From Bacteroidota bacterium (GTDB taxonomy: Bacteria; Bacteroidota; Ignavibacteria; Ignavibacteriales; Ignavibacteriaceae): a stretch of 64,000 nt of DNA. The translations under genes and the position numbers were made by a program. Position 1 is the stretch's first letter. Every line of letters begins with the position of its first letter. Shown one piece after another: positions 1 to 64,000 of this stretch. Below the pieces are notes generated by a model. That model was given only the letters and a program-made list of their open reading frames with translations, had not been told where the DNA came from and did no database searches. The stretch spans positions 1 through 64,000 of the forward strand of contig JADFLR010000017.1 of NCBI GenBank assembly GCA_022564295.1. Direction: 5' to 3'.

Positions 1-93
1 GGAAAAGGTGTTAAGAAAAGGAAGAAGGGGACAAGTGGAAGAAAGCTTTGCAAAGCTTGTAAAGATATTAAAGCTGGTAAGCGTACTCGTTAG
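1..93 (+). CDS. C-terminal fragment of an unknown basic protein (…GKGVKKRKKGTSGRKLCKACKDIKAGKRTR*), truncated by window edge
   Basis: Open frame 1 from base 1 to TAG at 91-93; basic, CxxC-containing tail. Confidence 0.4.
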   Translation, partial: GKGVKKRKKGTSGRKLCKACKDIKAGKRTR

Positions 94-269
94 ATTATAA
101 TAGATTATAATTTAAATGGTAAGCGGTGAATTCAACACCCCTGCCTATCGGCGAACAGGTTAATGGCTTTTATTTTTTGTTGTTTGTAGGTTTCCGAAGG
201 ACTGAGGGGTTCCGTTCCATCCAAAAAGCGAAACGTTAATTCAAGAACATAAATATAAAGCACTCTTGT

Positions 270-1142
270 TTAATAATCTAAGTTAATAAAAATTATTGAT
301 GCAAATAAATAGAAAATAATCCGCTCCATTTCATGAAGAGTATAATCTCTAGCTTCATGTGATTCTATATGGCGGTAAGGAAATATTATTCTAATTGAAG
401 CTTCATGAATAGGTTTTTCATGCCAATATGAATCTGTATTATTATTAAGATTTGAGTTGAATGACACTACTTTTGAAATCATATTTTTGTTCAAGCTAGG
501 TTTTGCTTCTTCTGGATTTTGAGTTTTTATTGCTGCAACTTTCTTAACATATGGTTCAAAACAATTTACTAAATTTCTAAAATTGTTGATAAATTCACTT
601 TTTTTTATTCTATCGGATGAAAAATAGGCAGAAAAAGATTCATAGAATCTATTGGATAATCCTTTTAGCCTTTTAGGTCCATCGCATTCTAAATTATTAA
701 ACAATTCTTCAGCAGCTTTCTGCAATAGTTTGACATCGATTTTTTCAAGACTATCTGAAAAAGGATGTGGCACTTCTGAAAAATGGATAAGAAAATAGGA
801 GATTATATCCTTTTTGATGTGGTCTGTATTTGTTTTTTTTGTCCTTTTCTTTACTTTGATTTTCTTTTCAGTAGAAGAATCAAGTGACGCATCCCTTAAT
901 ACTTGGTTGATTTGTAGGTGTCTGAACTCCGGGGTCTTTTTCCAAACATTTCCTTCCTTTTTTATCAGCCCAAATGTTTCTGCTTTGTTCAATAAACTAG
1001 AACTCTGGTTGGAACGACACTGGGCTTTTGCTGCAATCTCTTTGTAATCTCTTTTATTGTTAACTGCGCGAAGTACTGATTCACCATGTTTGCCTTTGCA
1101 AATATCTATTATTGCTTTTTTTAGATTGTCGATATCTGTCAT
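270..1142 (-). CDS. Hypothetical protein with N-terminal winged-HTH-like region and C-terminal HEPN-like Rx4H motif (YRHIESHEARDYTLHEMERIIFYLFASIIF)
   Basis: 290-aa ORF with GGAGG ribosome-binding site just upstream of the ATG; domain guess from motif reading only. Confidence 0.75.
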   Translation of the reverse strand: MTDIDNLKKAIIDICKGKHGESVLRAVNNKRDYKEIAAKAQCRSNQSSSLLNKAETFGLIKKEGNVWKKTPEFRHLQINQVLRDASLDSSTEKKIKVKKRTKKTNTDHIKKDIISYFLIHFSEVPHPFSDSLEKIDVKLLQKAAEELFNNLECDGPKRLKGLSNRFYESFSAYFSSDRIKKSEFINNFRNLVNCFEPYVKKVAAIKTQNPEEAKPSLNKNMISKVVSFNSNLNNNTDSYWHEKPIHEASIRIIFPYRHIESHEARDYTLHEMERIIFYLFASIIFINLDY

Positions 1143-1195
1143 TTCTTTGAATTCCTCCGCTTAAAATCTCATGTATTCAGAGTACCTTCTGGGAC

Positions 1196-1333
1196 TCATA
1201 ACAATTTTCTTATCTCACTATATGGAAATCCCAACGCCTTAAGAATTTTTAGCTTATCTGCATCTTCTTTTCCTTGTGTAGCAAGCACAGCAATAATTGT
1301 ATCCAACTTCCTTAGAATCTCGTCTTCTTTCAT
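1196..1333 (-). CDS. 45-aa truncated sigma-region-4/HTH-like mini-protein (MKEDEILRKLDTIIAVLATQGKEDADKLKILKALGFPYSEIRKLL)
   Basis: Not in supplied ORF list; read from minus strand; ATGA overlap with preceding ORF; same coiled-coil and 'LGF..SEI' pattern as neighbours. Confidence 0.6.
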   Translation of the reverse strand: MKEDEILRKLDTIIAVLATQGKEDADKLKILKALGFPYSEIRKLL

Positions 1334-1605
1334 TTTAACCTCAAGTAAACAGTTCGATTACCTCTTTTCACAGATTTGATCAAATTTTTTGAAGTAAGTT
1401 TTTCAATTGCTTTTTCAATTGCCTTTTTAGTGTTCTTTAGTTTAGTTGCCATTTCTTGTTGAGTGTACTGTAAATCATAAAGCTTCAGTAATTCGGTTTG
1501 AGTACCTTTCTTGATATCACAGTTACTCTAAAAAAAAGGTGGTATCATTAATGAGATGATGATATCTAATTGCTCTTTTATGTCATTGACATCCAGCCCG
1601 CTCAT
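1330..1605 (-). pseudogene. Mini-HTH protein with in-frame TAG at 1528-1530: MSGLDVNDIKEQLDIIISLMIPPFF*SNCDIKKGTQTELLKLYDLQYTQQEMATKLKNTKKAIEKAIEKLTSKNLIKSVKRGNRTVYLRLK
   Basis: Coding-like sequence on both sides of the TAG in the same frame; ATGA overlaps with both neighbouring ORFs. Confidence 0.55.
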
Positions 1606-1793
1606 TTTCTTTTCCACCCTTCCATCTGCCTGCAATTCTTCACACCTACAATCGGATTGATTTCATCACCTGAAAATCCTAGTCTCTTAATAGTATATAT
1701 TTTATCGTCTTTATTCTCAATGCTCTGTACAGCTAAGATTGCAAAGATTTTGTCAAGCTTATTACATATCTCAGTGAACTGTTTATCATTCAT
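1602..1793 (-). CDS. Mini sigma-region-4/HTH-like protein
   Basis: 63-aa ORF, paralogous N-terminus (ICNKLDKIFAILAVQSIENKDDKI…RLGF), overlaps neighbours. Confidence 0.65.
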   Translation of the reverse strand: MNDKQFTEICNKLDKIFAILAVQSIENKDDKIYTIKRLGFSGDEINPIVGVKNCRQMEGWKRK

Positions 1794-2019
1794 CTTTCTT
1801 CCCTCCTTTTTGTTGTGACTTCCGTATTAAATGAAGTGTTACTTTGACATTATTTGCAGTTTTTCCTATTAACTCAGCAATCTCTTTCGGCTGTAAACCA
1901 ATAGAATCAAGAAACATGACTTGTTGACGATATTCTTTATCACCAATTGCTTGTAATGCCAATAACTTAATAACAATGTTAAGTTTGCTTTCAATTATTG
2001 AAAACTGGTCTGGATTCAT
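1786..2019 (-). CDS. Mini sigma-region-4/HTH-like protein (most complete family member)
   Basis: 77-aa ORF: IESKLNIVIKLLALQAIGDKEYRQQVMFLDSIGLQPKEIAELIGKTANNVKVTLHLIRK. Confidence 0.75.
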   Translation of the reverse strand: MNPDQFSIIESKLNIVIKLLALQAIGDKEYRQQVMFLDSIGLQPKEIAELIGKTANNVKVTLHLIRKSQQKGGKKDE

Positions 2020-2237
2020 TTTTTCCCACCCTTCTTCTTAGCTCTGACTCCATCAATTGTTCCTTTTGGAATCCCTAGTAATTTACTAATTTCAACATTA
2101 GTAAATTCCAAACCTGAAAGAATCTTTATCTTATCATCTCTCTCTTTACCTTGTATTGCACTCAAAGCTACTAAAGTATTTAATTTAGAGTTAATCTCAA
2201 TTAGTAATTCATTATCTGATTTTGGCTTCTTTATCAT
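2016..2237 (-). CDS. Mini sigma-region-4/HTH-like protein
   Basis: Start chosen at MIKKPKSDNELL (within listed ORF 2016..2279); ATGA overlap with downstream ORF; paralogous sequence. Confidence 0.65.
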   Translation of the reverse strand: MIKKPKSDNELLIEINSKLNTLVALSAIQGKERDDKIKILSGLEFTNVEISKLLGIPKGTIDGVRAKKKGGKK

Positions 2238-2454
2238 CTTTTTTTGCACCTTTAATTTTTGATAATTCCTTTGCTGCATGAGAGGTAGTTATACCTAAAA
2301 TTTCTGAGATTTCATTATAATCAAAATTAAATTTGGCTAACTTTGCAACTTTATCATTAACATTAGTTTCAGATTGATTTAACTTATTTCCTATTATAAA
2401 TCCTAATTTTGTATTGATTTTGGTTAATAATTCTATGATTTTTTCTTTGTTCAT
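2212..2454 (-). CDS. Mini sigma-region-4/HTH-like protein, first of the array
   Basis: Start chosen at MNKEKIIELL with AGGTGAG upstream (within listed ORF 2212..2520); HTH 'YNEISEILGITTSHAAKELSKIK'. Confidence 0.65.
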   Translation of the reverse strand: MNKEKIIELLTKINTKLGFIIGNKLNQSETNVNDKVAKLAKFNFDYNEISEILGITTSHAAKELSKIKGAKKDDKEAKIR

Positions 2455-2530
2455 TATCTCACCTGAAGATTGGGAAGATGTTTCACTTATAAAGAGGGAA
2501 ACAAAAAGAAATTTATACAAATACGAAAAA

Positions 2531-2574
2531 TAGTTAGGAATACTTAACTACACTACGATAACTATTTCATCGTA
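2531..2574. promoter_or_regulatory. Two adjacent inverted repeats (TAGTTAggaatacTTAACTA-type at 2531-2550; TACGAT-N9-ATCGTA at 2554-2574), possible operator of the minus-strand mini-HTH operon
   Basis: Direct reading of palindromic arms ~80-120 nt upstream of first ATG. Confidence 0.35.
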
Positions 2575-2889
2575 TATTCTTTTTCTTAGATTGTTTCTCA
2601 ATTATTTATCTGCACATAATATAAAAATTTTTTTCGACAAAGTCATTATAAACTATCCCAATGATCGTAAAACTATAAAACATTTCTCATATTCCTCAAT
2701 GGAACAGGCACTTGCTTCAATCAGATTTTTGTACAAGGATGTACTTATAAAAGAAATTTTGCGAATGCGAGTTTGAAGAGATTATTCAGGATGTGGATAT
2801 GGAAGACGATTTATCTGTAAATCAATAGAACGCAGGTGGCATGGATGGAGCTGATCTTCGCGGATAATTATCTTTGTTCATCCGTATTA

Positions 2890-5460
2890 TCAGTGTTTTC
2901 CTTGTTCTATTGTTCTTTTCTTAATTGGTAATTTATAATAACGTGTTCCATCGTATTGATAAAACGCATTTGCAACTGCGGCGGCTGTCGGTACTAATCC
3001 AATTTCTCCAACGCCTTTTACACCGTAAGGTCCGTGTGGATCAGGAACTTCAATCCCGATCACTTCCATTTTGGGAGTTTCTTTTGCCCTTAAAATTCCC
3101 ATCTTTCTTAACCGTGTACTTTTAGGAACGCTGTTCTCTTGTTCAATATCTTCGGTGAGCGCATAACCTAAACCCATATGGATGGAACCTTCTATTTGAC
3201 CTTCAAATAAACCAGGATTTATAATTTTTCCAGCATCATGAGCAGCATAAACAGTATCAATTTTACCATCATCATTTAAGACAACAATCTGTGTTGCATA
3301 ACTGTAAGAATAGTGAGTTATAATTTCATCAACATCATCGCCAACTTTTGTTGTCCAATTACAAGCCCATTGTCCTTTGTACACATTGCCAACAAGATCG
3401 CTTAAAGATTTTGATTTTAAATCTTCTTTTAACTGAATACATGCTTTTGCAATTGAATTACCGATGATAGAAGTAGCCCTTGAAGCTGTTGTCATCCCCG
3501 CTGAAGCTTCCTCTTTTGTATCAACTTTAATTTCAACTATAGCAGGATCTATTCCTGATTCGTGACATAGGAACTGCACTGCAATTGTATCTACTCCTTG
3601 TCCCATGTCTGTCCATCCGTGGTGCAAAATAACTTTAGACGGAGAGACAATTTCAATTTTTACTCTTCCTTCCTCCTGAATACCGTTACCGATGCCGGTG
3701 TTTTTCATGCCACAGGCAATGCCGGCATACTTCGCATTAAGGAAAATATCCTTTACACCTAACAAAGTTTCTCTAACACCAGCTCCTCTGTTTACTATTT
3801 GCCCGGTTGCAGTCATTGCACCCTCAGTCAAAGCGTTATCATATCTAAATTGCCAACGGTCAAAACCGCCTTGCTCACACAGATCATCTATGCAACCTTC
3901 AATTGCAAATGCAACCTGGTTTACACCAAAACCGCGCATTGCACCACAGGGAAGATTGTTTGTATAAACAGCTTTACTAACGATACCAACATTTGGAATG
4001 TGATAAGGACCTGCTGCATGCCCGGCAGCTCTTTCGAGTACTTTCATTCCAACAGAAGCGTATGCACCGGTATCCCCAAGTATATCTGCTTTAATAACTG
4101 TAAGTTTACCTTCCTTGTTACATCCGAGTGTATATTTCATTCTCATCGGATGACGTTTCGGATGCATTCGTATCGATTCATCCCTTGTTAGTAAAACTTT
4201 AACAGATTTTTTAAGAAGGTAAGCATACATAGCTGCATGCCCCTGAACAGAAAGATCTTCCTTACCACCGAAGCCGCCACCGTTTGGAACAAATATAACA
4301 CGGACATTTTTTTCAGGTAAGCCAAGAATTTTAGCAAGTTGTTTTCTATCTTCATAAACACCCTGCCCCTGCGAGTAAACTTCCACTCCATCTGCACCCG
4401 GTTTTGCTATTGAACACTCAGGTTCCATGTAGCCATGTTCAATACATTGCGTATAGTAAGTTCCTTCAGAAATATAAGCGGCATTCTTTAAAGCATACTC
4501 TACATCGCCACGATTTATTACAGTATCGGAAAGAAGATTTCCTTTTGGATGAATCTTCGGGCTGTTTTCATTTAAAGCTAATTCCGGATCGGAAAGAGGC
4601 GGAAGAATTTTATACTCAACATCGATAAGTTTTACGGCATTGCGTGCAGTTTGCACATCGGTTGCAACCACGCCGGCAAGTATATCACCAACGTACCTTG
4701 TTTCTTCACCTTCTTCAATCATCAACGGCCAATCGGGAATTATTAATCCTGTAAATCTATTGCCGGGAATATCTTTAGAAGTAAAAACTTTAATAACGCC
4801 GGGATGATCTTTCGCTTTATCAATATTTATCGAAATAACTTTTGCTCGCGGGTGATCGCTAAACTTAAGTGCCCCGTGTAACATATCAGGAAATTTTATG
4901 TCAGCTACGTATGGAAATTGTCCAAGCACTAATTTATCGGCATCATACTTAGGATGTTTTTTCCCGATCTTCCCATCACTTTTTGGTTTTGGGATTTCGC
5001 GGTTCTCTCTTATTGCTTCAGCGGCATACTCTATTGCATCGATAATTTTTTTATAACCTGTACATCTGCATAAATTTGGTGTAAGCGCTTTAGCAATTTC
5101 ATCTCTCGATGGTTCCGGATTGTTTTTAATTAAAACATTTGCCTGCATTACAATACCGGGAATACAAAATCCGCATTGCACTCCGGATTTTTCTACAAAG
5201 GCATTTGTCATCACTGATTGTTTATATTCACCTAATCCTTCAGTTGTAACTACTACTCCGTTCTCAACCTTGCTCATCGGAAAAACGCATGATAATACAG
5301 CTTTGCCGTTAAGCTCAACAGTACAGGTACCGCAAGCTGCTTGTGGTGCACAGCCATCTTTAGGCGAAATGATACCTTCAATTTCTCTTAGGTACGATAG
5401 TAACGGTAAATCGGGATTACCGTTATAGGATTTACTAATATTATTAAGTATAAATTCCAT
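2890..5460 (-). CDS. Xanthine dehydrogenase-type molybdenum hydroxylase, 2Fe-2S domain fused to molybdopterin-binding domain (resembles 'selenium-dependent xanthine dehydrogenase' family)
   Basis: 856 aa; CAPQAACGTC and CGFCIPG…CRCTGY Fe-S motifs, GGGFGGKED, GVKGVGEIG. Confidence 0.9.
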   Translation of the reverse strand: MEFILNNISKSYNGNPDLPLLSYLREIEGIISPKDGCAPQAACGTCTVELNGKAVLSCVFPMSKVENGVVVTTEGLGEYKQSVMTNAFVEKSGVQCGFCIPGIVMQANVLIKNNPEPSRDEIAKALTPNLCRCTGYKKIIDAIEYAAEAIRENREIPKPKSDGKIGKKHPKYDADKLVLGQFPYVADIKFPDMLHGALKFSDHPRAKVISINIDKAKDHPGVIKVFTSKDIPGNRFTGLIIPDWPLMIEEGEETRYVGDILAGVVATDVQTARNAVKLIDVEYKILPPLSDPELALNENSPKIHPKGNLLSDTVINRGDVEYALKNAAYISEGTYYTQCIEHGYMEPECSIAKPGADGVEVYSQGQGVYEDRKQLAKILGLPEKNVRVIFVPNGGGFGGKEDLSVQGHAAMYAYLLKKSVKVLLTRDESIRMHPKRHPMRMKYTLGCNKEGKLTVIKADILGDTGAYASVGMKVLERAAGHAAGPYHIPNVGIVSKAVYTNNLPCGAMRGFGVNQVAFAIEGCIDDLCEQGGFDRWQFRYDNALTEGAMTATGQIVNRGAGVRETLLGVKDIFLNAKYAGIACGMKNTGIGNGIQEEGRVKIEIVSPSKVILHHGWTDMGQGVDTIAVQFLCHESGIDPAIVEIKVDTKEEASAGMTTASRATSIIGNSIAKACIQLKEDLKSKSLSDLVGNVYKGQWACNWTTKVGDDVDEIITHYSYSYATQIVVLNDDGKIDTVYAAHDAGKIINPGLFEGQIEGSIHMGLGYALTEDIEQENSVPKSTRLRKMGILRAKETPKMEVIGIEVPDPHGPYGVKGVGEIGLVPTAAAVANAFYQYDGTRYYKLPIKKRTIEQGKH

Positions 5461-5481
5461 AAAAATTAAATCTTTAGTTTT

Positions 5482-7437
5482 CTAATCATTTAATAATAAT
5501 ACTGCAGGATATATTTCTTTATTATTTCTTATTCCTAAGAAAAGAGTTTTCATAATATAATAATCCTTCATATCAATTTTAGTACCATCATCTATATCAT
5601 TTAACAATTTAAAATCGACCAGATTATCATTTTCATCTAAAAATAGTTCATAATTCTTATTCGTCCATTTAAATTTATTATCATTTTCAATATATGATAA
5701 TTCATATTCTGAATTGCCTATACGCCCACGTAGAGTTGATGAATCAGTAAAATAAAAACCGTTATCATTTTTATACTTCGAATAGTTTTCTTCATTAAAG
5801 AAAAAGCGCGGCTTCTCAATAAACGGTCCACCGAATTCCGGACAATAAGTATCACAATCTCCACAGTCGTTGCAAAAATCCGCCAGGTTTGCAATTTGAT
5901 GTTCATAATCCAGTACAAAATGCTGATGTGTTGACGGAATAAGCTTACCGTTTGAAAATTGATAATCAACATATTCAAAATTTTTCTTTCCAATTGGTAT
6001 AGAAAAATTAGAAGCATTTGGACACACAGGAATACATTTATTGCAGGTTATACAATCAAATAAAACCAGATGACTATCAATTTTGGGTGGTTCTTTCTTA
6101 TTTTTATTATGATGGTACCTGGGATTATTTACCAGCAGCGGAACAATTCGTTGAGCATTTATTACCCCAGCAGAATTCACATCTTTAACCCTTTTATCAT
6201 TAGTACTTATAATCACAAACTCATCAATATTATTACATTCTGCTTTATTCATTTCTTTATTAAGCGTAACTAAATATTCATACATTCGTGCATAACCGCC
6301 TGTAGTTAATAAATCCGAACAGGATGTAATAGGTTTCATATTACATTTTACTGCATCAACAATATTATTTTTTGTAATACCTGCAGAGAAGGAAATATGA
6401 AAATCGGGACTCATTTCCGATCTGAATTTATGCATCGCATTCATTGAAAGTACATGAAGAGGAGCACCGGAGAGATACATCTCATCACCTTCAAAAACAT
6501 TTTGATCGTTTTTAACAACCAGAGTATTTGTAAACTTTGCCCCAACTTTTTTATTTTTCGATTCGGCAAATTTCTCAAGTCTTTTCATCATAGCCACACC
6601 CTCATCAAATTTCAGGTCTTTATCAAATGCAGCATGATCTAATGCTATATGTTTATAACCTAATTCATTGTGTAAAATATTATCCACAAAATCGTAGCCC
6701 AATATGGTTGGATTCATTTTTACGATTACGTGTAAGCCGTGTTCATCTATCAGGTGTTCTACTATTGATTCAATTTCATCAGCCGGGCAGCCGTGAAAAG
6801 TTGAAAGAGTTGTTGTGTGTGATATGTTTGGATCGACACTTAAATTTTTATAGTGTGCGAATTCATCCGGGAGAGATGCGAGTAAAATACTGATCTCATC
6901 TTCAGCATTCATTATTTTTTTCAACCACTCGTTTACCGGTGGTGATGATATTCCTTTTAAATCATAGCCGACCGAAATGTCAAATATTTTGTTATAGAAT
7001 GGATCTCCTTTTTTAATCCCGAGCAGTTCTTCTTCCTCAATAATCTTTAAGATGATCCACGCAATTAAATATTCCCGCAAAGAATCCTCAAGCTTCAACT
7101 CCTGAGACCATTCAATATTATATCCAACATTGGGTATATTAATGCAGGGGCGGGGAATCGTTAGCTCATCAAGTATCTGAATTGTTTTTAGTTCGATTAT
7201 CCGGCTCCCGGCTAAAAAAGAAAGAACGATATTTTGAGCCATTTGAGTATGCGGTCCGGATGCTGGTCCTAACGAAGTAAAAGCTTTTCTCCCAAAAAAA
7301 TTAACTGAAAAATCTTTTCCGGGGAATCCTCTGAAAATTTTATTATCCCGATAACTATAAATTGATTTATGCGATTTAAATTCAGTGAAAATTGCTTTTA
7401 GATGTGTAGCCAGATCTATTCCGAATAGTTCAGACAT
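5482..7437 (-). CDS. YgfK-like protein (putative selenate reductase subunit family), short form with ferredoxin-type clusters
   Basis: GPASGPHTQMAQNIVLSFLAGSRIIELKTIQI…; CITCNKCIPVCP and CNDCGDCDTYCPEFGGP. Confidence 0.85.
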   Translation of the reverse strand: MSELFGIDLATHLKAIFTEFKSHKSIYSYRDNKIFRGFPGKDFSVNFFGRKAFTSLGPASGPHTQMAQNIVLSFLAGSRIIELKTIQILDELTIPRPCINIPNVGYNIEWSQELKLEDSLREYLIAWIILKIIEEEELLGIKKGDPFYNKIFDISVGYDLKGISSPPVNEWLKKIMNAEDEISILLASLPDEFAHYKNLSVDPNISHTTTLSTFHGCPADEIESIVEHLIDEHGLHVIVKMNPTILGYDFVDNILHNELGYKHIALDHAAFDKDLKFDEGVAMMKRLEKFAESKNKKVGAKFTNTLVVKNDQNVFEGDEMYLSGAPLHVLSMNAMHKFRSEMSPDFHISFSAGITKNNIVDAVKCNMKPITSCSDLLTTGGYARMYEYLVTLNKEMNKAECNNIDEFVIISTNDKRVKDVNSAGVINAQRIVPLLVNNPRYHHNKNKKEPPKIDSHLVLFDCITCNKCIPVCPNASNFSIPIGKKNFEYVDYQFSNGKLIPSTHQHFVLDYEHQIANLADFCNDCGDCDTYCPEFGGPFIEKPRFFFNEENYSKYKNDNGFYFTDSSTLRGRIGNSEYELSYIENDNKFKWTNKNYELFLDENDNLVDFKLLNDIDDGTKIDMKDYYIMKTLFLGIRNNKEIYPAVLLLND

Positions 7438-7495
7438 AAACTTTATTCATTCCAAATTATTATAATTGTTAACATGTTTAGATTAAATAATAGTA

Positions 7496-8464
7496 CTAAT
7501 TTTCGAATTCCATTACATTTTTTACTTTAATTATTTCGGCTGCAATGCTAATTGCGATTTCTTCCGGAGAATCTGCTTCAATCTCTAAGCCAATTGGTGT
7601 ATGCACACGATTAAAAAGTTTTTCATCAACTCCGTCTTGGCGCAGTAAATCGAATATTGATTTTATTTTCCTTTTGCTGCCCATCAACCCGATATACTTT
7701 ACGTTTTTGTTTATTACTGATTTCAAAGTAGCACTGTCACATTCAAGCATAGGTGTAACTATAATTATATACGATCGTTCACCTTCTATAATTTTACTTC
7801 CTATCTCTTCATACTTTGTAATAATTATTTCGTCTGCATATTCATTTCGTTTAATTGTAAAGACATCTGCCCGGTGATCAAACACAACAACATAAAATCC
7901 AATAGATTTCATAATACGTGAAACGGCTAAACCAACGTGTCCCCCTCCTGAGATGTAAGCTATCAATGGAAGTCCAATGCTTTCCTTATATTCCCAGCAA
8001 TCATCGGATTTATGAGTAAATAAAATCGGGTTAATTTTATTAGATTTATTATACCCAATTTTTTGGGGAGAAATTAATAACTCCCCACTCTGTTTTTCGT
8101 TGATTGTGGAGATTATCTCCTCAATTAAACTGATGTACGACTTATCGATAACACTGAAAAGTATTATTTGGTAACCACCGCAAATCAAACCCGATTTTTC
8201 AAATTTTGTTTTGTCGGTATGGTGCAGTCGTTTTATTCGTTTTGTTTCATTCCCGGAAATAAGATTGAGAGAATAATCAATCATATCCTTTTCCATAATT
8301 CCGCCGCCTATCGTTCCGAACTGTTCTGTATCTTTGCTAACAACCATTTTAAATCCCTGCCTTCCCGGTGAGGAGTTTGAGGATTCGGCAACGGTGAGCA
8401 ATACAACTTTTTTATCAGAGTTTATTGTCTTATGTATAAAATTCCAGAGATCAATTCCCTTCAT
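7496..8464 (-). CDS. XdhC/CoxI family molybdenum hydroxylase maturation protein
   Basis: N-term 'VAESSNSSPGRQGFKMVV…GTIGGGIME' and NAD-binding-like 'AYISGGGHVGLAVSRIMKSIGF'. Confidence 0.88.
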   Translation of the reverse strand: MKGIDLWNFIHKTINSDKKVVLLTVAESSNSSPGRQGFKMVVSKDTEQFGTIGGGIMEKDMIDYSLNLISGNETKRIKRLHHTDKTKFEKSGLICGGYQIILFSVIDKSYISLIEEIISTINEKQSGELLISPQKIGYNKSNKINPILFTHKSDDCWEYKESIGLPLIAYISGGGHVGLAVSRIMKSIGFYVVVFDHRADVFTIKRNEYADEIIITKYEEIGSKIIEGERSYIIIVTPMLECDSATLKSVINKNVKYIGLMGSKRKIKSIFDLLRQDGVDEKLFNRVHTPIGLEIEADSPEEIAISIAAEIIKVKNVMEFEN

Positions 8465-8827
8465 TGTTTACCAATTATTTGTAAAATGAATAAATAACAT
8501 AATATTAAATGCTTATCTAATTAATTATTTAGAATAAATCAATGCTGAGCATTTAAATATAAAGAAAGCTATAATTGAAATGGATGCAAAAAAATGAATA
8601 TTACTATTGAATAATTTTAACACAAAATCTATCAGTTGCTGTTTCCCATTCTTAAGATTATTTTGGAGGGAGTGTGAATTGAAATTTATTATAAAACGAT
8701 TAAACTCAAACATTCGTTTATTGAGAACTTAGCGACAAGCAGGAAAAAATAAAACTACAATTGGACAAATCAAATCATCAGAATTAGGTAATTAAAATTC
8801 ATTGAATATAAGCTAAACAATAGGAAA

Positions 8828-9358
8828 ATGATTTTGGATTTACAACCAACTTTAGAAAATGAATTAATCATCTTAAGACCAATAAGTGAAAATGATTTTG
8901 AATCATTATATCAAGTGGCGAAAGACCCATTAATTTGGGAACAACATCCAAGTAAAGACCGATTTAGAAGAGATGTTTATGCAGACTTTTTTAAAGAGTC
9001 TATGGCTTCAAAAGGAGCGCTACTTATAATAGATAAAGCAAGCAACGAAGTAATTGGAAGCACAAGATTTAAACCAATTACTGGAGTTGAAACTGCTATT
9101 GAAATTGGTTGGTCGTTTCTATCAAGAAAATATTGGGGCGGAGTATTTAATAAATCTATGAAGAAATTAATGATTGACTACGCTTTCGAATCAATAGAAG
9201 ATGTCATTTTCTATATTGGAAAAGAAAATACACGTTCTCAAAAGGCTGTTGAGAAAATTGGTGGTATTAGAATAATAGAACCAAAATATCAGCATTTAAT
9301 TAAAAAAAATCAAAATGATTTCACCTATCTAATAAACAAGAAAGAATGGAAAAATTAA
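8828..9358 (+). CDS. GNAT family N-acetyltransferase (copy 1)
   Basis: 176 aa; ENELIILRPISENDF…YIGKENTRSQKAVEKIGG typical GNAT (RimJ-like). Confidence 0.9.
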   Translation: MILDLQPTLENELIILRPISENDFESLYQVAKDPLIWEQHPSKDRFRRDVYADFFKESMASKGALLIIDKASNEVIGSTRFKPITGVETAIEIGWSFLSRKYWGGVFNKSMKKLMIDYAFESIEDVIFYIGKENTRSQKAVEKIGGIRIIEPKYQHLIKKNQNDFTYLINKKEWKN

Positions 9359-9372
9359 TTAAAAGAATACCA

Positions 9373-9441
9373 GCCGCAAACAAAGTATTGACAATAATAG
9401 CTGCAAAGCGCAGATACTACGCATAGCCAAACCGTTGTGCG
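9373..9441 (+). repeat. attC-like imperfect palindrome (GCCGCAAACAAAG…CATAGCCAAACCGTTGTGCG)
   Basis: ~70 nt imperfect inverted repeat between cassette ORFs, right end CGTTGTGCG; resembles the site at 12677-12748. Confidence 0.5.
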
Positions 9442-9453
9442 TCATTATAAAAA

Positions 9454-10452
9454 ATGAATTCAAACAAAATGAAGGCAATTGTATGCACAAAATACGGACC
9501 TCCTGATGTTCTTCAGCTCAAAGAGGTAGACAAACCTACTCCGAAAGATAATGAAGTACTGATAAGAATATACGCCTCGACAGTAACATCAGGGGACGTG
9601 AGGATTCGAAGTTTCACATTCGCTCCCTGGTTCTGGCTCCCCGGGAAAATAATGTATGGTCTCACAGGACCAAGAAAACAAATATCAGGGAATGAGCTAG
9701 CTGGGGAAATTGAATTAGTAGGCAAAGATGTAACACGATTTAAGAAAGGTGACCAGGTGTTTGGAGCGACCAGCGGGTTATTGTTTGGTGGTACAAATGC
9801 CGAGTACAAATGTTTGCCTGAAGACGGGATGGTGGCACTCAAACCGGCCAATATGACCTATGAAGAAGCCGCCGCCGTTCCTATTGGGGGAGGTTCAGCA
9901 TTGCATTTTCTTAGAAAAGGAGCGATCCAGAGCGGACAAAAAGTCCTTATCTATGGAGCCTCTGGAAGTGTAGGCACTTTTGCAGTACAGCTTGCCAAAT
10001 ACTTCGTGGCAGAAGTGACCGGAGTATGCAGTACCACGAATGTAGAACTGGTGAAATCTCTGGGAGCCGATACGGTCATTGATTACACCAAAGAGGATTT
10101 TACCAAAAGCGGCCAGACCTATGACGCCATTTGTGATATGGCTATCAAGACTTCGTTTTCGCGTTGTAAAAGCTCCCTAAAGGAAAGAGGGGTCTATATT
10201 ACACTTGATTGGCCTCTTCTTCAGGCACTATGGACTTCAATGATAGGTAGCAAGAAAGTAATATTTGGGGTACCACCCGAAAGAATTGAAGATTTGAATT
10301 TCCTCAAAGAACTTATTGAGGCGGGAAAGATAAAATCGGTCATTGATAGACGCTATCCGTTGGAACAGACTGCCGAGGCTCATAGCTATGTTGACAAGGG
10401 TCACAAAAGGGGAAATGTAGTCATAACTGTGGAACATCATAACAAAGCCTAA
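9454..10452 (+). CDS. Medium-chain NAD(P)-dependent alcohol dehydrogenase / quinone oxidoreductase-like
   Basis: 332 aa; [47 protein letters not shown]. Confidence 0.9.
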
Positions 10453-10480
10453 CAAATGAGTATGAATCCGTATCATTACA

Positions 10481-11383
10481 ATGGATATTAATAAAATGAC
10501 AAATAAACAGACAATACTGATTACTGGAGTGACTGGATCCATTGGGGGAGGAGCTGCGGTCGCACTGGCAAAACGTGGCGCTAGAGTTGTGTTGCTCGGG
10601 CGTAAGCTCGAGAGATTAGAAGCCAGGGTGGATTCTATCCGTGTGGCTTTATCTGAAGCGCAGATCGATTATCAGGATACGGACATTGCCACGCTGGTAA
10701 TCGACTTCTCTGATATGGAGTCCGTAAGGCTCGCGGCCGCGGAGGCGTTGAACCGATTTCCAATGATACATGGACTGATATTATCTGCCGTTGCCCAAAC
10801 CCCAAAAAAGGGTCCGAACATCCTGCCCAGCGGTCATAAGGTGATTTTTGCAACAAACGTCATGGGGCCGTTTCTGTTTACCCAGCTGTTGTTAGACAGG
10901 ATGCAGCAATCAGACGGATTGGTCCTTCATGTGATTGCACCATTCTATAAAGAAATCGACTTGGATGATCTTGAAAGCATCAAGAAACACAGCACAAATA
11001 CGGCGTACGAAAGGACCAAGACAATGCACCGAGTTATCGCTGCGGAGTTGGCTCGACGATATGAAGGAAAAATCTCCTCTGTCGCATTCAATCCTACGTT
11101 CATCATCGATAAAACAGATCCGGAGGTAAAGAAAAGGTGGCTATCCACACTCGTGGGGTTTTTCTTTTATATGGGGTCAGTTTTCTTTGCAAAGCCACCT
11201 GCGGTCGCGGGTGAGCCTATGGCAGACCTGTTGCTCTCTCATAAAGATCGTAGTGCAATCAATGGTGCTTTGTTCAAACTATATAAACGCATCAATAAAC
11301 CTGATAAAGCAATGAACGATGAGGTATTAGGAAAAAGGTTGTGGGATGAGTTGGTTTTACTAACAGGACTAACGCAAGAATGA
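10481..11383 (+). CDS. Short-chain dehydrogenase/reductase family protein
   Basis: 300 aa; ILITGVTGSIGGGAAVALAKRGARVVLLGRK. Confidence 0.85.
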   Translation: MDINKMTNKQTILITGVTGSIGGGAAVALAKRGARVVLLGRKLERLEARVDSIRVALSEAQIDYQDTDIATLVIDFSDMESVRLAAAEALNRFPMIHGLILSAVAQTPKKGPNILPSGHKVIFATNVMGPFLFTQLLLDRMQQSDGLVLHVIAPFYKEIDLDDLESIKKHSTNTAYERTKTMHRVIAAELARRYEGKISSVAFNPTFIIDKTDPEVKKRWLSTLVGFFFYMGSVFFAKPPAVAGEPMADLLLSHKDRSAINGALFKLYKRINKPDKAMNDEVLGKRLWDELVLLTGLTQE

Positions 11384-11430
11384 AGCCCGAAATGTAGTTA
11401 TAAAGATAAATTGAAAAAAATAACGAACAC

Positions 11431-11562
11431 ACAACAACGTATAAAAATAATAGCCTAAATTATGCGAGATTTAACTGTTTGTATCCCGAATAAAATTAGT
11501 AGTAAACTGAACTTTTCTACAACCACAATCGGCTACTATTCTTATACTTAACGTTGTAGTCA
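11431..11562 (+). repeat. attC-like imperfect palindrome: arms ACAACAACGTATAAAAATAATAGCC / GGCTACTATTCTTATACTTAACGTTGT
   Basis: Long inverted arms 11431-11455 and 11533-11559, right end AACGTTGTAG. Confidence 0.55.
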
Positions 11563-11580
11563 ATTGAAAAAAAACATAAT

Positions 11581-11796
11581 ATGAAAATATTTGGACAAAT
11601 TTTAATAGGTATCGGATTAACACTTTTAATAGGAGGAATTGCAAGTTTTTATTTTGATAATGTTGAACTTGATTATTGGTTTGGAAAAATCAATTCTGAA
11701 TATGGTCGTTTTTTGTGGATATTAGTAAATCTAAGTATTGCTTTAATTGGATTTTCACTCATTCGGTTTACTAATCGAAAATCAAAAAAGAAATGA
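11581..11796 (+). CDS. Small two-TM membrane protein
   Basis: 71 aa; two hydrophobic segments; cassette-like context. Confidence 0.65.
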   Translation: MKIFGQILIGIGLTLLIGGIASFYFDNVELDYWFGKINSEYGRFLWILVNLSIALIGFSLIRFTNRKSKKK

Positions 11797-11905
11797 ACAA
11801 CATAGAACTTAACAAAGTATGATGATGGAATTGAGTTTTATGTTTCCATATGTATTGGAAATCTAACGGTAATAAATAAAGAAGTACTGGGACAGAATAA
11901 AAACT

Positions 11906-12037
11906 GGCTACAACAAAGTGTATAAATCATTGGGCAATAAATGATTAAATCAATGTTAGTGCTTTTATATAAACTAAGATATAAACCGAAAATGAAGCGT
12001 TTCAAAATGCCAAACGCTTCTTACACTCACCGTTAGC
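11906..12037 (+). repeat. attC-like imperfect palindrome: GGCTACAACAAAGTGTATAAATCATTGGGC … GCCAAACGCTTCTTACACTCACCGTTAGC, with nested perfect GAAGCGTTT/AAACGCTTC
   Basis: Inverted arms read by eye; nested 9-bp arms at 11994-12002 and 12012-12020. Confidence 0.5.
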
Positions 12038-12131
12038 TACAAGCGGGAAAAAATAAAACTACAATTGGACAAATCAAATCATCAGAATTAGGTAATTGAA
12101 ATTCATTGAATTTAAGCTAAACAATATGAAA

Positions 12132-12662
12132 ATGATTTTGGATTTACAACCAACTTTAGAAAATGAATTGATCATCTTAAGACCAATAAGTGAAAATGAT
12201 TTTGAATCATTATATCAAGTGGCGAAAGACTCATTAATTTGGGAACAACATCCAAGTAAAGACCGATTTAGAAGAGATGTTTATGCAGACTTTTTTAAAG
12301 AGTCTATGGATTCAAAAGGAGCTTTACTTGTAATAGATAAATCAAGCAACGAAGTAATTGGAAGCACAAGATTTAAGCAAATTATTGGAGCTGAATCTGC
12401 TGTTGAAATTGGATGGTCGTTTCTATCAAGAAAATATTGGGGCGGAGTATTTAATAAATCTATGAAGAAATTAATGATTGACTACGCTTTCGAATCAATA
12501 GAAGATGTCATTTTCTATATTGGAAAAGAAAATACACGTTCTCAAAAGGCTGTTGAGAAAATTGGTGGTATTAGAATAACAGAACCAAAATATCAGCATT
12601 TAATTAAAAAAAATCAAAATGATTTCACCTATCTAATAAACAAGAAAGAATGGAAAAATTAA
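12132..12662 (+). CDS. GNAT family N-acetyltransferase (copy 2)
   Basis: Start matched to copy 1; about 10 differences in 176 aa from 8828..9358. Confidence 0.9.
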   Translation: MILDLQPTLENELIILRPISENDFESLYQVAKDSLIWEQHPSKDRFRRDVYADFFKESMDSKGALLVIDKSSNEVIGSTRFKQIIGAESAVEIGWSFLSRKYWGGVFNKSMKKLMIDYAFESIEDVIFYIGKENTRSQKAVEKIGGIRITEPKYQHLIKKNQNDFTYLINKKEWKN

Positions 12663-12676
12663 TTAAAAGAATGCCA

Positions 12677-12748
12677 GCCGCAAACAAAAGCTATGACGAT
12701 AATAGTTGCTAAGAGCAGCTACTGCACATAGCCAAATCGTTCGCACAC
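12677..12748 (+). repeat. attC-like imperfect palindrome: GCCGCAAACAAAAGCTATGACGATAATAGTTGC-taaga-GCAGCTACTGCACATAGCCAAATCGTTCGC
   Basis: ~70 nt folded structure: GCTATG/CATAGC and AGTTGC/GCAGCT pairings. Confidence 0.55.
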
Positions 12749-12753
12749 ATAAG

Positions 12754-13326
12754 ATGAAAATCAGACTACTAATAATATTTTTACTAATTTTTAACCTTGC
12801 ATATAGTCAGGTTAAAGATACGTTGAGTGTATCAGCACTGAAATTGACGGAACAAGAAGTAACTTATGATCCAGCTTATTTTTTGATCGATTATCCAAAT
12901 GGTGATATTCCGAGTGATAAAGGAGTTTGTACAGATGTAATTATTAGGGCATACCGATTAATTGGAATTGATTTACAAAAAGATGTTCACGAGGATATGA
13001 AAGCTAACTTTGATAAATATCCTAAAGATTGGGGATTAAAAAAACCTGATAAAAATATTGATCACAGAAGAGTTCCTAATTTAATGACTCTGTTTGAAAG
13101 AAAAGGAACCGTAAAACCGATTACGATAAAACCAGAGGATTATTTACCAGGCGATTTAGTCTGTTGGAATTTAGGGGGCGGAATTTTACATATTGGAATT
13201 GTAGTTCATATAAAATCTGATTACGGATTAAGATATTTAATTGTCCATAACATAGGAGCAGGACAGGTGATGGAAGATTGTTTGTTCGACTTTAACATAA
13301 TTGGGCATTACAGATATAAAAATTAA
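12754..13326 (+). CDS. DUF1287 domain-containing secreted protein
   Basis: Signal peptide MKIRLLIIFLLIFNLAYSQ; DYPNGDIPSDKGVCTDVIIRAYR…PGDLVCWNLGGGILHIGIV; start moved to 12754. Confidence 0.85.
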   Translation: MKIRLLIIFLLIFNLAYSQVKDTLSVSALKLTEQEVTYDPAYFLIDYPNGDIPSDKGVCTDVIIRAYRLIGIDLQKDVHEDMKANFDKYPKDWGLKKPDKNIDHRRVPNLMTLFERKGTVKPITIKPEDYLPGDLVCWNLGGGILHIGIVVHIKSDYGLRYLIVHNIGAGQVMEDCLFDFNIIGHYRYKN

Positions 13327-13398
13327 TTACGTCTGCTAACAATGGCTATAATTCAGCTCGACGATGAGTAAAAATGAATACCGTTCTAAACTTTTACT

Positions 13399-14994
13399 CT
13401 ATTTCTTCTTATACTCAAAATGTTCCTCAGAAAAATATTTTTTCGTCATCTTTTTTAATGAGGTGGAAAGTAAAACAATTGCAATAAGATTCGGGAAGGT
13501 CATAAATCCTAAAGCTGCATCACCGAAAGACCACACAGCTTCCAACTCGGCTACAGCCCCAATAAATACGAATAAAACAAATAACCATTTATATGGTAAA
13601 ATAGCTTTCTCACCGAATAAATAATTAGCAGAACGGTCTCCGTAAAACGACCAGCTAATTGCAGTTGAGATTGCAAAAAGTAAAACTGAAACTGTAACAA
13701 TTTTATCACCGTACGCAGTTAACCAGCTTAGTCCTTCTTTAAAAGCAAACGATGTTAAAAGACTGCTGTTAAGCATTTCACCACTGAAATTCGGGTCAAT
13801 CCTTTCAACAAAAAATTGTGTGTGATGCCATGCATTTGTAACAAGAATAACCAATCCGGTTAAGCTGCAAATTATAATTGTATCGATAATTGGACCTAAC
13901 ATTGCAACCGTACCTTCGCGTATAGGATAATTTGTTTTTGCAGTTGAGTGTGCTATTGCCGCACTTCCTTGTCCCGCTTCATTCGAGTACAATCCGCGTT
14001 TTACACCCCAGAGCATTGTATTTAAAATAACAATAAACATTCCTCCGGTTACTCCGGCAATTTGTGCGGGAGGGTTAAACGCCATACTAAATATAAGATC
14101 AAAGCTTTTTCCTATTTCGGAATAGTTAGCCATTAAAATAAGAAGAGTTGCGAATACATAAATAGCTGCCATAATTGGAGCGAGGTAACCAGTTACACGC
14201 CCTATCCTTCTTATACCTCCGATGATTACCATACCAACAAGTGCAGCTAAAACTAATCCGTTTATAACTTGCTGATATGAAACTGCAAAGCTGCTCCAAA
14301 GCACATGTTTAACTGTTAGGAAATGATTTGCACCAAGCAGTTGAACAGTTTCGGAATAAATCTGATCTGAAACTGTGAACGATTGAATTGCATTACCTGT
14401 TGCAAACGAGCAGATAACAGCAAAGCTGGCAAATGCAACAGCGAGCCAGCGCCAGTTTCTGCCAAGTCCTTTTTCGATAGTGTACATCGGTCCGCCGGCA
14501 GTATTTCCATCTTTATCAATATCTCTGTATTCAATTGCTAATGATGCTTCGGCATACTTTAAAGTTGTACCGAAGAATGCAGTTATCCACATCCAGAATA
14601 ATGCGCCCGGTCCTCCGTAATAAATTGCCGTAGCTACACCTGCAATATTTCCGATTCCAACAGTAGCGGATAGAGCAGTTGTTAAAGCTCTAAAATGATT
14701 CAAATCGCCCGGATCATCCGGGTTATCGTACTTACCCATGGTTACTTTAATACCATGCCACATATAACGAAGCTGGGGGAAGCCGAGTTTAATAGTTATA
14801 AATACACCCGTACCAACTAACGCAATAACCATTAAAGGAATAAGTCCTAACGGGAGATCTTTACTTGGGAATGATTTGAAGAAATCAAAATTACCCGGGA
14901 ATGACCAAACGGTTTCGAAAAATTCAACCCCGCCAATAATCAGCACAATTATTATAATACCAAAAGCTAAAATACCGGCTGTACTTTTTTTCAT
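13399..14994 (-). CDS. Alanine/glycine:cation symporter (AGCS) family transporter
   Basis: 531 aa; ALTTALSATVGIGNIAGVATAI; GGPGALFWMW; SNEAGQGSAAIAHSTAKT. Confidence 0.92.
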   Translation of the reverse strand: MKKSTAGILAFGIIIIVLIIGGVEFFETVWSFPGNFDFFKSFPSKDLPLGLIPLMVIALVGTGVFITIKLGFPQLRYMWHGIKVTMGKYDNPDDPGDLNHFRALTTALSATVGIGNIAGVATAIYYGGPGALFWMWITAFFGTTLKYAEASLAIEYRDIDKDGNTAGGPMYTIEKGLGRNWRWLAVAFASFAVICSFATGNAIQSFTVSDQIYSETVQLLGANHFLTVKHVLWSSFAVSYQQVINGLVLAALVGMVIIGGIRRIGRVTGYLAPIMAAIYVFATLLILMANYSEIGKSFDLIFSMAFNPPAQIAGVTGGMFIVILNTMLWGVKRGLYSNEAGQGSAAIAHSTAKTNYPIREGTVAMLGPIIDTIIICSLTGLVILVTNAWHHTQFFVERIDPNFSGEMLNSSLLTSFAFKEGLSWLTAYGDKIVTVSVLLFAISTAISWSFYGDRSANYLFGEKAILPYKWLFVLFVFIGAVAELEAVWSFGDAALGFMTFPNLIAIVLLSTSLKKMTKKYFSEEHFEYKKK

Positions 14995-15054
14995 TTATTA
15001 AATGCTCTTCTTAGTTAGTAAGAATTGAAACTATTATTCGTATATGTTCTGTCT

Positions 15055-16440
15055 TCAGCTAAACATATTTATTATTTTATCTAATATTCCGATGGAATGT
15101 AGCAGAACTAAAAATATTAAAACCGGAGCAAAGAATCTCAAAAATATCTTCCAGAATTTTATCACCCAGGGGTTATTATCAAAAAGCTTTTCCGCTCCTT
15201 CACGAAGATTGACGAGTGCTTTATCAAATCCCCAAACCCAGGCAACAAATATGGAAATCAAAAGACCGCCAAGAGGCAGTAATATATTGGATGCAATGAA
15301 ATCAACAAAAGCAAAAAAGTTTAATCCGAAAATTTTAAAATCGGCTAACACATTAAACGAAAGAGCACTTGGAATACCAAGAATGGAAATAACTAAAGCA
15401 AGTACAATTACGGCTCTATGCCTTTGCCATCCTCTTTCATCTACAAAATAAGATACAACTACCTGAAGTAAAGATATTGATGAAGTTAAGGCAGCAATTG
15501 TAAGCAGCACGAAAAATAGAATTGAAAAAATGTAGCCACCAGGCATCTTTATAAAAACACTAGGTAAAGTATGAAAAATCAATCCTGGTCCTGCTGCGGG
15601 ATCCAAGCCAACTGCAAATACCGAAGTGAAAATTGCAATGCCTGCTATCAATGCTATTAGAGTATCGAGAAAGACAATTTGCAAAGCAGAATTAGGAACA
15701 CTTGTTTTTTTAGACATGTAACTGCCGTAAGTAAGCATGGCACCCATCCCCAAACTCAAAGTGAAAAACGCATGACCCAAAGCAATTAAAACTGATTGAG
15801 GACCTATTTTACTCCAATCCGGGTCCCATAAAAACTTCATTCCGTTTTCTGCACCTTCAAGTGTAAGTCCGCGGATCATAAGGATAATTAAAAGGAAAAA
15901 GAGGATTGGCATCATAATTTTACTGCCGCGTTCAATTCCTTTTCGAATTCCCGCCCAGACAATTACAGCAGTGATCAGCATAAATAAAATAAAATATCCG
16001 AGATTCCAGAAAATATTTCCTACGAGGTCGTTAAAATAATTTGCTGATGAAGTTGGTTCGGTGAAATTGAAAAAACTTCCTTTTAATGCTTCAACAATGT
16101 AGCCGAGTGCCCAGCCAGCTATAACAGCGTAGAATGATAAAATTAAAAATCCACCGACAATGCCCATTCCGCCAACGCTTGCCCAAAATTTTGAATTACT
16201 TAATTTGCGAAATGCACCAACCGGGTCTCGTTGTGTGGTTCTGCCTATTAGTATTTCTGCAATTAAAACGGGAAGACCAATTACTGCAATACATATTAAG
16301 TAAACTATTATGAAAGATGCGCCGCCGTTTTCTCCGGCGATGTAAGGGAATTTCCAGATATTGCCAAGTCCGATTGCTGAACCTGCTGCTGCTAAAATGA
16401 AACCGGTTTTTGATCCCCAACTTTCTCTTTTATTCTCCAT
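15055..16440 (-). CDS. Sodium-dependent neurotransmitter-type (NSS/SNF) transporter
   Basis: 461 aa; SKTGFILAAAGSAIGLGNIWKFPYIAGENGG. Confidence 0.93.
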   Translation of the reverse strand: MENKRESWGSKTGFILAAAGSAIGLGNIWKFPYIAGENGGASFIIVYLICIAVIGLPVLIAEILIGRTTQRDPVGAFRKLSNSKFWASVGGMGIVGGFLILSFYAVIAGWALGYIVEALKGSFFNFTEPTSSANYFNDLVGNIFWNLGYFILFMLITAVIVWAGIRKGIERGSKIMMPILFFLLIILMIRGLTLEGAENGMKFLWDPDWSKIGPQSVLIALGHAFFTLSLGMGAMLTYGSYMSKKTSVPNSALQIVFLDTLIALIAGIAIFTSVFAVGLDPAAGPGLIFHTLPSVFIKMPGGYIFSILFFVLLTIAALTSSISLLQVVVSYFVDERGWQRHRAVIVLALVISILGIPSALSFNVLADFKIFGLNFFAFVDFIASNILLPLGGLLISIFVAWVWGFDKALVNLREGAEKLFDNNPWVIKFWKIFLRFFAPVLIFLVLLHSIGILDKIINMFS

Positions 16441-16647
16441 ACTGCTCCGGTTGGTTTTTACTTTAAGATATTGAAACTTTTAATTTTGAATAATTTGATT
16501 AGGAATATGAAGACTTTGAACTTTAATTTCAAATGAAAAGTTAAAAAATATTAAATTAGTTTCAATACAAATTCTTATCGAATGAGAATTAATTATTTTA
16601 CATAAGTTTAATATTATCTTATCATACTTAATACTATTTTGATTTAG

Positions 16648-17676
16648 ATGGCAAAGACTCTTAAATTAAGTTATCTTCCATACACACTAAAACTGAAACA
16701 CACTTTTACAGTTTCATCTTTTTCAAGAAATGAAACACCGGTAGTTTTAACAGAGATAGAATACGACGGCAAAGTTGGTTATGGTGAAGCTTCGCTGCCC
16801 CAGTATCTTGGTGAAACCCAGGAAAGTGTGATGGGCTTTTTATCTAAAATTGATTTTAGACAATTTGAAGATCCTTTGGATAGTGAAAACATATTAAATT
16901 ATGTAGATAATATTGAAGAAGGAAACAACGCTGCTAAAGCATCTGTTGATATTGCTTTACACGATCTAATCGGAAAGCTGTTAAAGATACCGCTATATAA
17001 ATATTTTGGTTTAACAAAACCTGTGAACGCTTACACGTCCTATACAATTGGTATTGATAGCAAAGAAATCATCAAAACAAAAATAGATGAAGGAAATGAT
17101 TTTAAATATCTGAAGATAAAACTCGGAAGGGGAAACGATAAAGAAATAATTGAAACAATTCGATCGGTAACAAATAAACCATTGTATGTTGATGTGAATC
17201 AGGGTTGGAACAATAAACAAGAAGCATTAGAAATGATTGAATGGCTGTTTGAGAAAAATGTAATTTTAATTGAGCAGCCGCTGCCAAAAGAAAATATTGA
17301 TGATATTGCATGGTTGAATGAAAAAAGTCCTTTACCAATTATCGCAGATGAGTCAATTAAGAGATTGAATGATATCGACAAAGTAAAAGGCATTTACTCA
17401 GGTATAAATATTAAGTTGATGAAATCAACCGGATTAAGAGAAGCATTATTGATGATAAATAAAGCAAGGGATTTTGGATTAAAGGTTATGCTTGGATGTA
17501 TGACAGAAACTTCTTGTGCAGTAAGTGCCGCAGCACATCTTTCATCACTTGCGGATTGGATTGATTTGGATGGTCCGCTTATGATTTCCAATGATTTGTT
17601 TGATGGAATATCGTATATTAAGGGTGAGATTAAAATAAACAAATTACCGGGGATTGGATTGATAAAAAAATTCTGA
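16648..17676 (+). CDS. Enolase-superfamily dipeptide epimerase (L-Ala-D/L-Glu epimerase-like)
   Basis: 342 aa; LKIKLGRG; YVDVNQGW; IEQPLP; ADES; GCMTETSCAVSAAAHL. Confidence 0.88.
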   Translation: MAKTLKLSYLPYTLKLKHTFTVSSFSRNETPVVLTEIEYDGKVGYGEASLPQYLGETQESVMGFLSKIDFRQFEDPLDSENILNYVDNIEEGNNAAKASVDIALHDLIGKLLKIPLYKYFGLTKPVNAYTSYTIGIDSKEIIKTKIDEGNDFKYLKIKLGRGNDKEIIETIRSVTNKPLYVDVNQGWNNKQEALEMIEWLFEKNVILIEQPLPKENIDDIAWLNEKSPLPIIADESIKRLNDIDKVKGIYSGINIKLMKSTGLREALLMINKARDFGLKVMLGCMTETSCAVSAAAHLSSLADWIDLDGPLMISNDLFDGISYIKGEIKINKLPGIGLIKKF

Positions 17677-17790
17677 TTTATTGAATAAAAAAAGTATATT
17701 GTTTAAAAAAGCATATTATTAGTCGATTTATTATTGATAAAATAATTCTTATTTTTAAGCAATAGAATATAAAAATATTAAGGAGTTGTT

Positions 17791-18417
17791 ATGAGTAAAT
17801 TATTTGTTTCAAACAAAGATGAAACAGCCAGAATGTTTAAGAGCGATTTTTTAGAAGCATTTTCAAAAATACATTGGACTGTACCACTTTTTATTTACGT
17901 TCCTGTAATTGGATATTTATTTTATTTAACAATTGTTGATAAAATACCTGCATTAGAAATTATCGGGCTAATTGCTGCGGGATTATTTATCTGGACAATC
18001 ACCGAATATTTATTACATCGATTTATTTTTCACTTTCATACCACAAGCAATTTTGGGAAGCGTATAACTTTTATGTTTCATGGCGTTCATCACGATTATC
18101 CTAACGACACCAAAAGATTAGTTATGCCTCCTGCGGTTAGCATTCCTTTAGCTACAGGATTTTTCTTTCTCTTTAAAGTCTTAGTTGGCGATATTTTTGT
18201 AGCGCCTTTCTTTATTGGTTTTATTGCGGGGTATTTATTTTATGATATTTCGCATTACGCCATTCATCACTTTAATATGCATAGTAAATTCTGGTTGGTT
18301 ATAAAAAATCATCATATGATTCATCATTATCAGAGACCGGAGTTAGGGTTTGGTGTTAGTTCTCCTTTATGGGATTTAATATTAAAAACCGGTTATGATG
18401 CAAAGAAAAAAGACTAA
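17791..18417 (+). CDS. Fatty acid hydroxylase/sterol desaturase family membrane protein
   Basis: 208 aa; His motifs HRFIFH, HGVHHDYP, HYAIHHF, HHMIHHY. Confidence 0.87.
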   Translation: MSKLFVSNKDETARMFKSDFLEAFSKIHWTVPLFIYVPVIGYLFYLTIVDKIPALEIIGLIAAGLFIWTITEYLLHRFIFHFHTTSNFGKRITFMFHGVHHDYPNDTKRLVMPPAVSIPLATGFFFLFKVLVGDIFVAPFFIGFIAGYLFYDISHYAIHHFNMHSKFWLVIKNHHMIHHYQRPELGFGVSSPLWDLILKTGYDAKKKD

Positions 18418-18466
18418 TTTTATTGTAAAAATAATTCTTAATTAGTTAGTACTTCGCATAATTGCA

Positions 18467-18850
18467 GTGACATCTAAAAGAAATAAAATATTAGTAGTTG
18501 AAGATAATACCGAAACACAGCTTATCATAAAGGTTAACTTACGGGATGTTTACGATGTTGAGATAACCAATAATGCAGATGACGCCATTTCATTAATTAA
18601 AAACAATAGTTTCGATCTTGTTTTACTTGATATTAATTTAGGAAATGGTAAAGATGGAAGGGATGTTTTAAATATGATTAAGAAAGAACCTGATTATTCC
18701 ATTCTGCCGGTAATTATTATTACTGCATACGATATAAAAGAAGATGAAAAAGATCTACTAATGAAATTATCCTGTGATTATTTGGAAAAACCACTCGATA
18801 AGAAGGTGCTGCTTAATTCTATTGGCAGTTGTCTTAGTTCAGCTAAGTGA
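18467..18850 (+). CDS. Single-domain response regulator (GTG start)
   Basis: 127 aa; LVVEDN, DLVLLDINLG, ITAYD, EKPLDK. Confidence 0.88.
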   Translation: MTSKRNKILVVEDNTETQLIIKVNLRDVYDVEITNNADDAISLIKNNSFDLVLLDINLGNGKDGRDVLNMIKKEPDYSILPVIIITAYDIKEDEKDLLMKLSCDYLEKPLDKKVLLNSIGSCLSSAK

Positions 18851-18929
18851 GATGAATTTATTTAATAACTCAAGTTGACCGCCTACAATAAAACTGTTAA
18901 AACGGTTAGAAAGGCACTTTTTTATTTCG

Positions 18930-18957
18930 GTAACCCACGACTTAAGTCTTGGGTTAC
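18930..18957. repeat. 28-bp near-perfect palindrome GTAACCCACGACTTAAGTCTTGGGTTAC
   Basis: One mismatched pair; intergenic; flanked by AACGGTTA/TAACCGTT/AACGGTTA copies. Confidence 0.7.
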
Positions 18958-19062
18958 TTAATAACCAACCTAATAAATTAACCGTTTCAAAGGTTTTTGA
19001 TTTATCAGTTTTTAAACGGTTAACTTAATTAATATAATCTATTAATTTAATCTTATAATTAG

Positions 19063-20721
19063 ATGAACTTCATCTCACCTTGTTTGATCATTTCAATTTG
19101 TCTTTTGTTCACTTCAAATATCTCTCCTCAGGAAAATAGTTTTTATATTCGGCTGAACCAGGTTGGGTTTTTACCAGATGATATGAAATCCGGCGTGATA
19201 CTTTCGGAAGAAGAAATTCCCTTAAACGAATTTGCTGTAATCGATCAAATAATAAACAGAAAAGTATATGCAGGCGAAATCCGAAAATCTGATAACAATT
19301 ACAGTAAATTTAATAATTGCTACTACTTTGATTTCACAAAATTAAACGATACTGGGAAATTCATTATTACTGTTGGCAATGAATCAAGTTTCCCCTTCAT
19401 AATAGGTGAAGACGTTTACAATTCCGTTGTTGATTCGTTAATGTTATTCTTTAGAATTCAGCGCTGTGGTCCTACTCACCCTTTAATGCACAAAAAATGT
19501 CATCTCTCTGATGTCTCAACAATTATCAGCTCCGCATTAGATACTTCTTATAGTTCAGTTGATGTTACAGGGGGATGGCACGATGCAGGTGATTATATTA
19601 AGTTTTTTTCTACCTCAGCTCTAACTACCTATATGCTGCTGTTTGCTTATGAATTTGATAAAGAAAAATTCGGATTCGATAACGATAATAACAATGTGCC
19701 GGATATTCTTGAAGAAGCAAAGGTAGGATTAGATTGGCTTTTACGATGTAATATCTCGGATACATTGTTTGTTGTTCAGGTGCAGGATTTGCAAGACCAT
19801 GCGGTTGGCTGGAGATTACCGGAAAACGATTCCCTTCAATTCGGCAGACCTGCGTTTACCGGATTGAGTAAAAATCTTGTGGGAATTTATTCTGCAGTAT
19901 TGTCATTAGCTTCGCGGATATGGAATGAAAAATTTTTAAGCGATGAATTTGCTAACCGCTGTTTAACTTCTGCTATTCAAAAATATTCTATACATCAAAA
20001 CATAAATGACATTGACAACATTCATACTGCATTTTATAATGATAAAAACTATTACGGAAAACTTGCTCTCGGTGCTATAGAATTATATAATGCTACCGGA
20101 ATAAAAAACTATTTGAAAGATGCGGTTATTTACGGCGACAGTGCTAAACAAGACTTCTGGTGGAGCTGGGGAGATGTTAATTCTTTAGCTCATTATAAAT
20201 TATCTAAAGTTATCACGCGTTTTGGGGATTATATTAAATCAAACATCAATTACTTTAATGCAAAAAAAGATAGTTCTGTTTTTAATGAAGGAGTTAATTA
20301 CACCTGGGGAACAACAACGTCTCTATTAGGTTCCGCATTACAGGCAATACTTTACAAAGCATTAACAGGAAGTAAACAGTTCGATTCTTTAATAATTCTT
20401 CAGAGAGATTATATTCTTGGGAGAAATCCCTGGGGGTTGTCTTTTATCAACGGTATAGGAGAAGAATATCCTGAACATATTCACTCACAAATTGCATTTT
20501 TTAAAAACGGAAATTTACCTGGTGCATTATCGGCAGGCGGCGCACCTGTTTCAATCATTAATAAATATGAGATAACTCGTTCAGATTCAAGCTTTTCATG
20601 TTTCAATTCTCAGGCTGTAGAATATTTTGATGATTGGAATGATTATATAACAAATGAAGCAACTATATTTGGGAATGCTACCGCTTTGTTTGTCTATGGT
20701 TACTTTTCAAACCGGAAATAA
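19063..20721 (+). CDS. Glycoside hydrolase family 9 (endoglucanase-like), secreted
   Basis: N-term Ig-like 'IRLNQVGFLPDDMK'; GGWHDAGDYIKF; YILGRNPWGLSFINGIG; NEATIFGNA. Confidence 0.9.
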   Translation: MNFISPCLIISICLLFTSNISPQENSFYIRLNQVGFLPDDMKSGVILSEEEIPLNEFAVIDQIINRKVYAGEIRKSDNNYSKFNNCYYFDFTKLNDTGKFIITVGNESSFPFIIGEDVYNSVVDSLMLFFRIQRCGPTHPLMHKKCHLSDVSTIISSALDTSYSSVDVTGGWHDAGDYIKFFSTSALTTYMLLFAYEFDKEKFGFDNDNNNVPDILEEAKVGLDWLLRCNISDTLFVVQVQDLQDHAVGWRLPENDSLQFGRPAFTGLSKNLVGIYSAVLSLASRIWNEKFLSDEFANRCLTSAIQKYSIHQNINDIDNIHTAFYNDKNYYGKLALGAIELYNATGIKNYLKDAVIYGDSAKQDFWWSWGDVNSLAHYKLSKVITRFGDYIKSNINYFNAKKDSSVFNEGVNYTWGTTTSLLGSALQAILYKALTGSKQFDSLIILQRDYILGRNPWGLSFINGIGEEYPEHIHSQIAFFKNGNLPGALSAGGAPVSIINKYEITRSDSSFSCFNSQAVEYFDDWNDYITNEATIFGNATALFVYGYFSNRK

Positions 20722-20963
20722 CTTATCGCAAACAAACTTGCTAATTGTTTATCTCTGTCAGAACACGAATATTTTTTTCATTATCTTATACATATCAATC
20801 TTTATTTAAAAATTGCAAAAATTTAATGTAACAGAATAGGACATCAATTTTCTAATTGTCTCTGTTTAGTCTTAAAATTAATACCCTTATTAAATATTTA
20901 GCTACAATGCAATTTGTTCATTCGGCACAATATTTGGCTTAAAAGAGTAAAATTTCTAAAAAT

Positions 20964-22208
20964 ATGACAAAAAAAATTCAGTTATTCCCTTCGGGAATTC
21001 CTCTGGTTGATTTTGCGTGGGGAGGGCTTTATAGAGCTGGAACTTATTTCTTAATTGGCCCACGTAAATCCGGCAGAACTTTATTAGCATTACAATATGC
21101 ATTGGAATGTGCACAGAGGAGAGAAGTATGTCTTTTCTTCACTACTATGCGTCCAAAAGATCTTTTGATTCATGCGGCTTCAATTGATTTTGATTTACAG
21201 CATTATATGAATCAAAATTTGATAATTGTTGTTAGAGTTACTCCACCGGAAGATTTACAAGAAGTGGAAGATCCAGATACACATTTAGCCGAATATATTA
21301 AGGATATAGTTCCTGTTGTTGAACAGTACAATCCCAATAAAATTGTTTTCGATGAACTTACTCCTTTTATTGGGTTTAAAGACCTTAAATTCTTAAAGGA
21401 TATTTTTTTACATACCATAGATGGTATAGAAAATACAGAAATAACAAGTCTGTATATTCTTGCCGAACCTGCTAATCCTGCATCACAGAACATCATAGAC
21501 ACTTTAATAGATTGCTCCACCGGTATAATTGGTCTTCAGAAAAAAGCAGAAGTTGTAAATAAATATCATTCTGGCATAATGACCATCACTCCAAATGTTG
21601 GCCATACAGAAGGTAAGTTCTCTGCAAACTACTATATCGAACCGTATAAAGGTATCTTGGTTGATTATACACCTAGTGAAGCGGAGAGGATAAAACCTGA
21701 ATTTATTACTCCCACCGCTGAACAAAAGTACGAAAGCTTTGCAGATATAAATATGGAAGGTGATGTAATTACACTTTCAAATGTTTATTCGCTTCAAGAT
21801 TTCGAACTAATAATTAATAATCAAATTGCACTTTTCCAGATTACGGGACAGGAATTTGCTTTGGTTTCAATTCGATTGGATGAATATGCCGAAAGAAAAG
21901 GAATGCTTACTCTTAACCAATTGAGAAATGCGATAAGACTTTCAACAGATATTAAAGATAAAATTTGTACGATCGGTAGTAAGTTATTCGTGTTAATTAC
22001 CAGACCCAAAAAGAATGTTGTTGCTAATTTAGTAACAAAAATCAGATCTAATTTGCCTAATGACGATCCTAGTTTTTTCAAGGCAATTTCACCACACATC
22101 TCAGTATATGCTATAGTGGTAAATAAAGATGTAAAAAATGCGGAGGGAATGATTGCTCAAATTCTTAAAGACACTGCAGCAAAAGATGATAAACCCCGTC
22201 GTTTTTAA
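20964..22208 (+). CDS. KaiC/RecA-like ATPase-fold protein with altered Walker A (GPRKSGRT)
   Basis: GTYFLIGPRKSGRTLLALQYALECA; KIVFDELTPFIG. Confidence 0.8.
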   Translation: MTKKIQLFPSGIPLVDFAWGGLYRAGTYFLIGPRKSGRTLLALQYALECAQRREVCLFFTTMRPKDLLIHAASIDFDLQHYMNQNLIIVVRVTPPEDLQEVEDPDTHLAEYIKDIVPVVEQYNPNKIVFDELTPFIGFKDLKFLKDIFLHTIDGIENTEITSLYILAEPANPASQNIIDTLIDCSTGIIGLQKKAEVVNKYHSGIMTITPNVGHTEGKFSANYYIEPYKGILVDYTPSEAERIKPEFITPTAEQKYESFADINMEGDVITLSNVYSLQDFELIINNQIALFQITGQEFALVSIRLDEYAERKGMLTLNQLRNAIRLSTDIKDKICTIGSKLFVLITRPKKNVVANLVTKIRSNLPNDDPSFFKAISPHISVYAIVVNKDVKNAEGMIAQILKDTAAKDDKPRRF

Positions 22209-22222
22209 TTTTAATATCTATT

Positions 22223-25072
22223 ATGAAATCCGTTTTAACGTGCATACTGTTTCTTACTATACTCATACCTGTCTTTGCTCAGCCATCCTCTGAATTACTG
22301 CGGCTTGAAGCTATTGAAAATATCAACAAGGGACAATACGGTGAAGCAATCGAATTACTAAATCGTTACATTTCAGCAAATCCGCAAACGTCCGAAGGTT
22401 TCAATCTTAGGGGCACTTGTTTTGAAAAAAGAGGTGAGTATGAGAAAGCGTTTTATGATTATCGCTCAGCTTTAAAACTTGATTCGGATAATTCAGTTTA
22501 CAAATCAAATTTATCCCGCACAACAGAAGAATTTCATAAGCTTTTATATAACACAATTTCTGGTTATAAAAGAGAAATTGCAATTAATCCATCAAAAGCA
22601 AAGAACTATTTAGAAGTTGGTAAAAGTTATAAAAAGTTAGGCGATTGGCAAACAGCAGAAGAATGGTATGATGATTATCGGCGAAGGGAAGAAGCATCAG
22701 CCGATGAAATACTGCGTTACACAGAAATACTTGCAAAGAATAAACATATCTCTAAAGGTGAGCCAATACTTAAAAGATACACACAAAAATATCCTGACGA
22801 TCACCGTTTATGGTCTCGGTACGGTTATTTTACTATGTGGCTGGGAATGAAAAAAACTGCTCTCTACGCATTTGAAAATGCTTTGGAATTAAGACCTTAT
22901 TTTAAAGAGGCGATGGACGGTTATGATATGGTAAGAGGTAAAGGATATGTTTACACAGTAAATGATACAACCACAAGATTTTACTACGGGATGCCATCGC
23001 CCAAAAAATATAAACAGTATCCAATTGATAGATACTACAGGAAGCTTAAAAAAAATTCTGCTGATATTGCAACACGCTATCTTCTTATAGATGAGCTGGT
23101 TAAGAATAATCGTTATAATGAAGCAGATCAGCAGTTGAATATTCTATCGGAAACACAATCCGGGGACAGCAAATTTCTGATGGTTGTGGCAGAAGTGATG
23201 AACAAAAAAAATCAATATTATGAAAATAAAATCAGTACGCTTGAAAGAAAATTATCATTCAATCCAAACGATAGAAAAACAGTTCTAGAATTGGGGAAAT
23301 ATTATTCATACCACAAACAATATGCTAATGCCATAAAACTTTATGATGATTATCTCCTAAACTATTACAGCGACGAGGAAGTACGCTATCAAAAAGCAAG
23401 GTTATTATCCCAGGCAGGTAAATTAGATGATGCACGGGATGACATGGTAATTGTGTTGAACCACGTACCCAATAATAAAAATTATCAGTTATTGCACGGA
23501 CAATTATTAGTTTGGCTTGAAGAAGATCTTAATGTGGCTGAAAAAAATCTTAATAATGTATTAAGTAAAGATCCGGAAAACGTAGATGCATTAATCACAT
23601 TAGCAATTCTGAATTTTCAAAAGAATGATCTTGCAAGTGCTGAATTGTATGTTAACAATGGAATTAAAATTGATCCAAAAAATAATGACCTTATGCAATT
23701 GGAAAGATCAATTGAGTTGCAGAAGAAAATTAATAAAGAATCAGAAACTTACAGTTTATTAGAGCAGGCACGCAAATACACATTCAAAAAGCAATGCAAT
23801 GAAGCAATAGATTACTATAAAATGTATTTCAACGAACCAGCCGCAGATATATACTTAAAAAAAGAACTTGCCCAAGCTTATTTGTGCAATAACAATTACG
23901 GTGCTGCAATTAAAATTTATGATTATCTCATTTTAAAATATCCTGATGATTACGATTTAGCCAAGCAGCTTGCTAAGCTATATTATTGGAGTGGAGATTC
24001 GTTAGCCGCATTATATCAATTTCAAAAATTATCTGCTGAAAATCCTGACGACGCTGAAGCAAAATTATTCCTCGGTGATACTTATATGCAGGTGGGTGAT
24101 TACAAGAATGCCAGAAGGGTTTATGAAGAACTTTTAGTAATTTCACCATCATCACATATTGTACAAACAAGAATGGTGTGGCTCGGAGATGCTGGTTTTA
24201 ATGGTTATTCTGCTACTTCGTTTCCCACTCATTTTTCTATTATTCCTGATGGATATTATTTCGGCGATAATCTCGATTTCACTTACACCACACAAGGTGC
24301 AAAATTAGAGTTGGGAGTTGCAAGTTTCTTATCACTTGCTGCAAGCGGATATTTCGGTTTTGTTTCTTCCGAGCAAACGAGATTAAATCTTAATATTATC
24401 CGCGCAGATGGTTATATTAGATTCAGTGAACTTGTAACGGGTTCGGTTGCTTATGGAGTAACAAATTTCAAAAACGATACGAGCACTGATATTTTTGAAG
24501 TATCTGTTAGAGCATCAAAGCAAAAAAAATATAATTTTTCGGCAAGCTTTTATTCTTCCGATGCTGTGCAGATATTGTACTCTCCGTTTTTAGTTGATCT
24601 TCGACTCACTGCAAATTATACTTTATTAACCGGAGAGTATATTACTAAAGATGGAGTATTGCTTAGAGCAGATGCGGCTTTTATTGCTGTATCCGATGAT
24701 AACAGGGGAAGCAAGGTGATATTAAGAATAGGGAAAATATTTGATGAATTTTATGGAGTTGGCTATGAGTATTACTATTACAATTTCAATGAGCAGACAC
24801 TTCTTTACTGGTCGCCTAATAATTTTGAATCACACAGTATTTGGGGCGACTGGGATGCAATAGCTGATGCCGATTTTTTACTGAGCTTAAAAGGTAAACT
24901 GGGACTTATTCCAAACGAGAATTTTATTGTTAGAGAATTTCATACTAATCTGAGTTATAATTTTACTTCTAATTTTGTACTGCAGGTAAGAATGTCTTTT
25001 GCAAGTTCTGTGCGATTAAGTCAAGGTTACAATTCGATATCTTTTGGGCTGTCTGTGTACTGGACTTTATAA
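22223..25072 (+). CDS. Signal peptide-TPR repeat-outer membrane beta-barrel protein (YaiO-like C-terminus; exopolysaccharide export type)
   Basis: 949 aa with many TPR units then ~300 aa aromatic/alternating barrel ending YNSISFGLSVYWTL. Confidence 0.82.
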   Translation: MKSVLTCILFLTILIPVFAQPSSELLRLEAIENINKGQYGEAIELLNRYISANPQTSEGFNLRGTCFEKRGEYEKAFYDYRSALKLDSDNSVYKSNLSRTTEEFHKLLYNTISGYKREIAINPSKAKNYLEVGKSYKKLGDWQTAEEWYDDYRRREEASADEILRYTEILAKNKHISKGEPILKRYTQKYPDDHRLWSRYGYFTMWLGMKKTALYAFENALELRPYFKEAMDGYDMVRGKGYVYTVNDTTTRFYYGMPSPKKYKQYPIDRYYRKLKKNSADIATRYLLIDELVKNNRYNEADQQLNILSETQSGDSKFLMVVAEVMNKKNQYYENKISTLERKLSFNPNDRKTVLELGKYYSYHKQYANAIKLYDDYLLNYYSDEEVRYQKARLLSQAGKLDDARDDMVIVLNHVPNNKNYQLLHGQLLVWLEEDLNVAEKNLNNVLSKDPENVDALITLAILNFQKNDLASAELYVNNGIKIDPKNNDLMQLERSIELQKKINKESETYSLLEQARKYTFKKQCNEAIDYYKMYFNEPAADIYLKKELAQAYLCNNNYGAAIKIYDYLILKYPDDYDLAKQLAKLYYWSGDSLAALYQFQKLSAENPDDAEAKLFLGDTYMQVGDYKNARRVYEELLVISPSSHIVQTRMVWLGDAGFNGYSATSFPTHFSIIPDGYYFGDNLDFTYTTQGAKLELGVASFLSLAASGYFGFVSSEQTRLNLNIIRADGYIRFSELVTGSVAYGVTNFKNDTSTDIFEVSVRASKQKKYNFSASFYSSDAVQILYSPFLVDLRLTANYTLLTGEYITKDGVLLRADAAFIAVSDDNRGSKVILRIGKIFDEFYGVGYEYYYYNFNEQTLLYWSPNNFESHSIWGDWDAIADADFLLSLKGKLGLIPNENFIVREFHTNLSYNFTSNFVLQVRMSFASSVRLSQGYNSISFGLSVYWTL

Positions 25073-25291
25073 TAACAATTATTAGTTGACCTTTAACTTT
25101 AGTGACTATATTTGCAGTCAATCCTAATAAAAATATCACTTTTTTATCTCTTGTTTTAGAATGATACACAATAGTTTAATATCCAATATTGTTTCACTAA
25201 CAACGTTTGAAAATTTACAATAGAGAAAGAATTTCGACTTATTGATGGCATTATTGTTGAATTTTTAAAGGGTCATTAATTATATCCTCAT

Positions 25292-26680
25292 ATGAATATA
25301 AAATCTAAAATTAGAAGAAGCGTTATTGAGTTAACTCAATCGGCGGGTATTCATTCAACTGCAAATAAAAAAAACAGAATAATCAGAAGAATATTCATCA
25401 GCGGAATTTTCTCTCTTATGCTCCTGTTTATTATAATTTATACTCTGCCGATGACTGTATTAACTGTATCATCACTTCTTGAATATGCAATAATAGTTAC
25501 ACTTGTAATCTTCCTTTTGATTTTACTGATAAGATATTTTGGCATTTTGATTTTTGCATATCTCTACTTGAACGAATATACATTTAAATATCATTATAAT
25601 TATAAACCGTTTATCTCTATCATCATTCCTGCATTTAACGAGGCAAAAATTTTGGAGAAAACAATAGAATCACTACTGAAGCTAAACTATTCTAATTATG
25701 AAATAATTATAGTAAACGACGGTTCAACCGACGAAACAAAAGAAGTTGCAGAAGAATTAATTGGTTTCAGAAATGGAATTTACAGTCAGATAAAAGTTTC
25801 ATTAATAAATAAATCAAACAGCGGTAAAGCGAATTCATTGAATGCAGGAATTCAAGTTTCTCGTGCTGAGTTTATTCTTTGTATGGATGGTGATTCGCAG
25901 TTATCGCCGGATAGTTTAAGAATGGCAGTCAGGCATTTCACTAATCCTGAAATTGGTGCTGTGGCAGGAAACGTTAAAGTTCAAAACAGAGGAAGTTTTC
26001 TTACCGATTTGCAAGCGCTTGAGTATATAGAAGGGCTGAATATGGCAAGAAGCGCACAGAGCTATATGAAACTTGTAAATATTATTCCTGGCCCTATTGG
26101 TCTTTTCCGACGAGAAGCAATTGAAAGCGCAGGTTATTACACAAATGATACTTTTGCTGAAGATGCTGATCTTACACTTAGGATTCTTTCTAAGGGCTGG
26201 AAGATATTATACGAACCTAAAGCGATTTCATTTACTGAAGCACCAACGGGATTAAGGCAATTGCTAAAACAAAGATATAGATGGACGAGAGGAATACTTC
26301 AATCAATAAGGAAACATAAAAATTTATTAGTCAATCCAACAATCAATTTTGGGAATACATTTGTATTGTGGACAATGTTCTTTGAAGCATTGATTTGGCC
26401 ATCAATGAACATAGCTGCCAATGCATTCTTTATTTTTGCAGCCATGTATTTTGGATTTACATCATTATTATTTTACTGGTGGGCAGGATTAGCTTTGCTT
26501 GATATAATGACGGCAATTTATTGTGTTGCCGCGGAGAAGGAAGAATTCAGGTTAGTGGCCTATGGAGTAATATACAGAATGGTTTTTATTTTGATAATAG
26601 ACATATGTAAAGCAATGTCAACCGCAGAAGAATTTCTAGGTATAAAAATGAGGTGGGGAAAATTAGAGAGAGTCGGGTAA
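25292..26680 (+). CDS. Family 2 processive-type glycosyltransferase
   Basis: ISIIIPAFNEAKILEKTIESLL; MDGDS; FAEDADLTLRI; QRYRW. Confidence 0.93.
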   Translation: MNIKSKIRRSVIELTQSAGIHSTANKKNRIIRRIFISGIFSLMLLFIIIYTLPMTVLTVSSLLEYAIIVTLVIFLLILLIRYFGILIFAYLYLNEYTFKYHYNYKPFISIIIPAFNEAKILEKTIESLLKLNYSNYEIIIVNDGSTDETKEVAEELIGFRNGIYSQIKVSLINKSNSGKANSLNAGIQVSRAEFILCMDGDSQLSPDSLRMAVRHFTNPEIGAVAGNVKVQNRGSFLTDLQALEYIEGLNMARSAQSYMKLVNIIPGPIGLFRREAIESAGYYTNDTFAEDADLTLRILSKGWKILYEPKAISFTEAPTGLRQLLKQRYRWTRGILQSIRKHKNLLVNPTINFGNTFVLWTMFFEALIWPSMNIAANAFFIFAAMYFGFTSLLFYWWAGLALLDIMTAIYCVAAEKEEFRLVAYGVIYRMVFILIIDICKAMSTAEEFLGIKMRWGKLERVG

Positions 26681-26723
26681 AACCGTAATAAAACTATTTC
26701 ATAATTAATTAAGCGAGGGTAAG

Positions 26724-27128
26724 ATGGAACTAATTCCAATCTTGTCTACAATTATACTTGTAGCAACCATCAGTACATTTATACTTGCTGTTGGTGCTTA
26801 TATCTTGTACAAAGTGCAGGAGAAAAAAGAAGATCAATATGCGAGAAAAGAAGTTGAGCAAGAACAAGCTGAACTTTTAGAGCCGGCTGATTATGGAGGT
26901 AAAAAACTTATTTTAGAAGAACCCAAACAGAAACAGGTTTTTGTGCAACATCATTATCATCCAGTGGAAACAGTAGGAAAAGAAACTAAAATTTATCGTA
27001 CCTCTCAGAGAAAGGAAAGAAGGAAAATAAAAAGACAGCCGACAGAACCTAAATTCTTAAAATTCACTTCTGAGGGTTATGTGGAAACGCGAAAAGATCA
27101 GGATGCCGGAGTAATAATTTGGCAGTAA
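26724..27128 (+). CDS. Hypothetical single-TM protein
   Basis: 134 aa, N-terminal TM segment, basic tail; operon position. Confidence 0.65.
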   Translation: MELIPILSTIILVATISTFILAVGAYILYKVQEKKEDQYARKEVEQEQAELLEPADYGGKKLILEEPKQKQVFVQHHYHPVETVGKETKIYRTSQRKERRKIKRQPTEPKFLKFTSEGYVETRKDQDAGVIIWQ

Positions 27129-29017
27129 CTTCTTCAACAAGAAAAGGAATTAACCAATGGCTAATTTTGATCATTGGGTTTATTGTTGTTATTGCTGCAA
27201 TAATGATTTTTCTATTTGTTCTTAGAGGTGTTTTCGGAAAATTTTCGGTAAATGAACTTGTTCCTGATGGTAGAGTAATAAAAAATGTTTTACTTGGTCG
27301 TGAACCGAATGTCGCAATTTTATACTCTGACTATACACAGAATATGTTACCTGAAAACAGCACCTGGCTTTGGGAAAATATTACTACCTGGGAAAGGTTT
27401 CTTGGTTACGGTGATAATAAATTTAAAATCATCACCGACGGAGAAATTGAAAGAGGAAAACTCTTTGAGTACGAATTATTGATTCTGCCAGGCACATTAT
27501 CTCTAAGCGATAGAGAGATCATACACATTAAGAAATATTTAGATAAAGGCGGAAGCATCTTTGCAACAAGCGGTACCGCATCTTATTCGCATGATGGAAA
27601 ATGGAGAGGATGGCGTTTTTTCTCGGAAGTTTTTGGGGTTAAATTTTCCAGGGAAATTGGTGACGGTGACCTCACTAAAATTCATACGTTAAGAGGCGGA
27701 TTACCTATTACGGCAAATGTTCCAACTGGTTATCCTCTTCATATAGCAACCTGGGATAATCCCATAGCTGTAGAAGTTCTCGATCCTCGAACAGAACAAA
27801 TTAGTTTTTGGTACAACTACCGACTCGAAGAAGGATTGGTACGTGAAGGTATTAAAAAAACTGCCGGTATGGTTTATGGTAAGTACGGCTTTGGGAGGTT
27901 TGTATGGATGGGATTCGATATAAATTCTGTTATTGGTGTGCAGGAAGACTATATCTATTTCGACAGAATGTTTAGAAACTGCATAAGCTGGTTACAAAAA
28001 GAGCCTATTGCTTTTATTAAAGATTGGCCTTCGGGATTTAGAGCGGCAGCAGTACTTATGCCAACATTTTCGAATGAAGTACAAAATGTTAGAAATCTGT
28101 TACCTTTACTTACAAACGAAAATATAGAAGCTACATTTTTTGTTGAACCCAGCTTTGCTCAAAGTAATAACGAGTTGATTCAATACCTTGCAGAATTTGG
28201 TGAAGTTGCTGCAATAGTTGATATTGGATATCTTGCTTCAGTTAACGATACGATAAACAAACTTTACGATTATGAGGTGCAGCTTGATAATTTGTTAAAT
28301 GCTAAAAAAACTATTGAAAAAATTACAAGAAAAACTGTTTCCGGTTTCGTGCCATATTACGGATTGTTCGATAAAAATACAGTTATGGCAATTGTTAAAG
28401 CAGGATACGATTATCTTCTATCTGATTCTCTAACCGACAGATCAGTTCCGAGAATAGTTATTAAAGGTGATAAAAGAATTTCATCAATAACTAAAACGGC
28501 CCGAGACGATTACGAAGTAATAAGAAATTTTGGTTTGCACCAGCCGGAATTTCAATTGTACACATATCAAGAAGATATTGACAGGGTATTGTTTGAAGGC
28601 GGTTTATATGTTTATAAAATGCATACTGATTATCAATGTAAATTAGAAAATATTGAAGTTGTAAAAGATGTTATAAAGGAGCTGAAAAAAAAGAAATTCT
28701 GGATAACAACCACTAAGAAAATATATAAATGGTATAAAGCCAAAGATTACCTTGAAATAAGATCTGAAAAAAGAGGAAGGAACAGGGTGGCTGTAACTAT
28801 TTCTAATCCGAGCGATGAATTAATAACAAATATTGTTATTTATGTTGATCTGAATAATAAAGCAGACCGCATTTCCATAGAGACTGAAGTAATAGGCACA
28901 AAAAATGCGACGTATTCTCATCAAAGAGGTTTAGAGATTTTGCATTTGTATGTTGATGATCTTGAAGCAGGTGAATCAAGAACATTTTATATTGATTTTG
29001 ATATTATTCAATCCTGA
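27119..29017 (+). CDS. Membrane-anchored protein with glutamine-amidotransferase-like and degenerate polysaccharide-deacetylase (NodB)-like regions (TTG start)
   Basis: 632 aa; LLILPGTLSLSDREIIHIKKYLDKGGSIFATSG; FRAAAVLMPTFSNEVQNVRNLLPLLTNENIEATFFVEP. Confidence 0.75.
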   Translation: MAVTSSTRKGINQWLILIIGFIVVIAAIMIFLFVLRGVFGKFSVNELVPDGRVIKNVLLGREPNVAILYSDYTQNMLPENSTWLWENITTWERFLGYGDNKFKIITDGEIERGKLFEYELLILPGTLSLSDREIIHIKKYLDKGGSIFATSGTASYSHDGKWRGWRFFSEVFGVKFSREIGDGDLTKIHTLRGGLPITANVPTGYPLHIATWDNPIAVEVLDPRTEQISFWYNYRLEEGLVREGIKKTAGMVYGKYGFGRFVWMGFDINSVIGVQEDYIYFDRMFRNCISWLQKEPIAFIKDWPSGFRAAAVLMPTFSNEVQNVRNLLPLLTNENIEATFFVEPSFAQSNNELIQYLAEFGEVAAIVDIGYLASVNDTINKLYDYEVQLDNLLNAKKTIEKITRKTVSGFVPYYGLFDKNTVMAIVKAGYDYLLSDSLTDRSVPRIVIKGDKRISSITKTARDDYEVIRNFGLHQPEFQLYTYQEDIDRVLFEGGLYVYKMHTDYQCKLENIEVVKDVIKELKKKKFWITTTKKIYKWYKAKDYLEIRSEKRGRNRVAVTISNPSDELITNIVIYVDLNNKADRISIETEVIGTKNATYSHQRGLEILHLYVDDLEAGESRTFYIDFDIIQS

Positions 29018-29186
29018 TAAGGAATCTTTCAAAAGTTATTAAACATTGGTGTAAATGATTCAATTTTAATGATCATTGAAAGTTGTGTATTCTAATAAAA
29101 GTGAAACGAGTAAGTAAAAATATTTATACACAAGAAAATGATTATTATGCGAGTTCCATCTGACAAAAACCAGAAATTATAAACAG

Positions 29187-30872
29187 ATGAATAAAATATA
29201 TTTACATACATTTCCCATAATATTTTTGATTCTTGTTTCTGCAATCTGTGCGCAGGATTTAAGGAATGTAAAAATAGGTATCGTCCATTCCGCAAAAACA
29301 AAACAGTTAATCTATCGGCAGAATAAAGATTTTTATCCAATTCAGGGTTGGGAATTATTTTTTCTGAACAGAAAAATTTCTTATACTGTAATTAATGATG
29401 AGCAGCTTGATGATTATGAATTCGATTTTTTAGATGTATTAATCCTTCCTTCGGTTGAGGTCCTTTCTGATGACGCAAAAGAGAGCCTGCAAAATTTTTT
29501 GAATGAAGGTAAAGGCTTACTGATATTCGGAAAAATTGGTTTTTATGATAAAGATGGAAAAAAAACTTTTTCTAACTATCTAAGTGAGTTAGGAGGTTTT
29601 AGTGTAAATGAATTAAACACCAAAGGCAAAATAGGAGAAAGACATACCATACAATATTCATCGGTGTTGGGTAGGAATATTGCTGTAGATAAAGACTTGC
29701 TTATTTTAAATCAGTTTCAGCCGTTAGCTGTTGAAATTATTGGTAAACATATTATTCAGTTGGGAAAATATGTTTTGGATAGTGATAACGAAAAACAAAC
29801 TGAAAATTCCGGCTTAATTTTATCCGAACGAAATAAAGGTAGAATAGTTTGGTTTGGTTTTCAGCTATCTCAAATTATTGGAAATAAATCTCAGGAAAAT
29901 ACTGTTGAAAAACTAATTTTTAACTCAATCGAATGGCTCTCACCATTTCCATTTTTGATGCTTAAACCATTACCTGGGAAATATAATGTCCCGGTTATTA
30001 TCTCTAATATTATCATCGATACTAAATCAATATCTATCACATCACTCGAACTGTATTATTTAAATAATGTTAATGCAAATTTCTTTATTGATGCAAAGGA
30101 AATTGATAAACCAGGAAATGAATTAAGTAAATTTGCAGCAGCAGGAGATATAAATCTTTTTCTTAACAAAAATTTATCTGAAGAGTATATAATTTCTACT
30201 TCATTAGAATCACTTTATGATAGACTAAAGCTTAGCAGCCGGCAGAAATATTTTGGTATTAAACTGAACAACACTCAGCTTATTCAAACATCTGATGAAT
30301 CAATTATTTCCCCCTTTACTTATTACTTGTTGCCTGATAATTCACTTTATACGTCAGAGGAGAAAAAAATAATCGGTTCCGCGAGTTCTTTTTTAGTAAG
30401 TAAAAATAATTACCAAGAAACACTAAAAAGTTTCTCATCGTTTTATAAAAATGCAGAGAAAAATGGTGAAACAGTTTTTATAAATTTTATTGACCAAACA
30501 AAATGGGGCAGCAAATCGATTGATGATGATCTTTTTTTATCAATTTCCGAATATCTAAAAAACCAAAATGCCTGGATAACGACTTATTCCGATTTAATTG
30601 ATTGGGAGTTATCTCGCAAGGAAGTGGTAATCAAAACAAAAAAAACATACGATGAAAATAAATTTGAAATCCGGGTAGAAAATCACAGTCAAAATGAAAT
30701 TAAAAATGCAGCAGTACAATTAATATTACCGGCGGGTAAATTCAACCCAAGGTTATCTCGAACAAATTTACATTTGGAATATGACGCTCAGCTAAAATCT
30801 TATATAATAATAATTCCATATCTTCAAGCCGGAACAAAGCAGATCTTTGATTTAGAATTTGGTGGAGAATGA
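29187..30872 (+). CDS. Secreted paralogue of 27119..29017 (amidotransferase-like plus more degenerate deacetylase-like)
   Basis: 561 aa; same architecture: LDVLILPSVEVLSDDAKESLQNFLNEGKGLLIFG; ITSLELYYLNNVNANFFIDA. Confidence 0.72.
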   Translation: MNKIYLHTFPIIFLILVSAICAQDLRNVKIGIVHSAKTKQLIYRQNKDFYPIQGWELFFLNRKISYTVINDEQLDDYEFDFLDVLILPSVEVLSDDAKESLQNFLNEGKGLLIFGKIGFYDKDGKKTFSNYLSELGGFSVNELNTKGKIGERHTIQYSSVLGRNIAVDKDLLILNQFQPLAVEIIGKHIIQLGKYVLDSDNEKQTENSGLILSERNKGRIVWFGFQLSQIIGNKSQENTVEKLIFNSIEWLSPFPFLMLKPLPGKYNVPVIISNIIIDTKSISITSLELYYLNNVNANFFIDAKEIDKPGNELSKFAAAGDINLFLNKNLSEEYIISTSLESLYDRLKLSSRQKYFGIKLNNTQLIQTSDESIISPFTYYLLPDNSLYTSEEKKIIGSASSFLVSKNNYQETLKSFSSFYKNAEKNGETVFINFIDQTKWGSKSIDDDLFLSISEYLKNQNAWITTYSDLIDWELSRKEVVIKTKKTYDENKFEIRVENHSQNEIKNAAVQLILPAGKFNPRLSRTNLHLEYDAQLKSYIIIIPYLQAGTKQIFDLEFGGE

Positions 30873-32134
30873 TGAAAATTCAAAAAAGAATATTGTTCTG
30901 TTTAACGTGTATTTTCCCACTCTTTATTGGCTGTACAAACCTTGCAACCGATCCTCCGTCTGACGGAAGCAGCAGCACAACTTTGGAAATATTTTCACCC
31001 GTTAATGGTGATTCAGTGGATGCCGGTGATACAGAAATTGATTATTTAATATCAACACCCACTTCTATAAAATTTATGGAGCTTTATGTAAACGGAAACT
31101 TTGTTAGAAACTATCCGCCTAACTCCGATGGTTCGCAGCCAAAAATCTATTTGCAGTTAAATGAATCGTTCATCGGAACCTCAATCGATTATTATTTGAT
31201 ATATTATGATTTTCATGAAACATCACTTAAAAGTAATGATATTTTAGATGTTCATGTAGTTGCAACTGTTAATCCACCATTCGTACCATTCAATCTTAAT
31301 CTTATAAATTTAACTCCAGGGAGTGTTAATCTTTCCTGGGAAGATTCATCTCTTCTTGTAAGCAATTATGAAATATGGAGGAAAATAAACTTTGATGGTA
31401 CCTATCAAAAATATCTTGATGTTGAGGGAAACGTATTTAACATAAATGATGAAAACTTAGATTCTGCAATAATGTATTCTTACAAGGTAAAGGGATTTAA
31501 TAAATTTGGAGAATCAGAATTTAGTGATGAAGTTAATACTTTTGGAGTAGGTAGTTCCGGAGAATTATATCCTCCAACAAATTTAATGGCAACTGCCCGG
31601 GGTACTATATTGGTTAGAATAGCATGGACGGATAACAACGAAAATGAAAATCTTTTTGCAATTGAAAGAAGACAAGAAAACGAAGTGTTTTTAAAAATTG
31701 GTGTTGTAGACAGGAATGTTACCAATTTTGCCGATAGTGCAAATGGGCTAATCGCAGGCGAAAAATACTATTACCGAATCAAAGCATATTCAAATACAGA
31801 TTCTGCCTGGTCGAATGAAAGTTTTACGCAAACTTATTGGTACGATATAATCAGACCAACAAATTTGCAGGGAATTTATTTGGGAGACGACAAGATTGTG
31901 CTTACCTGGAATGATGATGATGATACAAACACAATTTTTGAAGTAGAAAGAAAGGTAGATGGGGAAGAACAATTCACAACGATTGCGAGCTTGCCGGGCG
32001 ACCAAAGTACTTACCTTGATGAAAATTTATTACCTCAGCAATCTTACACTTACAGGGTTCGTTCTGGAGACGGTGTTTATTATTCTGACTACTCTAACAA
32101 AGTAACAGTTGTCACAGGAAATAACCACCCCTGA
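30869..32134 (+). CDS. Fibronectin type III-domain lipoprotein
   Basis: 421 aa; lipobox LFIGC; repeated Fn3-like units (PTNL…ILVRIAWTDN…YYYRIKAYS). Confidence 0.82.
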   Translation: MMKIQKRILFCLTCIFPLFIGCTNLATDPPSDGSSSTTLEIFSPVNGDSVDAGDTEIDYLISTPTSIKFMELYVNGNFVRNYPPNSDGSQPKIYLQLNESFIGTSIDYYLIYYDFHETSLKSNDILDVHVVATVNPPFVPFNLNLINLTPGSVNLSWEDSSLLVSNYEIWRKINFDGTYQKYLDVEGNVFNINDENLDSAIMYSYKVKGFNKFGESEFSDEVNTFGVGSSGELYPPTNLMATARGTILVRIAWTDNNENENLFAIERRQENEVFLKIGVVDRNVTNFADSANGLIAGEKYYYRIKAYSNTDSAWSNESFTQTYWYDIIRPTNLQGIYLGDDKIVLTWNDDDDTNTIFEVERKVDGEEQFTTIASLPGDQSTYLDENLLPQQSYTYRVRSGDGVYYSDYSNKVTVVTGNNHP

Positions 32135-32256
32135 TAATGACATACATTCTGACAGACTATTCGTATTTTTGTAAGTATTTTTAACAATCGGAAAATATTC
32201 CAGAAAAAATATTCTAATTATATTATTTTGTATCTGCTAATAATTAAATTATTGAT

Positions 32257-35200
32257 GTGACAAAAACCATTCAAAAAATATTAAGTTTAATTCCTCATTC
32301 AATTAGGGACCCATTCTTCATTCTTGAGAGCAGTGGGAAGATATTATTCACTAATAAACAAGGATTTAATCTTTTAAATATAACCGAACCACAAAGTTCT
32401 ATAATGGAGAATTTCGAATCTGATTCTAAGGAAAAATTTAATGAGTTATTGGATAAAGCAGTTGAAAAAAACGATACACTCACACTCGATCATTTTGAAT
32501 TCAACCTTAGTTCCGGCAGGAAGGTAAATGCTCAAATTATTTTAAATACTCTTGAGAGTGGCGGGAATCTATTTATATTCTGCACCATAATCCCAAAAAA
32601 CTACGATATTACTTTTACAGGTAAAAGTAAAATTAAAATTAGTGAAACAGACTCGCAGAGTATTATTAAAAGTGAAAAACTGATTGAAATTATTAACAAA
32701 GTGGAAGCCCTTTACCCTATTACATTTATTGGGAAAGAGATAATACACAAACTTGCAGATGAGTTAGAAGATATTTTTTGGATTACCGATGACAAAGGAA
32801 ACTTTCTTTTGGTTAATGAATATCTTGCTAAAAACATCGGGCTAAAACCATTTCAAATAGAAGGTAAACCAGCCGATGAATTTGTTCCCGGATTTTTAAA
32901 AGAACTAAACCTTTTTATTGATAAATTTATTAGAGACACGATGAATTGTGTAATTTCGGAAGGGGTACATTTCAGAGAAAATGAAAACCTAAAAAATAAA
33001 GAAATAATTCAGCTGCCCTTATTTGATGAAGAAAATAATATACAAGCAGTAATCGGATTTTCTCAGTACTCAGAAAGTGATATGGAACAAAAAACAGATG
33101 AGAAATTGTTTGGTGTTCTTTATAAAATAATTGATTATTTTCCTAAACCGGTTGCATTTATTACTTCTCAGGGTATTATCAAGCATTCGAGTGAAGATTT
33201 TTGTAAATTATTTGACCGAAAGCCAGAGGATTTGAATGGCCTGAATTTTGTGGATATTCTACCCGGAAGTCTTTTAGAAAGTGTTAATCGGTTTTTAGAA
33301 TCACCTGATAATGATAGAACATTACCATTAAACAGATTCTTAGAGATTGATAAAGACGGTGAACCAGAGTACACAGTTAACCTAACTAAAATTTTCGGCA
33401 GAGAAAATGAACCGGAAGGATTTTTGATTTTAATTGAAAAAGTTGAATATGCAGAAAACCTGCAACATTTAATAAAGAGTAGAGGAAGAATGTTTGAATT
33501 CTTAATACAAAATAACCCAGAACCAATTTACATATACGATAAAGAAAACTTAAGATTTCTCGAAATAAATAAAGCAGCATTGGAATTATATGGATATTCG
33601 AGGGAGGAATTTTTAGAAATGGATCTTACCGATCTGTATAACCCCGAGGATATTCAATCATTGCTTGGTTCTTCAAGCGAAGGGGAAATTGAAGGAAAGT
33701 TTAGCAAACCTTTCAGGCATAAAAGAAAGGATGGTTCATCGGTATTTGTAGAGCTGAGTAAAATGAGTTTTAAGTTTAATGATAGAGATGCGCATTTCAA
33801 TATCGTTAGAGATGTTACGCAAAATTTGGAACTCGAAAAGAAAAATCAGCTTTTCAAAGCAGTGTTTGACAATACAGTTGATATGATTTTTGTTACGGAT
33901 CCCGATGGAATAATAACTTATATAAACAGCAGCGTTGTTAATATACTCGGCACTTCAAAACTTGATTTAGAAAATTCTTCAATGGCTTCCCTTGCAAACG
34001 ATGAAGACCGTGCGACAATAAACACTTCAATTTTTCAATCTCACCTGAAGGAATCAGTCTCTTTACATATTGGATTAAAAACCGAAGATGGTAATTTTAT
34101 AGAAACAGAATTAACAGCAACACCCGTTGTTGATTTTGAAGGAAACATAGAATCCTTTGTTATTATCGGAAAGTTTGAGAAACACACTTCCGGAGAGGTG
34201 GAAATTAAGGAAGTTATTAAGGAAGTTATTGTTGAAAAACCTGTAATGTCTTCTGCAGCAGAAACCAAACAATTGGAATCCGTATTTCTCTCAGGTGTCT
34301 TCCACGAAATACTAACACCTATGAATGTAATATTAGGTTTTGCACAGGAACTTACCGAAGGGATAGAAAACCTGACACCTGATCAAAAAGAAGCAGTTGA
34401 AATTATAAACCAGAATCGCGGTAAACTTCTAAGCACTATGAATGCTATTATTGAGTTTTCCGAAATTCAGAGAAACAAAGACGAATGGAATATCATCAAT
34501 CTCAATATCACAAAAGTTGTTGAGGAAATAGATAAAGACATATATGAAATTACCGGCTCAAGGGATATCAATTTTGCTTACGGTAAAATTTCATCTTCAC
34601 TCCAGTTTGAAGCGGATAAACAAAAGTTTGACTGCTTGATAAACAATCTTATACGATTGGTTTGCTGGATGATTAAAGGAAATAAAATTTATTTCTCAGC
34701 TTACCAGGTTGATAAAAATAATTTTATGATAATGATATCGGATAGCTACGCTTCAACTTCAGATTATCTTGCAGATACACTTCGAAAATTATTTGTCGAT
34801 AAAAAGGACCCGAAAGAATTTGGTGTTTCAAAATTAAATGCGCAAATAACTCAATCGCTTTTAGATATGCTTCAGGTTAAATTTGTTTCTTCTGTTGATG
34901 AGATGGGTAAACATGAAAGCGGGTTTTTATTTCCCATAAAGTTTACTCCTCAATTAGAGGAACCTTTAGATAAAATTGAAGAAGAAATTGTTGAGGGAAC
35001 TGAAGATCAACAAATGCCCGTTGTTGCTGAAGAAGAAGTTGTTCAGCAGGAAATTCCATTACCCGAAGACCAGGGAATCGTAATCGAAGAAACCCAAATC
35101 TCTGAACCGACTGAAATTACTGAACAGGAAGAAATTATAGAGCAGGAAAAATCAGAACAAATTCAGGAAGAGTTTGAAGTTTCTGAATCATTTCCTGAAA

Positions 35201-35682
35201 AAGTTATAGAACCGCAGAAGGAAGTTGAATTTGAAACTAAAGAAGAATTAACTTTTAAAGAAGTTGTAAAACAACAATTTCAACAGCCGGATGATAAGTT
35301 GGATCTCAACCACCTGACCTGTTTATATATCGAAGACCAGGTGGATTCACAAATTCTTTTCAGAGTTCAGATGAAAGGGCTGAAAGATATTAAATATGCT
35401 GTAAGTTTTGAGGAAGCTCTTCCTCTGCTTGATACCGAGCAGTTCGATTTTATTGTGATGGATATCAACCTTCAAGGTGAGTACAACGGTTTAGATGCAT
35501 TAAAAATTATTCACAAAATGCCCGGCTACGGGGATATTCCTATAATTGCTGTAACTGCTTATGTACTACCGGGTGATAAAGAAAAATTTATAGCAACAGG
35601 ATTTAATGATTTTATTTCAAAGCCCATTTTCCGTGAAAAGATGATTGAATCATTAGAAAAGATATTTCTTCAAAAAGCATAA
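32257..35682 (+). CDS. Multi-PAS hybrid histidine kinase-like protein with C-terminal receiver domain (GTG start)
   Basis: 1141 aa; PAS units, HisKA 'FHEILTPMNVILGFAQEL', acidic linker, receiver 'DFIVMDINLQGEYNGLDAL…TAY…SKP'. Confidence 0.88.
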   Translation: MTKTIQKILSLIPHSIRDPFFILESSGKILFTNKQGFNLLNITEPQSSIMENFESDSKEKFNELLDKAVEKNDTLTLDHFEFNLSSGRKVNAQIILNTLESGGNLFIFCTIIPKNYDITFTGKSKIKISETDSQSIIKSEKLIEIINKVEALYPITFIGKEIIHKLADELEDIFWITDDKGNFLLVNEYLAKNIGLKPFQIEGKPADEFVPGFLKELNLFIDKFIRDTMNCVISEGVHFRENENLKNKEIIQLPLFDEENNIQAVIGFSQYSESDMEQKTDEKLFGVLYKIIDYFPKPVAFITSQGIIKHSSEDFCKLFDRKPEDLNGLNFVDILPGSLLESVNRFLESPDNDRTLPLNRFLEIDKDGEPEYTVNLTKIFGRENEPEGFLILIEKVEYAENLQHLIKSRGRMFEFLIQNNPEPIYIYDKENLRFLEINKAALELYGYSREEFLEMDLTDLYNPEDIQSLLGSSSEGEIEGKFSKPFRHKRKDGSSVFVELSKMSFKFNDRDAHFNIVRDVTQNLELEKKNQLFKAVFDNTVDMIFVTDPDGIITYINSSVVNILGTSKLDLENSSMASLANDEDRATINTSIFQSHLKESVSLHIGLKTEDGNFIETELTATPVVDFEGNIESFVIIGKFEKHTSGEVEIKEVIKEVIVEKPVMSSAAETKQLESVFLSGVFHEILTPMNVILGFAQELTEGIENLTPDQKEAVEIINQNRGKLLSTMNAIIEFSEIQRNKDEWNIINLNITKVVEEIDKDIYEITGSRDINFAYGKISSSLQFEADKQKFDCLINNLIRLVCWMIKGNKIYFSAYQVDKNNFMIMISDSYASTSDYLADTLRKLFVDKKDPKEFGVSKLNAQITQSLLDMLQVKFVSSVDEMGKHESGFLFPIKFTPQLEEPLDKIEEEIVEGTEDQQMPVVAEEEVVQQEIPLPEDQGIVIEETQISEPTEITEQEEIIEQEKSEQIQEEFEVSESFPEKVIEPQKEVEFETKEELTFKEVVKQQFQQPDDKLDLNHLTCLYIEDQVDSQILFRVQMKGLKDIKYAVSFEEALPLLDTEQFDFIVMDINLQGEYNGLDALKIIHKMPGYGDIPIIAVTAYVLPGDKEKFIATGFNDFISKPIFREKMIESLEKIFLQKA

Positions 35683-35702
35683 TTATTACTAATTTGCATT
35701 TT

Positions 35703-35738
35703 ATCCTCTCGCAGTTGATCTGATGAGAGGATTTTTTT
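35703..35738 (+). terminator. Rho-independent terminator ATCCTCTC…GAGAGGAT-TTTTTT
   Basis: Perfect 8-bp arms followed by T-tract, just after the hybrid kinase stop. Confidence 0.85.
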
Positions 35739-35788
35739 ATCCTTACTTAAATTTAGCTCTTGATTAATTCCCTTCACATTATTATTAT

Positions 35789-35808
35789 TACCATACAAAT
35801 GTATGGTA
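35789..35808. promoter_or_regulatory. 20-bp perfect palindrome TACCATACAAATGTATGGTA (9-bp arms, AA spacer) upstream of lexA; candidate LexA operator
   Basis: Palindrome in the lexA upstream region; autoregulation is typical of LexA. Confidence 0.5.
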
Positions 35809-35874
35809 TTTAGTATTAACTGAACAAAGCTCTAAATCCCGCAACTTTTTTATTGTAACTCACTAACCGAAGGT

Positions 35875-36507
35875 ATGTCTATGTCACGCCAATTAACTGA
35901 AATCCAGAAAAAAATACTTGAGCATCTTATTGATCAGATCAAAGGGAAGGGGATACCGCCAACCTTAGCAGAAGTCGCAAGACACTTTGGTTATAAAAAC
36001 AGGGCAACTGTTCAGCAGCATTTAAGTGCGATTGAAAAGAAAGGTTACATCAGAAAAAGTTCAAAACTATCACGTGGAATAGAACTTACACTTGAAGATA
36101 AGTTTTTTGTACCGCGTCCGGTTTTGGGTGAAGTAGCTGCAGGCAGCCCGCTTATAATTTATCCCGATGCGATTGATACAATAGATTTGCCCACAATTGT
36201 CAGAATGCCAAAGGATTCATTTTTGCTTAGAGTAAAAGGTGATAGCTTAAAAGATGCATACATTTTCAGTGGCGATATTGTAATTATTAATCCGAATTTG
36301 GAACCGCGCAACGGGCAGATAGTCGTTGCAATTTTGGATGATGCAGTAGTAGTAAAAAGATTTTTTAAAAAGAAAAGTCAGATAGAACTCATTTCCGAAA
36401 ATCCCGAATACAAACCAATGATAATTGATAAAAGACATCCTTCATTTAAACTGGTAGGAATTGTTGTAGGCGTTTACAGAAGTATGGAAAAAAGAAGGGT
36501 GGGATAG
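35875..36507 (+). CDS. lexA: Transcriptional repressor LexA
   Basis: 210 aa; LTEIQKKILEHLIDQIKGKGIPPTLAEVARHFGYKNRATVQQHL; cleavage-site 'AAGSP'; Ser 'KGDSL', Lys 'VVVKRFF'. Confidence 0.95.
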   Translation: MSMSRQLTEIQKKILEHLIDQIKGKGIPPTLAEVARHFGYKNRATVQQHLSAIEKKGYIRKSSKLSRGIELTLEDKFFVPRPVLGEVAAGSPLIIYPDAIDTIDLPTIVRMPKDSFLLRVKGDSLKDAYIFSGDIVIINPNLEPRNGQIVVAILDDAVVVKRFFKKKSQIELISENPEYKPMIIDKRHPSFKLVGIVVGVYRSMEKRRVG

Positions 36508-36512
36508 AACAA

Positions 36513-36629
36513 ATGGCAACAGATAACACAGACCTACCTACCGGTATGCAGGTTGAACTGATCGTCGCAGATCTGTTAATTTGCTTGATCAGTGTCATTA
36601 GCATGCTATTGATAATTAAATCTTATTAA
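36513..36629 (+). CDS. Possible 38-aa small membrane protein (MATDNTDLPTGMQVELIVADLLICLISVISMLLIIKSY)
   Basis: Short ORF directly after lexA; hydrophobic C-terminal half; overlaps a palindromic repeat, so may be spurious. Confidence 0.25.
   Translation: MATDNTDLPTGMQVELIVADLLICLISVISMLLIIKSY
36532..36553. repeat. Imperfect 22-bp palindrome ACCTACCTACCGGTATGCAGGT
   Basis: Inverted arms with a few mismatches. Confidence 0.4.
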
Positions 36630-36716
36630 ATACAGATTGTTAACACATTTGTTAACTTTCTATCTTTACTCAGAGAATAAGCTGATTGGACAATTAAACA
36701 ATGAAGAAATATAACA

Positions 36717-37601
36717 ATGCCAAAACACTTCTTAGGTACAGCCGGATGGTCTTATAAAGATTGGGTCCCGTCGTTCTATCCTAAAAATCAAATAGCAGGA
36801 TTTGACTGGCTACAATTTTACTCTCATTACTTTAACTGCGTTGAGGTTAACTCAACTTATTATGCTTACATTAGTCCTAAAGTTGTAGAAGGCTGGATTA
36901 GAAAAGTATCCGATTCAGATAATTTTATTTTTGATATAAAACTTCATCAGGATTTCACACATAAAAGAAACTTTGATGAGCAAAACATAAAAGCAGTAAG
37001 ATACAATCTCGATTTGCTTGCAAAAGCAGAACGACTTGGGGGATTACTTATTCAGTTTCCATATTCATTTTCTTTTGATAGTTCAGCAATTCAATATATT
37101 CAGAAGCTTAGAGACACCTTTCCAAACTATAACTGTTTTGTTGAAGTAAGGCATTCATCCTGGCAAAATAATAAGGCGATGGATTTCTTTAAGGCAACCG
37201 GCATTACTTTCTGTACGATTGACCAGCCGCAAATTGGAAGGGCAATTTCATTTGAGCCGATCATAACAAATGATAAGGCATATATTCGTTTTCACGGAAG
37301 AAATGAAAAGGCATGGAAAAACTCGATTAATAATTATGGGAAGAAACAAACTTATGAAGAACGCAGTGAACGATATAAATATTTGTATTCACCCGGAGAA
37401 CTGATTGAGATTGAACAGAAGATAAAATTGGTACAGGAAAAAGTTAAGGAAGTACATGTAATAATGAATAACCATCCGCAGGGCGATGCTGTTGCAAATG
37501 CATTTGAGTTGATTCACTTACTTGAAGGAAAAGATAAAATTGAAATGCCGGGAACCATAATTAAAGCTTATCCGAGGTTGAAGGAGATATCAATTAATTA
37601 A
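36717..37601 (+). CDS. DUF72 domain-containing protein
   Basis: FLGTAGWSYKDWVPSFYPK…FNCVEVNSTYYA…YIRFHGRN. Confidence 0.92.
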   Translation: MPKHFLGTAGWSYKDWVPSFYPKNQIAGFDWLQFYSHYFNCVEVNSTYYAYISPKVVEGWIRKVSDSDNFIFDIKLHQDFTHKRNFDEQNIKAVRYNLDLLAKAERLGGLLIQFPYSFSFDSSAIQYIQKLRDTFPNYNCFVEVRHSSWQNNKAMDFFKATGITFCTIDQPQIGRAISFEPIITNDKAYIRFHGRNEKAWKNSINNYGKKQTYEERSERYKYLYSPGELIEIEQKIKLVQEKVKEVHVIMNNHPQGDAVANAFELIHLLEGKDKIEMPGTIIKAYPRLKEISIN

Positions 37602-37820
37602 GGAGAAATGAAACACGGAGAATATAGACCTGCCTCCGCCGGCAAATAGATAATCACTGATCTATAATCTGTGTAAATCATCGTAATCTGCGTCATCAGC
37701 ATGATATTACAATATGCATACAATTTTTCAGTAAAAAATTAATCGATTCATTATGGATATTAGATAAAAATTACACTAACTTTAATCATTAACATTATCA
37801 AACTTAAATGGAGGAGAGTT

Positions 37821-38111
37821 ATGAAAATTTCAAGAATGAACCCGTTTGATGGTAGCAGCAAGACTGTTGCTTTCTTTGATGTAGAAACCGAAGAAGGTAT
37901 TAATATCAAAGGATTTACTTTGGTCGAGGGCACTAATGGATTATTTATAGGTGTCCCGAGTGAAAAAGGAAAAGATGATAAATATTACGATCGTGTGTAC
38001 GTTCCAAAAGAACTAAAGGAGCAGCTTACGGAAATGGCAATATCAATGTATAATGAATCGAAAGGTGAAGCAGCATCTGCAAGCGGTGCTGATGATACAA
38101 CTCCGGTTTAA
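37821..38111 (+). CDS. SpoVG-family protein
   Basis: 96 aa; KISRMNPF…IKGFTLVEGTNGLFIGVPSEK. Confidence 0.75.
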   Translation: MKISRMNPFDGSSKTVAFFDVETEEGINIKGFTLVEGTNGLFIGVPSEKGKDDKYYDRVYVPKELKEQLTEMAISMYNESKGEAASASGADDTTPV

Positions 38112-38199
38112 TTTGAATTAGTTTCTCTATTTCTTTCTTATTAGTTATAGGGGGTAAGCATTAAACTATACTAAAGAGGATAGTTATGTTTGAATTACC

Positions 38200-39339
38200 A
38201 TGCGCACCATATTTCATTTAGATCTCGATACATTTTTCGTTTCAGTTGAGAGGATACTCGATCCTTCACTGAAAGGTAAGCCGGTAATTGTTGGCGGCGA
38301 TCCGAAATACGGCAGGGGAGTAGTAGCCGCTTGCTCTTACGAGGCACGTGAATTTGGACTTCATTCCGCAATGCCGATACGAACTGCTTACAGACTTTGT
38401 CCTCACGGCGTTTACATTCACGGAAGCCATGGCGAGTATTCATACTTTTCAAAAGCTGTAAAAAATATTCTTAAGCAGTATGCACCGGTTGTCGAAAAAG
38501 CATCAATTGATGAGTTTTACATGGATTTTACCGGTTGCCAGAATGTTTACGGTTCGCTCTTTGCTTTTGCATCTTTTCTGCAAAAGGAAATATGGGATGA
38601 ACTTTCACTTCCGTGTTCAATAGGAATAGGCAGCAACAAAACCATTGCGAAAATTGGCTCCGATTGTATGAAGCCGAAGGGCATAACTTACATAATGCCC
38701 GGAATGGAAAAAGATTTTTTAGCTCCAATGCCTGTGGAAACAATCCCCGGAGTTGGCAAAGTAACCTTAAAAGATCTCCACTCAAAAGGCATTTACAGAA
38801 TTTGCGATATAACAAAGCTGCCGCAGGATTACTTTGCTGCTGCTTACGGTAAATACGGTATCGATCTTTACAGAAAAGCAAACGGCAGCGGAAGTGAATA
38901 CTTAACTGTTGAGCGTGAACAAAAAAGTATTTCGCACGAAAAAACATTCAAAGATGTAACGAGTAAACAATTCTTAAAAAATAAACTGTTCGAACTTACC
39001 GGCAAAGTCTGCCAGGAATTAAGAGATAAAGGTTGGCAGGCATCAACAATAAATATTAAGCTGCGTTATTCTGATTTTCAAACATTAACGCGTTCAAAAA
39101 CAATCAAACCTACCGATGATGACAGGATTGTGTTTGATGCTGCCTGGGATATGATGATGAAAGCACACACAAGAAGAGTTGCTGTAAGATTGATAGGAAT
39201 TAAGTTAAGTAAATTCAAAGAATATTCGGAACAGCAAGAGTTATTTGAATTTGAAGAGATAAAACGAAGAGGGATGTTACGTGCAATAAATATTATCAGA
39301 GCACAATATGGATATGATAAAATTCAAATTGGACATTAA
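38200..39339 (+). CDS. dinB: DNA polymerase IV (Y-family)
   Basis: FHLDLDTFFVSVERILDPSLKGKPVIVGG…YSSIDEFYMD-type motif (EKASIDEFYMDFTG); GIGSNKTIAKIGSD. Confidence 0.95.
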   Translation: MRTIFHLDLDTFFVSVERILDPSLKGKPVIVGGDPKYGRGVVAACSYEAREFGLHSAMPIRTAYRLCPHGVYIHGSHGEYSYFSKAVKNILKQYAPVVEKASIDEFYMDFTGCQNVYGSLFAFASFLQKEIWDELSLPCSIGIGSNKTIAKIGSDCMKPKGITYIMPGMEKDFLAPMPVETIPGVGKVTLKDLHSKGIYRICDITKLPQDYFAAAYGKYGIDLYRKANGSGSEYLTVEREQKSISHEKTFKDVTSKQFLKNKLFELTGKVCQELRDKGWQASTINIKLRYSDFQTLTRSKTIKPTDDDRIVFDAAWDMMMKAHTRRVAVRLIGIKLSKFKEYSEQQELFEFEEIKRRGMLRAINIIRAQYGYDKIQIGH

Positions 39340-39364
39340 AATGTAAATCACTTTCAGGGATCGA

Positions 39365-39709
39365 TCAACCCGGCGGCCATTTCATTTGCCTGCCGCCTAA
39401 TAGATGAAGGTGCAGATGATAAACTTCCTGTCCACCGTTATCACCGCAATTTAAAACTAATCTAAAACCTGATTCATCAATACCATTTTCTTTTGCTAAT
39501 TTATTCGCAGCGTCAATCATCTCACCTAAGAGTGATGCATGTTCCTTTCCGTTTAGATCTGTTACTTTTGGAATTTCAATTTTCGGTATGATTAAAATAT
39601 GAACCGGTGCCTGCGGATTTATATCTTTAAAAGCTAAAATATTATCCGATTCAAAAACTATATCGGCAGGAATTTCTTTATTAATTATTTTGGAGAAGAT
39701 TGTACTCAT
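39365..39709 (-). CDS. HIT family (HINT-type) protein
   Basis: 114 aa; IFSKIINKEIPADIVFES; VYHLHLHLLGGRQMKWPPG. Confidence 0.93.
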   Translation of the reverse strand: MSTIFSKIINKEIPADIVFESDNILAFKDINPQAPVHILIIPKIEIPKVTDLNGKEHASLLGEMIDAANKLAKENGIDESGFRLVLNCGDNGGQEVYHLHLHLLGGRQMKWPPG

Positions 39710-39711
39710 AA

Positions 39712-41067
39712 TTATTCTCCCTTTTCAATTTCGTATTTTTTCATTTTGTTGTAAAGATGGCTTCGCTGTATCTCCAGCATTTCTGCTGTTTTACTTATGT
39801 TCCAATTGTTAATATTTAATTGTTTTAAAATAAAAGCGCGCTCTGCTTTTTCTTTAAACTCCTGGAATGAATTACTGCCATCAATTATATCATCCATAGA
39901 TGCCTGACCCGGTGCAAATAAAAATTCTATATCTTTTTTATCAATTTCTCTTTTATCAACAATAATAATAATTCTTTCAACTATATTTCTTAGCTCTCGT
40001 ACGTTGCCGCTCCAGTTTAAACTTTTAAGAAATTGAATTGCATCAGCATTAAAATTAACAGTACCTTTTTTATGTTTTTTAGTAATATCATCTGCAAAAT
40101 GTTCAATAAGAATGGGTATGTCCTCCAAACGTTCTCTTAGTGGCGGAATGTTTATAGGGATTACATTCAACCGGTGAAAAAGATCTTCCCGGAAATTTTC
40201 CTTTTCAATTTCCTCTTTCAAATTTTTATTTGTTGCCGCAATAATTCTTACATCAACTTCAATCTTTTTACCGCCGCCCACACGTTCTATTTTTCCGTCT
40301 TCTATGGCTCGCAAAACTTTTGCCTGCGTTTGATGACTCATATCACCAATTTCATCTAAAAACAATGTGCCTTTGTTTGCAAGTTCAAATTTGCCGATAC
40401 GCTTTTGAACAGCACCAGTAAATGAACCTTTTTCATGCCCGAATAACTCTGACTCGATTAGTTCATTCGGAATTGCGGCGCAGTTAACTTCAACAAACGG
40501 CTTATCCTTACGCAAACTTTTCTGATGAATTGCCCTGGCAACTAATTCTTTACCGGTTCCGTTTTCACCGGTTATTAATACGCGTGTATCAAGCGGAGCA
40601 ACTTTATCGATCATTTCTAAAATACTTTTAATTGCTTTACTCTCCCCAAGTATTTCTCCTTCACCCTCTAAACTTTTCTTTATCTCTTTATTTTCAATTA
40701 AAAGATTCGATTGTTCAACTGCATTGCGGACACTTATTAAAAGTTTGTCGCGGTCAATTGGTTTCTCAATAAAATCGAATGCACCGAGCTTGGTTGCCTT
40801 AATTGCATTCTCTACACTGCCGTGTGCAGAAATTATTATTACGGACAGATCGTTGTTTGAAACCTTAACTTTTTTAAGCACATCAAAGCCAGTTATTTCA
40901 GGCATTTGAATATCAAGCAGCAAGGCGGAATACTGATTATTGGCAAGTTTTTTTAACCCCTCTTTTGCATCGGTTGTGTAAGTCGAATCATAACCTGCAT
41001 AATCAAGTATCATTTTTATGCTTTCGCATATCTGTATTTCATCATCAATTATTAGTATTGATTTCAT
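39712..41067 (-). CDS. Sigma-54-dependent response regulator (NtrC family)
   Basis: Receiver + GENGTGKELVARAIH + ELFGHEKGSFTGA + Fis-type HTH. Confidence 0.95.
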   Translation of the reverse strand: MKSILIIDDEIQICESIKMILDYAGYDSTYTTDAKEGLKKLANNQYSALLLDIQMPEITGFDVLKKVKVSNNDLSVIIISAHGSVENAIKATKLGAFDFIEKPIDRDKLLISVRNAVEQSNLLIENKEIKKSLEGEGEILGESKAIKSILEMIDKVAPLDTRVLITGENGTGKELVARAIHQKSLRKDKPFVEVNCAAIPNELIESELFGHEKGSFTGAVQKRIGKFELANKGTLFLDEIGDMSHQTQAKVLRAIEDGKIERVGGGKKIEVDVRIIAATNKNLKEEIEKENFREDLFHRLNVIPINIPPLRERLEDIPILIEHFADDITKKHKKGTVNFNADAIQFLKSLNWSGNVRELRNIVERIIIIVDKREIDKKDIEFLFAPGQASMDDIIDGSNSFQEFKEKAERAFILKQLNINNWNISKTAEMLEIQRSHLYNKMKKYEIEKGE

Positions 41068-41702
41068 AATACGAAACTAAAATATTTTAACGAACGGATT
41101 AGCATTATTTGAGATGGAAGAACTTTTTCACTTTCTTTTAATAATTTTCCGAACTGATCACCGTACCAATTAACATCCAAATCACGGTAATCAACTTTCG
41201 ACTGCACTTTAAAAATCTCCTCGAAAGATTCCACAAAATAACCAATTAGAGAAGACAAGTCAAAGATGTTTTGGGAGTAACCAATAAAGGCATTACCGAA
41301 AAAGTGAGCAAGTTTATCCACATCGCCATGGTTGGTTTTTGGAGAATCGAAAAATAAATACCGTGGAAGATTTTCATTTTTAAGATTGAAGGTAGAATCA
41401 TCAGCCGCCATTAAAGGATAATAAATGACTTCCTTTATTATTGGAATAACAATCGGTATTTTCTTGTAAGGAACTGTTGCAAATGTTAAAGCAAGCAAAG
41501 CTTCGGAATAGTCCTCTTTTGTAAATGCAATTGCTCTTAAATAAATTGAATCAACCAAAGCCAAATCGGAATTAGTTTTTTTTAGCTCAACGAAATGATC
41601 CGAAGCAATAAAATCTGATAAATAATTTACTGCCTTAGAAAGTTTACTTTGTTGCGGGAAGATTAATGTCGTGAGTATTATTGTTATTAATATTGAACGC
41701 AT
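41064..41702 (-). CDS. Hypothetical secreted/membrane protein (DKLAHFFGN motif, possibly DUF2279-like)
   Basis: 212 aa; 4-bp overlap with the NtrC-type gene. Confidence 0.6.
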   Translation of the reverse strand: MRSILITIILTTLIFPQQSKLSKAVNYLSDFIASDHFVELKKTNSDLALVDSIYLRAIAFTKEDYSEALLALTFATVPYKKIPIVIPIIKEVIYYPLMAADDSTFNLKNENLPRYLFFDSPKTNHGDVDKLAHFFGNAFIGYSQNIFDLSSLIGYFVESFEEIFKVQSKVDYRDLDVNWYGDQFGKLLKESEKVLPSQIMLIRSLKYFSFVL

Positions 41703-41755
41703 TTAGAAGCTAACTTTTAATTAAACGCAATACGTTTTAAACATAAAATAGTTTG

Positions 41756-43411
41756 CTAAGTCTGTATAACTCCAGTATTAAACCGCGGTATATCAGGATT
41801 GTTATTCGCAACTTCCAGTGCCATTGAAACATATTTACGTGTTTCTGCGGGGTCAATTACTTCATCAACCCATAATCTTGCTGCGGCGTAAAGAGGATGG
41901 TTCTTTTCATCGTAAGCGGCAGTTATTTCATCAAGCAGTTTTTTCTTTTCTTCATCGCTAAAATGTTTACCTTTTTTTTCTGCCTGCTTAAGTTTTATAT
42001 CTAACAAAACACTATTTGCCTGAGCGCTACCCATTACTGCTATCTTCGCGTTGGGATATGCAAATATAAATCTCGGGTCGTAAGCCTTGCCGCACATTGC
42101 ATAATTACCTGCACCAAAGCTGTTGCCTATGATAATTGTAATTTTCGGCACAACTGAATTTGCAACGGCGTTAACCATCTTTGCACCGTCTTTAATTATA
42201 CCGCCGTGTTCGGCTCTGCTGCCAACCATGAAACCTGTTACATCCTGTAAAAACAACAAAGGAATTTTTTTCTGGTTGCAGTTCATTATAAATCTTGTTG
42301 CTTTGTTTGCGCTGTCAGAATAGATCACTCCCCCTACCTGCATTTCTCCGGTTTCTGTTTTAATAACATTTCTTTGGTTAGCAACAATTCCCACAGCCCA
42401 GCCATCAATTCTTGCATAAGCAGTGATAATACTTTTACCGTAACCGGCTTTATACTCATCAATTTTTGATTCATCGACTATTCTTGTAATAACTTCATAC
42501 ATATCGTAAGGTTTAAGTGTGTCTTCAGGAAGTGCACCGTATATTTCTTTCGGATCAAAAGCAGGCGGTTTTGGTTTACTTCGGTTAAATTCTGCTTTTG
42601 CGGTTTCGCCAAATTTATCGGTAAGACTTCTGATTTGAGCAAGGCATTCCTCATCGTTTTTCATTACATAATCTGTAACCCCAGAAATATTTGATTGAAC
42701 TCTTGCACCGCCAAGCTGTTCGTTATCAATATCTTCGCCAATAGCTGCTTTAACTAGATGAGACCCCGCAAGAAACACAGAACCTTCTCCTTCAACAATA
42801 AGTGCTTCATCGCTCATTATAGGGAGATAAGCACCGCCGGCAACACAAGGTCCCATAATAGCTGCAATTTGAGGAATCCCCATCGAGGACATTATAGCAT
42901 TATTACGAAAGACTCTTCCGAAGTGTTCTTTGTCGGGAAAAATTTCATCCTGTAACGGAAGGAAAACACCGGCGCTATCAACGAGATAAATTATTGGAAG
43001 ATGATTTTCCATTGCAATTTCCTGCGCACGGAGATTTTTCTTTGCTGTAAGCGGAAACCATGCACCGGCTTTTACAGTTGCATCGTTTGCAACAACAAGG
43101 TAGTAATTTGCGTTTATTCTCCCGATTCCGTAAACAGTTCCTGCTGATGGTGCACCGCCAAACTCTTTGTACATTTCATACGCTGCAAATGTGTTTAGTT
43201 CAAGAAATTCTTTTGGATTATCAAGCAAGAGGTCAATTCTTTCGCGAGCGGTTAATTTTCCTTTTGCTTTATGCCGTTGAATTGCTTTTTCACCACCACC
43301 GAGTTTTACCTGTTCCCTTACTGCATTTAGTTTGCGGAGAATATTTTTTTGAAAGTCTTCCCGTTTAAGATATCCGGGTGTCTCTTTTATTTTGGTTCCG
43401 ATTTTTTTCAT
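41756..43411 (-). CDS. Acyl-CoA carboxylase beta (carboxyltransferase) subunit, propionyl-/methylcrotonyl-CoA carboxylase type
   Basis: GSAQANSVLLDIKLKQAEKKG; KIAVMGSAQA; start set to MKKIGTKIKETPG. Confidence 0.92.
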   Translation of the reverse strand: MKKIGTKIKETPGYLKREDFQKNILRKLNAVREQVKLGGGEKAIQRHKAKGKLTARERIDLLLDNPKEFLELNTFAAYEMYKEFGGAPSAGTVYGIGRINANYYLVVANDATVKAGAWFPLTAKKNLRAQEIAMENHLPIIYLVDSAGVFLPLQDEIFPDKEHFGRVFRNNAIMSSMGIPQIAAIMGPCVAGGAYLPIMSDEALIVEGEGSVFLAGSHLVKAAIGEDIDNEQLGGARVQSNISGVTDYVMKNDEECLAQIRSLTDKFGETAKAEFNRSKPKPPAFDPKEIYGALPEDTLKPYDMYEVITRIVDESKIDEYKAGYGKSIITAYARIDGWAVGIVANQRNVIKTETGEMQVGGVIYSDSANKATRFIMNCNQKKIPLLFLQDVTGFMVGSRAEHGGIIKDGAKMVNAVANSVVPKITIIIGNSFGAGNYAMCGKAYDPRFIFAYPNAKIAVMGSAQANSVLLDIKLKQAEKKGKHFSDEEKKKLLDEITAAYDEKNHPLYAAARLWVDEVIDPAETRKYVSMALEVANNNPDIPRFNTGVIQT

Positions 43412-43438
43412 AATGATTTGATATAAAATGTTTCTCTT

Positions 43439-43509
43439 GAGATACTTCAGGCGCAACGCTCCATTCAGAATGACGATTTATTGTCACTCTGAACGCAGTG
43501 AAGAGTCTC
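43439..43509. repeat. Imperfect palindromic intergenic repeat (GAGATACTTC…TTCAGAATGAC-gatttatt-GTCACTCTGAACGCAGTGAAGAGTCTC)
   Basis: Inverted arms; further degraded copy 'gagattcttccttctgtttcactccattcaaactgac' follows to ~43562. Confidence 0.65.
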
Positions 43510-43571
43510 AACTTTGTAATTGTAGAGATTCTTCCTTCTGTTTCACTCCATTCAAACTGACAATTAAACAC

Positions 43572-44735
43572 CTAATCCTGTAGTAAATCCCTTGCAATAA
43601 CAATCCTTTGTATTTCCGAAGTACCTTCGCCGATAGTTAATAATTTTACATCACGGTAAAATTTCTCAACCGGATAATCTTTAATAAAACCATAACCACC
43701 GTGAATCTGTACAGCTTCGCTCGCAGCTTTCTCTGCAATTTCGCTTGCAAATAATTTTGCAATTGCAGCTTCTTTTCTGTTTGGTATTCCTTTGTCCTTC
43801 ATATAAGCAGCGCGTAACGTTAGCATTCTAGCAGCATCAATATCAGTTTTCATATTAGCAAGTTTAAACTGTGTTGCCTGAAAAGCGCTAAGCGGTTTAC
43901 CGAATTGCTCTCTTTCCTGTGAGTATTTAATAGATTCATCAAGGCATCCTTGCGCCAAACCTACACTCAATGAAGCAATGGAAATTCTTCCGCCTTCAAG
44001 TATCTGCATTGCCTGAACAAATCCCATTCCTTCATTACCAATGAGATTTTCGGCAGGTACTTTACAATTTTCAAAAATAATTTGTGATGTTTCGCAGGAA
44101 CGCATACCGAGTTTGTTCTCTTTTTTCCCTGCAATAAATCCAGGTGTTCGTTGTTCTACTATAAATGCACTTATACCTTTTTTGCCTTCATCTTTATTTG
44201 TAATTGCCATTACAACAGTAGTTTCACCATATGTACCATGAGTAATGAAATTCTTTGATCCGTTAAGTATGTAATTGTCACCGTCCTTTTCAGCAACAGT
44301 TTTTAAAGCTGCAGCATCACTTCCGGATGATGGTTCGGTAAGTGCCCAGGCACCAATCTTTTTACCTGATGCAAGATCAGGCACATATTTTTTCTTTAAC
44401 TCTTCATTTGCAAAACGATAAATGTGGCTTGTGCAAAGTCCGTTATGTGCTGCAACTGAAAGTGCGATGGAAGGATCAATTCGTGCAAGCTCTTCTATAA
44501 TAATTTCAAATTCCACATAACCTAATCCTGCGCCACCATATTCTTCCGGGAAAAGAATACCTAAAAACCCTAGCTCACCTAATTCTTTTAGTAGTTCCAT
44601 TGGAAATTTTTGAGCTTCATCATATTCCATAATAACCGGTTTTATCTTATTTTCTGCAAACTCCCGGATTGTATTTTTAATAAATATTTGGTCTTCAGTT
44701 AATTCCGCAATAAATGGTCCATCGTTAAATGTCAT
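43572..44735 (-). CDS. Acyl-CoA dehydrogenase
   Basis: 387 aa; [53 protein letters not shown]. Confidence 0.95.
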
Positions 44736-44900
44736 AATTATTCCTGATAGTTTTTTCTGTTTATATTTATACTTTCCATATTTGTTAAGTATGAATGCAT
44801 GGATGTATGACTGTATGTTAAAATGCTTGGATACTTTTTCTCATGCAACCATTCAATCATTCAACCAGACGTTTGATCCTTTTATAAATTCTATTTTTTT

Positions 44901-44916
44901 CCCCGACAAGTCGGGG
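44901..44916. repeat. Perfect palindrome CCCCGAC-AA-GTCGGGG
   Basis: 7-bp arms in intergenic space between meaB and acyl-CoA dehydrogenase. Confidence 0.6.
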
Positions 44917-44956
44917 AACTTGCCTTAAAATTATTTTCTCGGTTGTAAATGTTTTT

Positions 44957-45910
44957 TCATCCTTGTTTCAATTTAAATTCTTCGATTATTTTTTCTGCAA
45001 TGTGATAAGGTGATAGTTTACCGAGAACAACTTTCTCTAAAGATGAATTTAATGAAATTTCACCACTTTCACTCCACAATTCTTCTCTTATTTTATCTTC
45101 CACAAGATTTTTAATTCTATTTTTTGTTCTTTGCTCCCGTTTTTTTAATAGCAGGTTATTTGAGGTAAGATATTCTTTGTGCCTCTCAATTTCATTTGCA
45201 ATTTCATCTATACCTTTATTTTGCACTGCAATGGTTTTGATAATATTTATCATCCAACTTTTTTCATCGTGATCTCTCATCATCAAAATTGTTTGAAGTG
45301 AAGTCACTGCCTGCTGCGATCCGGGACGGTCGCTTTTGTTCATCACAAACAGATCAGCTATTTCCATTAAGCCGGCTTTCATTGCTTGTACTGCATCACC
45401 CGATTCTGGAACGAGCACTACAACAGTTGTGTCAGCCGCTTCAGCAATATCAAGTTCCGATTGACCGACACCAACCGTTTCAAAAATTATTAAGTTGAAA
45501 CCTGCAGCATCCAAAACATCAGCCGCATCAACAGCTCTTTTACTCAAACCGCCTATGTTACCGCGAGTTGCCATGCTTCTTATAAACACACCTTCATCCT
45601 GCCCGATCTCGGACATACGAACACGATCGCCTAAAAGAGCACCGCCTGTAAAAGGGCTTGTCGGATCAACAGCGATTATCCCAACTTTTTTATTTTGCTT
45701 CCTGTAATATTTTGTAATCTGATTTGTAATTGTACTTTTACCTGATCCCGGCGGACCGGTTATACCGATTCTATATGCATTGCCAATATTCGGAAAGATT
45801 TTTTTTAGTAATTCGGTTGATGCGGAATTACTTGATTCGACAATTGAAATAGAACGTGCAACTGCTCTTCTTTCGTTGTTAAGTAATTTATTTATCAGAT
45901 CGTTCTGCAT
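44957..45910 (-). CDS. meaB: Methylmalonyl-CoA mutase-associated GTPase MeaB (ArgK family)
   Basis: RIGITGPPGSGKSTITNQIT; VGIIAVDPTSPFTGGALLGDRVRM; FETVGVGQSE. Confidence 0.93.
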   Translation of the reverse strand: MQNDLINKLLNNERRAVARSISIVESSNSASTELLKKIFPNIGNAYRIGITGPPGSGKSTITNQITKYYRKQNKKVGIIAVDPTSPFTGGALLGDRVRMSEIGQDEGVFIRSMATRGNIGGLSKRAVDAADVLDAAGFNLIIFETVGVGQSELDIAEAADTTVVVLVPESGDAVQAMKAGLMEIADLFVMNKSDRPGSQQAVTSLQTILMMRDHDEKSWMINIIKTIAVQNKGIDEIANEIERHKEYLTSNNLLLKKREQRTKNRIKNLVEDKIREELWSESGEISLNSSLEKVVLGKLSPYHIAEKIIEEFKLKQG

Positions 45911-45924
45911 TAATTATTATATCG

Positions 45925-46845
45925 TTAAATGTTTTTCTTAAAAAATTCAACGGTTTCTTCTAAACCATCAATTAATTTTGTTGATGGTTTCCAGTTAAAC
46001 TTCTCAAATAATTTTTCTGATGTTATAATACTTCTCATCTGTTCGCCTGCTGCTGCCGGACCATGTTTTTCCTCCTGACCATTTCCTGCGATATCATTAA
46101 GCATATTATAAAGTTCGTTAACGTTTGTCTCAATTCCTGTCCCAACATTATAAATATCACTTTCATCATCTGAAAGGGTTAGAAGATTTGCTTTTACAAC
46201 ATCTTTTACAAAAACATAATCTCTTGTCTGTTCACCTGTCCCATTGATGATAGGCTGATCGCCATTTAAAAGTTTTGCGCTGAAAATTGCAACCACACCC
46301 GCTTCACCAAATGGATTTTGCCGCGGTCCGTAAATATTTGCATAACGTAGAATCGTGTAGTTCAATTTATGTTCGTTAAAATAAAAGTAAAGATATTTCT
46401 CAACGCTTAACTTTGATATTCCGTAAGGTGAAACAGGATTGGTTGGATGATTTTCATCAGCGGGGAAGCATTCCTGTTCGCCGTAAACTGCACCGCCTGT
46501 TGATGCAAACATAAATTTATTAACACCATGTTTTACAGAGTTTTGCAGAAGATTAATTGTACCCAAAATATTTGTGTTCGCATCAAATGCAGGATCAGCA
46601 ACAGATCTTCGTACATCCATCTGCGCGGCATGATGATTAACTACATCAAACTTTTCATCTTCAAACAGGTTTGAAACTTTATCATCCCGAATATTAAGCT
46701 TAACAAATTTTGCTTTTGAATTGATGTTCTTCTCAAAACCAGTTGAGAGGTCATCAAGAATTACAACTTCATGTCCTTCCTCAATAAATTTATCAACAAT
46801 GTGTGAGGCGATAAAACCCGCTCCGCCTGTAACAAGTATTTTCAT
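45925..46845 (-). CDS. NAD-dependent epimerase (UDP-glucose 4-epimerase-like)
   Basis: ILVTGGAGFIASHIVDKFIEEGHEVVILDDLSTG; YGISKLSVEKY. Confidence 0.92.
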   Translation of the reverse strand: MKILVTGGAGFIASHIVDKFIEEGHEVVILDDLSTGFEKNINSKAKFVKLNIRDDKVSNLFEDEKFDVVNHHAAQMDVRRSVADPAFDANTNILGTINLLQNSVKHGVNKFMFASTGGAVYGEQECFPADENHPTNPVSPYGISKLSVEKYLYFYFNEHKLNYTILRYANIYGPRQNPFGEAGVVAIFSAKLLNGDQPIINGTGEQTRDYVFVKDVVKANLLTLSDDESDIYNVGTGIETNVNELYNMLNDIAGNGQEEKHGPAAAGEQMRSIITSEKLFEKFNWKPSTKLIDGLEETVEFFKKNI

Positions 46846-46849
46846 TTTA

Positions 46850-47425
46850 CTATTTGTATAAATTAAAACTGTAAATATATTCCTTTACTTTTTCGGGCAC
46901 AAGATAATGAATAGGCATACCTTGCTTTACTTTTTCTCTTATATCTGTTGCACTTATTTCAATTCCCCTTGTTTCAACAAACAAAGCAGATTTAACATAT
47001 TTATCTTCGTGAGGCGGTGGTAGGGAGGATTTTCTTTTAAGCACTAATATTTTTGTAATCTTCATTATTTCATCGGGGTTCTTCCAGGTATGAAATTTAA
47101 AAATATTATCGTAACCAATTATAAATTGCAGCTCATCATATTTTTTTTTGAACTCCTTTAAAGTGTCAATGGTATATGATATCCCTTCTTTTTTAATTTC
47201 ATAATCCGATACCTCAAAAAATTCAATTTCCTCTACTGCCAGTTTTAACATATTCATTCTATGTTCTGGGCTTGCCGAATTTACATCAGCTTTATGCGGT
47301 GAAATAAAAGAAGGGATGAAAATGATCCTATCAAGATTCCGTATTTCTCTCACGGATTGGGCTGTTATCAGGTGCCCGTGATGAATTGGATCGAAAGTAC
47401 CGCCAAAAATTCCAACTTTACTCAT
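46850..47425 (-). CDS. nadD: Nicotinate-nucleotide adenylyltransferase
   Basis: GIFGGTFDPIHHGHLITAQSV; EISATDIREKVKQG. Confidence 0.93.
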   Translation of the reverse strand: MSKVGIFGGTFDPIHHGHLITAQSVREIRNLDRIIFIPSFISPHKADVNSASPEHRMNMLKLAVEEIEFFEVSDYEIKKEGISYTIDTLKEFKKKYDELQFIIGYDNIFKFHTWKNPDEIMKITKILVLKRKSSLPPPHEDKYVKSALFVETRGIEISATDIREKVKQGMPIHYLVPEKVKEYIYSFNLYK

Positions 47426-48122
47426 TTAATAAATCCTTGTATTCTATAAATAAATTTGTGAACTGTTCATGCATTTGCTGGCTGCAATAAGAAAGACTTT
47501 CCTTTTTAGAAAGTTCAATGTACAGATTTTTAAAATCACTAAAATTTTCAATTAGTTGAAATCCATTGAGAGTGTTAAGAAACAAATCACTTTTACCAGC
47601 TTCTAATAAAAATTTATCATAATTAAGAGCTGCGGAAAACATTGTATCTAATAAATTTATTTCGGGATTATTGAATCCTAATAACACAACTTTTTTATTT
47701 ATGCTATTACCTATCACTAAAACATCGTCTTCAATTGCAAGCAAATTAAATATTTTTTGTATGGTTTTTTCAGATACACCGATTATATCTGCTCTTATAA
47801 GAATATTATTTTCAATAATAGAAAAATAATTTTGTTCAAGCCGTTCCAGATTAGAATTGATATTTTCTGAAGTGTTAAAAAATATTATTGAATCATCAGG
47901 GAAAAAATTTTTGGGAATATAATTCTCATCTTTTTCATTAAGACAGAAAACTAATTTAAAACTCAAATCTGTACCGGTAAATATTTCAATAAAGTTTGCA
48001 AGCAGATGGCTGTAAAGTACAATCGAATCCCGAAGTGATAAGTTTTCAAACTTCGATGCTGCCTCACCATTGAAAACAGGATGAAGACTTAAAACGTAAA
48101 TACAGTTTTTCTTTTTATGCAT
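47418..48122 (-). CDS. Hypothetical protein, possibly DUF2064-like glycosyltransferase
   Basis: 234 aa; weak pattern only; 8-bp overlap with nadD. Confidence 0.5.
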   Translation of the reverse strand: MHKKKNCIYVLSLHPVFNGEAASKFENLSLRDSIVLYSHLLANFIEIFTGTDLSFKLVFCLNEKDENYIPKNFFPDDSIIFFNTSENINSNLERLEQNYFSIIENNILIRADIIGVSEKTIQKIFNLLAIEDDVLVIGNSINKKVVLLGFNNPEINLLDTMFSAALNYDKFLLEAGKSDLFLNTLNGFQLIENFSDFKNLYIELSKKESLSYCSQQMHEQFTNLFIEYKDLLNE

Positions 48123-49074
48123 TAACAGCCCCTGAAGATGCGAAAAGGTTTTTAATAAACTGCCTATAATTATTTACTTCACTCTCATAAAATTCTTTAC
48201 TGTGTCCTTTAGAACTTTGCATTTGTCTTTTTCTGAATGCTAAGGTTGTTGCTGCTTTTATATATGGTTTTCGGATGTTTTCATCAACCCAGCCACGATG
48301 ATTTCTGTTTGTAGAACAGAGTATCATTAAATGTTCATTTGGGATTATGCCAAGTGCAACTTCAGGGAGAAGTTCATCAATTATAATTTTCTTTTCGTTC
48401 ATCACCGATGCTGAAAATATTGCGATGAAAATAATGATAGTAACTCCAAGAAATAAAAATCCGAGAATGGCTGTTGATTGATAACTAACAGTAAAGTTCC
48501 ACGAAAAGTGAATTAATATTGCAATTATCAATCCTGCAACCGGGAGAAATATTTTGTGCGCTGCTCCTTTAAATTTTGCATAACCGAGGAACGCACCGAA
48601 AGTAGCAGTTGTTACACAGTGCATAACAGCAGAGAATAGAGTCCTTATAATTACAATTGTAATCCAATCGGACATTGTTACACCGTAGGAAATAAAATAG
48701 AGAAAGTTTTCAGTCATCCCGAATCCCAAACCGATTGCACCGCCATAAACTATTCCGTCAGTTATATTATCAAATTTTTTATTGGTAACTGTAATTAAAA
48801 GAAAAATTCCTTTAGTTATTTCTTCCACGACTGGAGCAACAACAATAGTCCCGAGATAATTTAATTCATCTTTATTTGAAATAAACTCTGAAAGAATTGT
48901 TGAGAATATAATTGAACCAAGCACAGCAAAGATAATTGCTCCAATCGCTCCCCACAAATAATTTTGAAGAACCAGCTTAAACGGTTCTCTGTCATATTTA
49001 TCGAGCCACCAAATGAATACAAGGTAAGCAGACATTGGTATTATTGCAGCAAGCGCCGAAATGAAAATAAACAT
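48115..49074 (-). CDS. PrsW-family intramembrane metalloprotease
   Basis: VVEEITKG; GFGMTENFLYF; HCVTTATFGAFLGYAKF. Confidence 0.88.
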   Translation of the reverse strand: MFIFISALAAIIPMSAYLVFIWWLDKYDREPFKLVLQNYLWGAIGAIIFAVLGSIIFSTILSEFISNKDELNYLGTIVVAPVVEEITKGIFLLITVTNKKFDNITDGIVYGGAIGLGFGMTENFLYFISYGVTMSDWITIVIIRTLFSAVMHCVTTATFGAFLGYAKFKGAAHKIFLPVAGLIIAILIHFSWNFTVSYQSTAILGFLFLGVTIIIFIAIFSASVMNEKKIIIDELLPEVALGIIPNEHLMILCSTNRNHRGWVDENIRKPYIKAATTLAFRKRQMQSSKGHSKEFYESEVNNYRQFIKNLFASSGAVNA

Positions 49075-49181
49075 GTTAAAAAAGCAATTCCGACAAAAAA
49101 TTAAAAATGATTATGGAAGCACAATACAAGATATTAAAAGAGATGAATAAATTTCAAATTATATTTGATGTGCCTGCTGTT

Positions 49182-50426
49182 TTATTCTTCTCTTAACCAT
49201 TGAATCAGTTCTTTAATTGTAGGTTTTTTACCGTAAGATAAAATTCCTATCCTGAAAATTTTAGCAGCAATTTTTAATGTAATAATTGTAGAAACAAACA
49301 TTATATTGAGTGTGATGATAATATCTATTAAAGGAACAGGAGCAATTTTAAAACGTAGAAGCATCATTGATGGAATGGTTAAAGGAATATATGACATCAC
49401 CCTAACCATCATAGAGTCAGGATTTTGAATTGCGGGCATTGCAACTACAACAGGCAAGATCAAAATTAAACTTATGTAAGTTGTCATCTGCTGTGCTTCC
49501 TGCTCGGTGGTAACTATCGAACCAATACCTACAAAAATTGTCGTATAAAAAATAAACCCGGTTATAAAATAAACGAGCATAATTAAAATATTATCGAACG
49601 CTGCCGGTGGAATGACTGCTCCGCCGACAAGTGTTATACCGATTAAAGACCAGATAAAAATTTGTGTTAAACCTAGAGCACTGAGTCCCAAAATCTTTCC
49701 TGCAAGCAGTTGTTCCGATGTACAACTTGAAATCAATATTTCAATCAGCCGATTCGATTTTTCCTCAATCAAACTTCTAACAAGCAATTGCCCGGAATAG
49801 ATAACCATCATCATTAAAAGCATTATGAAAATAAAAGCTGAAAAGAAAACAACTAAAAAATTCTGCTTTCCTTCCTCACCGCTTTTTTCAATTTTTATCT
49901 GTTCAATTTCAATACTGTTTTGAACAAATGCAGCGAGTGATGGATCAATTCCTCTCGCATTCAACTCGTTTTGAATTCTTATCCTATTAATTTTTTCTTC
50001 GAAACGTCTTAAATCTTTAAAGTTCCCTAAATTTTCGCTTCTATATTCAATTTCAAGCGAGTCGGTTCCGCTGTTCAGGATAAACAGAAATCCTTCAATC
50101 TTATTATCAATTACATTTTTATCAGCTTCGGTTTTTAATTGTTCAAGTGTTTTTTTGTTATCGGCTAAATTTAACAAAATATAATTCGGCTGATTGTCAT
50201 CTAATTTATATTGTTCTAGTTCATCATTTAACCGATGAAAGAAAATTCCTGATGTATCTACAACACCAATTACTTTTGTTCGCTGGTCTTCTTTTTGTGT
50301 TAATAAAGTAGGAAGTAAGGAAAACATTATTATTATCAACGGGGTAATTACCAACGATATAATGAACGTTTTCGTTTTTACTTTTTCAAGATATTCCCAC
50401 CTGGCTATTGTTAATATTTTTTTCAT
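49182..50426 (-). CDS. ABC transporter permease (ABC-2/NatB type)
   Basis: 414 aa; ARWEYLEKVKTKTFIISLVITPLI; SLIEEKSNRLIEILISSCT. Confidence 0.9.
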   Translation of the reverse strand: MKKILTIARWEYLEKVKTKTFIISLVITPLIIIMFSLLPTLLTQKEDQRTKVIGVVDTSGIFFHRLNDELEQYKLDDNQPNYILLNLADNKKTLEQLKTEADKNVIDNKIEGFLFILNSGTDSLEIEYRSENLGNFKDLRRFEEKINRIRIQNELNARGIDPSLAAFVQNSIEIEQIKIEKSGEEGKQNFLVVFFSAFIFIMLLMMMVIYSGQLLVRSLIEEKSNRLIEILISSCTSEQLLAGKILGLSALGLTQIFIWSLIGITLVGGAVIPPAAFDNILIMLVYFITGFIFYTTIFVGIGSIVTTEQEAQQMTTYISLILILPVVVAMPAIQNPDSMMVRVMSYIPLTIPSMMLLRFKIAPVPLIDIIITLNIMFVSTIITLKIAAKIFRIGILSYGKKPTIKELIQWLREE

Positions 50427-50437
50427 TCGATAAAAAT

Positions 50438-51328
50438 TTAATTCTGTTTAATTAAATCAATAAAAATTCTGTTAAGTGTAGGTTCTATCACCGAGAAATG
50501 AGTAATATCAATTTTATAGGTTATCTTTTTTAGAAAATCTGATGGTTCAACTACAGCTTTTAAATGAACCTCGGCATAATTATTATATGTATCTACAGTA
50601 ATAACTTCAGCCATCGAAGAAATAAAGGAAACATCGCCGCTGAATTTAATCTCTACATGGTTTCCGCCAAATTCTTTTTTTATGTGCGATAATTTTCCAC
50701 TCGTAACTTCTTTACCATTATTTAAAAGAAAAATATCAGTACATAATTTTTCTGCGGTTTCCATTTGATGAGTTGAAAGAATAATGATTTTACCTTCCGA
50801 TACAAAAGAAAAGATCAGTTCTCTAATTTCCTGTTGATTGATCGGGTCAAATCCGGTGAATGGTTCATCAAATATTAAAAGTTGCGGGTTATGAATAACC
50901 GACATGATAAACTGCACCTTCTGCTGGTTACCTTTTGATAGCTCGTCAATTTTATTGTTACGATAATGAAAAATATCTAATCTCTTTAACCAGCTGTCCG
51001 CTTGTTTTACTGCTTCGGTTCTCTTCATATTTTTTAGTTCAGCAAAGTAAAGTATTACATCTATCACTTTACTTTTTTTATACAATCCTCTTTCTTCAGG
51101 AAGATAACCGATGTGGTTTAAAAAATCTCCTGTTATCAATTGATCATTAAAAAGAACTTTGCCTGAAGTTGGTTTGATAATATTCAACACAGTTCTTAAG
51201 GTTGTGGTTTTACCTGCACCATTGGGACCTAATAATCCAAAAATTTCACCAGGTTCAACTTTGAAGGAAATATTATCTATGGCAGTAGTATTTTGAAACT
51301 CTTTTACTAAATTTTCAACTAAGAGCAT
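50438..51328 (-). CDS. ABC transporter ATP-binding protein
   Basis: GLLGPNGAGKTTTLR; LSKGNQQKVQFI; LLIFDEPFTGFDP. Confidence 0.95.
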   Translation of the reverse strand: MLLVENLVKEFQNTTAIDNISFKVEPGEIFGLLGPNGAGKTTTLRTVLNIIKPTSGKVLFNDQLITGDFLNHIGYLPEERGLYKKSKVIDVILYFAELKNMKRTEAVKQADSWLKRLDIFHYRNNKIDELSKGNQQKVQFIMSVIHNPQLLIFDEPFTGFDPINQQEIRELIFSFVSEGKIIILSTHQMETAEKLCTDIFLLNNGKEVTSGKLSHIKKEFGGNHVEIKFSGDVSFISSMAEVITVDTYNNYAEVHLKAVVEPSDFLKKITYKIDITHFSVIEPTLNRIFIDLIKQN

Positions 51329-51566
51329 TAATCATCTTTTATAAAATTTTCTGAAATTAAGTACAAAAAGATAATAGTTATCTTTTAGAAATAACACTGC
51401 CATAATGTGAGAATAATATTATTGTTTCGTTCAAATTATTATGACCTTAGCTAAACACTTGTAAAATATAGAGTTAAGATGGTTCTTCCGGATATGAATA
51501 TGTTTGACTGTCATTAAAAGTATCAATATATTTGTGGTCATTTTTATCAAATCTTAGCGCAAAATT

Positions 51567-52073
51567 ATGAGAATTAAGATTTCCGGTCTTGAAAACGGCA
51601 CGAATGAATATGATTTTGAAGCTGATATTAAAAAGATAGGTTTAATAGAACCTTTGTTTGGCAAATATACTACGAATGTTGTTCTTAATAAATTTGATGA
51701 TCAGATAATTTTAGAAGCATCAACAACAGCTGGTGCAAACTTCATTTGTGATAGATGCGGAACGGCGTTAAAGCAAACCGTTAAAAGTAAGTATAAGATG
51801 ATATACTTACTTAGATCAATTGAAGGTGCAGAGGAAGAAATAAATATTACTTATCTTTCACCTGATACGCATATAATTGATATTTCAAAAGATGTTCGGG
51901 ATTATATGATTCTTTCTACCCCGATGAAAAGACTTTGTAAAGAAGATTGCAAAGGGTTATGTGCTAAGTGCGGAGTAGATTTAAATGAAAAACAATGTGA
52001 CTGCAACGATGATGAAATTGATAACAGATGGAAAGTATTATTGGAATTGAAAAATAAATCAAACAAAAACTAA
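51567..52073 (+). CDS. DUF177 (YceD-like) protein
   Basis: 168 aa; CDRCGTALKQTV; CKGLCAKCGVDLNEKQCDC; immediately upstream of rpmF. Confidence 0.9.
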   Translation: MRIKISGLENGTNEYDFEADIKKIGLIEPLFGKYTTNVVLNKFDDQIILEASTTAGANFICDRCGTALKQTVKSKYKMIYLLRSIEGAEEEINITYLSPDTHIIDISKDVRDYMILSTPMKRLCKEDCKGLCAKCGVDLNEKQCDCNDDEIDNRWKVLLELKNKSNKN

Positions 52074-52091
52074 AGGAATAGTTCTTATATA

Positions 52092-52271
52092 ATGGCACAT
52101 CCAAAACGAAAAATATCGAAAAGCAGAAGAGATAAAAGAAGAACGCATTACAAAGCAACTGCTCCTGCTATGGGTACTTGCTCAAACTGCGGAGAGTTAA
52201 AGTTAACACATCGCGCTTGCCCATCCTGCGGATATTATAACGAGCGCTCTATGTTCATTCCTAAAGGATAA
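52092..52271 (+). CDS. rpmF: 50S ribosomal protein L32
   Basis: Not in ORF list: [59 protein letters not shown]. Confidence 0.97.
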
Positions 52272-52287
52272 TTTACAACTTAATTAA

Positions 52288-53316
52288 ATGGACGAATCCA
52301 GGAATTCCGAAATGCATTGCAGGATAGCTGTTGATGCTATGGGCGGAGATTTTGCTCCGACGAATGCTGTTGTGGGTGCAATGCAAGCGTACGAGCAAAA
52401 AAAAAATTTCGATTTGCTGCTGGTGGGCAGAAGAGATGAGATATTAAAAGTAGCTGCTTCTCATAATCTTTCTGTTAGTGATGATATGATTGTTCACACA
52501 GATGAAGTGATTGAGATGAGCGACAGTCCAATGAGCTCGCTAAAGAAAAAACCAAATTCATCTATTGTTGTAGGTGCGCAATTGGTAAGAGATAATAAAG
52601 CCGATGGATTTGTAAGCGCCGGAAATACAGGTGCGATGTCTGTCAGTTCTATTTTTAATATTGGCAGAATTAAAGGTGTTGCAAGACCAACTCTTACAGC
52701 ACCTTTCCCTAATGAAAATGATGGGTTTACTTTTATTGCAGATGTAGGTGCCTTTGTTGATTCAAAAGCTCAGCATCTTCTTGGTTATGCAATTTTAAGC
52801 TCGGTTTTTATTGAAGAAATTTATGGCATAAAAAAGCCTAAAATTGGCTTATTAAATGTTGGTGAAGAGGAAGGGAAAGGATATCAGCTAATAACTGAGA
52901 CGAGTAATTTATTGAGTGAATCGGACATTAACTATGTTGGATACGTGGAAGGAAAGGATATTTTTAAGGGAACGGTAGACCTTGTTGTTTGTGATGGCTT
53001 TATAGGTAACATACTTTTAAAGTTTGCAGAAAGTATAATTCCATTTTTGCGGGCACGAATTAAAGATTACGCAAGCAAGAGTTTGATGAATAAAATTAAA
53101 GCAGGCATTTCCCGAACTCCTCTAAAAGAAGCGTTAAAAAATGCGAACTATGAATTGCATGGCGGATTACCATTGCTGGGTTTAAATGGTATCAGTATTA
53201 TCGGACACGGTTCGAGTACGCCGTTAGCAATAAAGAATATGGTGCTGCGTGCAAAGGAAATGTACGACAAAAATCTCATCAAAATAATTGAAGAGTCATT
53301 TGGACAATATTCATAA
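52288..53316 (+). CDS. plsX: Phosphate acyltransferase PlsX
   Basis: IAVDAMGGDFAPTNAVVGA; GNTGAMS. Confidence 0.95.
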   Translation: MDESRNSEMHCRIAVDAMGGDFAPTNAVVGAMQAYEQKKNFDLLLVGRRDEILKVAASHNLSVSDDMIVHTDEVIEMSDSPMSSLKKKPNSSIVVGAQLVRDNKADGFVSAGNTGAMSVSSIFNIGRIKGVARPTLTAPFPNENDGFTFIADVGAFVDSKAQHLLGYAILSSVFIEEIYGIKKPKIGLLNVGEEEGKGYQLITETSNLLSESDINYVGYVEGKDIFKGTVDLVVCDGFIGNILLKFAESIIPFLRARIKDYASKSLMNKIKAGISRTPLKEALKNANYELHGGLPLLGLNGISIIGHGSSTPLAIKNMVLRAKEMYDKNLIKIIEESFGQYS

Positions 53317-53330
53317 ACAAGAAAAATTGA

Positions 53331-54341
53331 TTGGAAATAATTTTGAAAACAAAAAAATACAGCGCAGTTATAACAGCAGTGGGAATGTATGTTCCTGATA
53401 AAGTATTAGATAATGCATACTTTGAAAGTACTATGGATACAACAGAAGAATGGATAACAACGCGTACAGGAATAAAGGAAAGAAGAATTTTAGAAAACGG
53501 TGCAACCAGCGATCTTGCTACTAAAGCAACTGAAGATCTTTTGCAACAGCACAATGTAAATCCGGAAGAAATTGATGTAATAATAATTGCTACGGTAACA
53601 CCCGATATGTTATTTCCCGCAACAGCATGCCTAGTACAGGAAAGAATTGGAGCTAACAACGCATGGGGTTTCGATCTCTCTGCGGCTTGTTCGGGATTCT
53701 TATTCGCTTATCAAACCGGCTGTGCTTTTATTGAAAGCGGACAATACAAAAAAGTCTTGGTTATTGGTGCAGATAAAATGAGCTCGATTCTTGATTATTC
53801 TGACCGAAATAGTTGCATTCTTTTTGGGGACGGTGCTGCTGCTGTTCTTTTAGAACAATCGGAAGACTTGAATTTGGGTTTACAGAATTCAACCCTAAGA
53901 ATTGATGGTGTAGGTAAGGATAAACTCTTAATGTCCGGCGGTGGAAGCCTCAATCCACCTACACACGAAACCGTTGATAAGAAAATGCATTACCTTTATC
54001 AGGATGGCAAAGCAGTATTTAAAGTTGCTGTTATTGGAATGGCGGATGTTTCATATGAGTTGATGCAAAAAAATAATCTTACTTCCGATGACATTGCTTT
54101 TCTTGTTCCACATCAGGCAAATAAAAGGATAATAGATGCTACCGGAAAACGGATGGGTTTGGATAGTGATAAAGTTATGATGAATATTGATAAGTACGGC
54201 AATACTACTGCTGCAACTATCCCCCTTTGTTTGGTAGAATATTATAGAGATGGTAGAATTAAAAAAGGTGATAAATTAATTCTATCGGCTTTTGGAGCCG
54301 GTTATACCTGGGGATCATCCTATCTTGTGTGGGCAATTTGA
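53331..54341 (+). CDS. fabH: 3-oxoacyl-ACP synthase III
   Basis: MDTTEEWITTRTGIKERR; DLSAACSGFLFAY; VPHQANKRI. Confidence 0.95.
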   Translation: MEIILKTKKYSAVITAVGMYVPDKVLDNAYFESTMDTTEEWITTRTGIKERRILENGATSDLATKATEDLLQQHNVNPEEIDVIIIATVTPDMLFPATACLVQERIGANNAWGFDLSAACSGFLFAYQTGCAFIESGQYKKVLVIGADKMSSILDYSDRNSCILFGDGAAAVLLEQSEDLNLGLQNSTLRIDGVGKDKLLMSGGGSLNPPTHETVDKKMHYLYQDGKAVFKVAVIGMADVSYELMQKNNLTSDDIAFLVPHQANKRIIDATGKRMGLDSDKVMMNIDKYGNTTAATIPLCLVEYYRDGRIKKGDKLILSAFGAGYTWGSSYLVWAI

Positions 54342-54364
54342 TTAACTGAAATCTTTGAACAAGA

Positions 54365-55279
54365 ATGAGTAAAATAGCATTTTTATTTCCTGGTCAGGGT
54401 TCTCAATATGTTGGTATGGCATCAGACTTATTTAATAATTCTGTTGAAGCTAAAGAAATGATACTTACTGCAAACGATGCGCTTGGAATCAATCTTTCCT
54501 ATATAATGTTTAACGGACCAATTGATGAATTAAAACAAACGGAGTTTACTCAACCGGCAATATTTCTTCATAGTGTTGTACTTACAAGTATTATGCGAAT
54601 TATTTTTCCGGCGGCCGCAGCAGGGCATTCACTTGGCGAATATTCTGCGCTTGTTGCATCGGGTGCAATACAGTTTTATGATGCAATTAAAGTAATTAGG
54701 ATACGCGGACAGGCTATGCAGCAGGCAGGAATTGATAAACCCGGTACTATGGCTGCAATTATTGGAATGGATGCTGATAAAGTTGAAGAACTTTGTAAAG
54801 AAGCAGAGTCGGAAGGAATTGTTAATTGTGCGAACTTTAATTCGCCCGGTCAGGTTGTTATTTCTGGTTCAGTGGATGGTGTGCGCAAAACAATGGAATT
54901 ATGTAAAGCAGGAGGTGCTAAATTGGTTAAAGAACTTGTTGTAAGCGGTGCATTTCATTCACCCTTAATGTCATCGGCAAAAGATAAATTAAAAAATGCT
55001 TTGGATGAAACACATTTTTATGATTCAAAATTTCCTGTTTATGCAAATGTAACGGCTAAATCTGTAACTTCTAAAGATGAAACTAAAAATCTTTTATACG
55101 AACAGGTTACTTCGCCAGTAAGATGGGAAGAAACAATTATTAACATGATTGCAGATGGTTATGATGAGTTTTACGAAATAGGACCTGGAAAAGTTCTTAC
55201 CGGTCTTCTTAAAAGAATCAATCCTGATGTAATTTGTGTTTCAATTGATAAATATGCTGATGTGGAGAAATACCTTTAA
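54365..55279 (+). CDS. fabD: Malonyl-CoA:ACP transacylase
   Basis: FLFPGQGSQYVGMASDLF; AAGHSLGEYSALVASGA. Confidence 0.95.
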   Translation: MSKIAFLFPGQGSQYVGMASDLFNNSVEAKEMILTANDALGINLSYIMFNGPIDELKQTEFTQPAIFLHSVVLTSIMRIIFPAAAAGHSLGEYSALVASGAIQFYDAIKVIRIRGQAMQQAGIDKPGTMAAIIGMDADKVEELCKEAESEGIVNCANFNSPGQVVISGSVDGVRKTMELCKAGGAKLVKELVVSGAFHSPLMSSAKDKLKNALDETHFYDSKFPVYANVTAKSVTSKDETKNLLYEQVTSPVRWEETIINMIADGYDEFYEIGPGKVLTGLLKRINPDVICVSIDKYADVEKYL

Positions 55280-55887
55280 TGGCTGAAGCTGAAGAAGACT
55301 TTACTAAAAATTTTACTAAAAAGATTAACGGGCTGTTCATCGACCCTAAAATTTTTACTTATAAATTTAGCTGCAAATGCAGCGGTGAGTGCTGCCATTA
55401 CGGTGTTTATACAGATTTAAAAGAGCACAATACTATTCTTGAATTAAAAGATAAAATATTACCGTTATTTGATGAAACACAGTGTAAGGACATCAAGAAA
55501 TGGTTCGAAGAGCCGGAAGAGGATGAAGATTTTGAATCGGGGGTTGCAGTTGGTACGGAAGTAATAAACGGGAAGTGTACATTTTTAGATAAAAACGGAT
55601 TGTGTGCCTTGCAAAGATTGGCTAATTTAGAAGGTGTTCATAAATGGAAATATAAACCATTGTATTGTATATTATTCCCTTTAACCATTTATGAAGGCGC
55701 AATTACTATTGATGATGAGCATATAGATCGGCTTAAAACCTGCAACGTGAATCCGAATTCGGAAACGTCAATTTTTGATGCTTGCAAAGAAGAATTAATT
55801 TACTTTTTGGGCGAAGATAGTTATAAAGAGCTCGATAATTATAAAGAAGAATACCTGAATACTTTAGTTTTGGGAGATAAAAAATGA
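55279..55887 (+). CDS. Cysteine-cluster protein (DUF3109-like)
   Basis: 202 aa; FSCKCSGECCHYGVYTDLKEH; overlaps fabD and fabG by 1 and 4 nt. Confidence 0.8.
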   Translation: MAEAEEDFTKNFTKKINGLFIDPKIFTYKFSCKCSGECCHYGVYTDLKEHNTILELKDKILPLFDETQCKDIKKWFEEPEEDEDFESGVAVGTEVINGKCTFLDKNGLCALQRLANLEGVHKWKYKPLYCILFPLTIYEGAITIDDEHIDRLKTCNVNPNSETSIFDACKEELIYFLGEDSYKELDNYKEEYLNTLVLGDKK

Positions 55888-56642
55888 CATCTAATAAAAG
55901 AGCGATTGTAACAGGTGGAACACGCGGAATTGGAAGGGCTATTGTTAAAGAACTTGCCGCTAGAAGCTGCTGTGGTGTCCTCTTTTCAGATGTTGCATTT
56001 ATTTATAACAGTTGTGATGAATGTGCTGAGGAAATTATACAGGAAATTTCTGTTTCCGGAACCCAAATTTATGCATTTAAAGCAGATGTGTCTAATTACG
56101 AACAAACGGAAGACACAGTTAAAGCTGCAATCGAAAAATTAGGCGGTGTTGATATACTGATTAACAACGCAGGAATTACTAGAGATAATTTATTATTAAG
56201 AATGTCCGAAAATGATTTTGATGATGTAATAAATGCAAATCTTAAAAGTGTATTTAATTATACGAAAGCTGTTATCAGACCGATGATAAAACAAAGATAC
56301 GGCAGAATTATAAACATCGCTTCAGTGGTTGGACTGATTGGCAATGCTGGGCAATCAAACTATGTTGCTTCTAAAGCCGGAGTTATAGGTTTTACAAAAG
56401 CAATGGCAAGAGAGCTGGCTTCACGCAACATTACAGTAAATGCAGTTGCCCCGGGATTTATTCAAACTGATATGACTAATAAACTAACTGATGAGCAGAA
56501 GCAGGCGATAACTCAAAATATTCCAATGGGTAGATTAGGAAAGCCGGAAGACGTTGCTAAAGTTGTTGGGTTTTTATGCAGCGAAGAAGCTGATTATATC
56601 ACAGGACAAATAATTGTTGTGGACGGCGGAATGACAATGTAA
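55884..56642 (+). CDS. fabG: 3-oxoacyl-ACP reductase
   Basis: AIVTGGTRGIGRAIVKELA; NNAGITRDNLLLRM; YVASKAGVIGFTKAMARELASRNITVNAVAPGFI. Confidence 0.93.
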   Translation: MTSNKRAIVTGGTRGIGRAIVKELAARSCCGVLFSDVAFIYNSCDECAEEIIQEISVSGTQIYAFKADVSNYEQTEDTVKAAIEKLGGVDILINNAGITRDNLLLRMSENDFDDVINANLKSVFNYTKAVIRPMIKQRYGRIINIASVVGLIGNAGQSNYVASKAGVIGFTKAMARELASRNITVNAVAPGFIQTDMTNKLTDEQKQAITQNIPMGRLGKPEDVAKVVGFLCSEEADYITGQIIVVDGGMTM

Positions 56643-56736
56643 ATTTGTCTATTAGATAGCATTTTTATTAAATTTAAAAAAATTAAAATATCAATTAATA
56701 TATTTCATTAATAATAACAACATAGAGGAAAAAAAT

Positions 56737-56976
56737 ATGAACACAGAAGCAAAAGTAAAAGAGATCATAATCGACAAACTTGGTGTTGAAGAATCTCAAA
56801 TAACACCAGAAGCTTCTTTCACAAATGATTTAGGTGCCGATTCATTGGATATAGTAGAATTAGTTATGGGATTTGAGAGTGCTTTCCAAATTTCTATTCC
56901 TGATGAAGATGCTGAAAAAATCGGTACTGTTGGTGATGCAGTTAGCTATCTGAATGAAAAAGTAGGCGAAGGATAA
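56737..56976 (+). CDS. acpP: Acyl carrier protein
   Basis: 79 aa; [14 protein letters not shown]. Confidence 0.97.
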
Positions 56977-57000
56977 TATCACTGAAAAATTCTTTTTAAT

Positions 57001-58248
57001 ATGAATAAGCGGAGAGTTGTTATTACCGGTATGGGTGCAGTTACCCCCATCGGTATTGGGCTCCAGGAATTCTGGCAAGGTTTAATGGAAGGCAGAAATG
57101 GGGTTGATCTCATTACAAAATTCGATACTTCCAAATTTGATACAAAATTTGCTGCTGAAGTAAAGAACTTTGATCCTTTAAATTACCTTGATAAAAAAGG
57201 TGCCAAACGATTGGATGAGTATGCCCAGTTTGCCATTGGCTCATCCACCATGGCTATCGAAGATTCAGGGTTAGACTTAGAAAAAGTTGACCTTGAGCGC
57301 TTCGGAGTCGTATTTGGAAGTGGTATCGGTGGTATCAAAACATTAAGAGATCAGCATTTTGCTTACTTCGAATCAGGCACTCCAAAAAAAATCAGTCCTT
57401 TCTTTATTACAATGATGATCTCGGATATGGCTGCCGGACAAATTTCAATTAAGTTTGGATTAAAAGGGCCTAACTATGCAACCACTTCCGCTTGTGCTAC
57501 TTCTTCTAACGCTATTGCAGACGCTTTTATTTTAGTGCAGAGAGGAAGTGCCGATATAATGATTTCGGGTGGTTCCGAATCTGCCATTCAGGAAATGTCA
57601 GTCGGTGGTTTTAATTCTATGAAAGCACTATCAACTTGGAACGATAGATTTAAAGAGGCATCGAGACCATTTGATGCTGATAGAAATGGTTTTGTTTTAG
57701 GTGAAGGATCGGCTTCACTTGTGTTGGAAGAGTATGAACTTGCTAAAGCACGGGGAGCAACCATTTATGCAGAAATTGTTGGCATTGGTTTAACAGGCGA
57801 TGCATATCACGTTACTGTACCAGCACCCGATGGTGAAGGAGCTGCAAGGTCGATGAAAGAAGCTATCCGCGATGCTGAACTTAAACCCGAGGATGTTGAT
57901 TATATTAATGCGCATGGTACATCAACACCATATAACGATATTAACGAAACCAAAGCGATTAAAACTGTTTTTAATAGTCACGCATATGATTTGGTTGTTA
58001 GTTCTACTAAATCCATGACAGGTCATCTTTTAGGAGGTGCAGGAGCAGTGGAATCTGTTGCGACTGTATTAGCATTAAAAAATAATAAAATCCCCCCTAC
58101 GATTAATCTTACAAACCCCGACCCTGAATGTGATCTCAATTATAGTCCGCTCAAACCAACAGATAAAAAAATACGAGTAGCTATAAGTAATGCATTTGGC
58201 TTTGGCGGGCACAACACTTCTATTGTTTTTAAAAAAGTTGAGGATTGA
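57001..58248 (+). CDS. fabF: 3-oxoacyl-ACP synthase II
   Basis: RRVVITGMGAVTPIG; TTSACATSSNAI; NAHGTSTPYND; KSMTGHLLGGAGAVE. Confidence 0.96.
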   Translation: MNKRRVVITGMGAVTPIGIGLQEFWQGLMEGRNGVDLITKFDTSKFDTKFAAEVKNFDPLNYLDKKGAKRLDEYAQFAIGSSTMAIEDSGLDLEKVDLERFGVVFGSGIGGIKTLRDQHFAYFESGTPKKISPFFITMMISDMAAGQISIKFGLKGPNYATTSACATSSNAIADAFILVQRGSADIMISGGSESAIQEMSVGGFNSMKALSTWNDRFKEASRPFDADRNGFVLGEGSASLVLEEYELAKARGATIYAEIVGIGLTGDAYHVTVPAPDGEGAARSMKEAIRDAELKPEDVDYINAHGTSTPYNDINETKAIKTVFNSHAYDLVVSSTKSMTGHLLGGAGAVESVATVLALKNNKIPPTINLTNPDPECDLNYSPLKPTDKKIRVAISNAFGFGGHNTSIVFKKVED

Positions 58249-59030
58249 TCTTGAGTCGTTTCTTTTCCTGGTTCCGAAATTCTTCATCACGGAGACGGCT
58301 GAGGAATAATAATTCATCGGAAGAGTTTGGTTTAAACTCTGAAAAATTCAGAGAGTTGGAAAAGTTATTAGGCGTATCCATCGAAGACAAATCGTGTTAC
58401 ATTCAGGCACTCACTCACCGTTCTTACTTAGAATCGAATGACCGTAAAAGAGTATCAAACGAACGGCTTGAATTTCTTGGTGATTCCGTTTTAAGTTTAG
58501 TTGTTGCTCAATTTTTGTTCGAAAATTTTCCCGATGAAGATGAAGGGTTTCTCACTAAAATTAGAGCGAAATTTGTAAACAGAAATTCTTTGGGTAATGC
58601 AGCCGAAAAATTAGGCATTGCTGATTTCATTTTTATAGGTGATAATCTTCCCCGTACTTTTGTAAACAACTCCAAAACAGTTCTGGCAGATACGCTTGAA
58701 GCATTGATCGGGGCAATATTCCTTGACCGTGGGATTAAAGAATGTCGTAAATTTATTTTTAAAATTTTGATCAAACCAAATATAAAAGACGATGACTATC
58801 TCATTGACGAGAATTATAAAAGTCAACTTCTTGAATACACTCAGGCAAATAAAATGGCGTCTCCCTTGTATGAAGTGATAAAAGAAGAAGGACCGCAGCA
58901 TGAACGTATTTTTACAGTTCGGGTTTCTGTTGGTATAAATGAGATAGGCATGGGTAAAGCAATGAGTAAGAAAACCGCCGAGCAAAGTGCAGCCCGGATC
59001 GCACTTAATAAAATTCTAACTTCGGATTGA
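58245..59030 (+). CDS. rnc: Ribonuclease III
   Basis: NERLEFLGDSVLSLVVAQFLFENFPDEDEG; dsRBD 'GMGKAMSKKTAEQSAARIAL'. Confidence 0.95.
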   Translation: MILSRFFSWFRNSSSRRRLRNNNSSEEFGLNSEKFRELEKLLGVSIEDKSCYIQALTHRSYLESNDRKRVSNERLEFLGDSVLSLVVAQFLFENFPDEDEGFLTKIRAKFVNRNSLGNAAEKLGIADFIFIGDNLPRTFVNNSKTVLADTLEALIGAIFLDRGIKECRKFIFKILIKPNIKDDDYLIDENYKSQLLEYTQANKMASPLYEVIKEEGPQHERIFTVRVSVGINEIGMGKAMSKKTAEQSAARIALNKILTSD

Positions 59031-59186
59031 TTTACTGATAAAGTATGGGAAAAATATGTCCATCGATTTCTTTCTGTTTTTTTAACTTCATTTATGATAA
59101 TTGACTAAATTAATATTTCAAAAATTTAAAATGTTTTTGTTTATTTAATTTAACTTGTAATTATACCGAGTTTACGAGAAATATAT

Positions 59187-62090
59187 ATGAGAAATTTAGA
59201 ACATCCCGATAAATTTGTAAACCGCCATATTGGTCCGCGCGATTATCAGTTGGAAGAGATGGCAAAAACCTGCGGTGTAAATTCAGTAGATGAATTAATT
59301 GATGAAACAATCCCCGCCAATATCCGCCTCAATAAGAAACTTAGTTTGGCGTCTGCAGTAACCGAGCATTCTTTTATAAAAAATCTTCAAAAGATTGCAT
59401 CAAAGAACAAAGTTTTTAAATCTTACATAGGAATGGGATATCATCCTGCAAATTTACCTTCCGTTATACAAAGAAATATTTTGGAAAATCCCGGATGGTA
59501 CACTCAATACACTCCTTATCAGGCAGAAATTGCACAAGGAAGATTGGAAGCATTACTCATTTTTCAAACAGTGATTTCAGATCTTACAGCAATGGATATA
59601 GCCAATGCTTCACTTTTAGATGAAGGAACTTCTGCTGCCGAAGCAATGTTAATGTTTCACGCATTGCGCCCAAAAGATAAAAAGGAAGCGCACGTGTTTT
59701 TTGTTTCGGAAGAGTGTTATCCGCAAACAATTGGTGTACTTAAATCGAGAGCAATTTCGCAAGGAATAGAACTAAAAATTAGCGATTTCAAAACTGAAAA
59801 ACTTACCGATGACATATTCGGTGTTCTTGTTCAGTATCCCTCGGGAAATGGTGAGATAAAAGATTATTCTGAGTTTTTTAAAGTCGCCGGAGAGAAAAGA
59901 ATATTTAAAGTTATTGCAGCAGATTTGCTAAGTCTTACTTTACTTAAACCCCCGGGAGAGTTTGGCGCCGATGCAGTTGTTGGGTCTTCACAAAGGTTTG
60001 GTGTTCCTATGGGTTTCGGCGGTCCACATGCAGCATTCTTTGCAACCAAAGAAATATTTAGAAGATATATACCGGGAAGAATTATTGGTATTTCGGTTGA
60101 TAATGAAGGGAATCAGGCATATCGTATGGCTCTTCAAACAAGAGAGCAGCATATTAGAAGAGAAAAAGCTACAAGCAATATTTGCACTGCACAGGCGCTG
60201 CTTGCAATAATCGCGGGAATGTATGCAGTTTATCATGGTCCTGATGGATTAAAAGATATTGCTAATCGTATAAGTACGTTCACCCGGATGTTAGACGCAT
60301 CACTTAATGATTTCGGTTTTAAACAACTGAACAAAAACTTCTTCGATACATTATTAATTGAAGATACAAACGAACGAATTGATGCAATAAAAATTGAAGC
60401 GTTAAAAAGAGAAATCAATTTAAGATATATCGGAAACAACAGAATCGGAATATCAATTAATGAAACTACTGGAGGGGAGGATATAAAAGAACTGGTAGAA
60501 CTTTTTGCTGTTGTATCGAATAATAAAGTTCCTGATGATCATCTTCAAAAATTATTTATAAAAGCAAGGACAGAATATCCTGATTTTCTATCGCGAACAA
60601 GTGATTTTCTTACTCACGAAACTTTTAACAGTTATCAATCAGAAACAGAAATGTTAAGATTTTTAAAAAAACTGGAAAACAGGGATTTATCTTTAGCTCA
60701 TTCGATGACACCACTTGGTTCATGCACAATGAAACTAAACGGCACCTCCGAAATGCTTGGAATTTCCTGGCCTCAGTTTTCTGATATTCATCCATTTGCA
60801 CCGGCTGATCAAACGAAAGGTTATCAACAGATAATAAATGAACTTGAATTTGACCTTGCTGAAATAACAGGTTTACCTGCAGTGTCACTTCAACCGAATT
60901 CGGGGGCACAGGGAGAGTTCACGGGTTTAATGGTTATTAGAGAGTATCATCACAGTAAAGGCGAAAAAGATAGGAACGTTGTTTTAATTCCATCTTCGGC
61001 ACATGGAACGAATCCAGCAAGCGCTGTTATGGCAGGAATGAAAGTAGTGGTTGTTAAATGTGATGAGCAGGGGAACATCGACGTTTATGATCTTAAAAAC
61101 AAAGCAGAGCAGTTTAAGGATAATTTATCCACACTTATGGTAACTTATCCATCAACGCATGGTGTGTTTGAAGAAAAAATAATTGAGATGTGTGAGATTA
61201 TTCACCAGAACGGCGGACAGGTTTATATGGATGGTGCTAATATGAATGCGCAGGTTGGATTAACCAATCCCGCTTTAATTGGTGCTGATGTTTGCCATCT
61301 TAACTTGCATAAAACCTTTGCAATACCGCACGGCGGCGGCGGACCGGGAATGGGTCCGATCTGTGCTGCCGGGCATTTGGCTCCTTTTTTACCTACTCAT
61401 TATTTTGTTAAAGTTGGTGGTGATAAAGGAATTGCTTCAGTTTCATCTGCTCCGTGGGGAAGCGCAAATGTTTTGATCATTTCTTATGCTTACATAAAAC
61501 TGATGGGACCTGAAGGACTAACCAAAGCAACCAAAACAGCAATTGTAAACGCAAACTATATTCTTAACAGGTTACAAAAATATTACAAAGTTTTGTACAC
61601 CGGTTTGAACGACAGGGTTGCACACGAATTAATCTTTGATATGAGAGAGTTTAAACAATCAGTTCAAATAGATGTTGAAGATATTGCTAAACGATTAATT
61701 GATTATGGATTCCATGCACCAACGGTTTCTTTTCCTGTACTGGGTACGTTGATGGTTGAACCGACAGAAAGTGAATCGAAAGAAGAGATAGACAGATTTT
61801 GCGATACTCTAATTTCAATCAGGAATGAAATTAAAGAAATTGAAGAAGGCGAGGAGGATCCTATAGATAACCTATTAAAAAATGCACCTCATACTTTAAA
61901 GGTTTTAACAGCAAATGAGTGGAATCATAAGTATTCAAGAGAGAAAGCAGCTTACCCTCTTCCTTTTACAAAAGAAAAGAAATTCTGGGCTGCTGTTGGA
62001 AGGATTGACAGTGCATACGGCGATAGGAATCTTGTTTGTTCTTGTGTGCCGGTTTCGGATTATGAAGAAGAAACGTTGGTAAATAGGTAG
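59187..62090 (+). CDS. gcvP: Glycine dehydrogenase (aminomethyl-transferring), P-protein
   Basis: 967 aa; [40 protein letters not shown]. Confidence 0.97.
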
Positions 62091-62222
62091 AACCGTTAAG
62101 TTGATTAAGACGGTGTTTACTACCGTATAAAATTTGCACTTTAAGTTTTTGTTTAATCTCTTTAAATACATTTTAATTTTTTTTTCACATCGTTTATATG
62201 ATTTACCTAATACCGGATTTGA

Positions 62223-63551
62223 ATGATTAAAAACATTTATTTCATCTTTATAACACTTTGCTTTACAACCCTGATTAAAGCAGAAGGCAGCGACACACTT
62301 TTTTATAAAGGTGATTATTCTGTAATAATTGATTCCATAGTTATAATAGGTAATGATCAAACAGAAGACTTTATCATACTAAGAGAATTAACTGTTGCGC
62401 TTGGAGATACTCTTAATCCTAAACTTGCTGAGTATAATAGGGAAAGAGTTTACAGTCTTAATATTTTCAACGAAGTAAAACTACATCCATTCCAATTAAA
62501 CAATGTTAATTATCTTTTAATTACCATTGAAGAGAGCTGGTACATTTACCCGCTTCCGTTTCTTACTTTGAAGGATAGAGACTGGAGTAAAATTTCTTAC
62601 GGTGTGGCTGTAAAGATCGCAAACTTCAGGGGAAGGAATGAAACATTAAGGGGCAGGTTAGCATTGGGGTACGACCCATCACTTACCTTTTCCTATTCGA
62701 ATCCAAACCTTTCACGTAACCTCGATTTATTCTCAATCTTTCAGATTGGTTTACAGGAAGTAAGCAACAGAAGTACTACTGCAGAAGAATTAGCTGGTGG
62801 CGATTTTGAACATAAGTTTTATTTTGCCAAACTCACTTTCGGTAAACGTTTTGGATTGTTTCACCGCTTTGCTGTTACTGCGGGGTACGATTACGTTGAA
62901 ACTCCTTTTTTTATCGAAGGTATTTCCGCTTCAAATGAGAGAATAGATAGAACCGTAATACTCGGAGCAAGTTATAACTATGATACAAGGGATTTACGAC
63001 AGTATGCTTCAAACGGTTTATTTGCATTTGCGAGTTTCGAGTTAAAGGGTATGGGTATTAATGATATCAAATACAGAATAGCTTATTTTGATTATAGAGA
63101 ATACAGACCTATTATTAGTAGTCTTGTTCTTAAATGGCGTCTTGCTGCACGCTTAACAAATGGCAAAGTTCCCTTCTACGATTATTCCTATCTCGGACTT
63201 GGACAAAGAATAAGAGGGCATTGGGATGAACAACAGGAGGGCAACGACTTATTTATTGGTTCACTGGAACTGGATTACTGGATTTTAAATGATTACCGGC
63301 TCAACCTTTATTGGATTCCTCTCCTGCCGAATTCACTTCTTTCTTACCGTGTGGGTCTCGTTTGGGAATTATTTGTTGATACCGGCACAACACGATTAAT
63401 CGGTGAACCACTTGCACTTAATCAGTTCAGCACTGGTTACGGAACAGGTGTTTCACTATTGTTGCTACCTTACTTTACTATGCGGATTGAATATGCAGTT
63501 AATGAACAATTTAAAGGACAATGGATTTTTGATATTGGTGCATCTTTCTAA
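62223..63551 (+). CDS. BamA/TamA-like outer membrane protein (POTRA + Omp85 barrel)
   Basis: SIVIIGNDQTEDFIILRELTVALGDTL…; barrel with GLGQRIRGHWDEQQEGNDLFIGSLELDYWI. Confidence 0.85.
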   Translation: MIKNIYFIFITLCFTTLIKAEGSDTLFYKGDYSVIIDSIVIIGNDQTEDFIILRELTVALGDTLNPKLAEYNRERVYSLNIFNEVKLHPFQLNNVNYLLITIEESWYIYPLPFLTLKDRDWSKISYGVAVKIANFRGRNETLRGRLALGYDPSLTFSYSNPNLSRNLDLFSIFQIGLQEVSNRSTTAEELAGGDFEHKFYFAKLTFGKRFGLFHRFAVTAGYDYVETPFFIEGISASNERIDRTVILGASYNYDTRDLRQYASNGLFAFASFELKGMGINDIKYRIAYFDYREYRPIISSLVLKWRLAARLTNGKVPFYDYSYLGLGQRIRGHWDEQQEGNDLFIGSLELDYWILNDYRLNLYWIPLLPNSLLSYRVGLVWELFVDTGTTRLIGEPLALNQFSTGYGTGVSLLLLPYFTMRIEYAVNEQFKGQWIFDIGASF

Positions 63552-64000
63552 CATAGAACTATATTATTCCTCTGAAGAGAATATCTCCGATGAAATTATC
63601 TTATTAGCCGGCGATGAATTTAAGCATGCCGTAAAGGTAATGCGCAGTAAAATTGGTGATACGATTTATGTTACGAATGGTACTGGTTTAATAATCAAAA
63701 CTGAAATTTTAACTATCAAAAAAGATAAACTTTCTGCTAAGATAATTGAAACCATTAAAACCGAAAACAAATTTGAGAATATTTTCTTCTGCATTCCAAA
63801 GTTAAAGAATCCCGAAAGGTTTAAATTTGCAATAGAAAAATGTGTTGAGCTTGGAGTTACAAATTTTATTATCTTCGAATCAAAAAGAACAATTGCAAAA
63901 GGAACGAATATTAAAAGGTGGGAGAAGATTGCACTCGCAGCAATGAAGCAATCGTTAAGAGCATTCTTACCAAAAATTAAATTATTAAGAAATCTATCGG
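63538..64000 (+). CDS. rsmE: 16S rRNA (uracil-1498-N3)-methyltransferase RsmE, partial at window edge (GTG start)
   Basis: Open frame to the window end: …LLAGDEFKHAVKVMRSKIGDTIYVTNG…IPKLKNPERFKFAIEKCVELGVTNFIIFESKRTI…AMKQSLR. Confidence 0.85.
   Translation, partial: MHLSNIELYYSSEENISDEIILLAGDEFKHAVKVMRSKIGDTIYVTNGTGLIIKTEILTIKKDKLSAKIIETIKTENKFENIFFCIPKLKNPERFKFAIEKCVELGVTNFIIFESKRTIAKGTNIKRWEKIALAAMKQSLRAFLPKIKLLRNLS

Follow-up and report, generated by a model that had tools for sequence, protein, structure and literature searches.

A decayed array of integron-type cassettes in an Ignavibacteriaceae genome and its probable XerA-like recombinase

The closest described relatives of the locus reported here are the sedentary chromosomal integrons, with their IntI, attI and attC components, and the CALINs, arrays of at least two attC sites with no intI nearby. 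The present system shares with them cassettes in one orientation, a G^TT crossover, accessory cargo, folded R''/L''/L'/R' sites with a bottom-strand preference, an attI-like site beside the integrase gene and, within a related plasmid array, insertions of IS110 and a group II intron. It is unlike them in its linked recombinase, which is XerA-like and has no I2 insert. In the published view, I2 is needed for cassette capture, gives single-strand recombination and is absent from all other proteins (Escudero 2020, PMC7790495). An 'integron-like subgroup' of tyrosine recombinases has also been defined (Smyshlyaev 2021, PMC8138268), and the accessible text of that paper does not link its insertion-less members to cassette arrays. 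The known role of XerA itself is to resolve dimers at dif.

In the window, a stretch of 64,000 nucleotides from contig JADFLR010000017.1, lies what is most likely the decayed cassette array of an integron-like system; the recombinase of that system would be IntX, a working name for a XerA-like tyrosine recombinase of 280 aa that lacks the I2 helix of IntI. This reading draws on sequence comparison: on boundaries, the complementarity of each cassette start with its own R'', a site family, a leader, recombinase relics, the linkage of IntX to arrays elsewhere and the missing I2.

Cassettes and attC sites in the window

A first-pass annotation had described open reading frames and palindromes between 8725 and 13355, and both lie where it placed them. 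Its division into cassettes stands for five + strand cassettes with six ORFs, the ADH and SDR genes occupying one cassette, but the first attC (9373-9442) proved to be decayed. The last site is a truncated half, as had been proposed.

8713-8728, + strand: degenerate attI-like leader, tail part; identical over 14 nt (TTCGTTTATTGAGA) with the leader of array C49
8729-9434, + strand: cassette 1, GNAT acetyltransferase, ORF 8828-9358, Acetyltransf_3 (Pfam E 9e-20); boundaries common to its copy
9373-9442, - strand: short-class attC of cassette 1, its L arm decayed; R'' GCCGCAAAC, R' GTTGTGCG
9435-11553, + strand: cassette 2, two genes, zinc-type ADH 9454-10452 and SDR 10481-11383 (Pfam)
11427-11561, - strand: attC of cassette 2, in the 120-bp class; matched by covariance model R1 at 68.6 bits (E 1.5e-12)
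11554-12032, + strand: cassette 3, 71-aa membrane protein, ORF 11581-11796; own R'' 5/6
11906-12040, - strand: attC of cassette 3, 120-bp class; R1, 72.7 bits, E 2.1e-13
12033-12739, + strand: cassette 4, second GNAT copy, ORF 12126-12662; 95.5% identical to cassette 1
12677-12747, - strand: attC of cassette 4, short class; fold, and a weak R1 match at the same coordinates (9.7 bits, E 4.4)
12740-13340, + strand: cassette 5, DUF1287 protein, ORF 12754-13326, Pfam PF06940 E 2e-65
13332 to ~13356, - strand: attC of cassette 5, truncated, R'' and L'' only, right arm lost; TCTGCTAACAATGGCTATAATTC

Cassette boundaries fall exactly at G^TT. The 5' start of each cassette complements the R'' box after its own gene, with 4, 5, 5, 3 and 4 pairs in the six bases past GTT (21/30); cassette 2, for example, pairs GTTGTGCGT with ACACACAAC (5/6) and cassette 5 pairs GTTCGCACA with TCTGCTAAC (4/6). 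Permuted starts and R'' boxes gave a mean of 10.8, and 21 was reached in 2/120 permutations, both GNAT R'' boxes being identical. Against the next start in situ, R'' boxes reached only 1, 2, 1 and 2 matches.

The cassettes also bear marks of movement. The GNAT cassette is duplicated (8729-9436 and 12033-12741, 95.5% identity), and the homology sets in precisely at the TT of G^TT and stops precisely at the next GTT, the flanks being 48-53% identical. An 82% copy of the membrane-protein cassette, matching from start to R'' and followed by a different attC, lies elsewhere in the source genome (C2:24723-25091), and the ADH occurs between two attC sites in another genome (G138). Among 164 genomes of the order, only single genes or sites of the array were matched, never more, so that gene order is not conserved, one of the checks proposed at the outset. 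The annotation's reading as integron cassette architecture is thus borne out by pairing, copies, model matches and unconserved order, and 8729-13340 is a genuine array of swappable integron-type gene cassettes.

An attC finder demanding long perfect arms recovered almost nothing, and the chain test of starts against R'' boxes was used instead. Covariance model R1 was trained on 24 sites of other genomes, the window being out-of-sample; E-values from the covariance models are rough. A covariance search of the kind suggested, run with R1, matched 11906-12040 and 11427-11561 on the - strand (E ~1e-12) and 12677-12747 weakly, the short GNAT sites scoring weakly in general; the top strand of the window reached only 13 bits, and the whole genome gave 8 matches. 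Rfam at gathering scores had no match in the window. The arms had been called alike in fold and not in sequence, which does not hold for the two long sites: both are members of an identifiable site family, in which the spacing is fixed at ~120 bp and the G.T wobble is invariant. The fold itself is reflected in compensatory changes (19/25 pairs) and in the wobble, present in 24/24 sites. The bottom strand is the more stable in 27/36 sites of other genomes and in 11/12 own sites. A slight lean towards the bottom strand is also seen in shuffled sites (-0.5 kcal, p 0.02). Paired R''/R' and L''/L' boxes and the GTT crossover are found as in classical attC sites. Unlike those of integrons, however, sites of the IntX system have an R box of 9-10 bp, not GTTRRRY, a main class fixed near 120 bp, and the invariant wobble in place of regular extrahelical bases, bulges occurring in some sites only.

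Leaders, relics and the choice between two integrases

The insertion point lies between 8728 and 8729, and the match to the C49 leader is in register with the TT crossover; what had been taken for the right half of an attC before the first gene (~8729) is instead the leader tail at 8713-8728. The same attI-like leader heads other arrays of the source genome, and such dispersed leaders in several copies set the system apart from integrons. R2, a short leader model, finds about eight of them, and as a full attI model it does not list the window leader at E<=1. A dispersed long leader expected from C44 was rejected, BLAST having matched C44 alone. In nine relative loci the conserved leader sits 81-83 bp upstream of the IntX ATG and ends at the crossover, so an attI-like site does lie beside the recombinase gene in relatives; in the source genome the leaders persist and IntX is only a relic.

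The window had been thought to hold no integrase. It contains the following remains:

2510-2758, + strand: decayed N-terminal fragment of IntX (XerA-like, I2-less tyrosine recombinase); tblastn 45% to G009 IntX, E 7e-14
2763-2828, + strand: C-terminal remnant of a MobA-like NTP-transferase gene; translation ECEFEEIIQDVDMEDDLSVNQ, like ECGYEEIFQDIDTEEDYSKLN of the L036/L029 MobA-like genes

In tblastn the relic is 40% identical to the IntX of G004, where a MobA-like NTP-transferase gene adjoins the intact recombinase, and 39% to that of G049, as against only 29% (E 5e-5) to IntI; the genome's own XerC/XerD gave no match. A second N-terminal IntX relic, divergent from a leader, lies in array C49 (55-57% identity, E 3e-34). 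The genome holds no intact IntX, and the recommended genome-wide search for intI returned nothing above the TIGR02249 cut-off. The PF13009 profile had no match in any sequence searched and was therefore uninformative.

Intact IntX genes adjoin arrays in other genomes. In G049 and G009 the cassettes next to IntX have perfect start/R'' pairs (ACGCCCAAC/GTTGGGCGT, ATGCCTAAC/GTTAGGCAT, GCCACATAAC/GTTATGTGGC, TGCCACCAAC/GTTGGTGGCA). G160 has a chain of two cassettes. In Bacteroidota, chains of five and three follow the recombinases of Carboxylicivirga linearis and Labilibaculum filiforme, respectively, and all of these pair 6/6. A closed Chryseobacterium plasmid carries four R1 sites downstream of its recombinase. 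In a first-cassette test (exact match of at least 6), 11/56 downstream and 12/69 upstream sides were positive, versus 9/237 controls. Two DPANN archaeal loci (L140, L147) have a possible first cassette and fall outside the main clade; they are not claimed here. Integrase matches of G038, G027 and similar ones, which are IS91-associated, were set aside.

A classical CALIN, its cassettes laid by a canonical IntI integron since lost and the IntX relics being coincidental, is the strongest competing account, and we consider it unlikely. In its attC architecture and GTT crossover the array resembles an integron; IntI is a common gene of the order, carried by 56/164 genomes, two of them (G002 and G005) in the same genus; and IntI genes often lie at contig ends too, which could hide arrays. 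The survey of 164 genomes nevertheless ties site number to IntX and not to IntI: genomes with IntX alone have a mean of 5.2 sites and those with both genes 5.6, against 1.8 for IntI alone and 2.0 for neither, so that genomes with IntI alone equal those with neither. A site lies within 10 kb of 11/23 IntX genes versus 0/24 IntI genes. No IntI exceeds the cut-off in 8/10 array genomes, Bacteroidota arrays occur without it, and the relics and leaders of the source genome are IntX-type. The CALIN label therefore fits as regards the attC sites and the lack of a nearby intI, but probably not as regards the lost IntI that it implied. Of the 90 genomes in which neither integrase passes the thresholds applied, 39 still have sites, which calls for loss, contig-end fragmentation or missed genes. 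Since IntI is present in the order and the genus, it may act on such sites in trans as well.

The IntX protein and its relatives

IntX belongs to the XerA family by sequence and fold (PDB 5hxy, 4a8e). NCBIfam assigns it there (NF040815), the three IntX proteins tested scoring 224-230 bits above a cut-off of 220; the Labilibaculum and Carboxylicivirga members fall below it, at 216.8 and 202 bits. Among solved structures, IntI4 of Vibrio cholerae (PDB 2a3v) ranks as the closest or second-closest relative in both sequence and fold, and it has the same N-terminal SAM-like domain type. IntI4 has I2, and its alignment with IntX is split in two at the place of the missing insert, as are TIGR02249 matches to the array recombinases. 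Between box I and HxxRHS there are 91-92 aa in IntX (89 in one) versus 133 aa with I2, a 42-residue insert being absent, and the predicted structure has no helix between H172-185 and H202-216. In the tree, the array recombinases stand on one side of a 97/91 branch and IntI apart at 100/100; IntX-type recombinases form one clade spanning Bacteroidota and other phyla.

The family assignment raises the possibility that IntX is a host Xer-type chromosome-dimer recombinase, found by chance beside arrays moved by something else. This is very improbable: the source genome already has two ordinary Xer proteins (C15, C41), and IntX, patchy in the order (34/164), forms a separate clade, has relatives on plasmids and is separated by a constant distance from a leader that ends at the crossover. 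Its linkage to cassette arrays and leaders distinguishes it from XerA, as does its coexistence with ordinary Xer proteins. Least credible of all is the idea that ordinary neighbouring genes are separated here by intergenic repeats of an unrelated kind (terminators or REP-like elements). The palindromes do not stand out in simple repeat searches, yet the idea is contradicted by the boundary and pairing tests, the duplication with exact GTT boundaries, the cassette copy elsewhere and the out-of-sample model matches on the correct strand.

Proposed mechanism and significance

IntX, the recombinase favoured here, would bind the folded bottom strand of attC, presumably as a single-stranded substrate, with R''/R' and L''/L' paired and a loop of ~70 nt. 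Strand exchange would then take place at G^TT, its partner being the attI-like leader next to the IntX gene. Exchange of attI with attC would thus insert cassettes in a single orientation, and exchange between two attC sites would excise them. Strand choice may come mainly from the conserved wobble, which is a G.T pair in the bottom strand but becomes an A.C mismatch in the top one. Of IntX, the source genome retains no more than two N-terminal fragments, and the dispersed arrays of that genome are therefore probably frozen and eroding.

We lean towards the broader view that these elements constitute a second, largely unrecognised integron system, in which a XerA-like clade that never had, or does not need, I2 takes up cassettes as folded single strands in Bacteroidota, Ignavibacteriota and other phyla, with polarity set by the fixed wobble. 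Such a system would account for many 'orphan' CALINs in these phyla, and it could represent a stage lacking I2 or an origin of integrons in parallel. A literature search found no report tying XerA-like recombinases to cassette arrays; bioRxiv and most subscription papers were outside its scope, and an earlier description is possible.

Finders requiring the IntI domain would call such arrays integrase-less CALINs, and cassette traffic in Bacteroidota has probably been undercounted, including the class D beta-lactamase cassettes of Labilibaculum and the array on the Chryseobacterium plasmid. A widespread I2-less recombinase beside attC-like arrays would make the I2 requirement directly testable and would bear on the origin of integrons.

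Cassette boundaries and gene order

The contig (C58) is one of 59 in a 4.07-Mb genome, whose genus is shared with bacterium BMS3Abin03 of the order Ignavibacteriales. Six plus-strand ORFs lie between xanthine-dehydrogenase/XdhC genes and a Na+/Ala symporter. The attC-like palindromes proposed by the first-pass annotation are present, and together with the ORFs they are read as five cassettes with G^TT boundaries (GNAT, ADH+SDR, small membrane protein, second GNAT, DUF1287).

Cassette features of the window (ORFs on the plus strand)
8728/8729: G^TT cassette boundary
9434/9435: G^TT cassette boundary
11553/11554: G^TT cassette boundary
12032/12033: G^TT cassette boundary
12739/12740: G^TT cassette boundary
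13332-13356: truncated attC closing the last cassette, first noticed as a palindrome half

In a cassette moving as a circle, the right part of R' is the cassette's own 5' end, and R'' is therefore expected to match its own start and not that of the next gene. Own start and own R'' agreed at 4, 5, 5, 3 and 4 of 6 positions in the five window cassettes (21/30 in total, against a permuted mean of 10.8), whereas R'' matched the next start at only 1, 2, 1 and 2. The two copies of the GNAT cassette (95.5% identity) are homologous from TT to GTT, with unrelated flanks. A copy of the membrane-protein cassette on contig C2 (82%) again extends to R'' and is followed by a different 44-nt attC. In other genomes, the ADH gene is flanked by two attC sites (G138), and a short attC precedes a GNAT homologue (G001). 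Conserved gene order, which the first-pass annotation had set against its own reading, was not found: among 164 genomes of the order Ignavibacteriales, none of the others has the order of the window array.

attC sites and attI-like leaders

In an alignment of 24 bottom-strand sites, all from other genomes, compensatory changes occur at 19 of the 25 pairs, and AAC/GTT never varies. A G.T wobble lies mid-way in the freely covarying L stem of 24/24 sites, with a second in 16/24. The R''-R' spacing is 119-125 nt in the main class, other classes being short (~45-60 nt) or long (~182-188 nt). A covariance model built from this alignment recovered two window sites on the minus strand (E 2e-13 and 1.5e-12) and 8 sites in the whole genome (C44, C49, C58, C31). 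Folding favors the bottom strand in 27/36 sites of other genomes (p 4e-5) and in 11/12 of this genome's own (p 0.009), a bias also seen, to a smaller extent, in shuffled sites. The loop core TTGTARCCCGCTTCAACTT...CCCGCAATC is conserved across genera in the ~120-bp attC of C49, C44 and loci L041, L095 and L175, whereas loops of classical attC are variable.

IntX is the working name of a XerA-like recombinase that lacks the I2 insert of the canonical integrase IntI. The region upstream of its gene is conserved in nine relative loci (AATATAACATATAGTCC..GATATACGCAATGCGTGTATTGAGATG|TT) up to the crossover, which lies 81-83 bp from the IntX ATG; judged by sequence, this region is an attI-like leader. 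The same leader type heads other arrays of this genome in ~8-10 dispersed copies, mostly without IntX, located on C44, C31, C13, C29, C18, C22, C49 and C2 (L184-L192). In the window, 8713-8726 still matches the C49 variant, in register, over 14 nt. A second leader type occurs beside some other Ignavibacteriales IntX genes.

IntX as the probable partner of the sites

The genome-wide search for intI, also proposed earlier, found no IntI above the TIGR02249 cut-off in this genome; one weak match lies inside the window. The claim that the window has no integrase stands for IntI, but 2510-2758 is an N-terminal relic of IntX (E 7e-14), recognizable by comparison with an intact 281-aa homologue from a sister species (L036). 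A MobA-like gene remnant directly follows; such a gene neighbors IntX in G004. A second relic (55-57%), divergent from a leader, lies in the larger array of C49 (L029, C49:160000-178000, minus strand, 14760 to 4960). That array includes two leaders, and its cargo, named by eye, comprises three DUF1254-like genes, an arylamine N-acetyltransferase, a glyoxalase, a thioredoxin-like gene and others.

IntX scores 224-230 bits with NF040815 (XerA), named at NCBI 'site-specific tyrosine recombinase/integron integrase'. Against TIGR02249 (cut-off 265) it reaches 203-214 bits, the match being split into two pieces around the missing patch. Box I and HxxRHS are 91-92 residues apart in nearly all of 69 members (89 in one) versus 133 in 8 IntI. 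The predicted structure (pLDDT 86) has no helix at the missing-insert position; the closest solved structures are XerA 5hxy and IntI4 2a3v. In an 89-row tree, a 97/91 branch delimits a group that holds the array recombinases and also rows with no detected array, many of these with truncated flanks; IntI (100/100) and Xer/archaeal XerA lie outside it.

A plain CALIN is the less likely reading of the arrays. The main evidence against it is that sites follow IntX and not IntI. Among 164 genomes of the order, sites occur in 89, IntX in 34 and canonical IntI in 56, in many near a contig end. Sites per genome average 5.2 with IntX only, 5.6 with both, 1.8 with IntI only and 2.0 with neither. By the sites listed, 11/23 IntX genes and 0/24 IntI genes have a site at most 10 kb away, and 8/10 array genomes have no IntI above the cut-off.

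Linkage to IntX extends to other genomes. In G049 and G009, IntX adjoins cassettes with perfect own-start/R'' pairing. In Bacteroidota, cassette chains lie after N-terminally extended relatives; they number five cassettes in Carboxylicivirga linearis, three in Labilibaculum filiforme and two in other cases. An exact first cassette lies within 700 bp on 11/56 and 12/69 sides versus 9/237 controls. If repeated sites break assemblies, IntX contigs would be expected to end on the array side, and many do so within a few hundred bases. A closed Chryseobacterium plasmid (L202, NZ_CP041688.1) carries an IntX-type array, with four model matches in co-directional genes after the recombinase; IS110 and a group II intron have inserted in it, as also happens in classical integrons. 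Two L. filiforme cassettes (L132:8923-9702 and 10966-11769) encode class D beta-lactamases (NF012161 above cut-off), nearest to the RAD family. A candidate leader with a first cassette, at 89 and 99 bp, accompanies XerA-like genes of Aenigmarchaeota (L140) and Diapherotrites (L147), which may bear on integrase-less archaeal arrays.

Proposed mechanism and present state

Passages of Escudero 2020 (PMC7790495) describe I2 as required for cassette capture and present in no other protein. Complete integrons were reported for Chlorobi and Ignavibacteriae with IntegronFinder 2.0 (PMC9024848). No report tying I2-less recombinases to cassette arrays was found in the literature covered, which excludes preprints and most subscription journals. 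Cassette boundaries, own-start/R'' pairing, strand bias, leader and linkage are established at the sequence level. On the folded bottom strand, IntX would catalyze exchange between leader and attC and between two attC sites, the G.T wobble presumably setting the polarity. IntX is dead in this genome, and one attC of the window is decayed and another truncated; its arrays are therefore probably frozen, unless some enzyme acts in trans.
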